Below are positions 1 to 64,000 of a DNA stretch of 64,000 bases, piece after piece. Numbering within the stretch: the first letter of the stretch is position 1; each line of letters opens with the position of its first letter. The position numbers and the translations under genes were made by a program. This DNA is from Gammaproteobacteria bacterium (GTDB taxonomy: Bacteria > Pseudomonadota > Gammaproteobacteria > Steroidobacterales > Steroidobacteraceae), in NCBI GenBank assembly GCA_947469285.1, contig CANIOW010000004.1:1-64000 (forward strand), written 5' to 3'. The notes below the pieces were generated by a model. It was not told the origin of the DNA. It did no database searches and was given only the letters and a program-made list of their open reading frames with translations.

Positions 1-256
1 ATTTCAGCGCGTCTTCCGGGTTGATGAGGTTCTGCGTGCGCAGGTCCTCGGCGGTGACGGTGACGACGGTAGCCGGCATGGCCGGGGCCTTGCGGCTCAC
101 CTTCTTGCCGGTGATGACCAGTTCATCCAGCTGCTGGTCGGTGGCAATGCCCTGGGCCAGCGCCGGGACGGCACTGCAGGCGAGCGCAAGGGCAAGAATG
201 GCGCAGAGGGTTGGACGCAGGCCGACAACGGCGGCCACGGAAGGAAGACGGGACAT
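1..256 (-). CDS. TonB-dependent outer membrane receptor, N-terminal part
   Basis: The gene runs off the left edge, so only about 85 N-terminal residues are visible. They start with a signal peptide (a hydrophobic stretch ending in SAVPALAQ). A TonB-box-like DELVITGKK follows, then the beginning of a plug domain (PATVVTVTAEDLRTQNLINP). TonB receptors import metal chelates, vitamins or oligosaccharides across the outer membrane using energy from TonB-ExbBD. The substrate cannot be read from this fragment. The DUF2946 gene just upstream on the same strand, a family often found beside metal or cobalamin receptors, hints at a metal-related ligand; that is inference. The start is the ATG at 256. 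Confidence 0.85.
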   Translation of the reverse strand, partial: MSRLPSVAAVVGLRPTLCAILALALACSAVPALAQGIATDQQLDELVITGKKVSRKAPAMPATVVTVTAEDLRTQNLINPEDALK

Positions 257-316
257 AAAAGTTCTCCAGTTCGATGCAGAGCATCACGAGCCACGGGCGC
301 AGACGCCAAAGGCGTC

Positions 317-685
317 TCAGGCGGAGAACTGGACGGGGGGAGCGCGGCTACCGAAGACCCGAGGAGGGCCCGTGGTGGGCTGAAAGAAAACCGGCACTGC
401 CGCCGGCGGCACAACAGCCACGGCCAGCGGGGCGATCGGCGGCAACACCGGGAAGGCCACCAACGCCGGTGACGAGAACGGGCAGTGATCGTCACTGCTG
501 AACGGGTGTGGATCGGCAGACCCGGTCTCGCCGCCGTCTGCGGGTGTGGCCATGACCACGCCACAAAACGCGAGCCGCAGCTCTCCATCCTGCAGCGTCG
601 GCATGAAACCCGCAGGCAGCAGGGCACGCGCCACCAAAAATGGCAGCACGTATAACATCAAGCGTAATTGACGGCCCGGCGACAT
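317..685 (-). CDS. DUF2946-like small protein
   Basis: This 122-residue protein has a hydrophobic N-terminal segment with LLPAGFMP, a motif typical of DUF2946 proteins. A short LAFCG stretch and a proline- and alanine-rich C-terminal half follow, including an aspartate/histidine patch (DPHPFSSDDHCPF) that could bind metal. It lies about 60 bases upstream of the TonB receptor gene on the same strand, so the two may be cotranscribed. DUF2946 genes commonly neighbour copper or cobalamin receptors, but their biochemical role is unknown. The ATG at 685 is preferred. A GTG ten codons upstream (715) is possible and no strong ribosome binding site decides between them. Confidence 0.6.
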   Translation of the reverse strand: MSPGRQLRLMLYVLPFLVARALLPAGFMPTLQDGELRLAFCGVVMATPADGGETGSADPHPFSSDDHCPFSSPALVAFPVLPPIAPLAVAVVPPAAVPVFFQPTTGPPRVFGSRAPPVQFSA

Positions 686-757
686 AACGGAAAAGGTAAC
701 ACAACTTGCAAACACCGCCTATAGAGCCTTACCCCCCATCTACGCGATGCCACTGGC

Positions 758-1504
758 TCATGGTGACCAGAAGACTTCCAGCGGACAGGCGCTACTCGCT
801 GCGGGCAACAACAACGCACTGACCGGGCGCTCCAGGGGGTTTGGCGCTGCCAAGGCCTGCGCCAACAAGGCTCGTGTTTCCTCGCCCGTAATCAGCACCC
901 ACAACCGCCGTGTCCAGGTCAGACGACCGAGGGTCAACGTCAGGCGCGGATAAGGCCCGTCGCTGGGCAAGGGTGATGGCGTCACCGTGACCACCGCCGG
1001 ACGCGGCGCCGTCGATAGAGCGGCAGCCAAACCACTGGCGCCTGGCAATAACGAGGCGGTGTGGGCATCGTCTCCCATGCTGAGCAGCACCGCATCAAAA
1101 CGCCGTGGCAACAAGGACAGCCGCAGGTCGGCCTGGGCCGCCAGCGTTTCAGCGGAATATTCAAACACCGTCGGTGGTGACATCAAGCCCAGCATCCGCG
1201 CTTGCGGCAGTGCCTCACGTAACCCGCGTTCATGACTGTACCGACTGGTCACCGGCACCACGCATTCGTCAGTGGGCACCACACAAATCTTGCGCCACGG
1301 CAGACTCCGTAAGCCAAACTCGTGCAACGCCGACTGCTGGGCTGCACCACCGGCGATAGCAAAGAGCGCCTCACCACCCGCCTGTAGTGCTTCGCGTGCA
1401 GCCACCTCCAGCGCATCCGCTACCAGTGTGGCCAAGACTGCGCGGTCGGGCGCAACATGCCAGATCACTTCACGGGTTGGCAGGCGCAGGATGGCAGCCA
1501 TCAT
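758..1504 (-). CDS. pgl: 6-phosphogluconolactonase
   Basis: Hydrolyses 6-phosphogluconolactone to 6-phosphogluconate, the second step of the oxidative pentose phosphate and Entner-Doudoroff routes, in the cytosol. Length (248 aa) is normal for the DevB type. Visible family motifs are PTDECVVPVTS (usually SDER.VP), MGDDAHTASLLPG (usually G.DGHTASLFPG, with the key His kept), PRLTLTLGRL and the terminal PVSALL. The Arg of the DER motif is replaced by Cys here, which is unusual. A LacI-family regulator lies upstream on the same strand, and a LacI-type palindrome sits in the gap before this gene, suggesting sugar-responsive control. zwf and edd, frequent partners, are not in the window. Two adjacent ATG codons (1504, 1501) can serve as start. 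Confidence 0.85.
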   Translation of the reverse strand: MMAAILRLPTREVIWHVAPDRAVLATLVADALEVAAREALQAGGEALFAIAGGAAQQSALHEFGLRSLPWRKICVVPTDECVVPVTSRYSHERGLREALPQARMLGLMSPPTVFEYSAETLAAQADLRLSLLPRRFDAVLLSMGDDAHTASLLPGASGLAAALSTAPRPAVVTVTPSPLPSDGPYPRLTLTLGRLTWTRRLWVLITGEETRALLAQALAAPNPLERPVSALLLPAASSACPLEVFWSP

Positions 1505-1590
1505 CCGCGCCCGCGCTGGCCATGGCGTTCTGCCACGGCAATGACCGCAAGACCGTTAGAGAGCATCATCCGCTGACGGTGCCACAACGC

Positions 1591-1604
1591 TGACAACGCT
1601 GTCA
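1591..1604. promoter_or_regulatory. Candidate LacI-family operator upstream of pgl
   Basis: The sequence TGACAACGCTGTCA is a near-palindrome with TGACA/TGTCA arms around a central CG, the general form of LacI-family operators. It sits about 90 bases before pgl and just after the LacI-type regulator gene. A further CAACGCTGA copy abuts it on the left. The function is inferred from shape and position only. Confidence 0.5.
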
Positions 1605-1647
1605 ATTCGGGCTGCCAGCGCCGCTGCGGCGCGTCCACCGACCGGCT

Positions 1648-2661
1648 CTAGCGTGGCGCTGGGCCGGTAGACGCGCGAATCACCAGACGGTGCGGCACGC
1701 GCAAGCGGGGCGGCACTTCGCCGGTCTTCAGGTAGGACAGCAGCTGTCCCGTGGCTTCATAAGCCAGGTCGAAACTCGGCTGATGCACCGTGGTGAGCCG
1801 TGGCCACAACGTACCGGCGATGAAACTGTCGTCAAAACCAGCGACCGATAACTGCCGCGGCACCTCAATGCCCAGATCATGTGCTGTCAGCAACACGCCG
1901 GCCGCCATATCATCGTTACTGGCGAAGATGGCCGTTGGCCGCTGTACTAGCGACAACAACTGGCGCGCCGCCGCCATGCCGCTCTCAAACGAATAGCTAC
2001 CCTGCACCACCTGCACCGCAGGCGGCAATAATCCATGGGCCTCCATCGCCAAACGAAAGCCCATGAAGCGCTGGTGCGCTGAAACATGCTCGGGGTGACC
2101 GATGATGAACGCAATGCGCGTATGCCCAAGACCGAGCAGGTGTTCGGTCATCTCACGCGCCGCACTCACATCATCCATGTCGGTGGTTGGCACGTTGGTA
2201 GCACCATCCCCCGGCGCAATCCGCGCATGAGCGATGCCACGGGCCTCCAGCGCCGCTGCCAAGTCCGGCAGCACCGACAATGGTGGCGTGATGATCAACC
2301 CATCGAGGTGAGTTTGAGTGACAAAGCCCACCACTTCACGCACCAGCTCGGCGCCACGTTCAACGAACGGTTGTACCAGTAGACGATTGCCAGCCTCGCG
2401 GCAGCGCGCCATGGCGCCCCGCTGCAGATCGGTGAGGTGGTTGATGCTCGGGTCGTCGTAAATAAAACCCAAGGTGTGGCTGCGATTACCGGCCAGGCTG
2501 CGTGCCAGCAAGCTTGGACGAAACTGCAAGGATTCAATGGCCGACAAGACGCGCGCCCGCGTCTCAGGACGCACGTTCGGCTCGTCGTTCAGCACGCGCG
2601 AAACCGTCTTGATGGACACATTCGCTGCGGCCGCTACGTCATGAATGGTCTTACGGCTCAT
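1648..2661 (-). CDS. LacI-family transcriptional regulator
   Basis: This is a full-length 337-residue LacI/GalR repressor. The N-terminal helix-turn-helix reads TIHDVAAAANVSIKTVSRVL, followed by the hinge helix with RSLAGNRS. A periplasmic-binding-protein-like sensor domain covers residues 60-330 (FASNDDMAAGVLLTAHDLG and VAGFDDSFIAGTLWPRLTTV are typical). It probably binds a sugar or sugar phosphate and controls nearby carbohydrate genes, with pgl immediately downstream the obvious candidate. The effector cannot be read from sequence. The start ATG at 2661 places the helix-turn-helix at residue 4, as is usual for the family. Confidence 0.92.
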   Translation of the reverse strand: MSRKTIHDVAAAANVSIKTVSRVLNDEPNVRPETRARVLSAIESLQFRPSLLARSLAGNRSHTLGFIYDDPSINHLTDLQRGAMARCREAGNRLLVQPFVERGAELVREVVGFVTQTHLDGLIITPPLSVLPDLAAALEARGIAHARIAPGDGATNVPTTDMDDVSAAREMTEHLLGLGHTRIAFIIGHPEHVSAHQRFMGFRLAMEAHGLLPPAVQVVQGSYSFESGMAAARQLLSLVQRPTAIFASNDDMAAGVLLTAHDLGIEVPRQLSVAGFDDSFIAGTLWPRLTTVHQPSFDLAYEATGQLLSYLKTGEVPPRLRVPHRLVIRASTGPAPR

Positions 2662-2798
2662 GCCGCCAGTGTAACCCGCAGCTACCGCGCGTCCCCCTCA
2701 TGCGCTTGCAGTCGACGCTGATCGGCCAGCGATCTGTGCTATTGATAGCGGCAGCACTGGCTGGAAACACAGCCGACTGGCAGGTTTCGTCGGCAGAC

Positions 2799-3455
2799 AT
2801 GAACAACGCCCATATCCCCTCGGCCACGCTGCTGCTGCTGCGCGCCAACCCGTTTTCAGTACTGATGGCCAAACGCCACGCCAATCTCGCCTTCGGCGGC
2901 GGACAATGGGTGTTCCCAGGCGGGCGTATTGATGCCGCCGACCATCTTGCCGCCGCGGCATTCCCGGAGGTGCCGTTCGCGGCGGCCCGCGTGGCCGCCA
3001 TCCGCGAAGCGGGCGAAGAAGCCGCCATTCATCTCGACCTGACGCAAGCCGTGCCGGCTCTGGTGCCGCTGGTGCGCTGGCTGGCACCGCGCGGCCCGAC
3101 GCGCCGCTTCGATACCTGGTTCTTTCTCGCCATGGCCCCCGCTAACTGCACTGCCATCGCCGATGGCGGCGAGATTGTGGAAGTGGCATTCCATGAACCC
3201 GGGCGCATGCTAGAAGCGGCCAGAGAGGGTGCCGCGGGCTTGCTGCCACCCACCGCGCTGAACCTGCGCTGGTTGGACACCGCAGGTTCCGCGGCAGCGG
3301 CGTTGTCGCTGGCCAGCGCGCGACCCGCGCCGTTTGTGGCACCAGAGGTGTTCTGGCGCGATGGACAGCCGATGCTGCGTCTGGACGCCACCGCTGGCTA
3401 CGGCCTGGACGAATACCCGATGCACGCCCCCGCCCGCGCTTCCCTGGGGCAATGA
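2799..3455 (+). CDS. Nudix hydrolase, NUDT19/NUDT7-like
   Basis: The predicted protein has 218 residues with a Nudix box that begins FPGGRIDAAD and ends AAIREAGEEAAI. Between the two halves lies an insertion of about 18 residues, so the spacing is longer than the standard 23-residue box. An extended box of this kind is known from NUDT19-type enzymes, which cleave acyl-CoA and related diphosphates; that substrate is inference. The preceding SATLLLLRA strand and LAFGGGQWVFPGG lead into the active site. The open frame extends upstream to 2700, but the ATG at 2799 starts just before the conserved first strand, so I chose it. It is divergent from the LacI gene. Confidence 0.82.
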   Translation: MNNAHIPSATLLLLRANPFSVLMAKRHANLAFGGGQWVFPGGRIDAADHLAAAAFPEVPFAAARVAAIREAGEEAAIHLDLTQAVPALVPLVRWLAPRGPTRRFDTWFFLAMAPANCTAIADGGEIVEVAFHEPGRMLEAAREGAAGLLPPTALNLRWLDTAGSAAAALSLASARPAPFVAPEVFWRDGQPMLRLDATAGYGLDEYPMHAPARASLGQ

Positions 3456-3527
3456 CGTAGGCGTGCTTTATGATGACCACCGCTGATCGCGCCCGCCGGT
3501 GGTGCGCGCCAGACCACGGAGCTTCTT

Positions 3528-4253
3528 TTGGGACACCTCACGATCGTCCGTCACGGACAAGCCAGCTTCTTTGGCAGCAACTACGACCAACTCTCGCCCA
3601 TCGGCCACGAGCAGGCACGGGCCCTCGGGCGCTGGCTGGTACACCGCGGTGAATACTACGACCGCGTGGTCATTGGCCCGCGCCTGCGCCACCAGCAAAC
3701 GGAAGCCGGCGTGCGTGAAGCGTATGTCGCCGCCGGACTGCCGCTGCCGCTGGCCGAACGGATTGAAGCGTTTGACGAACACGACGGTATGCGCATGTTC
3801 AGCCGCTTTCTCGGGCGCAGCGACGCGGACCTAGATGCCTTTCATCCCGAAGAGATCGGTGATGGTGAGCGGCAGGCAAAAATGCGCGACTTCCTCCGCC
3901 GGTTTGATGGCGCCTTCCGACAGTGGGTGGGCGGCAAGTTGAACCCGGAGGGCGTGGAGAGCTGGGCACAGTTCGGCGACCGCGTGCGCCACGCGCTCGA
4001 CCAGGTGTGCACCCCAGCGCGCACCGCCCTCGGCCAGCCCGTGGCAGATGGTGGACGCACGCTCATCTTCACCAGCGGTGGCGTAGTCGCTCAGACGCTA
4101 GGCTGGCTACTGGCGCTGCAGGGCGACGCCGTGACCGAGCTGGCCTATGTGGTCCGCAATACCTCACTCACCGAAGTGGTCTGGAGCACCCACAAACGCA
4201 CGCTCGCCTCCTTCAATGCCACCCCCCACCTGACCGATATCACCCTCATCTAG
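3528..4253 (+). CDS. Histidine phosphatase family protein
   Basis: This 241-residue member of the phosphoglycerate-mutase-like (histidine phosphatase) superfamily carries the catalytic TIVRHGQASFF motif at residues 5-15, where His is the phospho-acceptor. The second conserved region reads IFTSGGVVAQTLG. Most family members have T-H-G-G there, so the usual second histidine appears as serine. The substrate is unknown. Translation probably starts at the TTG at 3528, since this puts the first strand directly before RHG. It follows the Nudix gene by 72 bases on the same strand, so the two may be cotranscribed. Its TAG stop shares the CTAG at 4250-4253 with the convergent DUF6491 gene. Confidence 0.85.
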   Translation: MGHLTIVRHGQASFFGSNYDQLSPIGHEQARALGRWLVHRGEYYDRVVIGPRLRHQQTEAGVREAYVAAGLPLPLAERIEAFDEHDGMRMFSRFLGRSDADLDAFHPEEIGDGERQAKMRDFLRRFDGAFRQWVGGKLNPEGVESWAQFGDRVRHALDQVCTPARTALGQPVADGGRTLIFTSGGVVAQTLGWLLALQGDAVTELAYVVRNTSLTEVVWSTHKRTLASFNATPHLTDITLI

Positions 4254-4723
4254 CCCGGCGGCTTTGCCGGCGGGGATGACGGGGGTACCTTGCGTGGTCT
4301 TGAGTGCTTGTCGTGAGCTCGCGGGGGTGGCGCCCCCGCCGTCAGCGAACGCAAGGGGTAACGCTGTCCTGCCACGAGAATCCAAGCGAAGCGATCGAAG
4401 GTATCGGTGCCGTTACTGCCAAAACCAATCTGTTCGGTAAATGGCAGGTCCTGACAATCCATCAGCAACTCTGCGTAGTACCACTGGCGCTGCGCACGAA
4501 TCCACAAGCCCTTGCGGCCATTCGGCTGCCAGCTGTCAATGCTGTGGTGCGCGAAGGGAATAGACACCTGCGGCGGCAGGCCTTCCTTGCCCACCGCTAG
4601 GCGATCGGCAGCCGACACCAGCGGCTGCTCCGCGGCCGCCAACGGCAGCGCCCAGCAGACCAAGAGGGCGCAAACGGCGAACCGAACCCGGCGCTGCGCT
4701 GCGGTTTGAAGACACAGTGGCAT
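4250..4723 (-). CDS. DUF6491 family protein, probably exported
   Basis: A signal peptide (VCALLVCWALPLAAA) is followed by a compact domain. It contains ISIPFAHHSIDSWQPNG, LMDCQDLPFTEQIGF and TFDRFAWILV, the pattern of DUF6491 proteins found mainly in Xanthomonadales and relatives. Function is unknown. The domain normally ends shortly after the position of RYPLRSL. Here about 35 further residues rich in Pro, Lys and Arg follow, encoded by hairpin-forming, repeat-like DNA, and may be read-through of a former intergenic region. The start ATG at 4723 is chosen because it immediately precedes the signal peptide. The gene follows the metallophosphatase gene by 16 bases. Confidence 0.72.
   Translation of the reverse strand: MPLCLQTAAQRRVRFAVCALLVCWALPLAAAEQPLVSAADRLAVGKEGLPPQVSIPFAHHSIDSWQPNGRKGLWIRAQRQWYYAELLMDCQDLPFTEQIGFGSNGTDTFDRFAWILVAGQRYPLRSLTAGAPPPRAHDKHSRPRKVPPSSPPAKPPG
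4321..4339. repeat. GC-rich perfect hairpin inside the DUF6491 3' end
   Basis: GCGGGGG and CCCCCGC form a perfect 7-bp stem around a 5-base loop. Next to it (4261-4285) lies GTCATCCCCGC-type sequence on the minus strand, which resembles dispersed repeat DNA of proteobacterial intergenic regions. There is no T-tract, so it is not a classical terminator. Confidence 0.4.
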
Positions 4724-4739
4724 ACGTGAGACTCCTGTA

Positions 4740-5807
4740 TTACGGGGTGTCGAACACCCATTCGCGCTCTGGCCAACGCAACGCCGCCAACCGACCGGCA
4801 AACGGCGCTGCCTCGGGGTCTTGCGCAGCGGCGACGCGCTCCATCCGCTGCCGGTAACGTGCACCGACGCTGAAGTCGGCGCACCACGCAGCAGCGGCCT
4901 GCGTTGGCAAAGGCGCGCGCACCTCGCAACCCGCAAACAGGTCCGGTTCGCCGCGGCTGTACTGGCGCCGCGCCGCCTCTTCCACCCAGCGCCAGTAATG
5001 ACCAAACACCACCGGGACAGCCTCTTGGTAGTGACGCCACCACGGCGTGCGGTCCGTCATGCGCCATTTGCCGCTGGCCCAAAAAGGCACCACCGATGCC
5101 TGCTCTTGCCCCGAGCACAGCATGGCTAGCGGATGCCGCATCTGCAGAAAGACTTCGTAGGCCGCAAAAGCCGGACGCAAGGGCGGCACGCAATCCTTGT
5201 CCTTCGAGAACGGTCCCATGCGTTCTGCTTCCGCCAGCTTCGCGGCCAACAGCCCGGCGACTTCCGCCGCCTGCTCCACGGTTCGATCGAGTTCGCGGTA
5301 CATCAGGGCCACCGGTCGTTCATCGCCCGCCGCCATCCTTGCGCGGCACCAGTCAATGCTGCTGGCAGACCATGAGGCATGCACCACCCGCAAGTCGGTG
5401 CGCTCGAGCACGAACGGCAAGGGCTGCAGCACCGCCGCCACCGCCGCCTGTTCCCCCTCGCGCAGCCATTCACAAACGCCGAACTGCTCCAAGGAATTTG
5501 CAGAAGGCGGGCCAAAAAACCAGTCGTTGCCGTGTTTACGTTCGTCCAGCAGCAGGTTCAATTCATGATTGCCCATGACGCATTGCGCCAAACCCGCTTC
5601 GAGTAACGGTTGCACGAAACGCACGACGGACCAGCTACGTGGCCCGCGGTCCACCAAGTCACCGACGAACACCAGTCGTCGCCCCTGCGGGTGCACGCCA
5701 TCCGGCCGGTAGCCCAGGCGCTCGAGCAGCGACTGCAGCGCGCCGAACTCTCCATGAATGTCGCCAACCACATCGATAGCGCCGGAAAACAAGGGACCGA
5801 TCAGCAT
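4740..5807 (-). CDS. Metallophosphatase of the calcineurin / ApaH-PrpE type
   Basis: The 355-residue protein shows the canonical binuclear metallophosphoesterase motifs in order: VVGDIHGEF (residues 13-21), FVGDLVDRGPRSW (about 47-59), VMGNHELNL (about 77-85), and later VVHASWSA and VFGHYWRW. These supply the Asp, His and Asn ligands of the metal centre. Family members hydrolyse phosphoproteins or dinucleoside polyphosphates; the substrate here cannot be assigned. The C-terminal part (after residue 200) is longer than in ApaH or PrpE and contains Trp-rich and Arg-rich segments. It lies just upstream of the DUF6491 gene in the same direction. Confidence 0.85.
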   Translation of the reverse strand: MLIGPLFSGAIDVVGDIHGEFGALQSLLERLGYRPDGVHPQGRRLVFVGDLVDRGPRSWSVVRFVQPLLEAGLAQCVMGNHELNLLLDERKHGNDWFFGPPSANSLEQFGVCEWLREGEQAAVAAVLQPLPFVLERTDLRVVHASWSASSIDWCRARMAAGDERPVALMYRELDRTVEQAAEVAGLLAAKLAEAERMGPFSKDKDCVPPLRPAFAAYEVFLQMRHPLAMLCSGQEQASVVPFWASGKWRMTDRTPWWRHYQEAVPVVFGHYWRWVEEAARRQYSRGEPDLFAGCEVRAPLPTQAAAAWCADFSVGARYRQRMERVAAAQDPEAAPFAGRLAALRWPEREWVFDTP

Positions 5808-5947
5808 GGGTGCACGTACTCCGTAGACCGTAGACCGCCCCCGCCGCCGCCGCAGACGCGGCAGCCAGGCAAGGCAAGGCGCTGGCGATTATGCGCGGGC
5901 CCGAGTTCCGCTACCATTGGGCGCACTAAAACACCAAGGAACGCGCC

Positions 5948-6901
5948 ATGACCGCCACCACGACCCGCCCACCCATGGCAGCAGACGCGCGGCAAATGAT
6001 CGACCTGCTGAAAGAACTGGGTTTCCCAGCCATGGAGACACTGCCGCCCGCGGACACGCGAGCCATCATGGCGCAGATGCCGCGCGCACGGGCGCGTGAA
6101 CTGGCCGCGGTCGAGAACACCACGCTACCCGGCCCGGCTGGAGAGATCCCAGTGCGGCTGTATCGGCCACGGGCGTTCAACGCCGCTGCGCCTTGCCTGC
6201 TGTTCCTGCACGGTGGCGGCTGGGTGGTCTGCACCCTCGATACTTACGACGCGTTCTGCAGTGAACTTGCAGTCGCCGGCGATTGCGTGGTCATTTCGGT
6301 GGACTACCGCCTGGCGCCAGAACACGCCTACCCAGCAGCCATCGACGATGCTGTCGCCGCTTTCAACGGCGTGGTGGCGCACGCGGAGCGCCTGGGAATT
6401 GACCCACGACGCATTGCGGTGGGCGGCGACAGTGCCGGCGGCAATCTGGCTGCGGCTCTGTGCTTGCGTACCCGCGCCGCGGGCGGCGTGCAGCCCTGCT
6501 TGCAGCTACTGTATTACCCCGTCGTGGACGCAGTGGGCCAGTGGCCTTCTTATGCCGAGAACGCCACCGGGTGTTTTCTCACGCAAGTCACCATGGAATG
6601 GTGTTGGCACCAGTACGCGGGCCAGACGTCTGCGCCCTGGCCTGAAGATCTGGCGCCACTCCAGGCCACCAGCCACGCAAACCTGCCGGCCGCGCTGGTG
6701 GTCACCGCCGGTTACGACCTGCTACGCGACGAGGGCAACGCCTACGCGCAGCGCCTGCTGGCTGCCGGTGTACCGACCGTACTGCGCCAGTATCCAGCGC
6801 AGATTCATGGCTTTTTGATGCAAGGCGCCGATGCCGCTGACTGCATCGCTGCGAGCGGTGTGGAACTGCGCCGCGCGTTCGAGCCCTTGCTCATCGCCTA
6901 A
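5948..6901 (+). CDS. Alpha/beta hydrolase, HSL-type esterase
   Basis: This 317-residue carboxylesterase belongs to the hormone-sensitive-lipase group. The oxyanion-hole motif HGGGW is at residues 88-92 and the nucleophile elbow GDSAGGN has Ser162. Asp257 (GYDLLRDEG) and His287 (QIHGF) complete the triad. DYRLAPEHAYPAAIDD is the usual group signature. It would hydrolyse short acyl esters in the cytosol; there is no signal peptide. The ATG at 5948 has AAGGA eight bases upstream. The lipase-CHAT gene begins 71 bases downstream on the same strand, so the two may form one transcription unit. Confidence 0.92.
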   Translation: MTATTTRPPMAADARQMIDLLKELGFPAMETLPPADTRAIMAQMPRARARELAAVENTTLPGPAGEIPVRLYRPRAFNAAAPCLLFLHGGGWVVCTLDTYDAFCSELAVAGDCVVISVDYRLAPEHAYPAAIDDAVAAFNGVVAHAERLGIDPRRIAVGGDSAGGNLAAALCLRTRAAGGVQPCLQLLYYPVVDAVGQWPSYAENATGCFLTQVTMEWCWHQYAGQTSAPWPEDLAPLQATSHANLPAALVVTAGYDLLRDEGNAYAQRLLAAGVPTVLRQYPAQIHGFLMQGADAADCIAASGVELRRAFEPLLIA

Positions 6902-6971
6902 GCGGTGCTCGTTGGGGGCCTGAACCCACGCCTTGCGTGCCGCGGCCTACCCTCGCTGGCGGAGGGCAGGG

Positions 6972-9707
6972 ATGGCCAACAAACGTTTCACACGCAAGCC
7001 CTCACGGTCAGCCATCCGTGGTGCCGCGGGTTGCGCCACGGAAGAGGCCTTCGTCCGGCACCTGCGGCGGCCCACGCGCGAGGCCACACGACACTGGGCG
7101 GACGTGCTCGGCGAACCGCTCTATGCAGAATTACAGGCACTGACTCTCGCCAGCGGACGCTTGCCGCGCCTGCCGGCCAGCAGCGCACGCGTGCTCATTC
7201 TGCCGGGGCTGATGGGCAGCTCGCTGCGGCATCCGGAACGCGGACTGCTGTGGTTCAATCCAGCGGCCATTCTGGCTGGTGAACTGCCCGCGCTGTCCTT
7301 GCCCGAGGCCAAGGCCTGTGCCGCCGAAAGCGTGCTGCCGTTCGTGTATTTTCGCCTACGCTGGCGGCTGCGTGCGGCTGGCTTTCGCGTCGACTACTGG
7401 CCCTACGACTGGCGTCAGGCGCCGCGGCTCACCGCGCAACGGCTGCTGGCCGACCTGCGCGCCGCCGCACTCACGACACCCACCTTGCTGGTAGCGCACA
7501 GTTTCGGCGGACTGGTGGCCGCCCACGCGCTGCAAGCCGACACTGGCCCCGCGCCAGTCCTCGGCCGAGTGGTGACACTGGGTACGCCCTTTGCGGGAAC
7601 CCCGGCGGCGCGCGCAGCATTGTCGGGAGCCGCGCCACTGCTGCGGCGCTTGGCCTGGCTCGACTGGCAGCACACCGCACCCGAACTAGCGAGTAGCCCC
7701 TTGTCCACCTGGCCGGGGCTGCAGGTCTTGTGTCCAGAGGGCGATGCCGCTTTAAGCCTCGGCCGCACCCACGCCGACCCGCGCCTCGCCTGCATCATCG
7801 CCAGGAACGATGGCACGGTACCGCTGGCCAGCGCAGCACAGCCCGCCGCCGTGGGCGTCCCCGTCGCTACCGTGCGCGGTTCTCACGGCCTACTGCCTTC
7901 GCTACCGCATGTTGCCGCGGTCGCTATGGACTTTTTACGCCATGGGCAACTGGGGCCACCGCGAACGGACCTACCGCAGCCCACCGACGCATCGCTCACC
8001 GACGGAAGCTCCGCGGTGACGCCACTACCCGTGGCCGCTCGCTGGCACTCACTGCCGCGAGCAGCACAATGGCGGTTTCTCGCCGAGTGGGTTGCGCCCA
8101 TTGCCGGACCACCACCCGCCGTGTCGCCCGTCGACTGGCCCGTCGACTGGCACGTCGCCTGTGGCGACATCACCCAGACGCGCGCGGATCTGATCATCCT
8201 TGGCGTGTCTCGACACGTGGTCCCCGCCGGACCGCTGCGCGCCCTCAAAGCCGTCGACCGCGTGCGTGAGATGATCGCCCACGGCTTGTACACACCGCTG
8301 GCCGGGCAGGTGTTCTGCATGCCGCCGGCGCGCTCCGGGCACCCGGCGGTGTTGCTGACCGGGCTGGGCGACTTCGATCGGCTCACGCCGCAGGTGCTCG
8401 AAGCGGCCATGCACCAAGCCTTGCAGCTAGCCGCCACCCTCGGCGCCAAACACGTAGCCACCGTGCTGCTCGGCACCGCCTCCGGCATCACGCCGGCCCG
8501 TGCCTTGCGCGCGCAGCAACGCGCCATTCTCGCCTGCCCAACACCACCACGGTGCGTGACCTGGATCACCCGCCGACCGGCGCGAGCCGCCTGGCTGCGG
8601 CGCCAATTGGGCCTGCCCACCGCGCCAGAGGCCACGGATAAACCGCGCCGTGGCAGCGCAGCACTGCCAGCCTATCTGTGGGTGCGGCAGGAAACCGTCG
8701 CCCGTCGCACCTTACTGCGAATGACCTTGCTCACCGACCGTGCCAAAGCCGCCCTGCCCACCGGTAGCGTGAGCTTCGACAGCAAGCTGCAAGCACGCAT
8801 CCTGGCCCCGTTAGCGCGCGAGAGCAGCCCCAACGGCATCGACACCGCCGGCAAAGCGCTGGCCGAAGCACTCCCGCCGCCAGTGCGCGCCGCCTTGATG
8901 GCACTCGGCGAGACGCCCGTGGTGGTGGTCCACGATGTTAATGCCAGCCGCTGGCCATGGGAGACGCTACATGTGGGCGGCGCCACTCCTCGCCCCGCGC
9001 TGCAGGCCGGGCTCGCCCGCCATTTGGAAGCGGAGGCGCTAGACACCGCACGTTGGCTGACCGCGCGCCCCGCGACCCTGCCTTGCCAAGTGTTGTTGGT
9101 GATCAACCCCACCCAAGATCTTCCCGGCGCAGAAGCCGAAGGGCAACAATTACAGACACTGTGGGCCGCCGACCCACGCGTGACGCTGACGGTACTGGCC
9201 GGGCGCGAAGCCACGCGTTCCCACGTACTGGCCGCCTTGAGCACTGGCCGACACGAGCTGGTGCACTACGCCGGACATGCCATGTTCGATGCATTGGACC
9301 CGCCTGCCAGCGGCTTGCTGTGTGCCCGCGGCGAACGCTTACGTGGCGCGGATGTGGCGGCCCTACCCACGCCACCCCGTTTGCTGTTCGCCAACGCCTG
9401 CGAGAGTGGGCGCATACGCCGCGCACCAGCGAGCCACACCGTTGCACACCAACGTGCTGTGGCGGCCACCGGTCTTGCCGAAGCCTTTTTGCGAGCGGGC
9501 ATCGGCCACTACCTGGGCACGTGGTGGCCCGTGTCCGACGGCCCAGCAGCCACATTTGCGGTGGCCTTCCATCGTGCCCTACTGGCCGGCGCTGCCTGTG
9601 GCCCCGCAGTGCTCGCCGCGCGCCGCGCCGTTCACGACACCGGCAGCGCCGACTGGGCGGATTTCATGCACTACGGTGATCCCGGCGCCGCCGTGTTCGG
9701 TGACTGA
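6972..9707 (+). CDS. LCAT-like lipase / macro-like / CHAT protease fusion
   Basis: A 911-residue protein with three recognisable parts. Residues ~70-325 form an LCAT/PGAP1-like alpha/beta hydrolase: ILPGLMGSSLRHP, the YDWR signature, VAHSFGG with nucleophile Ser177, ARNDGTVP with the probable acid Asp280, and GSHGLLP with the probable His305. Residues ~387-530 (ACGDITQTRADLIILGVS to LLGTASGITPARAL) resemble the macro-like fold at the N-terminus of M17 aminopeptidases; this assignment is tentative. The C-terminal ~300 residues form a CHAT (caspase-like) protease with catalytic His769 in HYAGHAMF and Cys810 in FANACESG. CHAT proteases are separase/caspase relatives used in bacterial regulated death and defence. 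The ATG at 6972 has GGAGGG just upstream; a TTG at 6933 is in frame. There is no signal peptide or transmembrane segment. Confidence 0.85.
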   Translation: MANKRFTRKPSRSAIRGAAGCATEEAFVRHLRRPTREATRHWADVLGEPLYAELQALTLASGRLPRLPASSARVLILPGLMGSSLRHPERGLLWFNPAAILAGELPALSLPEAKACAAESVLPFVYFRLRWRLRAAGFRVDYWPYDWRQAPRLTAQRLLADLRAAALTTPTLLVAHSFGGLVAAHALQADTGPAPVLGRVVTLGTPFAGTPAARAALSGAAPLLRRLAWLDWQHTAPELASSPLSTWPGLQVLCPEGDAALSLGRTHADPRLACIIARNDGTVPLASAAQPAAVGVPVATVRGSHGLLPSLPHVAAVAMDFLRHGQLGPPRTDLPQPTDASLTDGSSAVTPLPVAARWHSLPRAAQWRFLAEWVAPIAGPPPAVSPVDWPVDWHVACGDITQTRADLIILGVSRHVVPAGPLRALKAVDRVREMIAHGLYTPLAGQVFCMPPARSGHPAVLLTGLGDFDRLTPQVLEAAMHQALQLAATLGAKHVATVLLGTASGITPARALRAQQRAILACPTPPRCVTWITRRPARAAWLRRQLGLPTAPEATDKPRRGSAALPAYLWVRQETVARRTLLRMTLLTDRAKAALPTGSVSFDSKLQARILAPLARESSPNGIDTAGKALAEALPPPVRAALMALGETPVVVVHDVNASRWPWETLHVGGATPRPALQAGLARHLEAEALDTARWLTARPATLPCQVLLVINPTQDLPGAEAEGQQLQTLWAADPRVTLTVLAGREATRSHVLAALSTGRHELVHYAGHAMFDALDPPASGLLCARGERLRGADVAALPTPPRLLFANACESGRIRRAPASHTVAHQRAVAATGLAEAFLRAGIGHYLGTWWPVSDGPAATFAVAFHRALLAGAACGPAVLAARRAVHDTGSADWADFMHYGDPGAAVFGD
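8127..8150. repeat. Two 12-bp direct repeats in the lipase-CHAT linker
   Basis: CCCGTCGACTGG occurs twice in tandem and encodes P-V-D-W repeats in the linker between the lipase and macro-like parts. A third, degraded copy follows. Confidence 0.6.
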
Positions 9708-9799
9708 ACCGCAAGCGCCAGCGCACGCAACGCTGTGCCTTGACGAGCCGTAGCCGCACAGGCACCGTGCAGCACACCGACTGCACGACACCCACCGCC

Positions 9800-10468
9800 A
9801 TGCCGCACGCCCTGTTCACTACCTACCCCACACTGCGCTTTGCCGCGCTTGGCGTAGCCACCAGCCGCTCGCAGCTGCAGCTGCAGCCGTATGGCATGAG
9901 CACCACGTTTTTGGATGCCGCCACTGAACCGGCGTGGGTCGAGCGCTACCACGCGGTGAACCGCGCGCGCTTCAGTGGACCTTTGGCGCTGCCCGGGTGG
10001 GTGCTGGCCGACTTATACCTGCTGCCGTCGGCCATTGGGCTGATCCTCGACGGCGAAGCGATCGTGGCGGCGTACTACGCTGCGCCCTCGCTGGAGCCCG
10101 GCACCGTCGTGGGTGTTTCACTGCTGAGCACGCGCGAGGGTTTGGGCGCGGGCTATGCGGTGAAGGCACTCACCCTGGCCATGTACCGCGCCCGGGTCCA
10201 GCGCGGCGTCACCCAATGGCAGAGCCGCGCACTGCGCGTGCACACCCGTTTCGGCGCACTGGAGGTGGAAGGTCCGGCACCCGCAGTCCATGGCGCTGCC
10301 GACGACAGCTTCGTCTACCGGGTAGCCTTAGACGGCGCGCCCCAGCCGCCGGGCGAGCCGGTGCCCATCGCCACCGTCAAAGCGCGCGTGGCTGCCGGCG
10401 AGCGGGTCCGCATTGTCGCGCCCGGGCTGACCCCTGGCGGCGATGCGCTCATGCTGGCCGTCCACTAA
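9800..10468 (+). CDS. Unrecognised protein next to the lipase-CHAT gene
   Basis: I do not recognise this family. The predicted protein has 222 residues from the ATG at 9800; a TTG at 9740 is in frame. It begins with MPHALFTTYPTLRFAALG and has no signal peptide or obvious membrane segment. The stretch REGLGAGYAVKALTLAMYRA followed by a strand-rich region is vaguely like an acyltransferase cofactor loop, but I cannot support GNAT membership. It follows the lipase-CHAT gene by about 90 bases in the same direction and ends just before a strong terminator. It is therefore the last gene of that block and may be its substrate, partner or immunity factor; that is inference. Confidence 0.6.
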   Translation: MPHALFTTYPTLRFAALGVATSRSQLQLQPYGMSTTFLDAATEPAWVERYHAVNRARFSGPLALPGWVLADLYLLPSAIGLILDGEAIVAAYYAAPSLEPGTVVGVSLLSTREGLGAGYAVKALTLAMYRARVQRGVTQWQSRALRVHTRFGALEVEGPAPAVHGAADDSFVYRVALDGAPQPPGEPVPIATVKARVAAGERVRIVAPGLTPGGDALMLAVH

Positions 10469-10471
10469 GCC

Positions 10472-10511
10472 AAAAAAAAGCCTGTCCAGGCTACCCAGAC
10501 AGGCTTTTTTT
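10472..10511. terminator. Bidirectional rho-independent terminator
   Basis: GCCTGTC (10480-10486) pairs perfectly with GACAGGC (10498-10504) around an 11-base loop. A run of eight A lies before the stem and seven T after it, so it works in both directions. It separates the lipase-CHAT block from the convergent TorF porin gene. Confidence 0.93.
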
Positions 10512-10530
10512 GCGCCGGGGCGGACCGCTA

Positions 10531-11208
10531 CTACAAGGCGTAGGTCACCATCAGCACGACGCGGGAGTCGTTGATGTTTGCGGAGCTGTTGAAGTCGTTG
10601 TTGGAATAACGCAGGTCCATGCCCAGATGCGACGACAGCGAATACCCCACTCCGATATTCCACGTGGCGTAGTCATCCGTGCTCTTGGCGAGCTCTTGGT
10701 AGCCAACCGCACCACTGACCGAGAACTTGTCGTTCAAGGGATGGGCAGCGGTGAACTCCACATAGGTAGCGGCATTGTTAGAGCCGAAATAGTTTGCGGT
10801 ATGCATCACGGTGGCGGCCATGGTTCCCGCTTCAAAGGCCTTACTCAAGGTCACCTTGACTTCCAGGGTATCAATGCGCGACGGGGAATCGATGTAACCG
10901 TAGCGCACCAGACCGATGTCTAGATTTGCACCAGCGAGCGGGATGTTATAGCCGGCCCAGTTGTCGTACTCGGTGTTGATACCCGAGAAATCGACGTTTT
11001 CGACGGACGTTCCGAAGTAAAACTGACCATAAGTGCCAGCCACGGTACCGAACACGGCCGGGCCGGAGTCCGTTTGGCTAACGCCACGCCAGACATAGTC
11101 GCTAGCCACCGCGAGGCTGTAATTCATAGCGAGATCCAGCGCCATGGCCGGCGCGGACACCAACAGCAAGGCCGCAGGAATGGCCATGAGCAAACGTTTG
11201 GAAGCCAT
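10531..11208 (-). CDS. TorF family putative porin
   Basis: A 225-residue outer-membrane beta-barrel protein. A signal peptide ends at APAMA, and the mature start LAMNYSLAVASDYVWRGVSQ is the signature of the TorF/TIGR02001 family. Alternating hydrophobic/polar strands follow to the C-terminal VVLMVTYAL, with the aromatic/hydrophobic end typical of barrels. The transported substrate is unknown. AGGAA lies seven bases before the ATG at 11208. The 222 bases upstream hold no gene and presumably its promoter. It converges on the unrecognised gene at 9800-10468 across a strong terminator. Confidence 0.9.
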   Translation of the reverse strand: MASKRLLMAIPAALLLVSAPAMALDLAMNYSLAVASDYVWRGVSQTDSGPAVFGTVAGTYGQFYFGTSVENVDFSGINTEYDNWAGYNIPLAGANLDIGLVRYGYIDSPSRIDTLEVKVTLSKAFEAGTMAATVMHTANYFGSNNAATYVEFTAAHPLNDKFSVSGAVGYQELAKSTDDYATWNIGVGYSLSSHLGMDLRYSNNDFNSSANINDSRVVLMVTYAL

Positions 11209-11430
11209 TTTATTTCCTAAATTAGGGTCAGTTTAAGAAAGACGCATCGCTATCAACGAAGAGATATCCGGCAATAATACCACCAAAAAGCTGAATCTTA
11301 AGTAATGCGCAGCTGCGTACCCCCCTCAATACCCTTCCTCGGGCACTGCGCCCGTCAGCTTTTGTACGGCTTTTACCGACCGCCCTGCTTTAATGCGCCA
11401 TCGAAAAATGGGTTTGGCGACAGCATGCGG

Positions 11431-12336
11431 TCAGAACACCACCCGGAGCAACGTGAAGTCGTCTGGCAGCGCCGCCGGGCCACTGTAGCTCTTGATCCAG
11501 TCAAAGATACGCTGCGGCTCGTCGCCGCCGGGAGCTGCGGCAAAAGCGACAAAATCCGCAAACTCCAGCGGTTGACCGGGGGTCGTTTCCACCTCGTAGG
11601 TGCCATCGCTGAGGACTAACAGTCGGTCACCCGGCTCGACAGGCGTGACTACCGACTGGTAGCGAACGCCGGGGATGACGCCCATCGCGACACCGGGCGT
11701 GGACAACTGCTGCACTTCAGCGGTCCCGTCGGAGCGCCGACGAATCAACAACGACGGGGGATGACCACCACTCGAGTAATTCAACGTCTGCGTCGACTTC
11801 CGGTACACGCCGTACCAGATGGTGAAGTACATATCGCTCTGTTTTTCCATCGGGAATGTGTCGTTCAAAGCCCCAAGGACGGCCGCAGGATCGCGGAAAT
11901 CCGTGCTGACCAGCGCCGAGGAACGCAACACATTGATGACCGTCACCGACAACAGCGCTGCGCCCACGCCATGACCACAGACATCCAGCAGGTAGAACGC
12001 GATATGGTCGTCGTCGAGCTCGTGAAAACCGAAGCTGTCCCCACCCAGTTCCGTCGACGGCACAAAGTGCCAGTCCGTCACCGGGGTATCCACGCGGCGG
12101 ATCGGCAAAATCCCCATGATGTAATTGACGGCTTCGGCCAGCTCTTCGTTCAGTCGGTTCTGAATCACTTGCAGCAGAATATTACTTTCCGCCAACTGGT
12201 CTTCGACTGCTTCTCCATGCTCAATGGTGCCGTCATAAAGCATCTGCAGATCGTCAAGATCGGCCCGCAGCCGCAGAATCTCGGCATGAGCGGCAGCGAT
12301 ATCCGCAGGCAGTTCCGGAATGGTCGAAACAGTCAT
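11431..12336 (-). CDS. PP2C-type (SpoIIE/RsbU) phosphatase, soluble
   Basis: The 301-residue protein has an N-terminal coiled coil (about residues 15-70, with AHAEILRLRADLDDLQMLYD) and a SpoIIE-type PP2C phosphatase domain. Motifs include STELGGDSFGF, LLDVCGHGVGAALLS, YSSGGHPPSLL and LLVLSDGTYEVE, which carry the aspartates of the metal centre. Such enzymes dephosphorylate STAS-domain proteins in partner-switching pathways. It is divergent from the STAS-methyltransferase operon and probably acts on a STAS protein of this locus. No sensory domain is visible. The ATG at 12336 follows GGGGAC at good spacing; a longer frame to 12372 exists. Confidence 0.85.
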   Translation of the reverse strand: MTVSTIPELPADIAAAHAEILRLRADLDDLQMLYDGTIEHGEAVEDQLAESNILLQVIQNRLNEELAEAVNYIMGILPIRRVDTPVTDWHFVPSTELGGDSFGFHELDDDHIAFYLLDVCGHGVGAALLSVTVINVLRSSALVSTDFRDPAAVLGALNDTFPMEKQSDMYFTIWYGVYRKSTQTLNYSSGGHPPSLLIRRRSDGTAEVQQLSTPGVAMGVIPGVRYQSVVTPVEPGDRLLVLSDGTYEVETTPGQPLEFADFVAFAAAPGGDEPQRIFDWIKSYSGPAALPDDFTLLRVVF

Positions 12337-12467
12337 AAAGTGTCCCCGCGCAAGATTTAATGCATCCCGCATTTAGTAATTGAGAGTAGCATCCACGGCT
12401 TGCATTGTGTCCACTGATCAAACTGGCCGCCACCAAAGCCCTTAAAACCCCCATCCAGAGGTTTGCA

Positions 12468-12977
12468 ATGCAGCCCGTAAATCATGAAGCCCCTGCAGGT
12501 CGAGTACTCGACATTGCCATGGCCACCCATCTGTTCGCGTCCGATTGGGCCTACTGCGATCAAATGGCAACCTACGCGGCAGCGCTGGTTAGCCAGCGCC
12601 GCGCCGACTCGCTCCGCTATGCAAATCTTTTTTCATCCGTCTTAAACGAGTTGCTAGAAACCGTGTTTCGGCAGCACCACCCTCATGGTGAGATCGCCTG
12701 CCGCATTTTTCGCGGCGAACCGCACGACCGTATCGAACTCACTATCCCCTGCGATGCGTCGACCCGGGCGTTCTACGAGTCCGCCATGGTGGACGCTAGC
12801 AGCCCGGATGTCGCCGAAAAGTATCTTTCTTCGCTACTGGACAACGCCATCTCCGACCCCAGAATCGGCCTGCTGGAACTGGCGGCGGACTATCGCGCGC
12901 AGCTGTCGCTGGTGGAAAATGCCGGCGACACACTGACGCTGGTCGTCGACATCATCATTGACGATTCCGCCATCTGA
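12468..12977 (+). CDS. slr1658-like (DUF6272-like) ATPase-fold protein, degenerate
   Basis: 169 residues. The fold resembles that of the protein at 16569-17123, which looks like an slr1658-superfamily regulator with a histidine-kinase-like ATPase fold. An N-box-like NELLE sits at residues 60-64. Where the other protein has GGSGLGILTMMNDYG, this one has DPRIGLLELAADYRA, so the glycine-rich ATP-lid motif is lost. It is likely a binding protein (anti-STAS partner) with little or no kinase activity; that is inference. The ATG at 12468 has AGAGG upstream. It is followed 18 bases later by the STAS-methyltransferase gene and is probably cotranscribed with it. Confidence 0.62.
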   Translation: MQPVNHEAPAGRVLDIAMATHLFASDWAYCDQMATYAAALVSQRRADSLRYANLFSSVLNELLETVFRQHHPHGEIACRIFRGEPHDRIELTIPCDASTRAFYESAMVDASSPDVAEKYLSSLLDNAISDPRIGLLELAADYRAQLSLVENAGDTLTLVVDIIIDDSAI

Positions 12978-12995
12978 CCCCCCATAACCAAACCC

Positions 12996-14165
12996 ATGCA
13001 ATCCACCATGTCCTATACCGCCCGCTTCGATGAAAACAACCAAGAAATTGTTCTTGCTGGCTCCATTCGCCCGAAAGGCGCCGACGAACTCGCGGAGCTG
13101 CGCAAGACGTTTGATCGGGCAATTCAGGCGACCCGCGGGACGCTCTACCTGAATGCCAAACGGTTAGTGCAACTGAACAATGCTGGCTTTCAGGAGATCA
13201 CCAATTTCGTGAAATCGGCGGGTCTGCAAAAGCCGAACCTCAAGATCACCGTCATTACCTCGAGCTATGTTGGCTGGTCACTACGCAAGTTTTCGCTGCT
13301 GCAGAAAATCGGCAGCAATGTCACGGTGGAACAGTACGACAAAGACTTCTATCCGGGCCAGTCGGTGCTTGAGGACTCCGGCTTTATCCCTATCTTGCGG
13401 ACGCAGACCAAGATGACCTGGCGCCACGAACGCGACCTGTTGCCGCGCCATGGCTTGAAACCGGCCATGGCGGTGGCGGACATCTGCTGCGGCATCGGTG
13501 ACTTCGCCGCCCTCGTCTACAAGGAATTCCAACCGTCCCGCCTGCTGGCCATCGACCATTCCAAGCCGAGTCTGGCCTATGCGCGCAAGGTGGCCAGTGA
13601 CTTTCATATCGAGGGCATCGAATATGTCCACGGTGATGCTGCCAATCTGCTGGTGGAGGACAATGAGTTCGACTTTGTCACCTGCCGGCACTCCCTGCAG
13701 GTGTTCGACCGGCCGGAACTCATCCTCAAAGAACTGTTTCGTATCTGCAAGCCTGGCGGCCGCGTTTACATCACTAACGAGAAAAACTCCCACTGCCTGG
13801 GGGAACCGCGTGCCGACAGCATCCAATGGACTTACAACGAAGTAGCCCGCCTCTGGGCGCACTTCAAGATGGACATCGAGCTTGGGCCGAAAAGCCGGCG
13901 CTTTTTGCTGGACGCGGGCTTTGATGATGTGCAAGTCGAAAGCTTCATGGTCACCAACCGCGACGGCGACCCGCAAGATTTCGCTGATGTTATCGCTTCC
14001 TGGGAAGACGTCTACGCCGGGCAGATGGCCGTGCAGCGTGGCGACACCGCTGAGTTCATAGCGCGCTTCCGCCAAGGCTTTCAAGACCATATTTCCGCCG
14101 CGTTGCACCCCAAGGGCTATGCTGGCTGGCCGATATGGGCCGCGTCGGCACGTAAGCCTCGTTAG
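12996..14165 (+). CDS. STAS-domain / SAM-dependent methyltransferase fusion
   Basis: 389 residues. Residues 1-120 align with the slr1659-type STAS protein encoded at 17146-17484 (LVQLNNAGFQEITNF against LEFLNSSGINLFAKF). The phospho-acceptor Ser position is Asn62/Ala63 here. Residues 140-389 form a class I methyltransferase: motif I ADICCGIGD (161-169), acidic LAIDHSKPS, HGDAANLL, and FRICKPGGRVYITNE. It would methylate an unknown small molecule or protein when the STAS part docks to, or is released from, its partner. It sits between the degenerate ATPase-fold gene and the membrane PP2C gene, all on one strand with short gaps. A second ATG lies at 13008. Confidence 0.85.
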   Translation: MQSTMSYTARFDENNQEIVLAGSIRPKGADELAELRKTFDRAIQATRGTLYLNAKRLVQLNNAGFQEITNFVKSAGLQKPNLKITVITSSYVGWSLRKFSLLQKIGSNVTVEQYDKDFYPGQSVLEDSGFIPILRTQTKMTWRHERDLLPRHGLKPAMAVADICCGIGDFAALVYKEFQPSRLLAIDHSKPSLAYARKVASDFHIEGIEYVHGDAANLLVEDNEFDFVTCRHSLQVFDRPELILKELFRICKPGGRVYITNEKNSHCLGEPRADSIQWTYNEVARLWAHFKMDIELGPKSRRFLLDAGFDDVQVESFMVTNRDGDPQDFADVIASWEDVYAGQMAVQRGDTAEFIARFRQGFQDHISAALHPKGYAGWPIWAASARKPR

Positions 14166-14191
14166 TCAAAAAAAACAGGGGACTGACCTTC

Positions 14192-16564
14192 ATGCTTTCA
14201 ATTAGCGCCATCCGAAAACTCCTCAAACCGAAAAGTTTCCGCGGGAAGTTCATCCTGACCGTAGGCACCGTCGTGTTGGCCAGCCTGCTGTTTTCGGGCG
14301 GCTTCGCCTTGCGCAACGTGCATCGACTCGCAAGCGACGCGACCCTCGAGATCCAAAAGGGCCTGACCCGGGCAACCACCGAATACCTCACCAATTACGT
14401 CGACACGACGTCGTTGCGAGTTGACTCGCTGATTAACGGCACCCACTCAGAAGTGACCACCCTGGCCGACGCTATGCAGTCGCTTATCGACCGACCGCAA
14501 GCAGCTGTCGCCGTGGGCGGCGCACTGGCCAGCGACACCCAGTTCAATCCGGCGCTGCAATACGACGTCCACGGCCATTGGGCCCAAAACCGTAGCGGCG
14601 CACCCTCGGTGTTGAGCGTCTGGGGATACCTGCTCGGCGCCGACAAAAAACCGCGCCCGGAGGTGCAAAAGCTCATCCGGGATACCGCGGTTTTCGATTT
14701 TCTGAGTACTAGCCTGATGGCAGGCGGCTCACAGAAGCTGCAGGTGTATTACGTCGGCCCGAAAGACCAGCCGATCATGCGCACCACGCCGTACGCGGAC
14801 CAGGCGCAGATGTTTGACAAGCTCTATCCTGGCCACAACGACGCCAACTTCTGGCAGTTCTTTTATCCGGGCGTCTACGAGGGCTGGCAGCGCTGGATCA
14901 AGGATCCGCAATCGGCGCCGGTTCAGTCCGATAAAGTGACCGAGACCGCGCCTTACGTCGACGCCATTACCGGCAAGCTAATCGTCAGCTATTTCCACCC
15001 GCTGTGGACCAAAGACCGCAAAGACGTGGCCGGCATGACGGCCGCGGATGTGACCCTCGAACAACTCGCCGGCGTTGTTGAAAGTGTCAAAGTGGCTGAC
15101 ACCGGCTTCGCTTTTCTGGCGTCGGAAAGCGGCAACGTCATGGCAGTGCGGCCTGAGGGCGAAAAAACGCTCGGGCTACAGACCGCCAATGCAGGAGCCG
15201 GCCAGGGTGTCACCGGGGTAGACCGGACGCTGATCAAGAGCAACCAAGCCGCCATTCGCACACTGAAAATACCGAGCGGCAACGAGACCGACATTGCGCA
15301 CATCAACTTGGTGCACAACGGCGCGAAAGTACCCTATATCGTTGCCATGCGCAGACTGGGCAAGCGCAACCTGTGGGACGGCAAGATCATCGTCGGCAGC
15401 CAGTTGGTCATCGGCTTCATGGTGCCCGAATCCGAGGTGTACGCATCGTTGTTCGCCGCCCGTAGGTCGGTCGACAATACGCTCCAGCAAATTGTGCGCG
15501 GACAGGCGATCTCCGTCGTCCTGAGCTTGCTGGCCTTGCTGGGCGTTATTTTGGCTATCTCGAAACCCATTTCTGCCGGCTTGAACGAGCTGGCGGTGGC
15601 AGCGCGGCGCCTGAAAGACAAGGATTATTCAGTCCGCATTGAAAAGCCTTCCGATGACGAGGTAGGGGAAGTCGGCTTGGCGTTCAATAGCATGGCCACG
15701 GATATTCGCTACCACACAGAGAACCTTGAGCATCTGGTCAGTGAACGGACCAAAGAACTGGAGACCGCGGCCGACACCATTCTCCTGCTGAATGCGCGGC
15801 TTAACGAGGAAAATGTACGGCTCGGCTCCGAAGTAGATGTGGCCCGCCGCATGCAGATGATGGTGCTGCCGAAGCGCATCGAACTGGATGCCGTCAAGCA
15901 ACTCGACATCGCAGCATTCATGGAGCCTGCTGACGAAGTGGGCGGCGACTACTACGACGTGCTGCAGGCGGGAAACTACGTCAAGGTAGGCATTGGCGAC
16001 GTCACTGGCCACGGCCTGGAAAGCGGCGTGCTGATGCTGATGGTGCAGTCTGTGGCCAGAGCCTTGGAAGAACGCGGCGCAACCGACCCAGAGATGTTCC
16101 TGAGCGTACTGAACCGCGTCATCTACAAGAACATTGAGCGCACCGAGTCGAACAAGTCACTGACGCTGGCCTTCGCCGACTTCCGCGACAATGGCGAGGT
16201 CATGCTCTCCGGCCAGCATGAAGAAGTCCTCATCGTGCGCAACAATGGCACCATTGAACGCATCGACACCAATGATCTCGGCTTCCCGATCGGTCTTGAA
16301 GCAGATATCTCGCCGTTCGTCGCCGTCCACACGCTGACACTTGCCCCTAACGATGTGATGATTCTGCATACGGACGGGGTGACCGAAGCGGAAAACCCAC
16401 TCGGCCAGCTGTACGGCATGGAACGCCTGTGCGAAAGCGCCCAGCGGCATAGTGAAAAAGATGCAACCGCGATCAAGAATGGCATCATCAGCGATCTTAT
16501 GCAGTTTATCGATAACCAGAAAATACATGACGACATTACCATCGTCGTTCTGAAGCAGAGATAA
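14192..16564 (+). CDS. Membrane sensor phosphatase: Cache-HAMP-PP2C (SiaA-like)
   Basis: A 790-residue sensor. It has a transmembrane helix near residues 22-44, a large extracytoplasmic double-Cache-like region (~50-415), a second transmembrane helix (~427-455, VVLSLLALLGVILAI), a HAMP domain, a coiled coil with HLVSERTKELETAADTILLL, and a C-terminal SpoIIE/PP2C phosphatase. Phosphatase motifs are EPADEVGGDYYDVL, IGDVTGHGLESGVLML and LHTDGVTEAENP. This is the layout of SiaA-type partner-switching phosphatases, which dephosphorylate a STAS protein in response to an external signal. The ligand is unknown. The two genes that follow (4- and 22-base gaps) encode the matching ATPase-fold and STAS proteins. 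Confidence 0.9.
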   Translation: MLSISAIRKLLKPKSFRGKFILTVGTVVLASLLFSGGFALRNVHRLASDATLEIQKGLTRATTEYLTNYVDTTSLRVDSLINGTHSEVTTLADAMQSLIDRPQAAVAVGGALASDTQFNPALQYDVHGHWAQNRSGAPSVLSVWGYLLGADKKPRPEVQKLIRDTAVFDFLSTSLMAGGSQKLQVYYVGPKDQPIMRTTPYADQAQMFDKLYPGHNDANFWQFFYPGVYEGWQRWIKDPQSAPVQSDKVTETAPYVDAITGKLIVSYFHPLWTKDRKDVAGMTAADVTLEQLAGVVESVKVADTGFAFLASESGNVMAVRPEGEKTLGLQTANAGAGQGVTGVDRTLIKSNQAAIRTLKIPSGNETDIAHINLVHNGAKVPYIVAMRRLGKRNLWDGKIIVGSQLVIGFMVPESEVYASLFAARRSVDNTLQQIVRGQAISVVLSLLALLGVILAISKPISAGLNELAVAARRLKDKDYSVRIEKPSDDEVGEVGLAFNSMATDIRYHTENLEHLVSERTKELETAADTILLLNARLNEENVRLGSEVDVARRMQMMVLPKRIELDAVKQLDIAAFMEPADEVGGDYYDVLQAGNYVKVGIGDVTGHGLESGVLMLMVQSVARALEERGATDPEMFLSVLNRVIYKNIERTESNKSLTLAFADFRDNGEVMLSGQHEEVLIVRNNGTIERIDTNDLGFPIGLEADISPFVAVHTLTLAPNDVMILHTDGVTEAENPLGQLYGMERLCESAQRHSEKDATAIKNGIISDLMQFIDNQKIHDDITIVVLKQR

Positions 16565-16568
16565 GGCC

Positions 16569-17123
16569 ATGCAATCGCATTACGGTATCGAGTTCCCTGA
16601 AGCTGCTGACAGCACTGAGGGAGTCAAGCTGGCCTTGCATAGCGGGCTGCCACCGACCTGGTCCAATTGCGGCGCAACGGCTGATTTCCTTGGCAACCTG
16701 TATGCGCGGGCGGCAGCCCGCGCCGGGAAAAATGTCAAAGAGACCCGTCACGGCATCAATTACCTGGCCAACGAAATTCTGGAGAATGCGGTCAAGTTTC
16801 GGCACCCGGCCAGCGGCGCCATCGAGATTGAAGCCCGCTTCCAGCAAGGTCGTTTCGAGCTGCAAGTACGCAACTATGCGGAACCTGCGGTGGCAGCTAA
16901 TTTCCAGACACTGCTGCAAGAACTGACCTCACGCGACCCTGGCGAATTGATGATCGAGCGGATCGAAGCAAACGCAATGGATGACACGCAGGGCGGCTCA
17001 GGCCTCGGCATCCTGACCATGATGAATGACTATGGCGCTGAGATTGGCTGGCGCTTTACGCAAACGCAGGATGGCGAGCCGGTTCAAGTCGACACCTACT
17101 TAACCGTCCAATTAGTTCAATAA
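16569..17123 (+). CDS. slr1658-superfamily regulator (DUF6272), HATPase fold
   Basis: 184 residues with a histidine-kinase-like ATPase fold. The N-box is NEILEN at residues 68-73 and the G-box is GGSGLG at 142-147. Strands FELQVRNYAE and the C-terminal VDTYLTVQL complete the domain. It resembles SiaB-type kinases and slr1658 proteins and probably phosphorylates or binds the STAS protein encoded 22 bases downstream, opposing the membrane PP2C encoded 4 bases upstream. The ATG at 16569 follows AAGG closely. The retained N- and G-boxes contrast with the eroded paralogue-like gene at 12468. Confidence 0.8.
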   Translation: MQSHYGIEFPEAADSTEGVKLALHSGLPPTWSNCGATADFLGNLYARAAARAGKNVKETRHGINYLANEILENAVKFRHPASGAIEIEARFQQGRFELQVRNYAEPAVAANFQTLLQELTSRDPGELMIERIEANAMDDTQGGSGLGILTMMNDYGAEIGWRFTQTQDGEPVQVDTYLTVQLVQ

Positions 17124-17145
17124 TCCATACCCGGAGAAATGCACA

Positions 17146-17484
17146 GTGGAAATCAAGACCAACGAATATCGGGTCTGGAGCGATGGCAGCACGGTTTACT
17201 ACGAAGGAACCATGCGGCTGTCCAGCCCCGAAGATTACGCACCCATTCAGGCGATCATGAATGAAATGCTGGCTGCAAAACCGGCACGCATCGATCTGGA
17301 TCTCACCGGATTGGAATTCCTGAACAGCTCAGGCATCAACCTGTTCGCCAAGTTCACCATCGAAGTGCGCAAACAAGCCGATGTCGGGCTTGGCGTGAAG
17401 GGCACAACACAAATTCCCTGGCAGTCGAAGTCGCTACCGAATCTCAAGAAACTGTTCCCCGCGCTTGATCTGCAAATCGTCTAG
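17146..17484 (+). CDS. slr1659-superfamily STAS-domain regulator
   Basis: 112 residues forming a single STAS domain: YYEGTMRLSS, IDLDLTGLEFLNSSGINLFAK (in two overlapping elements), and a C-terminal FPALDLQIV strand. Ser61/Ser62 in LNSSG are at the position phosphorylated in SpoIIAA, RsbV and SiaC-like switch proteins. It is the probable switch protein of the locus, cycling between a phosphorylated form (made by the ATPase-fold protein) and a free form (made by the PP2C). Its output target is not evident here. The GTG at 17146 is preceded by GGAGA. It converges on ybbP with a 14-base gap. Confidence 0.85.
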   Translation: MEIKTNEYRVWSDGSTVYYEGTMRLSSPEDYAPIQAIMNEMLAAKPARIDLDLTGLEFLNSSGINLFAKFTIEVRKQADVGLGVKGTTQIPWQSKSLPNLKKLFPALDLQIV

Positions 17485-17498
17485 CCTGCAGCTTCCCT

Positions 17499-20069
17499 TT
17501 AGTGACGCAGCGTCGTTAATGGAGACGTGTTAACGACGCCTCGCGTGGCCAGCCAACCGGCCACACCGACCAGGCCGGCACCCCCGCCCAACCCCACCGA
17601 CCAAAGTAGCGGGTCGAACGAATAGGCCAGATGGAACCACTGGTGAGCGGCGAACGCACCCGCTACCGCGGCTGCGGTACTGGCCAGCACCCCGGACAAC
17701 AGCCCCAAGACCACAAACTCCGTCACGATCCCCCGTATCACCACGGCGCGCGACGCGCCGAGGGTGCGCAAGATGGCGCTTTCAAAACGCCGTTCGTCGC
17801 GCGTGCTCTGTACTGCTGCCGCCAGCACCATGACCCCGGCGCCCAGCGTGAACAGGAACACCCCTTGCACGGCCTGGCTGGCGCGGTCGATGAGCTGCCT
17901 GACTTGCACCAGCAGCGCCTCGACATCAAACACGGAGACGCCCGGAAAACGATGCACCAGCGGCGCTAATAGACGGCGCTGGGCCGGCGCGAGATGAACG
18001 CTGGTCATATAAGTGCCTGCTGCACCCTCTAGCGCACCGGGCGACAACACGACGAAGAAGTTTGGCCGAAAGCTGTCCCATTGCACTTGGCGGACATTGG
18101 CCACACGCGCCGTGAGGCGTTCACCAGCCACGTCGAATACCAACTGATCGCCGACGAATAAACCTAGCGCCGTGGCGAATTCACTCGCTAACGAGACTTG
18201 GGCTGGCGCACCGGGTGCAGGCAGCGCCGGCCACCAGTGGCCGGCCACCAGCGTGTTGTCGCGTGGCAGCGTAGCTGACCAAGACAGGTTTTGTTCACGC
18301 TCAGCGAACGCTCGGCCGCGATCAGAGGGGAGCTTCAAGGCCGATACCGGCCGGTTGTTAACGGCCACCAGACGCGCGCGCACCCAGGGTGATAACGCCT
18401 CCACGGTCACACCACCGGCGCGCAGGAACGCCTGCAACGGCGCCACCTCTTCTGGGGCGATGTTGATCAGAAAATGATTAGGCGCGTCTGCGGGCAGGCT
18501 GGCGCGCCATTCACGCAGCAGATCGTTACGCACCACCGCCAGCAGCAGCAGCACCGTCAGGCCGAGGCCGAAAGCCACCACCTGAACCACACTGCCGGCG
18601 CCGCGGCGGCCCACATTCGCTAGCCCGTAACGCCACGCGCCGCCCGTGCCGCGGCGCGCTAACGCCGCCACTCGCACCAGTCCAAGCCCCGCCATCCACA
18701 ACACCGCGACCAGCGCGCCCAAGCCGCCGAACACCGTGGCCACCAGCAGCAGATCGCGCAGCAGCCACCACAGCAGGCCGCCCAGACTCGCCACGGCACA
18801 CAGGGGCGCCACATAAAACCCCATCCCGGGCACGCCGACATCATGGCGCAACACGCGCAGCACGGGGACGGCGCGCAATTGCAGCAAGGGCGGCAACGCA
18901 AACCCCAACAGCATCGCCAGCGCCGTGACCAATCCCAAACCGGCGGCGCTCGCTGCCGGCGGGGGCAACGGACCGCTGAACAGGTCCCGTAGCAGCCAAG
19001 CCAGCGCCGCCTGAGCACCAAACCCCAGCAACACACCGAGCGCCGCCCCGGCGAGCGCAATGAGCGCCAGTTGCCACAGGCCCGTGGCGAGCACAAACCG
19101 CTGCGAAGCGCCCATGCATTTCATGAGCGCGGCCAGATCAAGGTGCCGCGCAGCATAGCGTCGCGCCGCCATCGCCACGGCAACGGCACACAGCAGCAGC
19201 GTCGCCAACGCCGACAACAACAGAAACCGCTGCGCACGGTCGAGGCTGCCCTTTAGCTGCTCACTGGATTCCCCCAGCGCCACCACACGAACCGCATCGC
19301 CCTTCTCCCTCTCGAGCCAACTGCGAAACTCCGCCACCGCCGACGGCGTGCCCGCATAGAGCTGCGCATAGGTGGCACGGCTGCCATTTTGCAGCAAGCG
19401 CGTGGCGGCCAAATCGGTCTGGCCTAACAGCACAGTCGGCGCCAAGTCAGCAAACGCAGCGCCCTGGTCGGGCCGATAGTCGAGTACCGCCGCCACACGC
19501 AGCTCGCTCGCACCGACCGACAGAAGATCGCCCACGTTCATGCCAAAGCGCGCCAACACCCGGCTTTCCACCCATACCGTCCCTGGCGAGGGCAAGCGCT
19601 GTGTCGACTGTGCCGGCCCGAAAGGCACGGCAGCGATGCGCAGCGTGCCGCGCAAAGGATAGCCAGCGCTAACCGCGCGTAGGGTCACCAGCGCGTTGTC
19701 TTCACCGTGAAACACCGCCGTGGGGAAGGTTGTGATGGAGGCAATGGTCAGCCTGTGGCGCAAGGCCTCCGTGCTCCACTGCGCCGCTAAGGGTCGCGCA
19801 GATTCGACGCGCAAATCGGCGGCGAGCAGCTCCGCCGCCTGTTGGTCTACCGCACGCGAGACCCGGCTGGTGAAAAAGCCGACCGCCGTGAGCGCCGCCA
19901 CCGCCAACACCAGCGCACCGGCCAGCACAGCCAGTTCGCCTGCACGCCAGTCACGCCACAGATGCCGCATGGCAAAGCGCAACACGCGCCAGGCGCTGCC
20001 GGCAGCGTGGGCCGCAGCACCGCTCACAGCGCTGGCGGGCGTAGGCGGTGGTGGCGTCACCGCCATCAC
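17499..20069 (-). CDS. ybbP: ABC transporter permease, YbbP/FtsX family
   Basis: An 856-residue permease with an N-terminal helix (ELAVLAGALVLAVAALTAVGF in part), a long extracytoplasmic MacB-PCD-like region, and FtsX-type membrane blocks around residues 270-480 and 720-850. This is the two-block layout of YbbP. Its ATPase partner YbbA is encoded directly upstream with a 4-base overlap. The complex is thought to extract lipids or lipoproteins from the membrane; the true substrate is not established. The arrangement with tesA divergent next to ybbA is the E. coli order and supports the assignment. Confidence 0.9.
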   Translation of the reverse strand: MMAVTPPPPTPASAVSGAAAHAAGSAWRVLRFAMRHLWRDWRAGELAVLAGALVLAVAALTAVGFFTSRVSRAVDQQAAELLAADLRVESARPLAAQWSTEALRHRLTIASITTFPTAVFHGEDNALVTLRAVSAGYPLRGTLRIAAVPFGPAQSTQRLPSPGTVWVESRVLARFGMNVGDLLSVGASELRVAAVLDYRPDQGAAFADLAPTVLLGQTDLAATRLLQNGSRATYAQLYAGTPSAVAEFRSWLEREKGDAVRVVALGESSEQLKGSLDRAQRFLLLSALATLLLCAVAVAMAARRYAARHLDLAALMKCMGASQRFVLATGLWQLALIALAGAALGVLLGFGAQAALAWLLRDLFSGPLPPPAASAAGLGLVTALAMLLGFALPPLLQLRAVPVLRVLRHDVGVPGMGFYVAPLCAVASLGGLLWWLLRDLLLVATVFGGLGALVAVLWMAGLGLVRVAALARRGTGGAWRYGLANVGRRGAGSVVQVVAFGLGLTVLLLLAVVRNDLLREWRASLPADAPNHFLINIAPEEVAPLQAFLRAGGVTVEALSPWVRARLVAVNNRPVSALKLPSDRGRAFAEREQNLSWSATLPRDNTLVAGHWWPALPAPGAPAQVSLASEFATALGLFVGDQLVFDVAGERLTARVANVRQVQWDSFRPNFFVVLSPGALEGAAGTYMTSVHLAPAQRRLLAPLVHRFPGVSVFDVEALLVQVRQLIDRASQAVQGVFLFTLGAGVMVLAAAVQSTRDERRFESAILRTLGASRAVVIRGIVTEFVVLGLLSGVLASTAAAVAGAFAAHQWFHLAYSFDPLLWSVGLGGGAGLVGVAGWLATRGVVNTSPLTTLRH

Positions 20070-20758
20070 ACCACCGCCGTGCGGGTATCTGCCACCAAGC
20101 GGCCACCGGCCAGCTCGAGTATCCGGCCACAGCGCGCTGCCAGCATCCGGTCATGTGTGACCAGCACCAGCGTAGTGCCGGCTTCGCGGTTTAAGGCCAA
20201 CAACAGTTCCATGACGCGCAGGCCCGTGGCGGCATCCAGGTTGCCCGTGGGTTCATCGGCAAACAACACCTGCGGGCGCGTGACGAAAGCCCGTGCCAGC
20301 GCCACCCGCTGCTGCTCGCCACCCGACAACTGCCGCGGATAATGCCCCGTGCGTTCTGCCAGCCCCACGCGCGCCAACGCCTCGGTGGCCGCAGCCCGCG
20401 GGGCGGGGCGCCCGAGCAGTTCGAGAGGCAACATGACATTTTCGAGCGCCGTGAGTGCCGGCACCAGATGGAACGACTGAAACACAAAGCCCACCCGATT
20501 GGCGCGTAACGCCGCCCGACCATCCTCGTCGAGAGCCGACAGCGATTGCCCCACCACTCGCACCTCGCCGTGGGTGGGTACGTCGAGCCCGGCCAACAAC
20601 CCGAGCAAGGTGCTCTTTCCGGCGCCTGAGGCGCCCACCACCGCCACGGTTTCACCGGCGCCAATCACAAAGGTCACTTGGTTGAGAATAGTCAGCGTTC
20701 CTTCAGGACTGCTAACCTCCTGCGTCAACCCCACCGCCTCGAGTACTGCTTCGCTCAT
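20066..20758 (-). CDS. ybbA: ABC transporter ATPase, YbbA (LolD-like)
   Basis: 230 residues with a complete ABC ATPase: Walker A GASGAGKST, Q-loop FQSFHLVPALTA, signature LSGGEQQRVALARAF, Walker B VLFADEPTGNLD, and the switch His in LVTHDR. It powers the YbbP permease. The ATG at 20758 overlaps the tesA ATG on the opposite strand in a shared CATG (20756-20759), so neither gene has room for a separate leader. An upstream in-frame extension to 20800 lies inside tesA and is not needed for the domain. Confidence 0.93.
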   Translation of the reverse strand: MSEAVLEAVGLTQEVSSPEGTLTILNQVTFVIGAGETVAVVGASGAGKSTLLGLLAGLDVPTHGEVRVVGQSLSALDEDGRAALRANRVGFVFQSFHLVPALTALENVMLPLELLGRPAPRAAATEALARVGLAERTGHYPRQLSGGEQQRVALARAFVTRPQVLFADEPTGNLDAATGLRVMELLLALNREAGTTLVLVTHDRMLAARCGRILELAGGRLVADTRTAVV

Positions 20759-21431
20759 GCCACTTCCATTTCCGATGTCGCGATTTCGGCGAAGCGCCAT
20801 CCTGGCGCTGTGCCTGCTGGGCAGTCTGCTGCTCGCCTTGCCGGTTCAGGCCGCAACAGCCAACCGCGCCTCGAGCGCACCCACGGTGCTGGTCCTCGGC
20901 GATTCGTTAAGCGCCGGCTACGGCATCGACGTTCGCCAAGGCTGGGTTGCCTTGTTGCAGCAACAGCTGCAGCGTTTAGGTTACGGCCACCGGGTCGTCA
21001 ATGCCAGTGTCAGCGGCGAAACCACGGGGGGGGCGCTGGCGCGCCTGCCGCGCGCGCTGGCGCTGCACCATCCGGCAGTGGTCATCGTGGAACTGGGCGG
21101 TAACGACGGCCTACGCGCCCTGCCACCGGCCCAGGTCCAAAGCAATTTACAGCGCATCACGCTCCTGTCAAAAGCCGCCGGGGCGCACGTGTTATTGCTG
21201 GGCATGCGCCTGCCGCCAAACTACGGACCCGCCTATACCACCCGCTTCACGGCCACCTACCTGGCCGTGGCCAAGGCGCAGCAGGTGCCGTTAGTGCCGT
21301 TTTTCCTGGCGGGCGTGGTCGAGCGCCCGGAGTGGTTTCAGGCCGACGGCATCCACCCCGTCGCCGCAGCACAGCCGCGTTTGCTGCACAATGTCTGGCC
21401 ACAGCTGCAGCCGCTGCTCGCGCCTCACTAG
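20757..21431 (+). CDS. tesA: Acyl-CoA thioesterase I / arylesterase, SGNH family
   Basis: A 224-residue periplasmic GDSL hydrolase. After a signal peptide (ALCLLGSLLLALPVQA), block I is LVLGDSLSAGYGI with the catalytic Ser. Block II has NASVSGETTGG, block III VELGGNDGLR, and block V WFQADGIHPVAAAQ with the Asp and His. TesA hydrolyses acyl thioesters and esters. It is divergent from ybbA-ybbP as in E. coli. The ATG at 20757 overlaps the ybbA start; a second ATG at 20775 (MSRFRRSA) is an equally plausible start before the signal peptide. Confidence 0.92.
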   Translation: MPLPFPMSRFRRSAILALCLLGSLLLALPVQAATANRASSAPTVLVLGDSLSAGYGIDVRQGWVALLQQQLQRLGYGHRVVNASVSGETTGGALARLPRALALHHPAVVIVELGGNDGLRALPPAQVQSNLQRITLLSKAAGAHVLLLGMRLPPNYGPAYTTRFTATYLAVAKAQQVPLVPFFLAGVVERPEWFQADGIHPVAAAQPRLLHNVWPQLQPLLAPH

Positions 21432-21440
21432 GGCGCGTGG

Positions 21441-21480
21441 AGCGCAGCGGAGCGCAGCGGAGCGCAACAGAGCGCAACCA
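21441..21480. repeat. Tandem 10-bp repeat between tesA and fadD
   Basis: Four tandem units: AGCGCAGCGG twice exactly, then AGCGCAACAG and AGCGCAACCA. They lie in the 142-base gap between tesA and fadD. No function is evident. Confidence 0.75.
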
Positions 21481-21573
21481 TGCCGCTGTTTACCTGCGTC
21501 CGCGGGCGTTGTACTGTCCTCTGGGGATCAGGCGCGCTAGGGTGCGGGGAACTCAAAAATAGGTAGGTGTACC

Positions 21574-23277
21574 GTGGATCGTTACTGGCTCAAGCATTAC
21601 CCCACCAACGTCCCCCACGAGATTAATCCGCAGGCCTTCGACTCGCTCCGCGAAGTCATGGAAGACGGGTTTGCGCGGCATGGCCACAAGCCGGCCTACA
21701 CCAACATGGGCCGGACTCTCAGCTTTCGCCAACTCGACACGCAGTCACGCGCCTTCGGCGCCTGGCTGCAGCGCGAAGCCGGGCTGCGCAAGGGTGACCG
21801 TATTGCGCTGATGATGCCCAACATCTTGCAATATCCCATCGCGCTGCTGGGGGCCTTGCGCGCCGGGCTGACGGTGGTGAATACCAATCCGCTGTACACG
21901 GCACGTGAACTGGAACACCAACTCAAGGACAGCGGCGCCCGCGCCATCGTGGTGTTCGAAAATGCAGCGCACGTGCTCGATGAAGTCATCAGTGAAACCG
22001 CCATCGACACGGTTATCGTCACCGGCGTAGGCGACCTCTTGGGCTTCCCGAAGGCAGCGCTGGTCAATTTCGTGCTGCGCCATGTGCGTGGTGCAGTGAA
22101 GCCCTGGCAGCTGCCCGGTGCCATCCGCTTCACGGACTGTCTTGAGCAAGGCAAGTGGGTGGACCTGGTACGCGAACCGATCCTGTCGCAGGACATCGCC
22201 TTCCTGCAATACACCGGGGGCACCACCGGCGTTTCCAAGGGCGCCATCCTCACCCACCGCAACATGATCGCCAATTTACTGCAGGTTCACAGCTGGCTGC
22301 TGCAGTACGAGATCCCGGAAAACTCACCGGTAGTGCTCTGCGCGCTACCGCTGTACCACATCTATGCGCTCACCTCATGCTGCCTGTCCTGGCTGCTCGA
22401 GGGTGGCCACAACATCCTCATTACCAACCCCCGCGACATGCCCACCTTCGTGAAGGAACTCAAACGGTACCGCATGAACGTCATGTACGGCGTGAACACG
22501 CTCTACAACGGCTTGCTGCATACGCCGGGCATCGAGCAGGTGGACTGGAGCGGCCTGCTCAGCTGTAACGCCGGGGGTATGGCACTGCAAGGTGCGGTGG
22601 CTGAAAAATGGCACGCGCTGACGGGGTGCCTGCTCGGTCAAGGCTGGGGTCTGACCGAAACCTCGCCGGTGGCGACGGTAATGCCCAAGAACATGGCATT
22701 CAACGGCTCCATCGGCCTGCCGGTACCGAGCACCGAAATCTCCATTCGCGACGAAGAGGGCAATGCGCTGCCGGCAGGCGGCCACGGTGAAATCTGTGTC
22801 CGCGGCCCGCAAGTGATGGCGGGCTACTGGAACCGTCCGGACGAAACCGCGAAAGTGATGTTCGCCGGCGGCTGGCTGCGCACGGGCGATATCGGCCGCA
22901 TGGATGAGCGCGGCTTTACCTACATTGAAGACCGCAAGAAAGACATGATTCTGGTCAGCGGCTTCAACGTCTATCCGAATGAAGTGGAAGGCGTGGTAGC
23001 GCGACACCCCGGCGTGCTTGAAGTAGCCGCCGTTGCCCAGAGCGACGAGCATTCAGGCGAAGTGGTAGCACTGTTCGTGGTACTGAAAGACCCGACGATC
23101 ACGGCCGCCGCCATCATCACTTTCGCGCGCAGCGAACTGACAGGCTACAAAGTGCCGCGCCATGTGTACTTCCGCCGCGAACTGCCCAAGACCAACGTCG
23201 GCAAGATTCTGCGGCGTTCATTGCGCGACGAATTACGCGACGAATTACGCCGCGCCGAATTGCGCGCCGAAGGCTAA
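21574..23277 (+). CDS. fadD: Long-chain-fatty-acid--CoA ligase
   Basis: A 567-residue adenylate-forming enzyme that activates long-chain fatty acids to acyl-CoA, the entry to beta-oxidation. Motifs: LQYTGGTTGVSKGAILTH (P-loop), GWGLTETSP, the hinge GGWLRTGDIG.MDE, and the catalytic Lys region LPKTNVGKILRRSLRDE. The N-terminus (DRYWLKHYPTNVPHEI) is typical of FadD. The C-terminus carries an extra charged tail from a 12-bp duplication. The GTG at 21574 is preceded by TAGGTAGG. Another acyl-CoA ligase lies at 27188-28762. Confidence 0.93.
   Translation: MDRYWLKHYPTNVPHEINPQAFDSLREVMEDGFARHGHKPAYTNMGRTLSFRQLDTQSRAFGAWLQREAGLRKGDRIALMMPNILQYPIALLGALRAGLTVVNTNPLYTARELEHQLKDSGARAIVVFENAAHVLDEVISETAIDTVIVTGVGDLLGFPKAALVNFVLRHVRGAVKPWQLPGAIRFTDCLEQGKWVDLVREPILSQDIAFLQYTGGTTGVSKGAILTHRNMIANLLQVHSWLLQYEIPENSPVVLCALPLYHIYALTSCCLSWLLEGGHNILITNPRDMPTFVKELKRYRMNVMYGVNTLYNGLLHTPGIEQVDWSGLLSCNAGGMALQGAVAEKWHALTGCLLGQGWGLTETSPVATVMPKNMAFNGSIGLPVPSTEISIRDEEGNALPAGGHGEICVRGPQVMAGYWNRPDETAKVMFAGGWLRTGDIGRMDERGFTYIEDRKKDMILVSGFNVYPNEVEGVVARHPGVLEVAAVAQSDEHSGEVVALFVVLKDPTITAAAIITFARSELTGYKVPRHVYFRRELPKTNVGKILRRSLRDELRDELRRAELRAEG
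23225..23248. repeat. 12-bp direct duplication at the fadD 3' end
   Basis: GCGACGAATTAC occurs twice in tandem. It produces a repeated R-D-E-L in the C-terminal tail of FadD, just after the catalytic lysine segment. Confidence 0.75.
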
Positions 23278-23299
23278 GCCGCCAGCGCCTCGCGCGGCG

Positions 23300-24664
23300 T
23301 CAAGCCAGCTTGGCGCGCAGGTCGTAAGTGCTCGCGCCCGTAATGGTGACCTCGAGAAACTCACCGACGCGCGCCGCCGCCAACGCGCGTGCGCCCCGCA
23401 CCTTGACCACCCCATCGATATCGGGGGCGTCGGCGTAGCTGCGAGCGATAACCGTGCTCCCTTCGATCGCATCCACCAGCACCGTCAGGCGGCGACCCAC
23501 CTTCTGTTGCAGACGCGCAGCGCTGATGCTGGCGGCCTTGGCCATGAAACGTTCGTAGCGTTCCTGCTTGACCTCTTCTGGCACCGGCCCGGCCAGGGCA
23601 TTCGCGGGCGCGCCCTCGACTGGCGAGTACTTGAACGCCCCCACACGGTCGAGCTGCGCCTCGTCGAGCCAGTCGAGCAGCTCCTGAAACTCCGCTTCCG
23701 TCTCGCCGGGAAAACCCACGATAAAGGTACTGCGCACCGCCAGGTCCGGCACCATGGCCCGCCAGGCCTTGAGCCGCGCCAGGGTATTTTCCGCGTGCGC
23801 CGGGCGCTTCATGCGTTTCAGCACCGCGGGGCTGCCATGCTGGAAGGGAATGTCGAGATAAGGCAGCACCTTACCGGCAGCCATCAGCGGAATCACCGCG
23901 TCCACATGCGGATAGGGGTACACGTAGTGCAGGCGCACCCACAACGGCGTCGTGCCTTGTTGCAGCTCGCCGAGCTCCCGCGCCAGATCGAGAAAGCGCG
24001 TGTGAATCTCGCGGCTGCCCCATTGTTCTGCCCGGTACTTGACGTCGACGCCGTAGGCGCTGGTGTCCTGGCTAATCACCAGTAACTCGCGGACCCCGGC
24101 ATTGCGCAGGCGAATCGCTTCGTTCAGTACCTGGGGTAACGGTCGGCTGACCAGATCGCCGCGCATGGAGGGAATGATGCAAAAGCTGCAGCGGTGGTTA
24201 CAGCCCTCGGAAATCTTCAGGTAGGCATAGTGGCGCGGCGTGAGGCGAACACCCTGCGGCGGCACCAGATCAAAAAAAGGATCATGCGCCGGCGGCAAAT
24301 GTTCATGGACGGCGTCCATCACTTCGTCGAAGGCATGCGGTCCGGTGATCTTCAGTACCTGCGGGTGCTGCGCCAGAATCTGCTCCGGACGGGCACCCAG
24401 GCACCCGGTCACCACCACGCGGCCATTTTCGCGCAGTGCCTCGCCAATGGTGTCGAGGCTTTCGTGAATGGCGTCGTCGACGAAACCGCAGGTGTTCACC
24501 ACCACCAGGTCGGCCTGGTCGTAGGTACCCACCACCTCATAGCCCTCGGCACGTAACCGGGTGAGGATCTGCTCGCTGTCGCTGGTGGCCTTCGGGCAGC
24601 CAAGACTGACAAACCCAATGCGCGGGATGCCCCCTGCTGCGCCCTTCCGGTATCCTTCGCTCAT
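23300..24664 (-). CDS. rimO: Ribosomal protein S12 methylthiotransferase
   Basis: A 454-residue radical-SAM enzyme that adds a methylthio group to the conserved aspartate of ribosomal protein S12. The N-terminal UPF0004 domain has [23 protein letters not shown] and TGCLGARP, with three cysteines for the auxiliary cluster. The radical-SAM cluster motif is [12 protein letters not shown]. The C-terminus (GRRLTVLVD onward) is a TRAM domain. The ATG at 24664 overlaps the dapF start on the other strand in a shared CATG. An upstream extension to 24709 lies in dapF. It converges on fadD. Confidence 0.95.
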
Positions 24665-25493
24665 GCAACTGCCCTTCGTGAAAATGCACGGCCTCGGCAA
24701 CGACTTCATCGTCTTCGATGAGCCGACCGCTGCCCCCCTGCCCGATCCAGCCCGCCTGCGGGCCTGGGCGGACCGTCATTGCGGGATCGGCTTCGACCAG
24801 GCGCTAGTTCTCTCGCCACCCCGACAACCGGGGACGGCAGTGTACTACCGCATCTTCAATGCGGACGGAAACGAAGTAGAACAGTGCGGCAATGGGGCGC
24901 GCTGTGTCGCCGCGCTGGTGGCCCACCGTCAGGGCCTGGGCCCAGGTGAACTGACCCTAGACAGTCCGGCCGGGCTGGTCCACGCCCGCCTCACGACGGA
25001 CGGACAGGTCTCAGTACGCATGGGTGTCCCAAACTTCACCCCCGCGGCGCTACCGTTCACCGCCAGCGCGGAGGCGGCGTTCTATCCGCTGGAGGCCGGC
25101 GGCACCACCGTGGATATCGGCGCGGTAAGCATCGGTAATCCGCACGCCGTGCTGCGGGTCCCGGAGGTCAAAACCGCTCCTGTCGACCGTCTCGGACCGG
25201 CCATCGAGCACCACCCCCGCTTCGCGCGCCGCACCAATGTGGGGTTCATGGAAGTGGTGAACCGCGGGCATATCCGCCTGCGCGTGCACGAAAGGGGGAC
25301 AGGTGAGACACTGGCTTGCGGAACCGGTGCCTGCGCTGCCGTGGCCGTCGGGCACCGCCATGGCTTGCTGGACCCGCACGTGCGGGTAGACCTCCCGGGC
25401 GGGCGGCTCGACATCGACTGGGCAGGTGACGGCCAACCCATCTGGCTCACCGGCCCGGCCACTCTGGTCTTCGAAGGACACATTGAGCTATGA
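24663..25493 (+). CDS. dapF: Diaminopimelate epimerase
   Basis: 276 residues. Converts LL- to meso-diaminopimelate for lysine and peptidoglycan. [19 protein letters not shown] is the family N-terminus. The two catalytic cysteines lie in EQCGNGARC and [11 protein letters not shown]. Its start codon overlaps that of rimO in a CATG shared by both strands. It overlaps the DUF484 gene by four bases (ATGA), giving the standard gammaproteobacterial dapF-DUF484-xerC operon. Confidence 0.96.
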
Positions 25494-26218
25494 AAACCCA
25501 GCCGGCACGCGATCCCGGAGACCTCAGCGAAGAGGAGGTGGTCGCGTTCCTGCGGCACGAGGTCGATTTCTTCAGCCGCCATCCGGCGCTGCTCACCCAG
25601 CTGCGCCTGCCGCACCTGCGTGCCGGCACCAGCACCGTGTCGCTGGTCGAGCGTCAAGTGGACCTGTTGCGGGACCAGAAACGCGAAGCCGACACCCAGT
25701 TGCGCGACTTTGTCGCCGTGGCGCGGGACAACACCCAGCTGAATACCCACATTCACCAGCTGGCCTGTGCGCTGATCAGCGCCACCAGCCTGCCAGATGT
25801 GATCGAAGCGCTGGACCGCAGCCTCCGCGAGAATTTCGGTGTGCAAGAGTTCACCCTGGTGCTGCTGCGCGCTCCCGTGGCCAGCCTCGCCTCGGCCCGG
25901 CTGCGCTTTGCCACCCTCGCTGAAGCCACCGTCTGCGGCCTGGACACGGTGCTGGCGGCAGGCGCCCCGCGCTGCGGCAATCTGCGCGATTCCCAGCGCG
26001 ACTGGCTGTTTCCCGCGCATCCTGGCGCCATTGCCTCAGTGGCTTTGGTGCCGCTGGCCGGGGCGGCGGCGCCCGCCCAGGGGGCCGGCAACCGGGAACC
26101 CGCGGGATTACTCGCACTAGGCTCGCCAGACCCGGCGCGGTACCATCCGGGAATGAGCACCGATTTCCTGGCCCGTATCGCCCAACTGCTGGCCGCCGCC
26201 CTCGCCGCGGCGGGCTGA
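25490..26218 (+). CDS. DUF484 family protein
   Basis: A 242-residue protein of the DUF484 family, GAF-like in fold. It begins with DLSEEEVVAFLRHEVDFFSR, then HPALLTQLRLPH and VSLVERQVDLLRDQ, typical of the family, followed by a GAF-like domain to PDPARYHPGMSTDFLARI. The biochemical role is unknown. It is conserved between dapF and xerC in Gammaproteobacteria, as here, and is translationally coupled to dapF through ATGA. Confidence 0.92.
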   Translation: MKTQPARDPGDLSEEEVVAFLRHEVDFFSRHPALLTQLRLPHLRAGTSTVSLVERQVDLLRDQKREADTQLRDFVAVARDNTQLNTHIHQLACALISATSLPDVIEALDRSLRENFGVQEFTLVLLRAPVASLASARLRFATLAEATVCGLDTVLAAGAPRCGNLRDSQRDWLFPAHPGAIASVALVPLAGAAAPAQGAGNREPAGLLALGSPDPARYHPGMSTDFLARIAQLLAAALAAAG

Positions 26219-26220
26219 CC

Positions 26221-27171
26221 GTGACGCTGCCTACCGCCTTTGACCATGACTTGCTGGACCGCTATGGGCGGCACCTGCGGCTGGAAAGGCAGCTGTCGCC
26301 GCATACCAGCGAGGCCTATGCCCATGACCTGGGCGCACTGGTGGCCTTTGCGCTCGCACAGGGCCTCGGCACCCCCGACACCTTCACCGAAGCGCATATC
26401 CGCAACTTCATCGCCGAGAGCCACCAAGGCGGGCTGTCACCCCGCTCCCTGGCCCGCCGGCTGTCTGCCGTGCGCAGCTTTTGGCGCTGGTTGCAGCGCG
26501 AAGAACTGGCGAGCGGCAACCCGGCGCTAGCGGTACGCCCCCCCAAGGCCGGTCGCCGGTTGCCGGAAACCCTCGACGTGGACCGCATGACGCGGCTACT
26601 GACTCCGCAACCGCTGCCCGCCACCGATGGCACAGACCCGCTGTTGGCGATTCGCGACCTGGCGATCATGGAGCTGTTCTACTCCAGCGGCCTGCGCCTC
26701 GCCGAACTGGTCGGCCTGGATCTGGCGGACGTGGAGCTGGGCGAGCAACTGGTACGCGTCACCGGCAAGGGCCGCAAGGACCGCGTGGTCCCCGTGGGGG
26801 GGGCCGCGCGCCGCGCCATCCTCGCTTGGCTAGAGGTACGCGGCCAGTTTTTGGCGCCCACTGGCGAGGCAGCCATTCGCCCCGTCTTCATCAGCCGTGG
26901 CGGCAAACGCCTCACCCCCCGTGCCGTGCAGTTGCGCGTCACTGCCTGGGCCAAGCGTCAGGGCATCGACGTCAAGGTGTACCCCCACCTGTTCCGTCAC
27001 TCCTTTGCCACCCACCTACTGGAAAGCAGCCGCGACCTGCGCGCCGTGCAAGAACTACTGGGGCACGCCAACCTGTCGACCACGCAGGTGTACACCCATC
27101 TCGACTTCCAGCATCTGGCGCGGGTATACGAAAGCGCCCACCCGCGCGCCACGCGCAAAAAAACCGGCTAG
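26221..27171 (+). CDS. xerC: Site-specific tyrosine recombinase XerC
   Basis: A 316-residue recombinase. With XerD it resolves chromosome dimers at dif. The N-terminal SAM-like core-binding domain includes HLRLERQLSPHTSEAYAHDL. The catalytic domain carries SSGLRLAELVGL (first Arg), HLFRHSFATHLLE (His-x-x-Arg), GHANLSTTQVYTHLD (nucleophile Tyr). The GTG at 26221 lies two bases after the DUF484 stop, so it is the last gene of the dapF operon. It converges on the acyl-CoA ligase gene. Confidence 0.94.
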   Translation: MTLPTAFDHDLLDRYGRHLRLERQLSPHTSEAYAHDLGALVAFALAQGLGTPDTFTEAHIRNFIAESHQGGLSPRSLARRLSAVRSFWRWLQREELASGNPALAVRPPKAGRRLPETLDVDRMTRLLTPQPLPATDGTDPLLAIRDLAIMELFYSSGLRLAELVGLDLADVELGEQLVRVTGKGRKDRVVPVGGAARRAILAWLEVRGQFLAPTGEAAIRPVFISRGGKRLTPRAVQLRVTAWAKRQGIDVKVYPHLFRHSFATHLLESSRDLRAVQELLGHANLSTTQVYTHLDFQHLARVYESAHPRATRKKTG

Positions 27172-27187
27172 AGGCCACGCTAGACGG

Positions 27188-28762
27188 TCAGTTGACCCGC
27201 TTCGGGCCACTCCAATACTGTTCGCGTAGCTTGAATTTCTGCAGCTTGCCGGTGACAGTCCGCGGCAAATCCGGGACCAGCTCCACCACCGTCGGACACT
27301 TGAAGTGCGCCAGGTGCTCGCGGCAAAAAGCGATCAGCTCCGCGGCGCTCACCACCATCCCCACGCGCAGCACCACAATGGCTTGCGGCGTTTCTCCCCA
27401 CTGCTCGTGCGGCACGCCGATGACCGCGCATTCGGCCACCGCCGGATGTCGATAGAGCAGGTCTTCGATCTCCGGCGAGCTGATATTCTCACCGCCAGAG
27501 ATAATCACGTCCTTCTTGCGGTCGACAATATTGACGTTGCCCACGGCGTCCCACACCGCCAGATCGCCGGTACGGAACCAGCCGTCCTGCAGCGCCTTCG
27601 CCGTTTCCTCCGGCTGCTCCCAGTAACCGGCGAACACCACGTTCGAGCGCGCACAGACCTCGCCTATGCTGACCCCATCCTGCGGCACCAGCTCATCCTT
27701 CGCATCCAACAACCGTAACTGCACACCCAGCCCGGCCACACCCGCATGCGCTCGACGCGACCAGTCGGTGCGGGCAGTCCCAAAGTCGGGCCCGGAGATC
27801 GTCAGCAGCGGAGCGGTCTCCGTCAGGCCGTAGATCTGCAGGAACTGCCAACCCAACTCGGTTTCCATACGCTCAATAAACTTGGCTGGGGGTGGCGCAC
27901 CGGCCACGGTGAAGCGCGGTACGGTGGTCAGCCGGTAGTCGCCGCGGCCAGGATAGTCGAGCAGCGTTCGCAGGACCGCCGGTGCCATGCAGGCGAAGGT
28001 TACTTGGTGCGCAGACATCAGCCGATAGATCTCGGCCGCCTGCACCGCCCGCAACACCACGTGGGTGCCGCCCATGCCAGTGAGCGCGTACACCCCACCC
28101 CAGCCGTTGCAATGGAACATCGGCAGCGTCCACAGCTCCACGTCTTCGTGCGCGATGCGCAGGTGGGCGATGAGATTGTAGGCATTGATATAACAATTGC
28201 GGTGCGTGAGCATGACGCCCTTGGGCCGTGCCGTGGTGCCCGAGGTGTAGTTGATAGAGACCAAATCATTTTCATCGCGCTCCGGCGCGCGTGGCGCCAC
28301 CGGCGATTCTGCGGCAATGATCGCGTTCCAGTCTTCCCAGCCGGCCACGGGCTCGCCACTGTAGCTGGCCACCACGTAACACTCGACTTGCGGCAGGCGC
28401 GGACGGATCGAGTCGATGACCGCCGTATACTCAGCATCCACCAGCAAGGCCTTCACGCCGGCGTGGTCGATGATGTATGCATGATCCTCAGGGACAAGGC
28501 GATAGTTCAGCGGCACCAGTACCGCGCCGATGTGCGCTGTGGCGTAGAAGCTCTCGAGGAAAAAATGCGAATTGGGGCTGAGGATGCATACCCGGTCGCC
28601 CTGACCAATGCCACGCCGCTGCAAGGCATGCGCCAACTGGTTCACCCGCGCCTGATATTCCGCATAAGTGAAGCGCCGGTCACCGTCGATGATCGCCGTC
28701 TTCGCCGGATACAGCTGCGCCGCACGACGCAGAAAGTCATCAATTAACAGCGGCACTTGCAT
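27188..28762 (-). CDS. AMP-dependent acyl-CoA synthetase
   Basis: A 524-residue adenylate-forming ligase of the medium/long-chain fatty-acyl-CoA type. Motifs: INYTSGTTARPKGVMLTH, MFHCNGWGGVYA, IYGLTETAPLLT, GWFRTGDLAVWD, KDVIISGGENISS, and the catalytic Lys in RTVTGKLQKFKLRE. It resembles acyl-CoA synthetases used for fatty acids or methylmercaptopropionate (DmdB-like), but the substrate cannot be set from sequence. No clear operon partner: it converges on xerC and lies downstream of the exonuclease gene. The ATG at 28762 is unambiguous. Confidence 0.9.
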   Translation of the reverse strand: MQVPLLIDDFLRRAAQLYPAKTAIIDGDRRFTYAEYQARVNQLAHALQRRGIGQGDRVCILSPNSHFFLESFYATAHIGAVLVPLNYRLVPEDHAYIIDHAGVKALLVDAEYTAVIDSIRPRLPQVECYVVASYSGEPVAGWEDWNAIIAAESPVAPRAPERDENDLVSINYTSGTTARPKGVMLTHRNCYINAYNLIAHLRIAHEDVELWTLPMFHCNGWGGVYALTGMGGTHVVLRAVQAAEIYRLMSAHQVTFACMAPAVLRTLLDYPGRGDYRLTTVPRFTVAGAPPPAKFIERMETELGWQFLQIYGLTETAPLLTISGPDFGTARTDWSRRAHAGVAGLGVQLRLLDAKDELVPQDGVSIGEVCARSNVVFAGYWEQPEETAKALQDGWFRTGDLAVWDAVGNVNIVDRKKDVIISGGENISSPEIEDLLYRHPAVAECAVIGVPHEQWGETPQAIVVLRVGMVVSAAELIAFCREHLAHFKCPTVVELVPDLPRTVTGKLQKFKLREQYWSGPKRVN

Positions 28763-28781
28763 GGGCTAGTCCTTGTGGGCC

Positions 28782-29684
28782 TCAAATAATCGACAAGCTC
28801 GCGGCCGCCACACGCTCTGCCTGACGGCGCAGCAGTGAACCGAACCGGGCAGCATCGAGAAAGGCATTGAACGCGACCAGATCCGGCGGGCGGCGCGTGA
28901 GCGCCTGCCGCGAACCATCGAGCGGCACGTCACAAGCAATCCGGGTTAGCTGGCGCGCCAGAAATGCCTTGTCGCGGTGCGCCGTGAGTTTTTCAGCCAT
29001 ACCTTTGGCGCCACGCAGCGGCAGCCCCGGCACTTCATGCAGGTGCTCGTAGAGCTGCTCAAGACTGTCGTACTGCGACAGCAAGACTGTGGCCGTTTTC
29101 GGCCCCACTCCTGGCACGCCCGGGATGTTGTCCACGCTGTCGCCCGTCAAGGCCAGATAATCGGCCATGCGCTCGGGCAGCACTCCAAACCGCGCCGGGA
29201 TGTCGGCATAACCATAGCGTTTATCGTCTGCCCAGTCCCAGAACTCATCACCCTCGCGCACCAGCTGTGACAAGTCCTTGTCCCGCGTCAGCAGCACCGC
29301 GCGTTGCCCACGCGCACGCGCCTGCACCACGAAGGTACCGATGATGTCATCCGCCTCATATTCGTTCGAGCCAAAATCGGCGACACCCAGCAAGCCACAC
29401 AACGCACGACAGCGCGCGAACTGCTGCTCCAGCTCTGCCGGCGGTAATTCACGGTTGGCCTTGTAGGGCGGGTAGATGCGGTTGCGAAACGAGCGCGACA
29501 GGCTCTCATCAAACGCCACCCCAACGTACACCGCACGGGTGCGCTCAAGGAAGTCGAGTAAGAATTTTGCAAACCCATAGACCGCATTGACCTGCCGTCC
29601 GTCACCATCCGTCATAGCCGGTGGTGTAGAGAAGTAGGCGCGGAAAATAAAGTAGCTAGCGTCAATGAGATGAACGGTGGGCAT
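28782..29684 (-). CDS. 5'-3' exonuclease, Pol I N-domain / Xni-like
   Basis: 300 residues matching the free-standing 5'-nuclease domain: LIDASYFIFRAYF, GVAFDESLSRSFRNRIYPPYKANR, NEYEADDIIGT, LTRDKDLSQLV and the H3TH segment GDSVDNIPGVPGVGPKTATV. These supply the acidic residues of the two-metal centre and the DNA-binding helix-hairpin-helix. It likely processes flaps or RNA primers beside Pol I. It has no polymerase part. It lies 19 bases upstream of the acyl-CoA ligase gene in the same direction. Confidence 0.92.
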   Translation of the reverse strand: MPTVHLIDASYFIFRAYFSTPPAMTDGDGRQVNAVYGFAKFLLDFLERTRAVYVGVAFDESLSRSFRNRIYPPYKANRELPPAELEQQFARCRALCGLLGVADFGSNEYEADDIIGTFVVQARARGQRAVLLTRDKDLSQLVREGDEFWDWADDKRYGYADIPARFGVLPERMADYLALTGDSVDNIPGVPGVGPKTATVLLSQYDSLEQLYEHLHEVPGLPLRGAKGMAEKLTAHRDKAFLARQLTRIACDVPLDGSRQALTRRPPDLVAFNAFLDAARFGSLLRRQAERVAAASLSII

Positions 29685-29726
29685 GGCCGGGAAGGATACA
29701 CCGCACCCAGCCTGCCGCAGGCGAAT

Positions 29727-30386
29727 TTACCCAGCGCGGCAGTGCAGCGGACTGCTGCGCGGAAAGTGCGCCCGCAGGTATTCCATCTGGTCGCTCAGCA
29801 CACGCCGTCCCTTCAAATAGATGTACTCGGCATAAGTGGGGGTAAAGGGCACGGCCAGCAGCTGCAGGCCTGCCTGTTCCGGCGTGCGGTTGGCCTTGTG
29901 GTTGTTGCAGCGGCGGCAGGCCGTCACCACATTATTCCAGGCGTCCACACCCCCGAGATAGAACGGGCGCACATGGTCACGCGACAACAAGGTAGGACCG
30001 AAGCGGCCTCCGCAGTACAGGCAGAGGTGCCCATCCCGCTTAAACAAGGTCTCGTTATTCAGCGGCGGGGTGTAATCGCGGCGGCGCGCACTCGGATTAT
30101 GCGTCTGGCCAGTCGTGGCGACGATACTGCTCACCTCCACCACGGTCCGCAGCCCGCTGCGCGCATTCACCCCGCCGCGCAGGCGAAACAGGGTAGAGCC
30201 AAAGGCGTAGGCCACCTGCCCCATGAAATGCAGCCGCACCGCCTCACGGTAGTCGATCCATTCCAGCGGCAGGCCGGAACGGTCGGTGCGCAGCACCTGC
30301 TGGCCAAAACCATGCAGCGCCGCCCATTCCGGGGCAGTGGGAATTTCGGCAGCCGTGTGCGTGAACAACCGCGGGGACTGGAACAT
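29727..30386 (-). CDS. HNH endonuclease family protein
   Basis: 219 residues from the ATG at 30386, or 243 from the ATG at 30458. Neither start has a well-placed ribosome binding site. The HNH core spans about residues 130-190: LFKRDGHLCLYCGG, LLSRDHVRPFYLGG, WNNVVTACRRCNNHKANR, with the two CxxC pairs of a zinc-supported beta-beta-alpha metal fold and the catalytic His in RDHV. Similar stand-alone HNH proteins occur widely in Proteobacteria. Role unknown; it is not next to a restriction or phage gene here. It is divergent from pntAA. Confidence 0.82.
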   Translation of the reverse strand: MFQSPRLFTHTAAEIPTAPEWAALHGFGQQVLRTDRSGLPLEWIDYREAVRLHFMGQVAYAFGSTLFRLRGGVNARSGLRTVVEVSSIVATTGQTHNPSARRRDYTPPLNNETLFKRDGHLCLYCGGRFGPTLLSRDHVRPFYLGGVDAWNNVVTACRRCNNHKANRTPEQAGLQLLAVPFTPTYAEYIYLKGRRVLSDQMEYLRAHFPRSSPLHCRAG

Positions 30387-30553
30387 CCCCCAAATGTACT
30401 CACAGCGGTGTGTCAGACGCAATCCCACTGCCGGCATGGCCGGACGGAAAGTCGCCATCTCCCGACAGTCCAGAGATGTTGCACTGCATACAGATACAGG
30501 CGACTATTCAGAATCCAGATAACGCCCCAGCAGGGGCACGAGGGGAATGCATT

Positions 30554-31681
30554 ATGCCCATCACCATCGGAGTGGCCAAAGAGACCGTGCCCGGAGAGCG
30601 CCGTGTGGCGCTGGTCCCGGAGGTTGCGGCCAAATTTATCGCGCTGGGCGCCCATATCGTCATCGAGAGAGGCGCGGGGATCACGGCACAATTTCCGGAT
30701 GCGGCGTACAACGGCGTCGAATTCGTCGATAACGCCGCGGCCGTCCTGGCCCGGGCGGACGTCTTCCTCAGCGTCCAGCCGCCCTCGCCGGAAACGGTCA
30801 CCGCGCTCAAGTCGGGCGCGGTAGTCGCCGGCTATCTGGCCCCGCACGCGCGCCATGACTTAGTGCGCGCCTTGCGCGACAGCGGCAAAACCAGTTTTGC
30901 CGTGGAACTCATCCCCCGCATCTCGCGCGCCCAGTCGATGGACGCGCTGTCTTCGCAGGCGGCCGTGGCCGGTTACAAGGCGGTACTCATCGCCGCCAAC
31001 ACCCTCGACAAGTTCCTGCCCATGCTTACCACCGCCGCTGGCACCATCCGTCCGGCCCAGGTGCTGGTCATTGGCGTCGGTGTGGCCGGCCTGCAAGCTA
31101 TCGCCACCGCCAAACGCCTCGGCGCCGTGGTGGAAGCCTACGACGTGCGCAGCGCTACCCGCGAACAAGTGAAGAGCCTGGGTGCCAAGTTTGTGGAAAC
31201 GGGCATTAGCGCCGATGGTGCCGGCGGCTACGCGCGCGAGCTGACGGCTGAAGAAAAAGCCAAACAGCAGGAAGTGCTGGATGGGCGCATCGCGGCCGCC
31301 GATGCCGTTATTTGCACCGCCGGCGTGCCGGGCCGGCAAGCGCCGCGCATCGTGTCACGTGCCGCCGTCGAGCGCATGAAGGCCGGCGCAGTGATCGTCG
31401 ACATTCTCGCCGAGAATGGCGGCAACTGCGAACTGTCCCGGGCCGGCGAAACCGTCGAGCATGGCGGCGTGCGCATTATCGGGCCGGTGAATCTGTCTTC
31501 AAGCCTCGCCTACCATGCGAGCGAGATGTACTCACGCAACCTGCTGAACTTCCTGTCGCCCGCCATCGCCAAGGGCGGCGAACTGGCGATCGACTTCGCC
31601 GATGAGGTCTTCGCCGGCAGTGTCGTGACGCACGCTGGCAGTATCAAACACGAGCCCACGGCCACCGCCGTCGGCAACTGA
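30554..31681 (+). CDS. pntAA: NAD(P) transhydrogenase subunit alpha, NAD-binding part
   Basis: 375 residues. Domain I of the Re/Si-specific proton-translocating transhydrogenase, which binds NAD(H). It begins ITIGVAKETVPGERRVALVPE, has RAQSMDALSSQAAVAGYKA and the Rossmann glycine motif VIGVGVAGLQAIATAKRLGA, as in alanine dehydrogenase relatives. Alpha is split here (pntAA and pntAB), as in Rhodospirillum rubrum, and not fused as in E. coli. AGGGG precedes the ATG at 30554. The frame open to 30410 overlaps the HNH gene and is not used. Confidence 0.95.
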   Translation: MPITIGVAKETVPGERRVALVPEVAAKFIALGAHIVIERGAGITAQFPDAAYNGVEFVDNAAAVLARADVFLSVQPPSPETVTALKSGAVVAGYLAPHARHDLVRALRDSGKTSFAVELIPRISRAQSMDALSSQAAVAGYKAVLIAANTLDKFLPMLTTAAGTIRPAQVLVIGVGVAGLQAIATAKRLGAVVEAYDVRSATREQVKSLGAKFVETGISADGAGGYARELTAEEKAKQQEVLDGRIAAADAVICTAGVPGRQAPRIVSRAAVERMKAGAVIVDILAENGGNCELSRAGETVEHGGVRIIGPVNLSSSLAYHASEMYSRNLLNFLSPAIAKGGELAIDFADEVFAGSVVTHAGSIKHEPTATAVGN

Positions 31682-31698
31682 ACTAGAAGGGGAACCCC

Positions 31699-32007
31699 AT
31701 GATTGACGGCATCCTGGCCTTATATATCTTCATGCTCGCCGCCTTCACCGGCTACGAAGTCATCTCCCGTGTGCCGGTCATCCTGCACACCCCGCTCATG
31801 TCGGGCAGCAACTTCGTCCATGGCATCGTGCTCGTGGGCGCCATGGTGGCGCTGTTCCGCGCTGAATCTACCCTAGGCCAGGTCATCGGCACCCTCGGTG
31901 TATTCCTCGCTGCCGGCAACGCGGTGGGTGGCTATGTGGTCACTGAACGGATGCTCGAAATGTTCAAGTCGAGCGGCAACAAGGCCAAGAGCGGAGGTCA
32001 CCACTGA
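31699..32007 (+). CDS. pntAB: NAD(P) transhydrogenase subunit alpha 2, membrane part
   Basis: 102 residues with about three membrane helices: ILALYIFMLAAFTGYEVISR, FVHGIVLVGAMVALF and VIGTLGVFLAAGNAVGGYVV. This is the membrane piece of the alpha subunit, contributing to the proton channel. It lies between pntAA (17 bases) and pntB (one-base overlap, TGATGG), so the three are coupled. AAGGGG precedes the ATG at 31699. Confidence 0.94.
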   Translation: MIDGILALYIFMLAAFTGYEVISRVPVILHTPLMSGSNFVHGIVLVGAMVALFRAESTLGQVIGTLGVFLAAGNAVGGYVVTERMLEMFKSSGNKAKSGGHH

Positions 32008-33461
32008 TGGACGCCACTACCGTGACGCAGACCGCTCCTGAAGCCGTCAACTATTTCCGCTATCTGCTGGATATTTCCTACCTCATCGCCGCTGCGCTGT
32101 TCATTCTCGGCCTCAAGCGCATGAGCTCGCCAGTCACGGCGCGCAGCGGTGTGGTGTGGGCGGGCTGGGGCATGGTGCTAGCGACGCTAGTCACCTTCCT
32201 GGCGCCGCAATCACTCGGCTTACAGCATGCGCAACTGGGCACCAACCTCCTGCTAATCATTGCCGCAGCAGGCACCGGCGGCGCACTGGCCTGGGTCAGT
32301 GGCAAACGCGTTGCCATGACCGACATGCCGCAGATGATCGCGCTGTATAACGGCATGGGGGGTGGCGCTGCCGCTGCCATCGCTGCGGTGGAACTCTACA
32401 GTGGCGAAGCCACCAGCCACGGCCCAGCGGTTGCCGTGTTGGCCGTGGTCGGTGCCTTCATCGGCGCCGTGTCGTTCTCCGGCAGCCTCATTGCCTTTGG
32501 CAAGCTGCAGGGGCTCATCAAAAAGAGCTTCCGTTTCACGGGCCAACAGATCATCAACCTGCTGGTGCTGGCGGGCATTCTGGTGCTCGGTGCGGGTCTG
32601 GTGGCCGGTCAGCTAGCCGGCACGCCGGTGGTCACCGCCTTCTTCGTGTTGGCGCTGGTGCTCGGTGTCACCATGACCCTGCCCATCGGCGGCGCCGATA
32701 TGCCCGTGGTCATTTCGCTGTACAACGCGCTGACTGGCCTCGCCGTAGCATTTGAGGGCTTCGTGCTCGACAACGCGGCGATGATCATCGCCGGCACGGT
32801 GGTGGGCTCTGCGGGTACCCTGCTGACGCAGTTGATGGCGCGAGCCATGAACCGCAGCCTTGGCAACGTGCTGTTTGCCGGCTTCGGTGAAAGCAGCAGC
32901 GCTGCTGCCGGCACCGCGGTCACTGGCACGCAGAAATCCATTGAAGCCTCGGACGCGGGCGTCGCCATGGCCTTTGCGCAAAAAGTCATCATCGTGCCGG
33001 GCTACGGCATGGCGGTGGCGCAAGCGCAGCACAAGGTGTGGGAGATGAGCCAGCTGCTGATCGACCGCGGTGTGAACGTCAAGTTCGCCATCCATCCGGT
33101 GGCCGGCCGCATGCCGGGCCACATGAACGTGCTACTGGCGGAAGCCGGCGTGCCCTACGACATCATCGCTGACCTCGACGAAATCAACGCCGAGTTTGAA
33201 ACCGCTGATGTGGCGTTGATTATCGGCGCGAACGACGTCGTCAATCCGGTGGCGCGTAACGACAAGAGCAGCCCCATCTACGGCATGCCCATCCTGAACG
33301 CAGACAAGGCGAAGAACGTCATCGTCATCAAGCGCGGCCAGGGCCAGGGCTTCTCGGGCATCGAGAATGCACTGTTCTATCTCGACAACGCCCGCATGCT
33401 CTACGGCGACGGCCAAAAGGCTGCTGCGGCACTGATTGCCGCGATCAAGTCGGTCAGCTGA
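32007..33461 (+). CDS. pntB: NAD(P) transhydrogenase subunit beta
   Basis: 484 residues. The N-terminal half holds about nine membrane helices of the proton channel. The C-terminal domain III binds NADP(H): IIVPGYGMAVAQAQHKV, FAIHPVAGRMPGHMNVLLAEA, LIIGANDVVNPVAR and VIVIKRGQGQGFSGIEN are canonical. With PntAA and PntAB it makes NADPH from NADH using the proton gradient. It is followed by a hairpin terminator shared with the convergent D-aminoacylase gene. Confidence 0.96.
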   Translation: MDATTVTQTAPEAVNYFRYLLDISYLIAAALFILGLKRMSSPVTARSGVVWAGWGMVLATLVTFLAPQSLGLQHAQLGTNLLLIIAAAGTGGALAWVSGKRVAMTDMPQMIALYNGMGGGAAAAIAAVELYSGEATSHGPAVAVLAVVGAFIGAVSFSGSLIAFGKLQGLIKKSFRFTGQQIINLLVLAGILVLGAGLVAGQLAGTPVVTAFFVLALVLGVTMTLPIGGADMPVVISLYNALTGLAVAFEGFVLDNAAMIIAGTVVGSAGTLLTQLMARAMNRSLGNVLFAGFGESSSAAAGTAVTGTQKSIEASDAGVAMAFAQKVIIVPGYGMAVAQAQHKVWEMSQLLIDRGVNVKFAIHPVAGRMPGHMNVLLAEAGVPYDIIADLDEINAEFETADVALIIGANDVVNPVARNDKSSPIYGMPILNADKAKNVIVIKRGQGQGFSGIENALFYLDNARMLYGDGQKAAAALIAAIKSVS

Positions 33462-33469
33462 AGCCACAC

Positions 33470-33499
33470 CCGCGGGAGCGAGACAGCTCACTCCCGCGG
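33470..33499. terminator. Hairpin between pntB and the D-aminoacylase gene
   Basis: CCGCGGGAG (33470-33478) pairs perfectly with CTCCCGCGG (33491-33499) around a 12-base loop, between two convergent stop codons. There is no T-tract, so it may block transcription in both directions less cleanly than a classical terminator. Confidence 0.65.
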
Positions 33500-33503
33500 T
33501 GCA

Positions 33504-35054
33504 TTACCGGGTCTGATAACCCGGACCACGCAGCGCCTGCCCCGGGTGGCGGCCGGTCACCACGCCTTCGCGGATGACCCATTCACCAGACACCATCACC
33601 GCCGCAATCCCCACCGGCGGCGCCTCGGGGTGCTCGATAGTCGAGCGGTCAATAATCGTGGCCGGGTCGAAGATCACCAGGTCGGCCACGTAACCGGCGG
33701 CAATACGTCCGCGGTCCGACAAGCCCAGCCTGGCTGCCGGCAGACTGGTCATCTTGCGAATAGCCTCCGGCAGTGAAAGCACTTTTTCCTCGCGGACGTA
33801 GTGACCCAGAATACGCGGAAAGGCCCCGGCGCCACGCGGATGCGCGCCGTGCAACGCCCCATCGCTGCAAAAGGCAATCTCTGGGTGTGCCACGAACCAG
33901 CGCACATCGTCTTCGCTCATCGACGTTCCAATGATGTCCTCCATGGACTGGCCGCTCTCCACCTCGGGCTCGGTCTCTTTCACCATGCGCATATACGCCT
34001 GTACTGGTGTCACTTGCCAGATGGCGGCAATCTGCTCGATGGTCTTGCCAGCCAGCCTCGGGTCCGGCTGGTAACTGGCGAGCAGGATGCCAGCGGCACC
34101 ACCATTCTCTTCCAGGGAACGCGCCACCTTCTCCGGATTGAAGAAGTCGCGATCGGGCACCACCACGCGAAGGGTTGAGTGCCAGTAAGTGTACGGATAG
34201 ACATCGGGCGTCAGCTGCACGCCTTCGCGCCGTGCTTGTGCGAAATAGGCCGGCATGCGCTTGGCGGCAAGATGCCACGTCGACGTCGCGCCCAGCTTGA
34301 TATGCGTGATGCCCACCGGTAGGCCCGCCTCGCGACCGATGCGGAGCACTTCATCGAAGGATTCGAACACTTTGTTGGATTCATCCCGCACATGGCTGAG
34401 ATAACTGCCGTGGCTGGCAGCGGCCACTTTCGACAGCGCCACCACCTCTTCCGTGGTCGCAAAATGCCCCTGTTCATACTCCAGCCCCGTCGACAGCCCG
34501 AAAGCGCCGTCGAGCATTTCCTGATGCAGCAGCGCTGCCATGCGCGTCTGCTCGGGGAGTGTGGAGGCGCGGTACAGGTCCTTGCCCATGACCTGCACGC
34601 GTAGCGTGGCATGCCCAGCAAAACTGGCGATATTGATGGCCGGCGGCGTGACCTGCAGGCGTGCCAGGTAGTCGTGCAACGGGAAGGTGGACTCACCATC
34701 TTGGCCCACCACCACCGTGGTCACGCCTTGGCGTGAAACCGTGGCGGCATCCAGGTCATCGAACAGACCAAAGTCCGCATGCGAGTGCGCATCAATAAAG
34801 CCGGGCGCCAACGCCAGCCCGTGCTCATCAAGCACCACTTCGCCCACCGCTGGTGGCAGATGCGGACCCACCTCCGTGATTCTGGTGCCACGCACCCGCA
34901 CGTCCGCCATAAACGGCGCACCGCCCCTGCCGTCATAGACCTGCACCTGCTGCAACAGCACGTCTGCCGCAGGCACCGCCGGAGCCGCCACCACCAGCCC
35001 CACCACCAGCAGCCAGGCGGCACGCCCAGGCTTAATCACGGTCGTAGACCGCAT
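33504..35054 (-). CDS. N-acyl-D-amino-acid deacylase family amidohydrolase, exported
   Basis: 516 residues with a hydrophobic signal segment (AAWLLVVGLVVAAPAVPAA) and an amidohydrolase barrel: metal-binding FIDAHSHADFG, EYEQGHFATTEE, YLSHVRDES, GITHIKLGA, and the late Asp in FCSDGALHGAHPRG. The terminal part (GRIAAGYVADLVIFDP) is the small beta domain. D-aminoacylases release D-amino acids from N-acyl forms; related members cut other amides, so the substrate is uncertain. The ATG at 35054 overlaps the NTF2-like gene by 23 bases, suggesting cotranscription with it. Confidence 0.87.
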   Translation of the reverse strand: MRSTTVIKPGRAAWLLVVGLVVAAPAVPAADVLLQQVQVYDGRGGAPFMADVRVRGTRITEVGPHLPPAVGEVVLDEHGLALAPGFIDAHSHADFGLFDDLDAATVSRQGVTTVVVGQDGESTFPLHDYLARLQVTPPAINIASFAGHATLRVQVMGKDLYRASTLPEQTRMAALLHQEMLDGAFGLSTGLEYEQGHFATTEEVVALSKVAAASHGSYLSHVRDESNKVFESFDEVLRIGREAGLPVGITHIKLGATSTWHLAAKRMPAYFAQARREGVQLTPDVYPYTYWHSTLRVVVPDRDFFNPEKVARSLEENGGAAGILLASYQPDPRLAGKTIEQIAAIWQVTPVQAYMRMVKETEPEVESGQSMEDIIGTSMSEDDVRWFVAHPEIAFCSDGALHGAHPRGAGAFPRILGHYVREEKVLSLPEAIRKMTSLPAARLGLSDRGRIAAGYVADLVIFDPATIIDRSTIEHPEAPPVGIAAVMVSGEWVIREGVVTGRHPGQALRGPGYQTR

Positions 35055-35607
35055 CCGTTCGATCGCGTTGGCCGAGCAGCTGCAACTGGCCATAGATGCC
35101 GCCCTGCCAAATGGAGGTGGACGGGAAGTTCTGGTTCCAATCCATGACGACCGTGCGGCGCATAATCCGCCATTCCTCGCCACGCTTTTCGAGCTTGTCG
35201 ATATAGCGCCCGCCCATCACGAAATCATGCCAGGGCGGCGCGTTTTCGCCGTAGGTCTGACGCGCGGCATAGTCGGCGCCAAACACGGCCTCCACCTTCT
35301 CGCGCACGCCAGCCACGCGACAATACGAAAACAAGTAAGCCTCTGACCAGGCCGTGGTCCCCGCCAGTTCGATGTGCACGTTGGAGATGGCATGCGTCGC
35401 CACCTCGAACCATTCCTGAATGCCACGCACGATGAACTCGGCAAATTCGTGGGCATTGCCGTCAAAGATGCCGTGCGCGTCATGCGCGTCTTCCCAATAC
35501 ACGCTCTTCATCAAGTCAACGTCACAACGGTCCAGTGCGCGGCAGTAACCGGTGAGCACCTCATGAATGGCTTGCTTGTCGAGCAAGGCCTGCAATTTTG
35601 GGTCCAT
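35032..35607 (-). CDS. NTF2-like / SnoaL-like protein
   Basis: 191 residues of the nuclear-transport-factor-2-like fold, SnoaL_4 type. It begins LLDKQAIHEVLTGYCRALDR and continues with EDAHDAHGIFDGNAHEFAEF, THAISNVHIELAG, and GRYIDKLEKRGEEWRIMRRT. Members include dehydratases, steroid isomerases and ring-hydroxylating dioxygenase beta-subunit relatives. The DAHDAHG stretch would lie in the conical pocket. It sits between the steroid 5-alpha-reductase-like and D-aminoacylase genes on one strand. The substrate is unknown. Confidence 0.85.
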   Translation of the reverse strand: MDPKLQALLDKQAIHEVLTGYCRALDRCDVDLMKSVYWEDAHDAHGIFDGNAHEFAEFIVRGIQEWFEVATHAISNVHIELAGTTAWSEAYLFSYCRVAGVREKVEAVFGADYAARQTYGENAPPWHDFVMGGRYIDKLEKRGEEWRIMRRTVVMDWNQNFPSTSIWQGGIYGQLQLLGQRDRTDAVYDRD

Positions 35608-35625
35608 GGGGGTCAGTCTCCTTCA

Positions 35626-36387
35626 CTAGAACAAGAACGGCACCAGCGCCTTGCGCTCTGGTGGATAGTCGATAAAACGCGCTCGGTACCAGCGATGGTG
35701 CGCCAGTGCCCGCGGCACCAGATTCGCTGCCGTCCATGCTGCAAAACTCCACGCAGCAGGCGAGGCAGCAGCGACAGCAAAGCCGATCCACTCCAGCAGT
35801 TCGCCGAAATAGTTGGGGCAAGAGACGAAGCGGTATAACCCGCCATAGGGGACCTGATACCCCGTTTCACCGGGACGCCGCAGCGCCAGCAGGAGGCGAT
35901 CTGCCTGCAAATTAATGCACAGGCCAGCTACCCACAGCAGCAATCCCAATACCGTCAACGGTTTGGCGAACCAGCTCCAGTCGTACTGCGGCCCAAAGAG
36001 CGTGAGACTGCGGCCATTCAGGTAACCATTCACCACGTTGAACAAAATAGCCGAGCCGCAGATCACCAGTGGCATCGGCGTCTGGCCACTGGGATTGCGC
36101 AGCGGATAGATGAAGGTGCGATTGGTGTAGTGCAGCACCCATAGGCCGAGAAACACCCAAGCCCCGGGCAACGCCGGTGGCTGCACCACGAAGCACAGCA
36201 CCAGGATGAACAGCGACGGCGCCTCCATGAGCATCCAGGCCGCCCAGCTGGGAATGAGCGGCCCCCATCCCTGTCGTTGGTGCCGGCCATAGGGCGCCGT
36301 GATGCGAAACAGGCTGGAAAACGTCACCACGGCGATGAACATCCACAGCCAGATCAAGCTCTCAAACAAGGATTTTTCGTTCAGCAT
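35626..36387 (-). CDS. Steroid 5-alpha-reductase-like membrane oxidoreductase
   Basis: 253 residues with about six membrane helices. The family signature lies near the C-terminus: VPYGGLYRFVSCPNYFGELL, and the ending YRARFIDYPPERKALVPFLF matches 3-oxo-5-alpha-steroid 4-dehydrogenases (NADPH-dependent double-bond reductases). LRNPSGQTPMPLV is the usual central loop. It overlaps the NAD-epimerase/3-beta-HSD-like gene by seven bases, so the two are likely coupled. Bacterial members act on steroid or isoprenoid enones; the substrate here is inference. Confidence 0.88.
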   Translation of the reverse strand: MLNEKSLFESLIWLWMFIAVVTFSSLFRITAPYGRHQRQGWGPLIPSWAAWMLMEAPSLFILVLCFVVQPPALPGAWVFLGLWVLHYTNRTFIYPLRNPSGQTPMPLVICGSAILFNVVNGYLNGRSLTLFGPQYDWSWFAKPLTVLGLLLWVAGLCINLQADRLLLALRRPGETGYQVPYGGLYRFVSCPNYFGELLEWIGFAVAAASPAAWSFAAWTAANLVPRALAHHRWYRARFIDYPPERKALVPFLF

Positions 36388-37364
36388 GCCAGCATGCCAG
36401 CTGAGCGGAACCAGGCAAACGTATCGCGCACAGTAACTTCCAAAGGTCGAGCCAGATAATCGAGTTGCTGCCGTGCGCGCGCGTGGCTCACCTCCCGGTG
36501 GTGGCGCAGCGCATACAGCGATTCAGGGGTAAACAGCGGTCGCTTGCGGGTCATGCGGGCGGCCAGCACCGCTGCGGGCGCCACCGCGCGCGCGAGCCAC
36601 ATGGGGGCCACCAACCGCGGGCGCGGCTGACCGGTCACCTGCTCGACCAGCAACGACAGCGCCTGCAAGCTGGCGCGATGCCCACCCAACACAAAGCGGG
36701 CGCCGCGGGGGGCTTGATCGGCCGCCTGCAGGATGCCATGCACCACTTCACGCACATCCACCCAATCAAAACTGCCGGCGACGAGACCGGGTAGCCGACC
36801 GTGGTAGAGATCTAGCAACACCTCGCCCAGATGGGATGGACGAAAGTCATACGGACCGAGAATGCCGGTTGGATTGACGATGACGGCATCCATCCCCGCA
36901 TCGATGGCATCACGCACCACCCGCTCTGCCAGCGCTTTGGACGCGTCATACCCCGGCAACCCCTGCCCACCCGCAAGGGGACGGTCCTCGGTGACCGCCT
37001 GCAGCACCGGAAACGAGGACAGCGCATGGATGGAGCTGACGTAGACCAGTCGCCGGATGCCGGCGCGCCGGCAGGCTGCCACCACGCATTGCGTACCGCC
37101 AACATTCACCCGCTGCAGCAACTCGCGGTCCGCCGGCTCAATCGAGATTTTCGCGGCGAGGTGGTAGACCCGCTCCACCCCTGCGACTAGCCGCTCTACG
37201 GCCAGCGGGTCACAAATGCTGCCGAAGACCGGCTCCACCGGCAGGCCCGCAATGCCCCGTTGATCCTCGTGGACCAGTACCCGGACCGTGGCGCCGCGGG
37301 CGATTAATGCCCGTACGAGATTCGCCCCGACATGACCCGCAGCACCGGTAATGGCAACAAGCAT
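36381..37364 (-). CDS. NAD-dependent epimerase / 3-beta-HSD-like dehydrogenase
   Basis: A 327-residue extended short-chain dehydrogenase. The N-terminal Rossmann motif is VAITGAAGHVGANLVRALI (TGxxGxxG). VYHLAAKIS, the catalytic YVSSIHAL region and Tyr-x-x-x-Lys in YDASKALAE follow, then VNPTGILGPYD. The C-terminal ~100 residues include a hydrophobic segment (ARAVAPAAVLAARM). The closest functional groups are 3-beta-hydroxysteroid dehydrogenases and dihydroflavonol reductases. It heads a minus-strand run with the 5-alpha-reductase-like, NTF2-like and D-aminoacylase genes. The ATG at 37364 starts right before the Rossmann strand. Confidence 0.87.
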   Translation of the reverse strand: MLVAITGAAGHVGANLVRALIARGATVRVLVHEDQRGIAGLPVEPVFGSICDPLAVERLVAGVERVYHLAAKISIEPADRELLQRVNVGGTQCVVAACRRAGIRRLVYVSSIHALSSFPVLQAVTEDRPLAGGQGLPGYDASKALAERVVRDAIDAGMDAVIVNPTGILGPYDFRPSHLGEVLLDLYHGRLPGLVAGSFDWVDVREVVHGILQAADQAPRGARFVLGGHRASLQALSLLVEQVTGQPRPRLVAPMWLARAVAPAAVLAARMTRKRPLFTPESLYALRHHREVSHARARQQLDYLARPLEVTVRDTFAWFRSAGMLAC

Positions 37365-37433
37365 GGCGGTGATGGTAGTCAGCGTGGCACTCTGTAGCAA
37401 CCACCGACCCGCCGGGCCGTCCGGAACCGCTGT

Positions 37434-37940
37434 ATGACACGCATCACCACCATCAAGATTCTGGGACTCCATCACAACGCTTATCGTTGCCGCGATTCGG
37501 AGGAGACCCGCCAGTTTTATGTCGACTTTCTAGGCCTGCGACTCGCGCAAACGCTGGAGATACGCGAGACCAAGACGGGCCGTCAGACACAGGTGCTGCA
37601 CACCTTCTATGAAATGGCCGACGGCTCTTTTCTGGCGTTCTTTGAAGTGCCGGACATGAAATTCAACTTCAAGCGGCAAAAGGACTTCGACCTACATATT
37701 GCCCTCGAGGTGGAGCCGAAAACGCTGCGGCGCCTGCTGCAGAAGGGCCAGGCCGCCGGCATTGAGACTCGCGGCGTCTCAGACCACGGCTTCCTGCAGT
37801 CCATTTATTTCCGTGACCCGAACGGCTACGTGATCGAACTGACCACCAAGCAGGCAGACCACGACACGGCCACCGACCCGCGGCGCAACCGCGCGCGCGC
37901 CACGCTCAATGCCTGGCAAAAAGCGAAAACCGCCGGTTAA
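37434..37940 (+). CDS. VOC family (glyoxalase-fold) protein
   Basis: 168 residues with paired beta-alpha-beta-beta-beta modules: ILGLHHNAYRCRDSEETRQF, FYVDFLGLRLAQTLE, FLAFFEVPDM, DLHIALEVEP and IYFRDPNGYVIELTTK. His in LGLHHNAY, and Glu in the last strand (VIEL), are probable metal ligands. The superfamily covers glyoxalases, extradiol dioxygenases and resistance proteins; the reaction is not clear. It is divergent from the 3-beta-HSD-like gene and overlaps the aminotransferase stop by four bases. Confidence 0.87.
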   Translation: MTRITTIKILGLHHNAYRCRDSEETRQFYVDFLGLRLAQTLEIRETKTGRQTQVLHTFYEMADGSFLAFFEVPDMKFNFKRQKDFDLHIALEVEPKTLRRLLQKGQAAGIETRGVSDHGFLQSIYFRDPNGYVIELTTKQADHDTATDPRRNRARATLNAWQKAKTAG

Positions 37941-38947
37941 ACGCGGGTCAGCCAGCCGCGGGTATCGGGCACGATGCCCTGCTGCAGGCCAATGAGCGCC
38001 GCGCGCAAACGCTGCGTATTCGGGCCAATACCTCCATCGCTGACGCGGATTTCCTGCCCGCCGCGCAACAAAGTACCGACACCCGACAACACCGCCGCCG
38101 TGCCCGACAGCGCCGCTTCGCCGTCCTGTACCCACTCGAGCATTTCCTCGACGCCGAACACCCGCTCTTCAACGCGGTAGCCCAGGTCCGGCGCCAACTG
38201 CAGGAATGAATCGCGTGTCACGCCATGCAGGAAGGTGCTGTCCAAACTGCGGGTGAGAATGTGGCCATCGCGGATGAGCAGGAAATTGGCAGCGCCGGTT
38301 TCCTGCACTTCGCCCCCCGGACAGAACAGCACCTGGTCCACCCCGTACTGCTGACGCGCCGCCAGCGTGGGACCGAGGGCCGCCGCATAGTTGCCACCAG
38401 TCTTCACCATCCCGAGGTGCGCCGCGCAGCGCGTGGCGTGTTCCTCGACAAAGATACGCAGCGGATGAGCCCCACCGGCGAAATAGTCCCACACCGGGCT
38501 GCACAGCACGATGAGCATGGCCGCCGTCGACGGGGTGGCCGCCGCGCCGATGTTCGGCGTGGTGCCTATCAGCATGGGGCGCAGGTACAAAGCGCCCGGA
38601 GCGGCAGGGACTTCCGCGCGATTTTGTTCGATGGCGGCCAGCACCATGGCGCGCAACTGCAGCGGATCTGGCTCGGGCAGGACCAGCAGGCGAGCGCTCT
38701 GGCGCATGCGGGCAATGTGCTTGTCGAGACGGAAGATATTCACGGAGCCGTCAGCGTGCAAAAAAGCCTTGGCGCCCTCAAAGCAGGCGCTGCCGTAGTG
38801 CAGCACGTGGGCAGCAGGGCTCAGCGGCAGCGGCGCCACCGGGCGCACATCGAAGCCGCCCCAAGCGCCGTTATTGTACTCAGCCACAGCCATCTGGCCG
38901 GCGAGGATGCTGCCGAAAGGCGCGTTCTGCGCCAGGGGGGTCGCCAT
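37937..38947 (-). CDS. ilvE: Branched-chain amino acid aminotransferase
   Basis: 336 residues of the class IV PLP aminotransferases. VLHYGSACFEGAKAFLHADG, LYLRPMLIGTTPNIGAA, the PLP-lysine region GMVKTGGNYAAAL, and VQETGAANFLLI match IlvE of the larger (BCAT) type. It interconverts Leu, Ile and Val with their 2-oxo acids. It follows the E1/E2 genes by about 55 bases in the same direction, giving a catabolic operon that transaminates and then decarboxylates branched-chain amino acids. The ATG at 38947 is preferred over 38953 because AGGAGA lies at proper distance from it. Confidence 0.94.
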   Translation of the reverse strand: MATPLAQNAPFGSILAGQMAVAEYNNGAWGGFDVRPVAPLPLSPAAHVLHYGSACFEGAKAFLHADGSVNIFRLDKHIARMRQSARLLVLPEPDPLQLRAMVLAAIEQNRAEVPAAPGALYLRPMLIGTTPNIGAAATPSTAAMLIVLCSPVWDYFAGGAHPLRIFVEEHATRCAAHLGMVKTGGNYAAALGPTLAARQQYGVDQVLFCPGGEVQETGAANFLLIRDGHILTRSLDSTFLHGVTRDSFLQLAPDLGYRVEERVFGVEEMLEWVQDGEAALSGTAAVLSGVGTLLRGGQEIRVSDGGIGPNTQRLRAALIGLQQGIVPDTRGWLTRV

Positions 38948-39002
38948 CGTCATTCTCCTGTGCAGTACCGGACCGTCCAGTCCGCTACTGTGTCGCCCCC
39001 AG

Positions 39003-40130
39003 CTAGCGCTCCTCCTCCTCCATAAAGATGGTGGCGGGTTGCTCGAGCCGGTCCTTTAGCGCCTGGATCATCGCCGCAGCATCGAAGCCGTCGACGAAGC
39101 GGTGGTCAAAGGACGATGAGAGATTCATCATCCGGCGCACCACCACGACACCACCCAGCACGACCGGTCGCTCCACCGCCTTGTTCAGGCCAATAATAGC
39201 GACTTCAGGCAAGTTAATCACCGGGGTAGTGGCGATGCCGCCCAACTTGCCGAGGCTGGTGACAGTGATTGTACTGCCGGTGAGGTCCTCGCGGCGAGCG
39301 CTGTTGCCACGCGCCGCCGCCGCGACCCGCCGCACCTCTGCCGCCAACTGCCCGAGAGTGCGGCTTTCGACATGGCGCACCACCGGCACCTTCAATCCAT
39401 CAGGCGTCTGCGTGGCTACCCCGATATGCACCGCGGCGTGCCGCAACACCACATTGCGCGCCGCGTCGTAATGCGCATTGCACTGGGGGAAAGCGCGCAG
39501 GACATGCGCTAGCGCCGCCATCACGAAGGGCAGATAGCTGTAGGCGTCTGCTGGGGCACGATGGGCATTAAGATGCTGCCGCAGCGCTTCTAGCGCCGTC
39601 ACGTCCACCTCTTCCACATACGAAAAATGCGGCACCGTACGCGTGGCCTCTTGCATACGCTGCGCAATCACGCGCCGTACACCGATCACCGGAATCTCGG
39701 TGATGCCAGTGGCCGGGCTGGTTCCCGCCACCGTCGCCACGTCGATGCCCGCTTCCCGCGCGCGACGACGCGCGGCGGGCGAGGCCTGTACGCGAGCCTG
39801 TACACGGGCCTGTACGCGGGCCGCCGCTGGGGTCGCGAGATTGCTCGCTCCTACAGTGCCGGCGTGCATGGCAACCGCCGCGGGCGCTTCATCCACCATC
39901 AAGGCCACCAGCACCGCGCCCACAGCCACCGTGTCGCCGGGCTGGCCGCCCAGACGGACCACGCGACCGGTCACCGGCGAGGGCACCTCGACCACCGCCT
40001 TGTCCGTAGACAGCTCTACCAAGGGCGCGTCTTCACGCACGGTGTCGCCGACCTTGACGTGCCAGGCGACAATCTCCGAACTGACCGTGCCTTCACCGAG
40101 GTCGGGGACCTTGAATTCATAGGGGTTCAT
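39003..40130 (-). CDS. bkdB: Branched-chain 2-oxo acid dehydrogenase E2 component
   Basis: 375 residues. One N-terminal lipoyl domain (VELSTDKAVVEVPSPVTGRV, lipoyl Lys in DKA), an Ala/Gln/Arg-rich linker with RVQA repeats, a short peripheral subunit-binding domain (SPAARRRAREAGIDVATVAG), and an acyltransferase domain ending in the catalytic FDHRFVDGFDA. The junction between binding and catalytic domains is shorter than usual. It transfers the acyl group from E1 to CoA. Its ATG at 40130 overlaps the E1 beta stop by four bases. No E3 (lipoamide dehydrogenase) gene is in the window. Confidence 0.93.
   Translation of the reverse strand: MNPYEFKVPDLGEGTVSSEIVAWHVKVGDTVREDAPLVELSTDKAVVEVPSPVTGRVVRLGGQPGDTVAVGAVLVALMVDEAPAAVAMHAGTVGASNLATPAAARVQARVQARVQASPAARRRAREAGIDVATVAGTSPATGITEIPVIGVRRVIAQRMQEATRTVPHFSYVEEVDVTALEALRQHLNAHRAPADAYSYLPFVMAALAHVLRAFPQCNAHYDAARNVVLRHAAVHIGVATQTPDGLKVPVVRHVESRTLGQLAAEVRRVAAAARGNSARREDLTGSTITVTSLGKLGGIATTPVINLPEVAIIGLNKAVERPVVLGGVVVVRRMMNLSSSFDHRFVDGFDAAAMIQALKDRLEQPATIFMEEEER
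39784..39819. repeat. Three 12-bp repeats encoding the E2 linker
   Basis: Units GCCTGTACGCGA, GCCTGTACACGG and GCCTGTACGCGG stand in tandem. On the coding (minus) strand they give an R-V-Q-A repeat in the flexible linker of the E2 protein. Confidence 0.8.
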
Positions 40131-41146
40131 GGTGCTTCCTCCATCACTTGCCGCATGGCCGCCGCCACCCGTGCCTGTCCCGGAAAATATTCCCATTCGA
40201 ACGCGTGCGGATAAGGTGTGTCCCAGCCACCCACACGAATGATGGGCGCCTCGAGATGCCAGAAGCAGGCTTCTTGGAGAGTGGCTGCCAGTTCACCGCC
40301 AAAGCCACCAAAGCGCGTCGCCTCATGCACCACCACACAGCGCCCGGTTTTTTTCACGGAGGCCACCAACGTGGCCGTGTCCAGCGGCGAGAGGGTGCAC
40401 AAATCGATCACCTCGGCATCTAGACCAAGCTGCCGGGCCGCCGCCGTGGCCACATGCACCATGGTGCCGTAGCTGATCACGGTCAGTGCACTCCCGGATT
40501 TGACCACGCGTGCCTGACCGAGCGGCACCGTGTAGTGGCCTGCGGGTACTTCACCCTGCGGATGCGTACTCCATGGCACCGCCGGTTGCTCCGAGTTGCC
40601 CTCGAAAGGACCGTTGTACAAGCGCTTCGGCTCCAGAAAGATCACCGGATCATCGTCTTCAATCGCGGCAATGAGCAGGCCTTTGGCGTCGTACGGATTG
40701 GACGGCATCACCACCTTCAGCCCACAGACATGCACGAACACCGCCTCCGGACTTTGCGAATGGGTCTGTCCACCACGGATGCCACCACCGCAAGGAGTAC
40801 GAATCGTCACCGGCGCAAAAAAGTCGCCGGCGCTGCGGTAGCGCAAGCGCGCCAGCTCACTGACAATCTGGTCATAGGCCGGATAGACATAATCGGCGAA
40901 CTGGATCTCCGCCACCGGGCGCAGCCCGTTAACGCCCATGCCGATGGCGGCCCCGATAATCCCGCCCTCCGCAATGGGCGTATCGAGCACGCGGTGTTCG
41001 CCAAATTTACGCTGCAAGCCTTCCGTGGCGCGAAATACTCCACCGAAGTAGCCAACATCCTGGCCTAGCACCACCACGGTGCGGTCACGCGTCATCGCCA
41101 CATCGAGTGCCGAGTTGATCGCCTGGATCAGGTTCATTTGCGGCAT
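40127..41146 (-). CDS. bkdA2: Branched-chain 2-oxo acid dehydrogenase E1 beta
   Basis: 339 residues of the E1 beta (transketolase pyrimidine and C-terminal) type. Motifs: MNLIQAINSALDVAMTRD, VLGQDVGYFGGVFRATEG, DTPIAEGGIIGAAIGMGVNG, GGGIRGGQTHSQSPEAVF and CVVVHEATRFGGFGGELAAT. These are characteristic of the branched-chain complex, not pyruvate dehydrogenase. It binds thiamine diphosphate together with E1 alpha, encoded three bases upstream. Two close ATGs (41146, 41137) are possible starts. Confidence 0.95.
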   Translation of the reverse strand: MPQMNLIQAINSALDVAMTRDRTVVVLGQDVGYFGGVFRATEGLQRKFGEHRVLDTPIAEGGIIGAAIGMGVNGLRPVAEIQFADYVYPAYDQIVSELARLRYRSAGDFFAPVTIRTPCGGGIRGGQTHSQSPEAVFVHVCGLKVVMPSNPYDAKGLLIAAIEDDDPVIFLEPKRLYNGPFEGNSEQPAVPWSTHPQGEVPAGHYTVPLGQARVVKSGSALTVISYGTMVHVATAAARQLGLDAEVIDLCTLSPLDTATLVASVKKTGRCVVVHEATRFGGFGGELAATLQEACFWHLEAPIIRVGGWDTPYPHAFEWEYFPGQARVAAAMRQVMEEAP

Positions 41147-41149
41147 GGC

Positions 41150-42400
41150 TCAGCCCTTTCCCTGCGCGGCGCGGGCGGCACGCAATTGCTCGCGCTGCTC
41201 GGCCAGATGCGGCGGCAGGTGTTGATAGACATCGTCAAACATCAACGCGGGATCCAGACGCGGCCCTTCACTCAACGTGCCGAAAATACACGCCTCCTTC
41301 CAGGCCACCGTCACCTGCGCTTCCAGCTCTTCCAGCAGTGCCGTATGCCGCGGTTCGCTCCATTCCCCGAGCACGCAGAGATGCGCTTTCAGCCGCTCGA
41401 TGGGATCTCCGAGTGGCCAGCGCTCAGCTTCATCGCGCGGGCGATAACGCGCCGGGTCATCACTGGTCGAATGCGCCGAGGCGCGGTAAGTGACCAGCTC
41501 AATGAGCGTCGCGCCATGCCCTTTGCGTGCGCGCTCAGCCGCCCAACGGGTGACTGCATAGACCGCGAGAAAATCGTTGCCATCGACGCGCAGCCCTGGA
41601 ATGCCGTACCCGGGACCACGCGCGGCGAACGACGGCGAGTCGCCCGCGGCGCAACCCTGAAAGGTGGAAATAGCCCATTGGTTATTCACCACATTGAGAA
41701 TGACCGGCGCACGATAAGTGCTAGCAAACAGCAAAGCATGGTGAAAATCGGCGGCGGCGCTGGAACCCTCACCAATCCAGCTCGCAGCGATATGCTCCTC
41801 GCCCTTGATAGCAGCGGCCATGGCCCAACCCACTGCCTGCGGGAACTGCGTGGCGAGATTGCCGGAGATGGAAAACAGGCGCGCAGCGCTTGAGTGGTAC
41901 ATCACGGGCAATTGCCGGCCCTTGCACATGTCGCCGGTGTTCGACAGCAGCTGGTTCATCAGTGCGACCAGCGGCTGACCGCGCACCATTTGCAAACCTT
42001 GGTTGCGATACGCAGGAAATAGCATGTCGTGTGGCTCCAGTGCCATGGCCGCCGCCACCGACACCGCTTCCTCGCCAGTGCACTTCACGTAGAAGGAAAT
42101 GCGGCCCTGACGCTGCGTTTTTTGCATGCGCTCATCGAAAAGGCGCGTCAGCAGCATATGCCGCAGGCCGATCTGCAGCTCGGCGGGGTCTAAGTGGGGG
42201 TGCCAGGCACCCACCGCCTGGTGGGTGTTATCCAGCACCCGGACCAGCTGGGTCGCCAGCCCGGTCACCTCACTGGCGTTGACGGTAATCTCCGGACGCG
42301 GCACCGCGCCGGCGGCCGATAACTGCAGATAACTAAAATCGGGGGCTTCACCAGGGCGCGCAGGCGCACGGGGGATATGCAGGCGCGAGGGGCTGAGCAT
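41150..42400 (-). CDS. bkdA1: Branched-chain 2-oxo acid dehydrogenase E1 alpha
   Basis: 416 residues. The thiamine-diphosphate motif is GEGSSAAADFHHALLFAS through VNNQWAIS. ISFYVKCTGEEAVSVAAA, FPAYRNQG, HSSAARLFSISGNLATQFPQ and the regulatory-loop-like YRASAHSTSDDPARYRP are typical of E1 alpha of the branched-chain complex. It catalyses decarboxylation of the 2-oxo acids of Leu, Ile and Val. The ATG at 42400 has GGAGG nine bases upstream, so the longer frame to 42490 is unlikely. It is the first gene of the four-gene operon and is divergent from the Lrp-type regulator. Confidence 0.95.
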   Translation of the reverse strand: MLSPSRLHIPRAPARPGEAPDFSYLQLSAAGAVPRPEITVNASEVTGLATQLVRVLDNTHQAVGAWHPHLDPAELQIGLRHMLLTRLFDERMQKTQRQGRISFYVKCTGEEAVSVAAAMALEPHDMLFPAYRNQGLQMVRGQPLVALMNQLLSNTGDMCKGRQLPVMYHSSAARLFSISGNLATQFPQAVGWAMAAAIKGEEHIAASWIGEGSSAAADFHHALLFASTYRAPVILNVVNNQWAISTFQGCAAGDSPSFAARGPGYGIPGLRVDGNDFLAVYAVTRWAAERARKGHGATLIELVTYRASAHSTSDDPARYRPRDEAERWPLGDPIERLKAHLCVLGEWSEPRHTALLEELEAQVTVAWKEACIFGTLSEGPRLDPALMFDDVYQHLPPHLAEQREQLRAARAAQGKG

Positions 42401-42519
42401 TGACCGGTCCTCCACGAACGCGAGCGGGCTCGCATCGATTGGTTTTAGCGCGCAGGCGTGGCCCGCGGCCGCAAGATCAGCGTACGCCACAAACCCGGGA
42501 AAATTATGCCTCTTTGAAC

Positions 42520-42561
42520 CCAGATAAGGCGTATTAGTGGTATTTTTATCTACTTATCTGG
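42520..42561. promoter_or_regulatory. Inverted repeat, candidate Lrp/BkdR operator
   Basis: CCAGATAAG (42520-42528) and CTTATCTGG (42553-42561) form a perfect 9-bp inverted repeat, 33 bases centre to centre (about three helical turns). An extra TTATCTA copy lies inside. It sits in an AT-rich stretch between the divergent bkd operon and the Lrp-type gene. The regulator of the adjacent gene is the likely ligand; that is inference. Confidence 0.6.
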
Positions 42562-42579
42562 CTTTATTGAGAAATTGAA

Positions 42580-43071
42580 ATGCCTTCATTAGATAAAACC
42601 GACTTAAAAATACTCGATGCCTTGCAAAAAAACGGCGCGCGCTCAACGGCCGATATCGCCCAGGCCGCCGGTATTTCACAGTCCCCTTGCTGGCGGCGCA
42701 TTAGCCTGCTGGAGGAATCCGGCGTCATCCGCCGCCGGGTGGCACTGCTGGACCGGCACCAGTTGGGGCTGTCGGTGATGGTGTTCGCCAGCGTCAAGCT
42801 CGCCAGCCACGGCTGGCAATCGCTGCCCACTTTCAAACAGCAGGTAGTGTCGTTTCCCGAAGTGATCCAGTGCTTTCTGGTGATGGGCGACACCGACTTC
42901 GTGTTGCTGGTCGCCACGCCCACCATCGAGGACTACAACCTGTTCATCCAAAAAAGGCTGTCGCAGGTACCCGGGGTGCAGTCGATTGAATCGCGGATCG
43001 TGCTCGAGGAAACCAAGAACACCACCGAACTGCCGCTCGAGCTACTGCGGCCAAACACCGCCGAACGCTAA
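42580..43071 (+). CDS. Lrp/AsnC family regulator, probable BkdR
   Basis: 163 residues. The N-terminal helix-turn-helix is LDKTDLKILDALQKNGARST followed by IAQAAGISQSPCWRRISLLE. A RAM (ACT-like) effector domain covers about residues 65-150 (VIQCFLVMGDTDFVLLVATP, VPGVQSIESRIVLEE). Divergence from the branched-chain dehydrogenase operon suggests it is its activator, responding to branched-chain amino acids, as BkdR does in Pseudomonas; the family is established, the role inferred. The inverted repeat at 42520-42561 ends about 20 bases before its ATG. Confidence 0.92.
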   Translation: MPSLDKTDLKILDALQKNGARSTADIAQAAGISQSPCWRRISLLEESGVIRRRVALLDRHQLGLSVMVFASVKLASHGWQSLPTFKQQVVSFPEVIQCFLVMGDTDFVLLVATPTIEDYNLFIQKRLSQVPGVQSIESRIVLEETKNTTELPLELLRPNTAER

Positions 43072-43159
43072 CCCGACGGCGCAGCCACCAAAACGGCCGC
43101 CGCCACCCTGCTCAAAAAAGCGCTTGCCAAACCCGCCCACCGTTGTTCCACGCAAAATG

Positions 43160-43168
43160 TTATCCACG
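43160..43168 (+). promoter_or_regulatory. DnaA box, one mismatch
   Basis: TTATCCACG differs from the consensus TTATCCACA only at the last base. It lies 89 bases after the Lrp-type gene. Confidence 0.55.
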
Positions 43169-43374
43169 GTCTTTTTCGAAACAAGCACTTACACTCAAAA
43201 CCCACCATCAAGATCAGGTCTAGCGTGTAACTCGACCGTAATATTTGCCGATAAAACACGCTAACCGATTGATTTTAAAGGCGCGCAAATCCCCCGCACA
43301 AAAAATGGGCAGGGACGCACAAAAACTCAGCGGGACGTACACTGACGCGTATTCTGCCCCCTTCGTCCACAGAG

Positions 43375-43383
43375 TTATCCACA
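43375..43383 (+). promoter_or_regulatory. Perfect DnaA box next to the priA start codon
   Basis: TTATCCACA is an exact consensus match ending two bases before the priA ATG, so it overlaps the place of the ribosome binding site. Bound DnaA could reduce priA expression; this is inference. Confidence 0.6.
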
Positions 43384-43385
43384 GG

Positions 43386-45617
43386 ATGAGTGGACCACCC
43401 ACCTGCTTCTTGCGTGTCGCCATCGACACGCCGCTACGTCGAACCTTCGACTACCTGCCCCCGGACGGGGACCCGCCCGCGGGCGGGTGGGCGCCCGGAC
43501 TGCGTCTGGCCGTACCGTTCAGCCGGGGAGAAGTGGTCGGAGTGCTGCTCGAGGCCGTCACTAGCTCGGCGGTCCCGCCGGCGAAACTACGGCGCGCGCT
43601 GGCCGTGCTCGATGCCACCCCCCTCCTCGATGCCGTGACGCTGGGCCTGTTGCGCTGGGCGGCGGAGTACTACCACCACCCCATCGGCGAGGTCTTCGCC
43701 ACCGCGCTACCGGTGCTGCTACGGCAGGGACGCGCCGCGCAAGGCGTACGCACCTGCTGGTGGCTCAGTGCAGCGGGCGCTGCGGCCTTGACCGGCACAG
43801 CGCAACCGCCAGTGCGCCTTGGCACGCGCCAACGCGCAGCACTGCAGCGGCTGCAGGCCGCCACCGACGGCCTCGACCACGACGCCTACGCTGCACTCGC
43901 GGTAGCGGACCGGGCGGCGCTACGCGAGGCCGTAGACCGCGGATGGGCACGGACCGACGAACAGGCGCCGCGGCGTCCCGCCATGCTGGCGACACCAGTC
44001 ACCGCCCAACGGCCGGTACCCACCGCCGCCCAAGCGACCGCCCTCACCACCATCGCCGCTGCGGGGCCAGGATTTCAACCGTTTTTGCTACAAGGGGTGA
44101 CCGGTAGCGGCAAGACCGAGGTCTACCTGCGGTTACTCGAAGCAGTGCTGGAACGCGGCCAACAAGGATTGGTGCTGGTGCCGGAGATCGGCCTGACACC
44201 GCAGCTGGTGAGTCGCTTTCGCGCGCGCCTTGGCACGACACTGTCCGTGCTGCATTCGGCGCTCAGCGATACCGAAAGGCTGGCCGCCTGGCGCGCGGCA
44301 CGCGAAGGCCGTGCCGGCGTGGTTATCGGCACCCGCAGCGCAGTCTTCACGCCCCTTGATCGGCTTGGACTGGTGATCGTCGATGAAGAACACGACGGCA
44401 GCTACAAGCAGCAAGATGGCTGGCGGTATTCCGCGCGTGACCTGGCCGTGGCCCGGGCCCAACGGGCCGGCGTGCCAGTGGTGCTGGGGACCGCCACGCC
44501 AGCGCTGGAGACCCTGTGGAATGCACGTCAGGGCCGCTACCAACTACTGACCCTGCCGGTCCGTGCTGGAGCAGCCGGCGCGCCACGGTTGGGGCTTATC
44601 GATCTGCGCCGAGAGCCCAAACACCAGGGTTTGGCCACCGCTGCGGTGCTGGCGATGCAACGCCACCTCGCCGCCGGTAATCAGGTGCTGCTGTACTTGA
44701 ACCGGCGTGGCTTCGCGCCCACCCTGTTTTGCAACAACTGCGGCTGGACGGCCCCGTGCCGGCGCTGCGATGCACGAATGACGGTGCATTTGCACCCCGC
44801 GGGACTGACGTGCCACCACTGCGGCTTAGAAGACACCCTACCGTATGCCTGCCCGACCTGCAGCCACGAAGTATCGCCCGTGGGCCAAGGGACTGAGCGG
44901 ATCGAACAACTGCTGACCGACCAGTTCCCCGGCATCGAAATCCTACGCATCGACCGCGACACCATCCGCCGTCGAGGCGAACTGGACGCGGCACTCGAGC
45001 GCGTGCGGGAAGGCCATGCACGCATCCTCATCGGCACGCAGATGCTGGCCAAAGGCCACGACTTCCCGGAAGTCACGCTGGTGGTGGTGCTGAATGCCGA
45101 TCAGGGTCTGTTCGGCACCGACTTCCGCGCCGCCGAACGCCTCGCACAAACTCTGACCCAAGTGGCTGGACGCGCCGGACGCGCCGAACGCCCGGGCGAA
45201 GTCTTGGTGCAGACCGGCTTCCCCGACCACCCGCTGCTGGCGCGCTGGCTGGAGGGCGGCTACGACGCCTTTGCCACGGCGGCACTGGCTGAACGCGAAG
45301 CGGCCGGTTGGCCGCCGTATTCCAGACTGGTGGTGCTGCGCGCAGAAAGCGAAGACGAAGGTGCCGCCCTGGCGTTCCTGCGTGCCGCCCGCGAGGCCGC
45401 CAACGCGCTACCGAATAGCGGCGTGCGACTACTCGGGCCGGCCCCGGCGTTGATGGAACGGCGCGCCGGGCGTTTTCGCGCCCAGCTACTGCTGGAAAGC
45501 GTGCAACGCGGGGCCCTGCACCAGCTGCTGGGGGCGTGGTTGCCACTGGTGGAAGCCCTGCCACGACCCAAGCGCGTGCGCTATGCGCTCGACGTAGACC
45601 CGATCGAAGTCGCCTGA
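43386..45617 (+). CDS. priA: Primosomal protein N', replication restart helicase
   Basis: 743 residues. The N-terminal DNA-binding domain (VAIDTPLRRTFDYLPP) is followed by a superfamily 2 helicase with GVTGSGKTEVYLRLLE (Walker A), VIVDEEHDGSYKQQ (DEEH box), GTATPALETL, and the zinc-binding region with eight cysteines (LFCNNCGWTAPCRRCD, LTCHHCGLE, YACPTCSHE). Then GTQMLAKGHDFPEVTLVVV and VAGRAGRAERPGEV. PriA reloads the replisome at stalled forks. The ATG at 43386 begins just before the conserved N-terminus; the frame reaches 43245 but that part is not conserved. Confidence 0.95.
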   Translation: MSGPPTCFLRVAIDTPLRRTFDYLPPDGDPPAGGWAPGLRLAVPFSRGEVVGVLLEAVTSSAVPPAKLRRALAVLDATPLLDAVTLGLLRWAAEYYHHPIGEVFATALPVLLRQGRAAQGVRTCWWLSAAGAAALTGTAQPPVRLGTRQRAALQRLQAATDGLDHDAYAALAVADRAALREAVDRGWARTDEQAPRRPAMLATPVTAQRPVPTAAQATALTTIAAAGPGFQPFLLQGVTGSGKTEVYLRLLEAVLERGQQGLVLVPEIGLTPQLVSRFRARLGTTLSVLHSALSDTERLAAWRAAREGRAGVVIGTRSAVFTPLDRLGLVIVDEEHDGSYKQQDGWRYSARDLAVARAQRAGVPVVLGTATPALETLWNARQGRYQLLTLPVRAGAAGAPRLGLIDLRREPKHQGLATAAVLAMQRHLAAGNQVLLYLNRRGFAPTLFCNNCGWTAPCRRCDARMTVHLHPAGLTCHHCGLEDTLPYACPTCSHEVSPVGQGTERIEQLLTDQFPGIEILRIDRDTIRRRGELDAALERVREGHARILIGTQMLAKGHDFPEVTLVVVLNADQGLFGTDFRAAERLAQTLTQVAGRAGRAERPGEVLVQTGFPDHPLLARWLEGGYDAFATAALAEREAAGWPPYSRLVVLRAESEDEGAALAFLRAAREAANALPNSGVRLLGPAPALMERRAGRFRAQLLLESVQRGALHQLLGAWLPLVEALPRPKRVRYALDVDPIEVA

Positions 45618-45660
45618 AGCGCCACCCCACCCCGTGGAAGCGCGCTGGCTGGCGCTGCGT

Positions 45661-46170
45661 CTAGTGCTGCTGGCGATGCCAGCGCTGAATTTCTGCGCGC
45701 GTGAGCTGGCCATTTTTGTCGGTGTCCATCGCGGCAAAATGCCCGGCCAGCATGGGCAGGGTCTCGGCCTCCTCCGCCGACAACGTGCCATTGTGGTCTT
45801 TATCCGCCTGTTTCCAACGCTCGGCCATGGCACCCGCCATCCGGCCCTGCGCGTGGCCGTGCATCTGGCCGTGCATGACGGCCATCACGTTCGCATGGCC
45901 GGCATCCGCCTCCTCGCGCGTCACCGTCCCATCGTGGTTGGCATCCACCTGGTCAAACAATTGCTCTATGTGGGCGCGAGTCATCGCATCAAACTCAGCA
46001 CGGGTCACCGCACCATCGCCATCGGTGTCCGCCATTCGGAACATCTCGCCGGGCCCGCCACACCCTGCACTCTCGTGCGGTGGGCACTCGGGACCCGCGG
46101 CACGGGCACCGGCGAAGGACAACAGCAGCACGGCCGACAGGCCGGATACCAGCAGAATCTTCTGAAGCAT
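45661..46170 (-). CDS. EF-hand calcium-binding protein, exported
   Basis: 169 residues with a signal peptide (LLVSGLSAVLLLSFAGARA) and four EF-hand loops: DTDGDGAVTRAEF, DANHDGTVTREEA, DKDHNGTLSAEEA and DTDKNGQLTRAEI, each with Asp/Asn ligands and the terminal Glu. A His/Met-rich stretch (HANVMAVMHGQMHGHAQG) separates pairs two and three and could bind copper or another metal. It is probably a periplasmic calcium-binding or buffering protein; partners are unknown. It converges on priA and is divergent from argS. Confidence 0.92.
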   Translation of the reverse strand: MLQKILLVSGLSAVLLLSFAGARAAGPECPPHESAGCGGPGEMFRMADTDGDGAVTRAEFDAMTRAHIEQLFDQVDANHDGTVTREEADAGHANVMAVMHGQMHGHAQGRMAGAMAERWKQADKDHNGTLSAEEAETLPMLAGHFAAMDTDKNGQLTRAEIQRWHRQQH

Positions 46171-46351
46171 GCGCGGGACTCCTCAATAACCATCTAGCAG
46201 AATATGAGCTTCGACCCAGCAACAGTAACGAAGGTTCCGTGCGCTGCTGTCGGTGCGGTATCGACCACTGGGCGGCGAATACGCGCGAACCGGCATTCGA
46301 CGCCAACCTTCCATTACACTACGCGCCTTGTCCACTGTTGGGGCCAACCCG

Positions 46352-48124
46352 TTGAAAAGCCTAGTCGAGTCACTGATGGCCCAAGCCCTGGCGGCGCTCG
46401 AGGCCGGCACCCTCCCCGAGGAGCTGCAGACAGGCGCCGGCCTGGTACCGGCCGATATTGAGCGGACCCGCGATGCGCGCAACGGCCATTTCGCCTGCAC
46501 CCTTGCCTTACGTCTGGCCAAGACCGCCAAGAAAAACCCGCGGCAGCTCGCCACCGCACTCGTGGCCGCCCTGCCGCCGCACGCGGACGTCACCCACGTA
46601 GAGATCGCCGGCCCAGGCTTCATCAACTTCTTCATTGCACCCGCCGCTTGGCAAGGCGTCGTGCCCACCGTGCTGGCCCAACGCGAAGCCTATGGCTGCA
46701 GCAAGCAGGGGGCTGGCAAACGCGCACTGGTCGAGTTTGTCTCAGCGAACCCGACCGGTCCCTTGCATGTCGGCCATGGACGGCATGCCGCCTTCGGCGC
46801 CACGCTGGCCAATTTGCTGGCCGCTGCCGGCTGGCAGGTGCACCGCGAGTACTACATCAACGACGCCGGTCGGCAAATGGAAATTCTGGCGGCCTCCACT
46901 TGGCTGCGCTATCTGCAGGCCCGTGGCGAACAACTCACCTTCCCCAGCAACGGTTACCGCGGTGACTACCTGCTGCCCATCGCGGCCAAGCTGGAAGCGC
47001 GCGCCGGGGCCACGCTCCACCGTTCCAGCGCAGAGGTCTTCAGCGGGCTGCCGCCAGATGAGCCGGAAGGCGGCAATAAAGACGACTACATCGACGCAGT
47101 CATTGTTCGCGCGCATGCCTTGCTCGGTGAAGCCGGCTTTCGACTGGCGCTGGACGTAGCGCTCGAGGACATTCTGGGCGACATCCGCGAAGACCTCGCC
47201 GCCTTCGGCGTGGTTTATGACCGCTGGTACAGCGAACGCAGCCTGTCGACCGAGGGCGCCATTGATCGTGCCTTAAACCGCCTGCAGACGCAGGGCCATG
47301 TGTATGCAAAAGATGGTGCGCTGTGGTTCAAAGCCACTGCATTTGGCGACGAAAAAGACCGCGTGGTTGTGCGTGAGAATGGCGTGAAAACCTATTTCGC
47401 CTCCGACATCGCCTACCACCTGGAAAAGCGCGAACGTGGCTTTGACCTGCTGCTCGACATCTTGGGCGCCGACCATCATGGTTACATCGCCCGCGTGCGC
47501 GCGGGCCTTGAAGCCATGGGCGAACCCGGTGACAGCCTCGAAGTGCGTCTGGTGCAATTCGTGACGTTATTCCGCGGCGAGGAAAAAGTGCAGATGTCGA
47601 CGCGCAGCGGCGAATTCATCACGCTGCGCCAACTGCGCGCCGAAGTGGGCAACGACGCCTGCCGCTTCTACTACGTGATGCGCAGCAACGACCAGCATCT
47701 GGATTTTGATCTCGAGCTGGCAAAGACACGCAGCAATGACAACCCGGTGTACTACATCCAATATGCGCATGCGCGCGTCAGCAGTGTGCTGCGGCAACTC
47801 GCCGATCGCGGACTGGAGCACGACATAGCGGCGGGTCTGGCTGGCCTGCGGCAACTGACCGAGCCGCAAGAGCAGTTACTGGCGGCCACACTGGCGCAGT
47901 ACCCCGAGCTGATCGACAGCGCCGCCACCCAGCGTGCACCGCATCTGCTGGTGCACTACCTCCGTGAACTGGCCACCAGCTTTCATAGTTACTACAACGC
48001 CCACGCCTTCATCGTCGATGACCCCAGCCTGCGCCATGCACGGCTAACACTCGTGCTCGCCACGCGGCAAGTGCTGCGCAACGGGCTAGGCATTCTCGGC
48101 GTCACCGCCCCGGAGACCATGTGA
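46352..48124 (+). CDS. argS: Arginyl-tRNA synthetase
   Basis: 590 residues, class I. The N-terminal Add-1 domain includes VEIAGPGFINFFIAP; the HIGH motif is GPLHVGHGRHAA; YYINDAGRQME and the KMSKS counterpart KVQMSTRSGEFITL follow; the anticodon-binding helical domain has VYYIQYAHARVSSVLRQL. It charges tRNA-Arg. The TTG at 46352 (reading as Met-Lys-Ser-Leu-Val) matches the usual ArgS N-terminus. The frame extends to 46253 without similarity. It overlaps the SPOR gene by four bases. Confidence 0.95.
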   Translation: MKSLVESLMAQALAALEAGTLPEELQTGAGLVPADIERTRDARNGHFACTLALRLAKTAKKNPRQLATALVAALPPHADVTHVEIAGPGFINFFIAPAAWQGVVPTVLAQREAYGCSKQGAGKRALVEFVSANPTGPLHVGHGRHAAFGATLANLLAAAGWQVHREYYINDAGRQMEILAASTWLRYLQARGEQLTFPSNGYRGDYLLPIAAKLEARAGATLHRSSAEVFSGLPPDEPEGGNKDDYIDAVIVRAHALLGEAGFRLALDVALEDILGDIREDLAAFGVVYDRWYSERSLSTEGAIDRALNRLQTQGHVYAKDGALWFKATAFGDEKDRVVVRENGVKTYFASDIAYHLEKRERGFDLLLDILGADHHGYIARVRAGLEAMGEPGDSLEVRLVQFVTLFRGEEKVQMSTRSGEFITLRQLRAEVGNDACRFYYVMRSNDQHLDFDLELAKTRSNDNPVYYIQYAHARVSSVLRQLADRGLEHDIAAGLAGLRQLTEPQEQLLAATLAQYPELIDSAATQRAPHLLVHYLRELATSFHSYYNAHAFIVDDPSLRHARLTLVLATRQVLRNGLGILGVTAPETM

Positions 48125-48699
48125 GCACCACGGGCCGCGACTATCGCAAAGCGCGCGCACCCCGCGAAAACGGGATTTTCAATGGCGCTGGTGGCTTAGT
48201 GATTGGCCTAACCCTGGGCGGATTGGGCGCGTTCTTCGCCTACCAGCGCGGTCACGAGGCCGGCATCGCCAGCATCCGGCAGGCGCAACCGATGAAACCC
48301 GCCAGCCAACGCGCCACTGAAGCGGCCGAGGCGACGACCAATGCCCCGCCAGTCGAAACCATCGACTACACGTTTTACGAGCGACTGAAGCACCAGAACG
48401 TCGAAATACCGGAAGACGCAGCTCCGGCCGGCACCGTCAGTCCGTTGCCAGTGCCACAGCCCGGGATGTACCAAATTCAGGTTGGCAGCTTCCCGCAGAA
48501 AGACGTGGGAGACCGCATGCGCGCCACGCTGGCGCTGCAGGGCATTGAATCCACGCTGCAACCGGTGTTGGTGGACGGTCGCACCTGGCACCGCGTCATT
48601 ATTGGGCCGGTGAGCAACCCCAAGGAAGTGAGCCGGGTGCGGGACAAGCTGCTGCGGATGGGGCTGGCTCCGCCCGTCATTAACCGCGTCGGCGACTGA
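48121..48699 (+). CDS. SPOR-domain protein (FtsN-like), membrane-anchored
   Basis: 192 residues. One transmembrane helix (GLVIGLTLGGLGAFFAYQ, about 27-44) is followed by a variable linker and a C-terminal SPOR domain (MYQIQVGSFPQKDVGDRMRA, GRTWHRVIIGPVSNPKEVSR). SPOR domains bind denuded peptidoglycan at the septum. Proteins of this layout downstream of argS are common in Gammaproteobacteria and act in cell division. The GTG start at 48121 overlaps the argS stop in ATGTGA, implying coupling. Confidence 0.93.
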   Translation: MSTTGRDYRKARAPRENGIFNGAGGLVIGLTLGGLGAFFAYQRGHEAGIASIRQAQPMKPASQRATEAAEATTNAPPVETIDYTFYERLKHQNVEIPEDAAPAGTVSPLPVPQPGMYQIQVGSFPQKDVGDRMRATLALQGIESTLQPVLVDGRTWHRVIIGPVSNPKEVSRVRDKLLRMGLAPPVINRVGD

Positions 48700-48852
48700 G
48701 CCGCCAAGGGTCACCGGTGAAGGCGTTACCGCCCTATAAGCCTGTGATTTATGAGTGTTGTTTTTTCACACTTCTCTAACTATTTGGCGCATATTTGGTC
48801 CTGATACCGCTCCAATAAAAAATGGTATGCCCTCATTAAACAAATCAGCGCC

Positions 48853-49143
48853 ATTCCCTACCTGTTGCTCGCGCTTAAGTCGCAGCCAGCGACCGTGTCG
48901 TTTTTAATTCTGACGTGGCGTCTCAACGGACTGGGAGGGGAACGTCAATGTAGGGATCGGATTTACGACCTAGAAAAAGCAGGCTTACTGATCACCGGCA
49001 AAGCGCTCCGGCTAGACCGCCGGGAGAAATCGGTGGAACTCACGGACGCGGGCCTGAACTATTTGCGCCACTTCGAAGGCACCATTCATCAGGCCGTCGC
49101 GGAAAGCGGCTCCCAACAGCTGCTGGCCGCTACGACGTTGTAA
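48853..49143 (+). CDS. Small winged-helix-like protein, start uncertain
   Basis: About 92-96 residues. There is no ATG: TTG at 48865, CTG at 48862 and ATT at 48853 are the candidates, and the frame upstream is closed by a TGA at 48802. The sequence GERQCRDRIYDLEKAGLLIT followed by VELTDAGLNYLRHFEGT looks like a winged-helix recognition helix and wing. The family is not identified. It overlaps the convergent gene at 49130-49453 by 14 bases. The weak start and the 150-base AT-richer leader make it uncertain. Confidence 0.45.
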   Translation: MPYLLLALKSQPATVSFLILTWRLNGLGGERQCRDRIYDLEKAGLLITGKALRLDRREKSVELTDAGLNYLRHFEGTIHQAVAESGSQQLLAATTL

Positions 49144-49453
49144 GCCGCAAGGCCTCCTCGGCCAGGGCATTACGCAGCGCCACCTGACCCCGCGAGGACA
49201 GGGAAAATATTTTCTCACGGCCGTCGCCACGCGCGCCTTCACGCACCTCAATCCAGCCACGTAGATAGAATTCATTCAGCACGCGACTGGCTACCGCATG
49301 GGAGCCCACTCCCCCAGTGCGAAAAGCCGACAAAATTTGCTGCTTCGCCTGCCCAGAATGACGCGCGAGGATGCATCCCGCGGCCAGCCAACGAACGTCC
49401 ATTATCAGACCGGCAGGGTCATTATGTCCGTCCAGCAATTCCATGGTGCGCAT
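49130..49453 (-). CDS. Small winged-helix-like regulator
   Basis: 107 residues, all that is visible being a DNA-binding-like domain: AKQQILSAFRTGGVGSHAVA, SRVLNEFYLRGWIEVREG, then a basic wing (ARGDGREKIFSLSSRGQVAL). It overlaps the LuxR-type gene by 32 bases and is probably coexpressed with it. The start may be the ATG at 49453 or the one at 49444. I do not recognise the family, but its size and fold are similar to the protein encoded opposite it. Confidence 0.6.
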   Translation of the reverse strand: MRTMELLDGHNDPAGLIMDVRWLAAGCILARHSGQAKQQILSAFRTGGVGSHAVASRVLNEFYLRGWIEVREGARGDGREKIFSLSSRGQVALRNALAEEALRLTTS

Positions 49454-50036
49454 CGTTGTATCCCTCCTTAGATATCGGGTGATTGGAGCCAGTCGTCAGC
49501 ATGGCCATGCGTATCGTTATGACCGTCAACTCTTTTCGCGAATTGATTTGCAGCTTGCGGAAAATATGTTTTAAGTGAGCTCGCACCGTGTGCGGACTGA
49601 TGCCCAGTTCCTTGGCAATATCGGGCACCCGCTGCTGATTCACCGCACACAGGGCCACACGCGCCTCTGCTTGGGTGAGCCCGAGCGCGTCGGCGACCAT
49701 CGATTCACTGAGGTGGTTACTTTCGGTACCCGCGAGCATCGTCACCAGCACGTCACCGCTAGGGTGTAGTTTTCGTGCCAAAAACAGCTGCTGTTCATGC
49801 TCGGCAGCGCTATGCGGCACACGCATGAGCATTTGTTTGACGTCAGGACTCTGACGAAAACCGCTGAAACTCTTGGTCAGATCGGGGCACACGAAGCCAA
49901 GTTGCCCATTGACGCTCTTAAAAATATCTTGGCGAGCCAACACCTGTCTCGCCACCCGGTTGGTGTTTTTAATGACTCCGCCCGCCGAGACGAGCATGAC
50001 GCCCAGCGGTATCAGGTCGAGCAAGTCACCATCCAC
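49422..50036 (-). CDS. LuxR-type regulator with PAS-like N-terminus
   Basis: 204 residues. An N-terminal region of about 110 residues (LDLIPLGVMLVSAGGVIKNT) is PAS-like. The C-terminal LuxR helix-turn-helix is LTQAEARVALCAVNQQRVPD, IAKELGISPHTVRAHLKHIF, RKLQINSRKEL. No receiver domain or acyl-homoserine-lactone pocket is visible, so the signal is unknown. The GTG at 50036 has AAGGAAG seven bases upstream. It heads a minus-strand pair with the small winged-helix gene and is divergent from the pirin gene across a 200-base gap. Confidence 0.85.
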   Translation of the reverse strand: MDGDLLDLIPLGVMLVSAGGVIKNTNRVARQVLARQDIFKSVNGQLGFVCPDLTKSFSGFRQSPDVKQMLMRVPHSAAEHEQQLFLARKLHPSGDVLVTMLAGTESNHLSESMVADALGLTQAEARVALCAVNQQRVPDIAKELGISPHTVRAHLKHIFRKLQINSRKELTVITIRMAMLTTGSNHPISKEGYNDAHHGIAGRT

Positions 50037-50236
50037 GGGAATCTTCCTTGGAGCGACATAAGGATGTGATTTAGCGACATTACTTGTCTCGCGAAAATAT
50101 TCATAATTCCATCCCCCAATCGAGGGGTTTTGTAACTATTTTGTACAGGACAAACTTCGATAGAAGCTGCCAGCAGAGCCTTGCTGTGTTCCCGCGAGCA
50201 CCGGTGCATGCGACACTGGAGCTCCTAGGAGTCCGC

Positions 50237-51091
50237 ATGCTCGATCTCCCCCTGGAACGCCACGTCTTGAGCCGCCACCTAGGCCGGCCGACCACCGACG
50301 GCGCGGGCGTAAAGCTCACGCGCTTCATCGGCGTGCCCGCGCTCGACCTACTCGATCCGTTTCTGATGCTGGACGAGTTCCATTCAGACGACCCTGCAGC
50401 CTATATCGCCGGCTTTCCGGAACATCCACACCGCGGCTTCGAAACGGTCACGTACCTACTGGCCGGCCGCATGCGGCACGGCGACCATCTGGGTAACACG
50501 GGTCTGCTGCAGCCGGGCAGTGTCCAGTGGATGACCGCGGGGCGGGGCATTCTGCATAGTGAGATGCCCGAGCAGGAAGCAGGGCTGCTCTGGGGATTCC
50601 AGTTGTGGATCAACCTGCCGGCCCGCGAGAAACTCTGTGCGCCCGGGTATCAGGACATCGCGCCCGAGCGCATTCCCGTGGTGGCTTTGCCGGGGGGCGG
50701 TCAGGCACGTGTTATTGCCGGCACCTGTGGCGATGCTACGGGGCCGGTGCGGGCGCCTGCCACCTCACCGCTGTTTTTAGATATTCGCCTACCGCCGCGT
50801 GCGGTGGTGGAACTGACCGTGCCTGCCGGCCATACCGCCTTCCTCTTCACCTACGCCGGCCAGATAGACGTGGGCTCCGCAGCGGCGCCCACCAGCCTGG
50901 CGGCCCGCGAGCTGGCCGTCCTGAGCGACGGCCCGCGCTTGCGCCTTGCCACCGGTGCGGACCCCGGCAGCGCGCTGCTGGTAGCCGGGCGCCCGCTGCG
51001 CGAACCCGTCGCGAAATACGGCCCGTTTGTGATGAACACGCCACAGGAAATTCATACCGCTATTGCGGACTTCCGTGCTGGACGCTTCTGA
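50237..51091 (+). CDS. Pirin family protein
   Basis: 284 residues, two cupin domains. The metal-site His residues lie in GFPEHPHRGFETVTYLLAG and GSVQWMTAGRGILHSEMP; FLMLDEFHSDDPAAY and FLFTYAGQI also match pirins. Members act as quercetinases, redox-sensitive regulators or are uncharacterised; no specific role is evident. The ATG at 50237 is preceded by TAGGAG and starts right before the conserved N-terminus; the open frame to 50084 is in the leader. Confidence 0.92.
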   Translation: MLDLPLERHVLSRHLGRPTTDGAGVKLTRFIGVPALDLLDPFLMLDEFHSDDPAAYIAGFPEHPHRGFETVTYLLAGRMRHGDHLGNTGLLQPGSVQWMTAGRGILHSEMPEQEAGLLWGFQLWINLPAREKLCAPGYQDIAPERIPVVALPGGGQARVIAGTCGDATGPVRAPATSPLFLDIRLPPRAVVELTVPAGHTAFLFTYAGQIDVGSAAAPTSLAARELAVLSDGPRLRLATGADPGSALLVAGRPLREPVAKYGPFVMNTPQEIHTAIADFRAGRF

Positions 51092-51114
51092 GGCGACGGG
51101 ACCGTTGGCAAACT

Positions 51115-52467
51115 TCAGTCGTCGGCGCCCTGCCGGAAGTCCACGCCGAGCGACCGCAGCTTGCGGTAAAGGTGGGTGCGCTCCATGCCAACGCGCTTCG
51201 CCAGCTGCCCCACCTTGCCATTACAGAGCAACAGCTGCTGCTGCAGGTAGGCACGCTCGAAGGCTTCGCGCGCCTCACGCAATGGCAAGGCCAGCAAGTC
51301 TTGCTTAACCAGCGGCTCGTTCTGCGCAGCAGCCACCGCAAGCTCACGCTCGATATCCTCAAGCCGAATCTCTTCTTCGCCCCCCAGCACCAGCAGCCGA
51401 TGCACGAAGTTACGCAGTTCGCTGATGTTGCCGGGGAACGGATAGTTGCGCAGGCGATTCTGCGCCGCCACGCCGAAGCGGCGAAACGGCAGCCCTTCCT
51501 CGTCAACCAACCGGTCGACATAGTGGCGCAGCAACTCCGGCACGTCTTCGGCGTAATCGCGTAACGGCGGCACACGCAACACCACCACCGCCAGTGCCGA
51601 ATGCAAGTCACGGCGCAGCGCGCCAGGGCTTTCACCCACGCGCTGCTCCACTCCGGGCAGGGCGCTGGCCACCCAGCGCACGTCCAACCGTCGGGCAGTG
51701 CCGCCTTCAGGAACGTACTGGCCCGCTTCAATATCGGCTGCAATCACGCGCTGCGCCGTTGCCGACAAGTCGTCAATACTGTTGATGAACAAGGTCCCGC
51801 CGGTCGCCTGCGCATACAGGCCTGGCTGCTCCACGCTGCCACGCAGTGCACGGGCGGCGCTGGTATCGTCGAGCAAACCACCCACCACCGTGACAAAGGC
51901 CTGCTCTGCTCGACTGAGCGAATGCAAGTAACGCGCAAAAGCTTCACGGCCACTGCCAGACTCACCCTGCAGGAGCACGGGTGAAGCATGTGGCGCCACC
52001 TGCTGCAGTTGTTCGCGCAACTGCGCGATCACCCGGCTCTTGCCGACCGGCGCCGGCAGACCACCACCCAGGTGGCGCTGGTCTTTGCGCCGCCGCCGCC
52101 CGGCTTCTAGCGCGCGCTCGACTGTGCGCAACAATTTATTCAGCGAGAGCGGCTTTTCGACAAAGTCGTAGGCTCCCAGGCGCGTGGCCTCAACGGCGGT
52201 CTCGACCGTGCCATGGCCAGACATCATGACCACCGGGCAGCGCAGACCGCCTTCCTTGGACCACTCACGCAGCAAAGTGATGCCATCCGTCTCGGGCATC
52301 CAGATGTCGAGCAGGATGAGGTCGGGGTCGCCCTTGGCACGGGCGGCGCGGGCCTGCACCGCATCAGCAGCCACCGTGACTTCAAAACCCTCATCGGTGA
52401 GGATTTCCTCCACCGTACTGCGGATATCGGCCTCGTCGTCTACCACCAGAATGCGGGATGCCGTCAT
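51115..52467 (-). CDS. ntrX: NtrX-like response regulator with degenerate AAA+ domain
   Basis: 450 residues. The receiver domain has phospho-acceptor Asp54 (LILLDIWMPETDG). The central region aligns with sigma-54-activating AAA+ domains, but Walker A is GESGSGRE (Arg174 for Lys), Walker B reads GGTLFINSIDD (Asn-Ser for Asp-Glu), and no GAFTGA loop is present. A Fis-type helix-turn-helix ends the protein (GKVGQLAKRVGMERTHLYRK). It probably binds DNA but cannot activate sigma-54 promoters by ATP hydrolysis. Its start overlaps the ntrY stop by four bases. Confidence 0.87.
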   Translation of the reverse strand: MTASRILVVDDEADIRSTVEEILTDEGFEVTVAADAVQARAARAKGDPDLILLDIWMPETDGITLLREWSKEGGLRCPVVMMSGHGTVETAVEATRLGAYDFVEKPLSLNKLLRTVERALEAGRRRRKDQRHLGGGLPAPVGKSRVIAQLREQLQQVAPHASPVLLQGESGSGREAFARYLHSLSRAEQAFVTVVGGLLDDTSAARALRGSVEQPGLYAQATGGTLFINSIDDLSATAQRVIAADIEAGQYVPEGGTARRLDVRWVASALPGVEQRVGESPGALRRDLHSALAVVVLRVPPLRDYAEDVPELLRHYVDRLVDEEGLPFRRFGVAAQNRLRNYPFPGNISELRNFVHRLLVLGGEEEIRLEDIERELAVAAAQNEPLVKQDLLALPLREAREAFERAYLQQQLLLCNGKVGQLAKRVGMERTHLYRKLRSLGVDFRQGADD

Positions 52468-54734
52468 GCTCGCTCTCTCCTCGGCTCAGACTTGCGTGGT
52501 TCACGTGTGCCGGATGCGGCACGCGCCTGCTCATTTAAAGGCAGCAGCACCTGAATAAACGCACCGCCCTCGGGGCCATTGTGCGCTTCGATGCGCCCAC
52601 CGTGTTCTTCGACAATCTTCTTAACGATCGCCAACCCCAGACCCGTGCCCTTGGGCTTGCTGGTGACGTACGGGTCGAATACCTGACCCATCAGCTCACG
52701 CTGGAAGCCTGGCCCATTGTCGCTCACCTCAAGGATGGCGGCGGGCTGTCGCTGCCATTCGCCGGTGCGCGTCTCCACCCGCACTGCGGCATCCGCAGTG
52801 CCGTCGAGCGCTTCCATGGCGTTCTTCAGCAAATTCGACAGGATCTGGCGTACCCGACCACGGTCGGCCTCCAGCATCCCCAGCGCCGGATCCAGCAACA
52901 GCGACACCGCCACCGGCCGGTCGCCGGCACGATAAAGTTCCGCCACTTCAGCCACCAGCGCATTCAGATCAAACGATTCCAGCACCAGTTGCGGCGCCCG
53001 CGCGTATTCACTGAAGGCATTCACCATGCCTTTCATCGCCTCAACCTGCTGCACGATGGTGTGGGTGGCGCGCTCCAATATCTGCGCGTCCTTCTCGTTC
53101 ATGCTGCCGAGGAATTTGCGGCGCATGCGCTCCGCCGACAGCTGAATAGGGGTTAGCGGATTTTTAATCTCATGGGCCAGTCGGCGCGCTACCTCGCCCC
53201 AGGCGGCATCACGCTGCGCCTGCAACAAGGTGGTGATGTCGTCGAAGACCACCACATAGCCGCCCGGCGCATCGCCGACGCCAGGCAGCACCGTACAGGC
53301 ACACATCAGTTCGCGTCGTGAGCCTTCATCGTGCAGCGGCACCTGCTCTCGCCACTCCGCCTGACCGGAGCGCAGATGCTCGCCGACCACTTCGAGGAAC
53401 TGTTCCAGCCAGCGATTCAACTGCGCCGCTTCCACCAGGGCCAGCCCCGCCACCTGCTCAGTATCGGTGGCGAGGATGCTGCCAGCCGCCGCATTCATGC
53501 TGCGCAGGCGCAGATCTGGCTCGAAGGTGATGACGCCCGTCGACAAGCGTGCCAACACAATGGCCAGATTGGCCCGTTCTTTTTCAACCGCCGCGCGGCT
53601 CTGTTCCGTTTCAGCCCGCGCCCGCGCGAGGCGCTTGGTCATCTCATTGAACGAAGTGACCAGATAACCGATCTCGTCACGGGAAGGCAGGGTCAGGCGC
53701 GTTTCGTAATCCCCCTTGGCCACAGCCCGCGTGCCGGCGATGAGATCTTGCACAGGCTGCACCAGCCGTTGCGCCCAGAACAAGGCGCCATACACGGCCG
53801 CGAGCAAGGACAGCAACAGCACCATGGTCAGCGTCAGTGTCAGCGTGCCTTTGAGGTAAGGACGCTGGTAGGTGAGCTGCCCGTACTGCGCCGACGCCCC
53901 CTGCACCCCTTCCGCCAGCCGCGCCAGCCTTTCGGGAATGGCGTACTGGCCGATCAGCACCAACGCCTCCTCTCCTGGCGAGCGACCCGGCAGCGGCGCA
54001 GCCGTGAAAACCCCATAGCCACCCCCTGCCGTCGGGTCGAGGCTCATAAAGGGCCGATCCTGACGTGTTTGCAGCAACACGTCTTCGCCCGGTAACTGTG
54101 GCAGCGCACCCGCCCCGACCGAGGAACTGAATGCCACCATGCGGCGATTGGCGCCAACCACTACCATTTCGTCGGCGCCCGTAGCGCGACGCACACTGTC
54201 GAGTCGCACTACCAAGCCCATGGCGGACTCTGCGGACAGTTCACGGGCCGCATTTTCGGTGCGCGCTAAAAAGTCGCCCATGCGCAGGCTCAGACTGGCA
54301 CGCGATAAAGTCAGCGCGTCATCAAAGCCGCGACGCACTTCGACGTTGAACCAGCTGTCGATACCGCGATTGAGAAACTGCACGGACAGCCAGTACACCA
54401 CCAGCAGCGGCACCACGGCGAGCACCGCGAAAGTACCCACTGCACGCAGCATCATGCGCGAGCCGGGCACATGCCGCCGGAAATCCCGACCCAGACGCCA
54501 GGCCTTGCGGCCGATGAGTGCCAGCAGAATGACGATGCCCACCGCGTTGATACTCAGCAGCCAAGGCTGAAGGCGGGCAAAGGCCGCGGCATCCTGCGCC
54601 GTGCGCGACAACAAGGACAAGGCCAGTGCGGCAACCAGCAAACCCCCCGTCACCAACATGACGGGCAGGTACTGGATCCAACGCCGCGCGACAGTGCCTT
54701 CCTTGCGGTCGGTGCCTGTGCGCGGGGCACTCAT
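52464..54734 (-). CDS. ntrY: NtrY-like sensor histidine kinase
   Basis: 756 residues. Three N-terminal membrane helices (~20-42, ~58-78, ~98-120), a periplasmic sensing region (~125-305), a fourth helix (~307-330), HAMP, a PAS domain (VFDDITTLLQAQRDAAWGEV at its end), HisKA with the phospho-His in ARRLAHEIKNPLTPIQL, and an HATPase (LLKNAMEALDG, VSDNGPGFQ, KGTGLGLAIVKKIV). It autophosphorylates in response to nitrogen, redox or envelope cues. It is encoded between DUF4390 and ntrX with four-base overlaps on both sides, so the pair is tightly coupled. Confidence 0.94.
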   Translation of the reverse strand: MSAPRTGTDRKEGTVARRWIQYLPVMLVTGGLLVAALALSLLSRTAQDAAAFARLQPWLLSINAVGIVILLALIGRKAWRLGRDFRRHVPGSRMMLRAVGTFAVLAVVPLLVVYWLSVQFLNRGIDSWFNVEVRRGFDDALTLSRASLSLRMGDFLARTENAARELSAESAMGLVVRLDSVRRATGADEMVVVGANRRMVAFSSSVGAGALPQLPGEDVLLQTRQDRPFMSLDPTAGGGYGVFTAAPLPGRSPGEEALVLIGQYAIPERLARLAEGVQGASAQYGQLTYQRPYLKGTLTLTLTMVLLLSLLAAVYGALFWAQRLVQPVQDLIAGTRAVAKGDYETRLTLPSRDEIGYLVTSFNEMTKRLARARAETEQSRAAVEKERANLAIVLARLSTGVITFEPDLRLRSMNAAAGSILATDTEQVAGLALVEAAQLNRWLEQFLEVVGEHLRSGQAEWREQVPLHDEGSRRELMCACTVLPGVGDAPGGYVVVFDDITTLLQAQRDAAWGEVARRLAHEIKNPLTPIQLSAERMRRKFLGSMNEKDAQILERATHTIVQQVEAMKGMVNAFSEYARAPQLVLESFDLNALVAEVAELYRAGDRPVAVSLLLDPALGMLEADRGRVRQILSNLLKNAMEALDGTADAAVRVETRTGEWQRQPAAILEVSDNGPGFQRELMGQVFDPYVTSKPKGTGLGLAIVKKIVEEHGGRIEAHNGPEGGAFIQVLLPLNEQARAASGTREPRKSEPRRERA

Positions 54735-55315
54735 GGCCGTACTGTCCAGGTGTACCAGTCAGTCGAGCGCTTCCACTGCACCCAGAACATGAGCATTTTG
54801 AGGCTGTCGGGCAAACCGCCCACCTCCACCGTCATGCGCAGCGACGCCTCGTAACGGCCGTCCTTGCGCAGCAAAGGTTCGTCGATGATGGGCACATTGC
54901 GTACCCGCCCCAGATGTTCCAGCGCCGCCGCTTGGGAAGGCCAGGAGGTCTGCAGCCCAGTATTGAGGTGAGTGACGAGCCAACGGTCTGACAGCGCGTG
55001 GTATTGCAGGCGCCAACGCTGCTCCAGCTCCGCCAGTGATTGATCCGGAACGAGGCGCCGGGTGCGCCGCAGCTGACACTCCAGCGTCAGCGTCACCGGC
55101 ACCCCGTCATGCAGTGCTTCGAGCGCGGTCGCCGACAGGCCCAGCTCTAGCGTGGCATCCAGATACATGACGCCATCACGCGGCTCGAGATAAGCCGAGC
55201 GCACTTCAAACCGTGGCGCCTCGTCCGCGCGCACGCCGCCTGACCAAACGCCGCCCAGCAGGCAGAGCAGCAGCACGGCGCAAAGAGAAGGGCGATGGTC
55301 AGCGGGACAGTACAA
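54731..55315 (-). CDS. DUF4390 family protein, exported
   Basis: 194 residues with a signal peptide (CAVLLLCLLGGVWSGGVRA) and a beta-rich domain containing FEVRSAYLEPRDGVMYLDA, VTLTLECQLRRTRR and LKMLMFWVQWKRSTDWYTW, which match DUF4390. Function unknown, but it is conserved between rsmB and ntrYX in many Proteobacteria, as seen here. The start is a TTG at 55315, just after the rsmB stop; no ATG lies close to the signal peptide. Confidence 0.87.
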   Translation of the reverse strand: MYCPADHRPSLCAVLLLCLLGGVWSGGVRADEAPRFEVRSAYLEPRDGVMYLDATLELGLSATALEALHDGVPVTLTLECQLRRTRRLVPDQSLAELEQRWRLQYHALSDRWLVTHLNTGLQTSWPSQAAALEHLGRVRNVPIIDEPLLRKDGRYEASLRMTVEVGGLPDSLKMLMFWVQWKRSTDWYTWTVRP

Positions 55316-55319
55316 GGCT

Positions 55320-56702
55320 TCAGCTTCCCTCGTCAGAGGCGCCCGCAGCGCGGTGCGCCAATACAGCGTAGCCGAAACCGTCCTGATCAGCCGCGCCAGG
55401 CAACAACACGAGGCCTGGCAAGCCCGGCGTGACCACCACCGGCGCGCCCCCGCTCAGGCGGCTGCTGGCGGCGGCAGTGACCTCTGCAGCCGCCGGCTGC
55501 TGGCGCAGAAAACGGCGAATCAACAAGCCATTTTCGGCCTTGAGCACCGAGCAGCTCGCATAGAGCAGCTCACCACCCGGCGCCAACAGCGGCCATAAGG
55601 CCCCCAGCAGCCGTTCCTGCGTGGCCACAAAGCCGGCGATATCCGTGGGACGACGCAGTAGCTTGATGTCCGGATGCCGCCGAATGACGCCGGTGCCGGA
55701 GCACGGCACATCGAGCACGATCCGATCAAACAACTGACCATCCCACCAGTCGGCTGGTTGCCCGGCGTCCGCCACCTTCACCTCGGCGCGGTGAGCCAGC
55801 CCCAGCCGCGCCAGATTCTGGTGGATACGCTCTGCACGGGTAGCATCATCATCCAGCGCCACCACCGTGGCGCTCGCAAATGCTTCCAGCAGATGCCCCG
55901 TCTTACCGCCGGGCGCCGCGCAGGCGTCGAGTATGCGCAGGGGGACTCCCGGCAGCGGGGGCGTGAGTAGATAAGGCGCCAGTTGTGCCGCCGCGTCCTG
56001 CACACTGCACAGGCCCTCGGCGAATCCCGGTAGCCCCTCCACCGGCTGGGGTTCGGCCAGACGCACCGCACTTGGCAACCAGTCACCAGCCGTCGCGGCA
56101 ATGCCCGCGGCCAGCAGTTGCGCCACATAGGCCTCCCGGGTGGTGCGCGCCAAGTTAACGCGCAGCCACAGGGGTGCGCGCGCATTGTTGGCGGCGAAAA
56201 TCTCCGGTGCGCGGCCTTCCCAGTCGCGTTCGAGCTGTTGCACCAGCCAGTTCGGGTGCGCGTAACGGCCGGCCGGCGAACGGTCAGCTGCAAACAAGGC
56301 AGTGGCCCGCTCTCGCTGCCAGCGACGCAGCAGCGCGTTCACGTAAGCGGCGGCTTTGGGCTGGCCCAGCACGCGGGCCGCCTCCACCGTGCTGGTCACC
56401 ACCGCATGCGGTGGCGTGGCGGCATCTTCCAGTTCGAATACGCCCGTCAGCAACAGCGCCCGCACCGGAGCAGCCGTCTTGGACCAGTCGCGGTTGGCCA
56501 ACGAGGCAATGGCTGGCTGCAAGCGCAGCAGCGAACGCACGGTACCGAAGGCGATCGCCTGCAAGGCGGCGCGATCGCCAACGGCCAGGTCGCGCCCCAC
56601 CAAGGCCACCGCACTTTCCAGGGTGTGTCCGCGGTCCGTCACCTCCAGCACGGCGCGCGCGGCGGCGGCACGCAGCAGCGTGCTGCGATCAGGGCCGGTC
56701 AT
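55320..56702 (-). CDS. rsmB: 16S rRNA m5C967 methyltransferase
   Basis: 460 residues. The N-terminal NusB-like RNA-binding domain ([20 protein letters not shown]) is followed by the methyltransferase with SAM-binding [16 protein letters not shown] and the two catalytic cysteines in [18 protein letters not shown] and [14 protein letters not shown]. It methylates C967 of 16S rRNA. Its start overlaps the fmt stop by four bases, in the usual def-fmt-rsmB order. Confidence 0.95.
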
Positions 56703-57664
56703 GCCGCGGCTCCCAGCTGCAGCCCGAGACAGGCGCCGTCATCACCCTGATAGCGACTCTGGAGAAACTCGCGTGCCGTCACCGGTTTGCGTCCCGCCTC
56801 CTGCACACGCTCTAGGCGCAGGAAGGTCCCTTGGCCACAAGCCACCACCAAGCCTTCGGTGCCCACCGCCACCACCATGCCGGCGGGCGCTACCGGCGCC
56901 GCCGCGGGGGCCGCTACCGGCTCAGCCGCCCAAACGCGCAGCTGCGCACCGCGCCAGCGCGTCTCGGCCACAGGCCAGGGGTCAAAGGCGCGGATCTGTC
57001 GGTCCAGTTCCACCGCAGAGCGGGACCAGTCGAGCGGCGCTGCGGTTTTTTCCAGCTTGCGCGCGTAAGTCACGCCCTCGGTGGCTTGCGGGGTGGAGGT
57101 GGCTGGACCCGCCGCCAGCAAGTCCAAGGCCGCGACGATCTGTGTGGCACCCAGCGCCGCGAGCCGGATTTGCAATTCGGCCGCCGTCTCCCGTGGGCCG
57201 ATAGCGGTCACGGTTTCCAGCAGCACCGGGCCCGTGTCGAGACCGGCCTCCATGCGCATGATCGCCACGGCCGTTTGCGTGTCGCCTGCCTCGACCGCGC
57301 GCTGAATGGGCGCCGCGCCGCGCCAACGGGGCAGCCGCGAGGCGTGAATATTCAAACAGCCATGGGTAGGAACGTCCAGCAGCGCCTGCGGCAGCAACAA
57401 GCCGTAGGCCACCACCACCATCACCTGCGGCGCAAACGCGGCCAGGGTGCCGGCCGCTTCAGGCGTGCGCAAAGACAGGGGTTGGAGCACAGGGAGATCA
57501 TGCGCCAGTGCCACGGCTTTCACGGCACCAGGCCGCAGTTGCCGCCCGCGACCGGCAGGCCGGTCCGGCTGCGTGTAGACGGCTAGGACCCGATGGGAGG
57601 AGGCGAGCAGGGCTTCAAGAGCCGGCACCGCGAAAGCCGGAGTACCGGCGAAAACGATTTGCAT
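56699..57664 (-). CDS. fmt: Methionyl-tRNA formyltransferase
   Basis: 321 residues. [37 protein letters not shown], the catalytic Asn-His-Asp region [20 protein letters not shown] and [13 protein letters not shown] are canonical. The C-terminal RNA-binding domain follows. It formylates Met-tRNA-fMet for initiation. The ATG at 57664 lies four bases after the def stop. The frame is open upstream but that part is inside def. Confidence 0.96.
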
Positions 57665-57668
57665 GGCG

Positions 57669-58175
57669 CTAGAGTGCGCGCCCACGACGGTCTTTCTCAA
57701 GCTTGTTGCGGATTCGGCCGCGTTTGAGCTCAGAAAGATAGTCCACGAACAGCTTGCCCTCGAGGTGGTCCATCTCGTGTTGGATACAGACCGACAGCAG
57801 CCCATCGGCCTCCAGTTCGAAAGCTTTGCCATGGCGGTCCAGCGCGCCCACGGTAATGCATTCAGCGCGACCGATCCATTCGTAAAAGCGCGGCACCGAC
57901 AGGCAGCCCTCCTCAAGCTCCGATTGGCCTGTCTGAGACAATATGGTGGGGTTAATAAACACCAGCGGGCGGTTCTGCTCCTCGCTGCAGTCGGCGGTGA
58001 TCAGACGCAAGTGGCGGTCCACTTGGGTCGCAGCCAAACCGACCCCCGGCGCGGCATACATGGTCTCGAACATGTCCTCCACCAGCGCCTGCAGCGCGGC
58101 ATCGAACACGGTCACCGGCAAGGCGCGGGTGCGCAGGCGCGCATCGGGGTATTCGAGAATCGTCAGCCGTGTCAT
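57669..58175 (-). CDS. def: Peptide deformylase
   Basis: 168 residues. The three active-site motifs are [17 protein letters not shown] and QHEMDHLEG, giving the Cys and two His ligands of the catalytic iron. It removes the formyl group from nascent proteins. The ATG at 58175 starts right before [12 protein letters not shown]; an open frame to 58280 is in the leader region. It is divergent from the LysM gene. Confidence 0.96.
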
Positions 58176-58302
58176 GGTCTTACCTTGGGTCAATCGGTAC
58201 GTTTGAGGCGATAATGGCGCTGGAGTTCCATCGTCTTTGCCTTTAAGGTGAGCCAGTATATTCGGCCCGCCACACGGCACGCATCACTGGGGAGTCCACG
58301 GG

Positions 58303-59445
58303 ATGGCCCGCAATACGCTTTTTCGCAATTTCTACCCGGCTTTAGCCCTCATCGCAGGCCTCGCCACCGCCAGCCTGCTACTGGCCGTGCCTGGGCTGGC
58401 CATGGCGCAAGCGGCAGAAACCTCCCCCGGCACCGTCGTGGCGCTCGCGCCCGACGCCCCGGCACGCTACACCGTGCAGCGGGGAGACACCCTTTGGGAC
58501 CTCTCCGCGCGCTTCCTCCAAGACCCTTGGCGCTGGCCAGATCTGTGGCACGCCAACCCGCAAGTGAAAAACCCGGATCTGATCTACCCAGGGGACGAAC
58601 TGGTGCTCAGCTACGTGAATGGGCAGCCCCAGCTGACGCTGCAGCGGGCGGCCCAGTCCGCAGAAGTGGTCCACCTGTCGCCTGAAATGCGCGGGTCGCC
58701 GCTGCGCGACGCCATCCCGGCCATCCCTTACGAAGTGATCGCCGCTTTCATGTCTCGGCCCACCGTGGTGGCGAAAGAAGACCTGAAGCTACGTCCCTAC
58801 GTGGTGGCCCTGCGCGACCAGCGTTTGGTCGCTGCCGCCGGCGGGCGGGTGTTCGCCAGGCTCGTCCCCAAAGTGCCCGTGGGCACGCGCTACAGCATCG
58901 TCCATGTCGGCGAGGCCCTGCGCGACCCAGACACCGGCAACAAGCTCGGTTACCAAGGAACCTTCGCCGGCATCGGTCGGCTCGAGAAGGGTGGTGACCC
59001 GGCCACCCTGCTCATCACGGAATCCGCGCGCGAAACGCTCGACGGGGACCTGCTGTTTGACGAAAAACTGGATCTGCCGCTGGATTTCATCCCCCATGCC
59101 CCGAAGAAACCCGTGCATGGCAGCATCATCTCGGTGGTCGATGGCGTTTCCGTCATCGGCCAATATCAGGTCGTGGTCATCAACCGCGGGCGTCTGGACG
59201 GTCTGGAGCCTGGCCATGTGTTGGCCATCCATCAGGCGGGCGAGCGCATCCGGGATGGCGGCCCGAAGCAGCCGGTCACCACCTGGACCGCCGCTTTCCG
59301 GGACGGCTTCGCGCGCGGCGTACGTTTACCGACAGAACACGCGGGTACCTTCCTGGTCTTCAAGACGTACCCACGACTGAGCTACGGCCTGATCGTTCAG
59401 GCGGACATTCCCCTGCGCGTTGGCGACACTGTGCGGAACCCCTAA
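58303..59445 (+). CDS. LysM-domain exported protein
   Basis: 380 residues. A signal peptide (ALIAGLATASLLLAVPGLAMA) is followed by one LysM domain (YTVQRGDTLWDLSARFLQD, NPDLIYPGDELVL), which binds peptidoglycan. The remaining ~270 residues form a beta-rich region with PFVIAAF-like segments and DGLEPGHVLAIHQAG. This is the protein usually encoded between def and dprA in Gammaproteobacteria; its function is not firmly known. It is divergent from def and followed by dprA after three bases. Confidence 0.92.
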   Translation: MARNTLFRNFYPALALIAGLATASLLLAVPGLAMAQAAETSPGTVVALAPDAPARYTVQRGDTLWDLSARFLQDPWRWPDLWHANPQVKNPDLIYPGDELVLSYVNGQPQLTLQRAAQSAEVVHLSPEMRGSPLRDAIPAIPYEVIAAFMSRPTVVAKEDLKLRPYVVALRDQRLVAAAGGRVFARLVPKVPVGTRYSIVHVGEALRDPDTGNKLGYQGTFAGIGRLEKGGDPATLLITESARETLDGDLLFDEKLDLPLDFIPHAPKKPVHGSIISVVDGVSVIGQYQVVVINRGRLDGLEPGHVLAIHQAGERIRDGGPKQPVTTWTAAFRDGFARGVRLPTEHAGTFLVFKTYPRLSYGLIVQADIPLRVGDTVRNP

Positions 59446-59448
59446 ATC

Positions 59449-60642
59449 GTGGAGCGTCACGCGTCCGGTGCCGCAGACCGCGTGCGCTGGGCACGTGCCG
59501 CCGCCTTCGCCGCGCCAGCCGCCACTGCGGCGTGGCGCGCCGCCGGCAGCTTCACCCGGCTGGCCGACGCCAGCCGACCCACCCTCACCGCGCTTGGCCT
59601 GAGCCCGGCCTTTCTGGCGCAGCTGGAAGCGGCGCGGCACTGCGAAGCGCAGGATCTGCGCTGGCTAGAGCAGCCCGGTCACACGCTGGTGCTCCGCTCG
59701 GACCCCGACTACCCGCCCCTGCTGGCCACGCTGCCGGAGGCGCCCTTTGCGCTTTGGGTCCGCGGCACCGTCAGCGCACTGCGGGCGCCGCAGGTGGCCG
59801 TGGTGGGTAGTCGGCGCGCCACCGCTACGGGGCGCGAACTGGCCACCGAATTTGCCGAGGCTCTCGCCACCGCCGGTTGGACCGTCACCTCCGGGCTGGC
59901 GGAAGGCATCGACGCCGCCGCCCACCGCGGGGCACTTCGGGCCGCCGTTGGCACTCCCTGCGCCACCACGCTCGCGGTCTGCGGCACAGGCCCCGACCAG
60001 CACTACCCGCGTCACCACGGCGCGCTCGCCGACCAGATCGCTGCAGCCGGGGCGGTGGTCACGGAATTTCCGCCCGGCACTCCGGCGCGCCCCGCCCATT
60101 TTCCCTACCGCAACCGCATCCTCGCCGGGCTGTCACTGGCCACCGTGGTCATTGAGGCGGCCGTGCGCTCGGGCAGTCTGGTCACCGCCCGCTTGGCTGC
60201 GGAACAAGGCCGCGAGGTGTACGCCGTGCCCGGTTCCGTGCGCAACCCCGCAGCGCGGGGCTGCCATGCCTTGCTGCGCGACGGGGCGCGACTGGTGGAA
60301 AACGCCACTGACGTGTTGAATGAATTGAAGTTTTCCTCATTACTGGCGGCCGGCATGACCGCCACTCCCCAGCCCCGTGCGGTGCCTGCCAGCCAGGCAA
60401 ACCCGCCGCTGTTGAGCGCACCGCGGTTGGACAGGGAGGCCGAAATACTGTTAGATGCGCTCGGCTACGAGGCCACGGATGTCGACACGCTGGTGTCACG
60501 GACGGGCCTTCCGCCCTCGGCCGTGTCCACGCAGCTGCTCTTGCTGGAGCTGCGCGGAATGGTCGAGCCCAGGGCTGGCGGCAAGTACGCTCGGCTCGCC
60601 TCGCTTCCCGGTGCAGCTGGCTGCGTGCCCACGGCCCATTAA
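59449..60642 (+). CDS. dprA: DNA-processing protein DprA
   Basis: 397 residues. An N-terminal SAM-like domain, then the Rossmann-like DprA core: DPDYPPLLATLPEAPFALWV, VAVVGSRRATATGRELA, VTSGLAEGIDAAAHRGAL, TTLAVCGTGPDQHYPRHH, FPYRNRILAGLSLATVVIEA. A C-terminal winged helix ends the protein (EAEILLDALGYEATDVDTLV). DprA protects incoming single-stranded DNA and loads RecA in transformation. The GTG at 59449 lies three bases after the LysM stop. Confidence 0.94.
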   Translation: MERHASGAADRVRWARAAAFAAPAATAAWRAAGSFTRLADASRPTLTALGLSPAFLAQLEAARHCEAQDLRWLEQPGHTLVLRSDPDYPPLLATLPEAPFALWVRGTVSALRAPQVAVVGSRRATATGRELATEFAEALATAGWTVTSGLAEGIDAAAHRGALRAAVGTPCATTLAVCGTGPDQHYPRHHGALADQIAAAGAVVTEFPPGTPARPAHFPYRNRILAGLSLATVVIEAAVRSGSLVTARLAAEQGREVYAVPGSVRNPAARGCHALLRDGARLVENATDVLNELKFSSLLAAGMTATPQPRAVPASQANPPLLSAPRLDREAEILLDALGYEATDVDTLVSRTGLPPSAVSTQLLLLELRGMVEPRAGGKYARLASLPGAAGCVPTAH

Positions 60643-60648
60643 AAGAAG

Positions 60649-61125
60649 ATGAACGACAGCGTCCTCGACATCCTCATATTCCTGTTCGACAACTACATGG
60701 ACGTGGAAGGCGCACCAACGCCTGACCGCGAGGTGTTGCGACAGGCACTGGACGAAGCCGGCTTTGGTGCCGCGGCTACCGAACGCGCGCTCATCTGGCT
60801 GGACGGGCTGACGGGTGCTGAAGGTATGTCGGACGTGTCGGCAGCCGCCAAGGAAGCGATCCGCGTGTTCAGCGGACAGGAGCAGGCGCGTCTCGACACC
60901 GATGTCCGTGGCTACATCTTGCATCTGGAGCACGAGGGTATCCTCTCCACACTCCAGCGCGAGCACGTCATCGACCGATTACTTGCGCTTGATGCCGAAG
61001 ATATCGACATTGAGCAGTTGAAATGGGTAGTGCTCATGGTGCTGTTCAGTCAGCCGGGCGAAGAAGAAGCCTACGCACGCATGGAAGGGCTGGTATTCGA
61101 CCAGCACCCCGAAGCGTTGCATTGA
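60649..61125 (+). CDS. smg: Smg family protein (DUF494)
   Basis: 158 residues. VLDILIFLFDNYMDVEGAPT, the central acidic helices and LKWVVLMVLFSQPGEEEAYA are typical of Smg/DUF494. Role unknown; the gene is conserved between dprA and topA in Gammaproteobacteria. The ATG at 60649 follows dprA by six bases, in the same operon. Confidence 0.94.
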   Translation: MNDSVLDILIFLFDNYMDVEGAPTPDREVLRQALDEAGFGAAATERALIWLDGLTGAEGMSDVSAAAKEAIRVFSGQEQARLDTDVRGYILHLEHEGILSTLQREHVIDRLLALDAEDIDIEQLKWVVLMVLFSQPGEEEAYARMEGLVFDQHPEALH

Positions 61126-61234
61126 ATCTCTCCCGGGGGCGGCCATGGTCGCCCCGCTGTCGGTGGCAAACAGCACACCGGCCTGCAAGCCGCGGCTATC
61201 CGCGGCTTCGTCGTCATGAAGGAATGCGTTTCAG

Positions 61235-63748
61235 ATGAGCGACAACCTGGTCATCGTCGAGTCACCGGCCAAGGCCAAGACCATTAAGAAGTACCTGGGC
61301 AAGGGCTTCGAGGTCTTGGCCAGCTATGGCCATGTGCGCGATCTCGTCCCCAAAGAGGGCGCAGTCGATGTCGACCACGGCTTCGTGATGAAGTACGACA
61401 TCATCCGCGAAAAAAACAAGGACAAGCACGTCGAAGCCATCGTTAAGGCCGCGAAGAAAGCCAAGACGCTCTATCTGGCGACCGACCCGGACCGTGAAGG
61501 TGAAGCCATCTCGTGGCACATTCAGCAGATCCTCGCCGAAGAAGGTTTGCTCGATGGCAGCCGTGAACTGCATCGCGCCGTGTTCTACGAAATCACCAAG
61601 CGTGAGGTGCAGCAGGCCATCAGCAACCCACGGCAGATCTCCGTCGATCTGGTCAATGCGCAGCAGGCGCGCCGCGCGCTGGACTACCTCGTCGGCTTCA
61701 ATCTGTCGCCGTTGCTGTGGAAGAAAGTCATGCCGGGCTTGTCCGCCGGCCGCGTGCAAAGCGTAGCGCTGCGCCTGCTGTGCGACCGCGAAGCCGAGAT
61801 CAACGCGCATCGCAAACAGGAATACTGGACGGTTGAAGTGGATGCGATGCAGGCGGGCATGCCGTTCCGCGCCCGTCTCGATGAATACCGCGGCCAGAAA
61901 GTCGAGGCCAACACCGACAAGGAACGCTTCAGCTTCACCACCGAGGCTCAGGCCAGAGAAGTGGAAGCCACGCTGGCCGCAGCCGCTGCCGGCAAGCTGT
62001 GCGTCACCTCCGTCGAGAAAAAACCGCGCCGCCGCAATGCCGCAGCGCCGTTTCGCACCTCAACCCTGCAGCAGGCCGCCGCCAATCGGCTGGGTTTCTC
62101 GGCACGCAAGACCATGCAGCTGGCGCAGAAGCTCTACGAAGGTCAAGACTTCGGCGAAGGCCCCGTAGGTCTGATCACTTACATGCGTACCGACAGCGTG
62201 TCGCTCGCCGATGAAGCCATCGCCGCGCTGCGGGTCACGATCGAACATCTCTACGGCATGGAAGGCCTGCCGGAGAAGGCAAACGAACACAAGACCAAGC
62301 AGGCTAACGCGCAAGAAGCCCACGAAGGTATCCGCCCGACCAACGCCGACATCACGCCCGAGAAGATCAAAGGCGCCATCGACGCGGACATGTGGAAGCT
62401 CTACGACCTCATCTGGAAGCGCACCGTGGCCTCGCAGATGGCGCCAGCACTGTTTGAAGTGATGGAAGTGGACCTGGTGCCCGCCGGTGACCCCACCATG
62501 GCGCGCCTGCGCGCTAGCGGCAGTACGCTGCTGAAACCCGGGTTCCTGCGCGCCTACGAAGACGACAGCAACGACGACGCCGAAGAAGCGGGCGGCCGGC
62601 TACCGGCATTTGCCGCGGGGGACCGCCCCACGCTCGATGCCATTCGCCCCGAGCAGCATTTCACGCAGCCACCACCGCGCTATACGGAAGCCTCGCTGGT
62701 CAAAGCGTTGGAAGAGAAAAGCATCGGCCGTCCATCCACCTATGCCTCCATCATCGACACGCTGGTCAACCGTAAATACACTGAACTGGAAGCGCGCCGC
62801 TTCACGCCGACCGACACTGGCAAGATTGTCTGCAACTTCCTGGTGCAATTCTTTCCGTCCTACGTGGACTACGACTTCACCGCCAAACTCGAGGGTGACC
62901 TCGATGAAATCAGCCGCGGCGAACAAGAATGGGTGCCAGTCATGGAGCGGTTCTGGAAACCGTTCATCACCCAGGTTCGCGACGTAGAGGCCAATGTCTC
63001 GCGCGAACAGGTGGCCATGTCGCGCCCGCTCGGTACCGACCCCGTCTCCGGCAAACCGGTCAGCGTGCGCATGGGCCAATACGGCCCGTTCGCGCAGATC
63101 GGCACCAAGGACGACGAAGAAAAGCCGAAATTTGCCAGCCTGCGCCCAGGCCAGAAGATGGATGCACTGACGCTCGAAGAGGCGCTCGGCCTGTTTGCGC
63201 TGCCGCGCAAGCTGGGTGAGTTCCCGGATAATGGCGAGCCGATGACCGTGGCCGTGGGCCGCTTCGGCCCTTACGTCAAATATGGCAGCGCTTACGTGTC
63301 GCTGAAAACCGATGACCCGTACACGGTGAGCGCGGAACGCGCCATCGAAGTCATCCGCGAGAAACTCGCAGCGGATGCCGCGCGGCGTATTCTCAGCTGG
63401 CCAGCCGCCGGCATCGAAGTGCTGAACGGCCGCTTCGGCCCGTACGTCACCGATGGTGAGCGCAATGGCAAGATTCCCAAAGACCGCGAACCAGACAAGC
63501 TGACGCTGGAAGAGTGTCAGGCCATCATTGCCGCAGCGCCCCTAAAAGGCACCGGACGTTTCGGGCGGTTTGCCAAGAAAAAAACCGCCGCCGGGAAAGC
63601 CAGCGCCAAGACCAAGACGCCCGCAGTAGCCGCTGTCAAAGCACCGCCCACCAAAACCAAAGCGAAGCAGAAAGCCGCCACCAAGACGGTCGCGGCGAAG
63701 AAAAAAGCGGCCCGCAAGGCTACGGCAGCCACGGCCAGCGCAGACTGA
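61235..63748 (+). CDS. topA: DNA topoisomerase I
   Basis: 837 residues, type IA. The Toprim domain opens with NLVIVESPAKAKTIKKYLG and has LATDPDREGEAISWHI. The active-site Tyr316 lies in LITYMRTDSVSLA. The C-terminus has topoisomerase repeats (VRMGQYGPFAQIG, AVGRFGPYVKYG, NGRFGPYVTDGE) in place of the Cys4 zinc ribbons of the E. coli enzyme, followed by a tail of about 60 residues rich in Lys and Ala (histone H1-like), which probably adds non-specific DNA binding. It removes negative supercoils. The ATG at 61235 is about 110 bases after smg. Confidence 0.95.
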   Translation: MSDNLVIVESPAKAKTIKKYLGKGFEVLASYGHVRDLVPKEGAVDVDHGFVMKYDIIREKNKDKHVEAIVKAAKKAKTLYLATDPDREGEAISWHIQQILAEEGLLDGSRELHRAVFYEITKREVQQAISNPRQISVDLVNAQQARRALDYLVGFNLSPLLWKKVMPGLSAGRVQSVALRLLCDREAEINAHRKQEYWTVEVDAMQAGMPFRARLDEYRGQKVEANTDKERFSFTTEAQAREVEATLAAAAAGKLCVTSVEKKPRRRNAAAPFRTSTLQQAAANRLGFSARKTMQLAQKLYEGQDFGEGPVGLITYMRTDSVSLADEAIAALRVTIEHLYGMEGLPEKANEHKTKQANAQEAHEGIRPTNADITPEKIKGAIDADMWKLYDLIWKRTVASQMAPALFEVMEVDLVPAGDPTMARLRASGSTLLKPGFLRAYEDDSNDDAEEAGGRLPAFAAGDRPTLDAIRPEQHFTQPPPRYTEASLVKALEEKSIGRPSTYASIIDTLVNRKYTELEARRFTPTDTGKIVCNFLVQFFPSYVDYDFTAKLEGDLDEISRGEQEWVPVMERFWKPFITQVRDVEANVSREQVAMSRPLGTDPVSGKPVSVRMGQYGPFAQIGTKDDEEKPKFASLRPGQKMDALTLEEALGLFALPRKLGEFPDNGEPMTVAVGRFGPYVKYGSAYVSLKTDDPYTVSAERAIEVIREKLAADAARRILSWPAAGIEVLNGRFGPYVTDGERNGKIPKDREPDKLTLEECQAIIAAAPLKGTGRFGRFAKKKTAAGKASAKTKTPAVAAVKAPPTKTKAKQKAATKTVAAKKKAARKATAATASAD

Positions 63749-63775
63749 TCACCGACCGCTTTCACGGGAACCCAG

Positions 63776-64000
63776 ATGAGTACAGCGCAACCCTCCACCG
63801 TCAGCGCGCCGGACAAGGGCGCGGTGCGTGACTACCTCGTCGGATTGCAGCACCGCATTACCACGGCGGTCGAGGCAGCCGACGGCACAGCCACCTTCGA
63901 ACGCGACCTCTGGCAGCGCCCCGAAGGCGGCGGCGGCGAAAGCCGCGTCCTGCGCAACGGCGCGCTGCTGGAGCAAGGCGGGGTGGGCTTTTCGCATGTG
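63776..64000 (+). CDS. hemF: Coproporphyrinogen III oxidase, aerobic, N-terminal part
   Basis: The first 75 residues only; the gene runs off the right edge. [39 protein letters not shown] and [14 protein letters not shown] are the usual HemF N-terminus. HemF performs the oxygen-dependent decarboxylation of coproporphyrinogen III to protoporphyrinogen IX in haem synthesis. It follows topA by 27 bases. Confidence 0.94.

What the first reader, a model, noticed from the sequence alone, without database searches (positions are those of the whole stretch)
6972..9707. Lipase, macro-like domain and CHAT protease in one protein
The protein joins an LCAT/PGAP1-like hydrolase (Ser177, Asp280, His305), a middle domain like the N-terminal fold of M17 aminopeptidases, and a CHAT protease with His769 and Cys810. 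All catalytic motifs look intact. A protease that could be released or activated by a signal, tied to a lipase that could damage membranes, fits a self-killing or defence role. Alternatives are a lipid-processing enzyme regulated by its own protease part. The order of domains is seen; the function is inference.
Basis: partly seen in the sequence, partly recalled or inferred. Interest (0 to 1): 0.85.

Follow-up and report, generated by a model that had tools for sequence, protein, structure and literature searches.

The report
Lipase with a detachable protease tail
One bacterial protein joins a phospholipase-like enzyme to a macro-fold domain and an intact CHAT (caspase-like) protease; relatives have repeatedly dropped the protease end but kept the lipase end at the same chromosomal spot, so the protease looks like an optional control module rather than the trigger of a toxin that cannot do without it.

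Summary
Window 6972-9707(+) encodes a 911-residue protein with an LCAT/lysosomal-PLA2-like hydrolase (Ser177/Asp280/His305), a macro-fold domain of the M17 aminopeptidase N-terminal type, and a CHAT protease (His769/Cys810). Structure prediction and profile searches support all three parts. In 23 aligned full-length homologues the five catalytic residues are invariant; in the wider set His and Cys are present in 40 of 40 readable CHAT domains.

In the window's family (probably Steroidobacteraceae) the gene is chromosomal and vertically inherited, often behind a LysR gene, with no recognisable defence island and no phage or viral copies. Stand-alone hydrolases ending where the inter-domain linker would begin occur throughout the tree and, in two cases, in the same gene order as fused versions. 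Hydrolase and tail histories agree (Mantel r 0.95): probably one old fusion with repeated tail loss. A hydrolase that persists without its protease is unlikely to be a toxin needing it. Remote relatives (TIR-SLOG-CHAT, DUF7379-hydrolase-CHAT-TPR-S, a Rhizobium copy beside SIR2-pYEATS) keep a conflict role possible.

Best reading: a cytoplasmic acyl-hydrolase controlled by a ligand-sensing M17N-CHAT tail. Architecture is near certain; function is inference.

The parts
6961..6966 (+). GGAGGG ribosome-binding-like site, 5 bases before the ATG
   Evidence: sequence read directly
6972..9707 (+). whole gene, 911 aa, hydrolase - M17N-like - CHAT
7089..7961 (+). LCAT/lysosomal-PLA2-like alpha/beta hydrolase (residues about 40-330)
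   Evidence: family profile A5 vs PDB; AF2 pLDDT 87 and fold search best hit lysosomal PLA2 4x92/4x90
7500..7502 (+). Ser177 codon, nucleophile in AHSFGG
   Evidence: invariant in A1; Ser-Asp-His in 72 of 74 hydrolases surveyed
7809..7811 (+). Asp280 codon (NDGTV)
7884..7886 (+). His305 codon (GSHG)
8037..8099 (+). closing helix of the hydrolase (residues 356-376); stand-alone relatives end soon after the equivalent point
   Evidence: linker/tail comparison
8136..8651 (+). M17 aminopeptidase N-terminal-like, macro-fold domain (residues 389-560); no M17 catalytic domain
   Evidence: profile A3 vs PDB E 9e-7; PF02789 in 19/23 homologues; fold match 2dx6
8670..9704 (+). CHAT protease region (residues 567-911; Pfam core 626-903)
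   Evidence: PF12770 E 1.9e-28; fold search Craspase/Csx29, separase, SAVED-CHAT
9276..9278 (+). His769 codon (AGHA), CHAT dyad
   Evidence: invariant
9399..9401 (+). Cys810 codon (NACES), CHAT dyad
   Evidence: invariant
5948..6901 (+). upstream co-directional Abhydrolase_3 (hormone-sensitive-lipase-type) gene, 70 bp before; possibly co-transcribed here, not seen next to the gene in the two same-genus relatives

Best explanation
A cytoplasmic acyl-hydrolase of the LCAT/lysosomal-PLA2 type whose activity is governed by a C-terminal control module: a macro-fold M17N-like domain that most likely senses a small ligand or partner, coupled to an active CHAT cysteine protease. On sensing, the protease most likely cuts the flexible, poorly conserved linker behind the hydrolase (around residues 330-389) or a partner protein, freeing or re-setting the hydrolase, which acts on phospholipid or another acyl ester. 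Shown: the three domains, intact catalytic residues, purifying selection on all three, one shared history of hydrolase and tail, presence and absence of the tail at the same locus. Inferred: ligand sensing, cutting of the linker, lipid substrate, and a stress or lipid-homeostasis role rather than a dedicated suicide role.
For: Domains and catalytic residues. All three domains under purifying selection in close pairs; CHAT is the lowest or tied-lowest in most pairs, w about 0.06-0.22. Hydrolase and M17N-CHAT trees agree in their main groups and distances correlate, Mantel r 0.95, 0/2000 permutations, so the tail was inherited with the hydrolase. Stand-alone forms are not one clade (p-AU 1.2e-37; 7 changes, at least 4 forced by starred branches) and end where the linker would begin. 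L169 (stand-alone) has the same gene order as L057/L058 (fused), and L069/L072/L171 share downstream genes with L049/L151. LysR gene on the same strand upstream of both forms, within 30 bp or slightly overlapping in 11 loci. No signal-peptide-like hydrophobic stretch at the N-terminus.
Against: No biochemical test. No conserved cleavage site is visible in the linker. The Asp of the macro-like GDI motif in this protein is not conserved in the family, so ADP-ribose binding cannot be assumed. pTM of the whole model is 0.47, so domain-domain contacts are not resolved. The CHAT part could act only on another protein. Remote relatives look like conflict proteins.
Confidence: 0.42

Rival explanations
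1. Single-gene abortive-infection or self-killing effector: the M17N-like domain senses an infection signal, CHAT is activated and releases the phospholipase, which damages the membrane.
For: CHAT is a known executioner fold in defence (Craspase and SAVED-CHAT are fold matches). Kaur et al. 2020 (PMC7159879) report that caspase-superfamily domains in VMAP conflict systems always come with a neighbouring alpha/beta-hydrolase gene. Relatives: TIR-SLOG-CHAT L061; DUF7379-hydrolase-CHAT-TPR-S giants; R. leguminosarum copy next to a SIR2-pYEATS gene. A macro domain is the nucleotide sensor of TM-macro Thoeris effectors (PMC11204291).
Against: Vertical inheritance in conserved chromosomal contexts, often with a LysR regulator; no defence operon among the window neighbours scanned; no phage or viral copies; hydrolase repeatedly kept without the protease.
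Confidence: 0.3
2. Two enzymes in one chain with separate jobs: the hydrolase does ordinary lipid or ester turnover; the M17N-CHAT tail cleaves another cellular protein (as Csx29 or SAVED-CHAT do) and uses the hydrolase only as anchor.
For: The hydrolase occurs alone in many relatives; M17N-CHAT exists without the hydrolase in L060 (643 aa, complete) and probably L150.
Against: Hydrolase-CHAT fusion is retained for long times with both parts under strong constraint; the hydrolase is also fused to a different protease, Trypsin_2, in L004, which suggests that hydrolase and protease belong together.
Confidence: 0.2
3. The reading frame or the fusion is an artefact (frameshift, annotation or assembly chimera).
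For: None found; the window lies in a draft assembly of 53 contigs.
Against: The same order of domains at 32 loci including same-genus genomes G001 and G002, no internal stops, coding constraint throughout.
Confidence: 0.01

Closest known systems
CHAT proteases: TPR-CHAT (Csx29) of Craspase, SAVED-CHAT (8tl0)
   Same: CHAT fold and His-Cys dyad; another, probably sensing, domain placed before the protease
   Different: no TPR or SAVED domain, no CRISPR or CBASS genes among the neighbours scanned; a hydrolase is fused in the same chain; the sensor position is taken by an M17N-like macro-fold domain
Lysosomal phospholipase A2 (PLA2G15) / LCAT family, PF02450
   Same: best structural match and strong profile match; Ser-Asp-His; PGxMGS loop
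   Different: about 15% identity; no secretion signal seen; cap segment shortened in the window genus (33-50 residues where relatives have 82-85); followed by M17N-CHAT
M17 leucyl aminopeptidase N-terminal domain (PF02789; macro clan per PMC6500376)
   Same: sequence and fold homology
   Different: the M17 metallopeptidase catalytic domain is absent; the domain precedes a cysteine protease instead
VMAP/MoxR-vWA ternary conflict systems (Kaur et al. 2020, PMC7159879)
   Same: pairing of an alpha/beta-hydrolase with a caspase-superfamily protease
   Different: one fused chain instead of neighbouring genes; no MoxR or vWA gene nearby; vertical, single-gene inheritance
TM-macro ThsA of Thoeris (PMC11204291)
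   Same: macro-fold domain attached to a membrane-directed effector
   Different: M17N-type, not the ADP-ribose-reader macro type; protease and lipase instead of TM helices; no TIR gene among the neighbours scanned

Membership tests
CHAT proteases (PF12770) | profile score above the curated cut-off | tested here: met
   100.2 bits vs 24; 23/23 homologues
CHAT proteases (PF12770) | His-Cys catalytic dyad | tested here: met
   His769/Cys810; HC in 40 of 40 readable domains
CHAT proteases (PF12770) | caspase-like/separase-like fold | tested here: met
   Foldseek: Craspase TPR-CHAT, separase, SAVED-CHAT
CHAT proteases (PF12770) | proteolytic activity | not testable with these tools
   needs an enzyme assay
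LCAT / lysosomal PLA2 family (PF02450) | profile score above the curated cut-off | tested here: inconclusive
   window protein 19.0 bits vs 21; R. leguminosarum homologue 29.1; 23/23 at E<=0.01
LCAT / lysosomal PLA2 family (PF02450) | alpha/beta-hydrolase fold closest to PLA2G15/LCAT with Ser-Asp-His | tested here: met
   top hits 4x92/4x90/4x95; triad
LCAT / lysosomal PLA2 family (PF02450) | phospholipase or acyltransferase activity | not testable with these tools
   needs an enzyme assay
M17 aminopeptidase N-terminal domain (PF02789) | sequence match | tested here: met
   19/23 homologues; profile vs PDB aminopeptidases 9e-7; the window protein alone does not score
M17 aminopeptidases (whole enzyme) | M17 metallopeptidase catalytic domain | tested here: not met
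   no such Pfam match in the protein
ADP-ribose-binding macro domains (PF01661) | Pfam Macro match and conserved adenine-contacting Asp | tested here: not met
   no PF01661 hit; GDI Asp not conserved in A1; fold similar
SAVED-CHAT / CBASS or type III CRISPR effectors | SAVED domain and cyclase or Cas10 gene nearby | tested here: not met
   PADLOC SAVED_CHAT matches only residues 816-902 of the CHAT part; no such genes among the scanned window neighbours
VMAP/MoxR-vWA ternary systems | MoxR AAA+ and vWA genes adjacent | tested here: not met
   none among the scanned window neighbours
Anti-phage defence systems in general | defence-island context or carriage on mobile elements | tested here: not met
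   exception: R. leguminosarum plasmid copy beside SIR2-pYEATS
Anti-phage defence systems in general | protection against phage | not testable with these tools
   needs a phage challenge experiment

The most novel reading that the evidence does not exclude
An M17N-type macro-fold domain is a previously unrecognised sensor that switches on CHAT proteases, the counterpart of SAVED in SAVED-CHAT, and forms a portable M17N-CHAT control cassette attached to different effectors (phospholipase here, TIR-SLOG in L061) and lost when control is no longer needed.
Probability: 0.3. Interest if true: 0.75.

Novelty: new variant of a known kind. Interest (0 to 1): 0.5.

Why it matters
It gives a clean natural experiment on how a caspase-like protease becomes coupled to a lipase: related bacteria carry the same hydrolase at the same chromosomal place with and without the protease. 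That makes direct comparison possible (hydrolase alone, fused, fused with dead protease) and bears on the open question of what the alpha/beta-hydrolase next to caspase-like proteases in bacterial conflict systems does. It also points to a possible new sensor domain for CHAT proteases.

Tried and rejected
NCBIfam gave no match for the protein. PADLOC hits (BovA, SAVED_CHAT) cover only CHAT-region residues and were not taken as membership. The M17N profile in 369 genomes of the class returned mainly ~500-aa ORFs of the size of leucyl aminopeptidases, useful for homology but not for finding more fusions. The CHAT profile in 398 genomes of the phylum found only the window genome and G739 at E<=1e-25: the fused type is rare outside the order. 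An M17N-like domain in L061 is supported (hhalign E 4e-6, probability 87%), in L066 only weakly (probability 27%). L162 was first counted as stand-alone but is a contig-edge fragment whose tail lies on another contig, so it was removed. No remnants of a tail were found behind true stand-alone genes. Viral contigs and phages: none. The pYEATS/TPR-S literature search gave no usable paper.

Full report
What is in the sequence. The gene at 6972-9707(+) starts with ATG 5 bases after GGAGGG and encodes 911 residues. Pfam recognises CHAT at 626-903 (E 1.9e-28). For this protein alone the hydrolase is just under Pfam's cut-off (LCAT 19.0 vs 21 bits), and the middle domain is not seen. With 23 full-length homologues aligned, all members match LCAT/PGAP1 and CHAT and 19 of 23 match Peptidase_M17_N. 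Profiles made from each part find, in solved structures, lysosomal PLA2 and LCAT, cytosol aminopeptidases and a SAVED-CHAT protein. The AF2 model shows three folded blocks separated by low-confidence linkers at 330-353/375-389 and 552-563. Foldseek finds Craspase TPR-CHAT, separase and SAVED-CHAT for the C-terminal part and the macro-fold protein TTHA0132 for the middle; the hydrolase modelled alone (pTM 0.88) matches lysosomal PLA2 best. Ser177, Asp280, His305, His769 and Cys810 are invariant in the 23. In the wider set, Ser-Asp-His is kept in 72 of 74 hydrolases, the two exceptions being remote, and His-Cys in 40 of 40 readable CHAT domains.

Where it comes from. The window is contig C4 of a 3.1-Mb, 53-contig genome. 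One genome of the window's own family (G026) has a contig of the same length and with the same gene as a record titled Steroidobacteraceae (24,811 bases), so the family is probably Steroidobacteraceae. In 148 relatives searched, 77 have a match. In 398 genomes of the phylum, the CHAT profile found only the window and one other at E<=1e-25. No relative was found in phage records or viral contigs. A Rhizobium leguminosarum plasmid carries the same three-domain protein at 35% identity.

The main new result. Besides 32 loci with hydrolase-M17N-CHAT, 29 loci of the same bacterial family encode the hydrolase alone, about 415-570 aa. The stand-alone proteins end soon after the helix K-x-x-W-x-x-L-S-x-x-x-R-R-x-x-L, at the point where the linker of the fused proteins begins. 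They do not form one clade (p-AU 1.2e-37; 7 changes on the tree, at least 4 forced by well-supported branches). L169 (stand-alone, G033) lies in the same gene order on both sides as L057 and, as far as its contig goes, L058 (fused, G013 and G049), and stand-alone L069/L072/L171 share the downstream ferredoxin-oxidoreductase genes with fused L049/L151. No remains of a tail were found behind true stand-alone genes. The hydrolase tree and the M17N-CHAT tree agree in their main groups, and pairwise distances correlate with r 0.95 (0 of 2000 permutations as high; 0.84 among distant pairs). The simplest account is one old fusion followed by several losses of the tail; gain against loss rests on this congruence, not on a rooted count. 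One apparent stand-alone (L162) proved to be a contig-edge fragment and was removed.

Neighbourhood. A LysR-type gene lies on the same strand upstream of both fused and stand-alone forms in about half of the loci, within 30 bp or slightly overlapping in 11 (one cluster at >40% identity, so orthology is likely but not proven; hydrolase starts were taken as the longest ORF). Other neighbours are acyl-CoA dehydrogenase, aldo/keto reductase, NUDIX and 2-hydroxyacid dehydrogenase genes. The window genus differs: in the window an Abhydrolase_3 gene lies 70 bp upstream, but it is not adjacent in G001 and G002, where an EamA transporter gene lies upstream. No defence system was recognised among the scanned window neighbours; a PADLOC mad2 hit is to a generic methyltransferase.

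Selection. In close pairs all three domains are under purifying selection; CHAT is the lowest or tied-lowest in most pairs (w 0.06-0.22). Hydrolases without a tail remain constrained (0.17-0.26). The protease is therefore maintained where it is present.

Wider family. L061 (same order) has TIR, SLOG, a domain with profile similarity to the M17N-like domain (hhalign E 4e-6) and CHAT. L064/L065 and L152-L154 are 1800-2000-aa chains with DUF7379, the hydrolase and CHAT, some with TPR-S. L066 is a split form, DUF7379-hydrolase in one gene and CHAT-TPR-S in the next, overlapping gene. L060 is M17N-CHAT without hydrolase. L004 has the hydrolase fused to Trypsin_2 instead of CHAT. The R. leguminosarum gene neighbours a SIR2-pYEATS gene. 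Hydrolase and protease are thus repeatedly paired, with the protease type interchangeable, as Kaur et al. 2020 (PMC7159879) noted for caspase-superfamily domains and neighbouring alpha/beta-hydrolase genes.

How it most likely works. The pairing and the tail losses fit an acyl-hydrolase under the control of a sensor-protease tail. The sensor is probably the M17N-like domain, because other CHAT proteins carry a sensing domain there and because macro domains can act as nucleotide sensors in defence effectors (PMC11204291); this step is inference. The linker behind the hydrolase is flexible and basic in many members but has no conserved cutting motif; a cut there would yield a fragment like the stand-alone protein, which is suggestive only. 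A hydrolase that persists unaccompanied at the same locus argues against a lethal toxin that needs its protease, so I rank a stress or lipid-control role above self-killing, without excluding it. The CHAT part may also act on another protein.

Novelty. I found no description of the hydrolase-M17N-CHAT architecture in nine searches of open papers; most subscription papers were not searchable. The parts are known kinds; the combination, the M17N-type domain in the sensor position and the repeated absence of the tail are what is new.

Noticed in passing
L004:5929-8451 (Qingshengfaniella alkalisoli plasmid): The same hydrolase fused to a Trypsin_2 protease instead of CHAT: the protease partner has been exchanged.
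   Followed up: partly
L061:4771-8475 (G110): TIR-SLOG(LD_cluster2)-M17N-like-CHAT protein in the same order: the M17N-CHAT tail appears to be attached to a quite different N-terminal part.
   Followed up: partly
L066:4344-7040 and 7001-9703 (G033): Split version: DUF7379-hydrolase gene overlapping a CHAT-TPR-S gene, in the same genome whose other copy (L169) lacks the tail.
   Followed up: partly
L003:10892-12346 (R. leguminosarum plasmid p1): Homologue lies next to a SIR2_2-pYEATS gene with weak ThsA-like PADLOC matches; possible conflict locus.
   Followed up: partly
window 7089-7961: In the window genus the cap segment of the hydrolase is shortened (33-50 residues between conserved points where relatives have 82-85) and the branch is long, suggesting changed substrate or control.
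   Followed up: partly
window 9740-10468: Co-directional ORF of 242 aa 32 bases downstream with no Pfam match.
   Followed up: no
window 11431-17123: Two SpoIIE-type phosphatase genes (11431-12372 and 14192-16564, the latter with HAMP) around a methyltransferase gene and two ORFs without Pfam matches: possible partner-switching signalling cluster of lower G+C.
   Followed up: no
L056, L047, L055, L151, L050, L052, L161, L142, L145, L170, L140: LysR-type regulator gene within 30 bp upstream of (or slightly overlapping) the hydrolase gene, for fused and stand-alone forms alike.
   Followed up: partly
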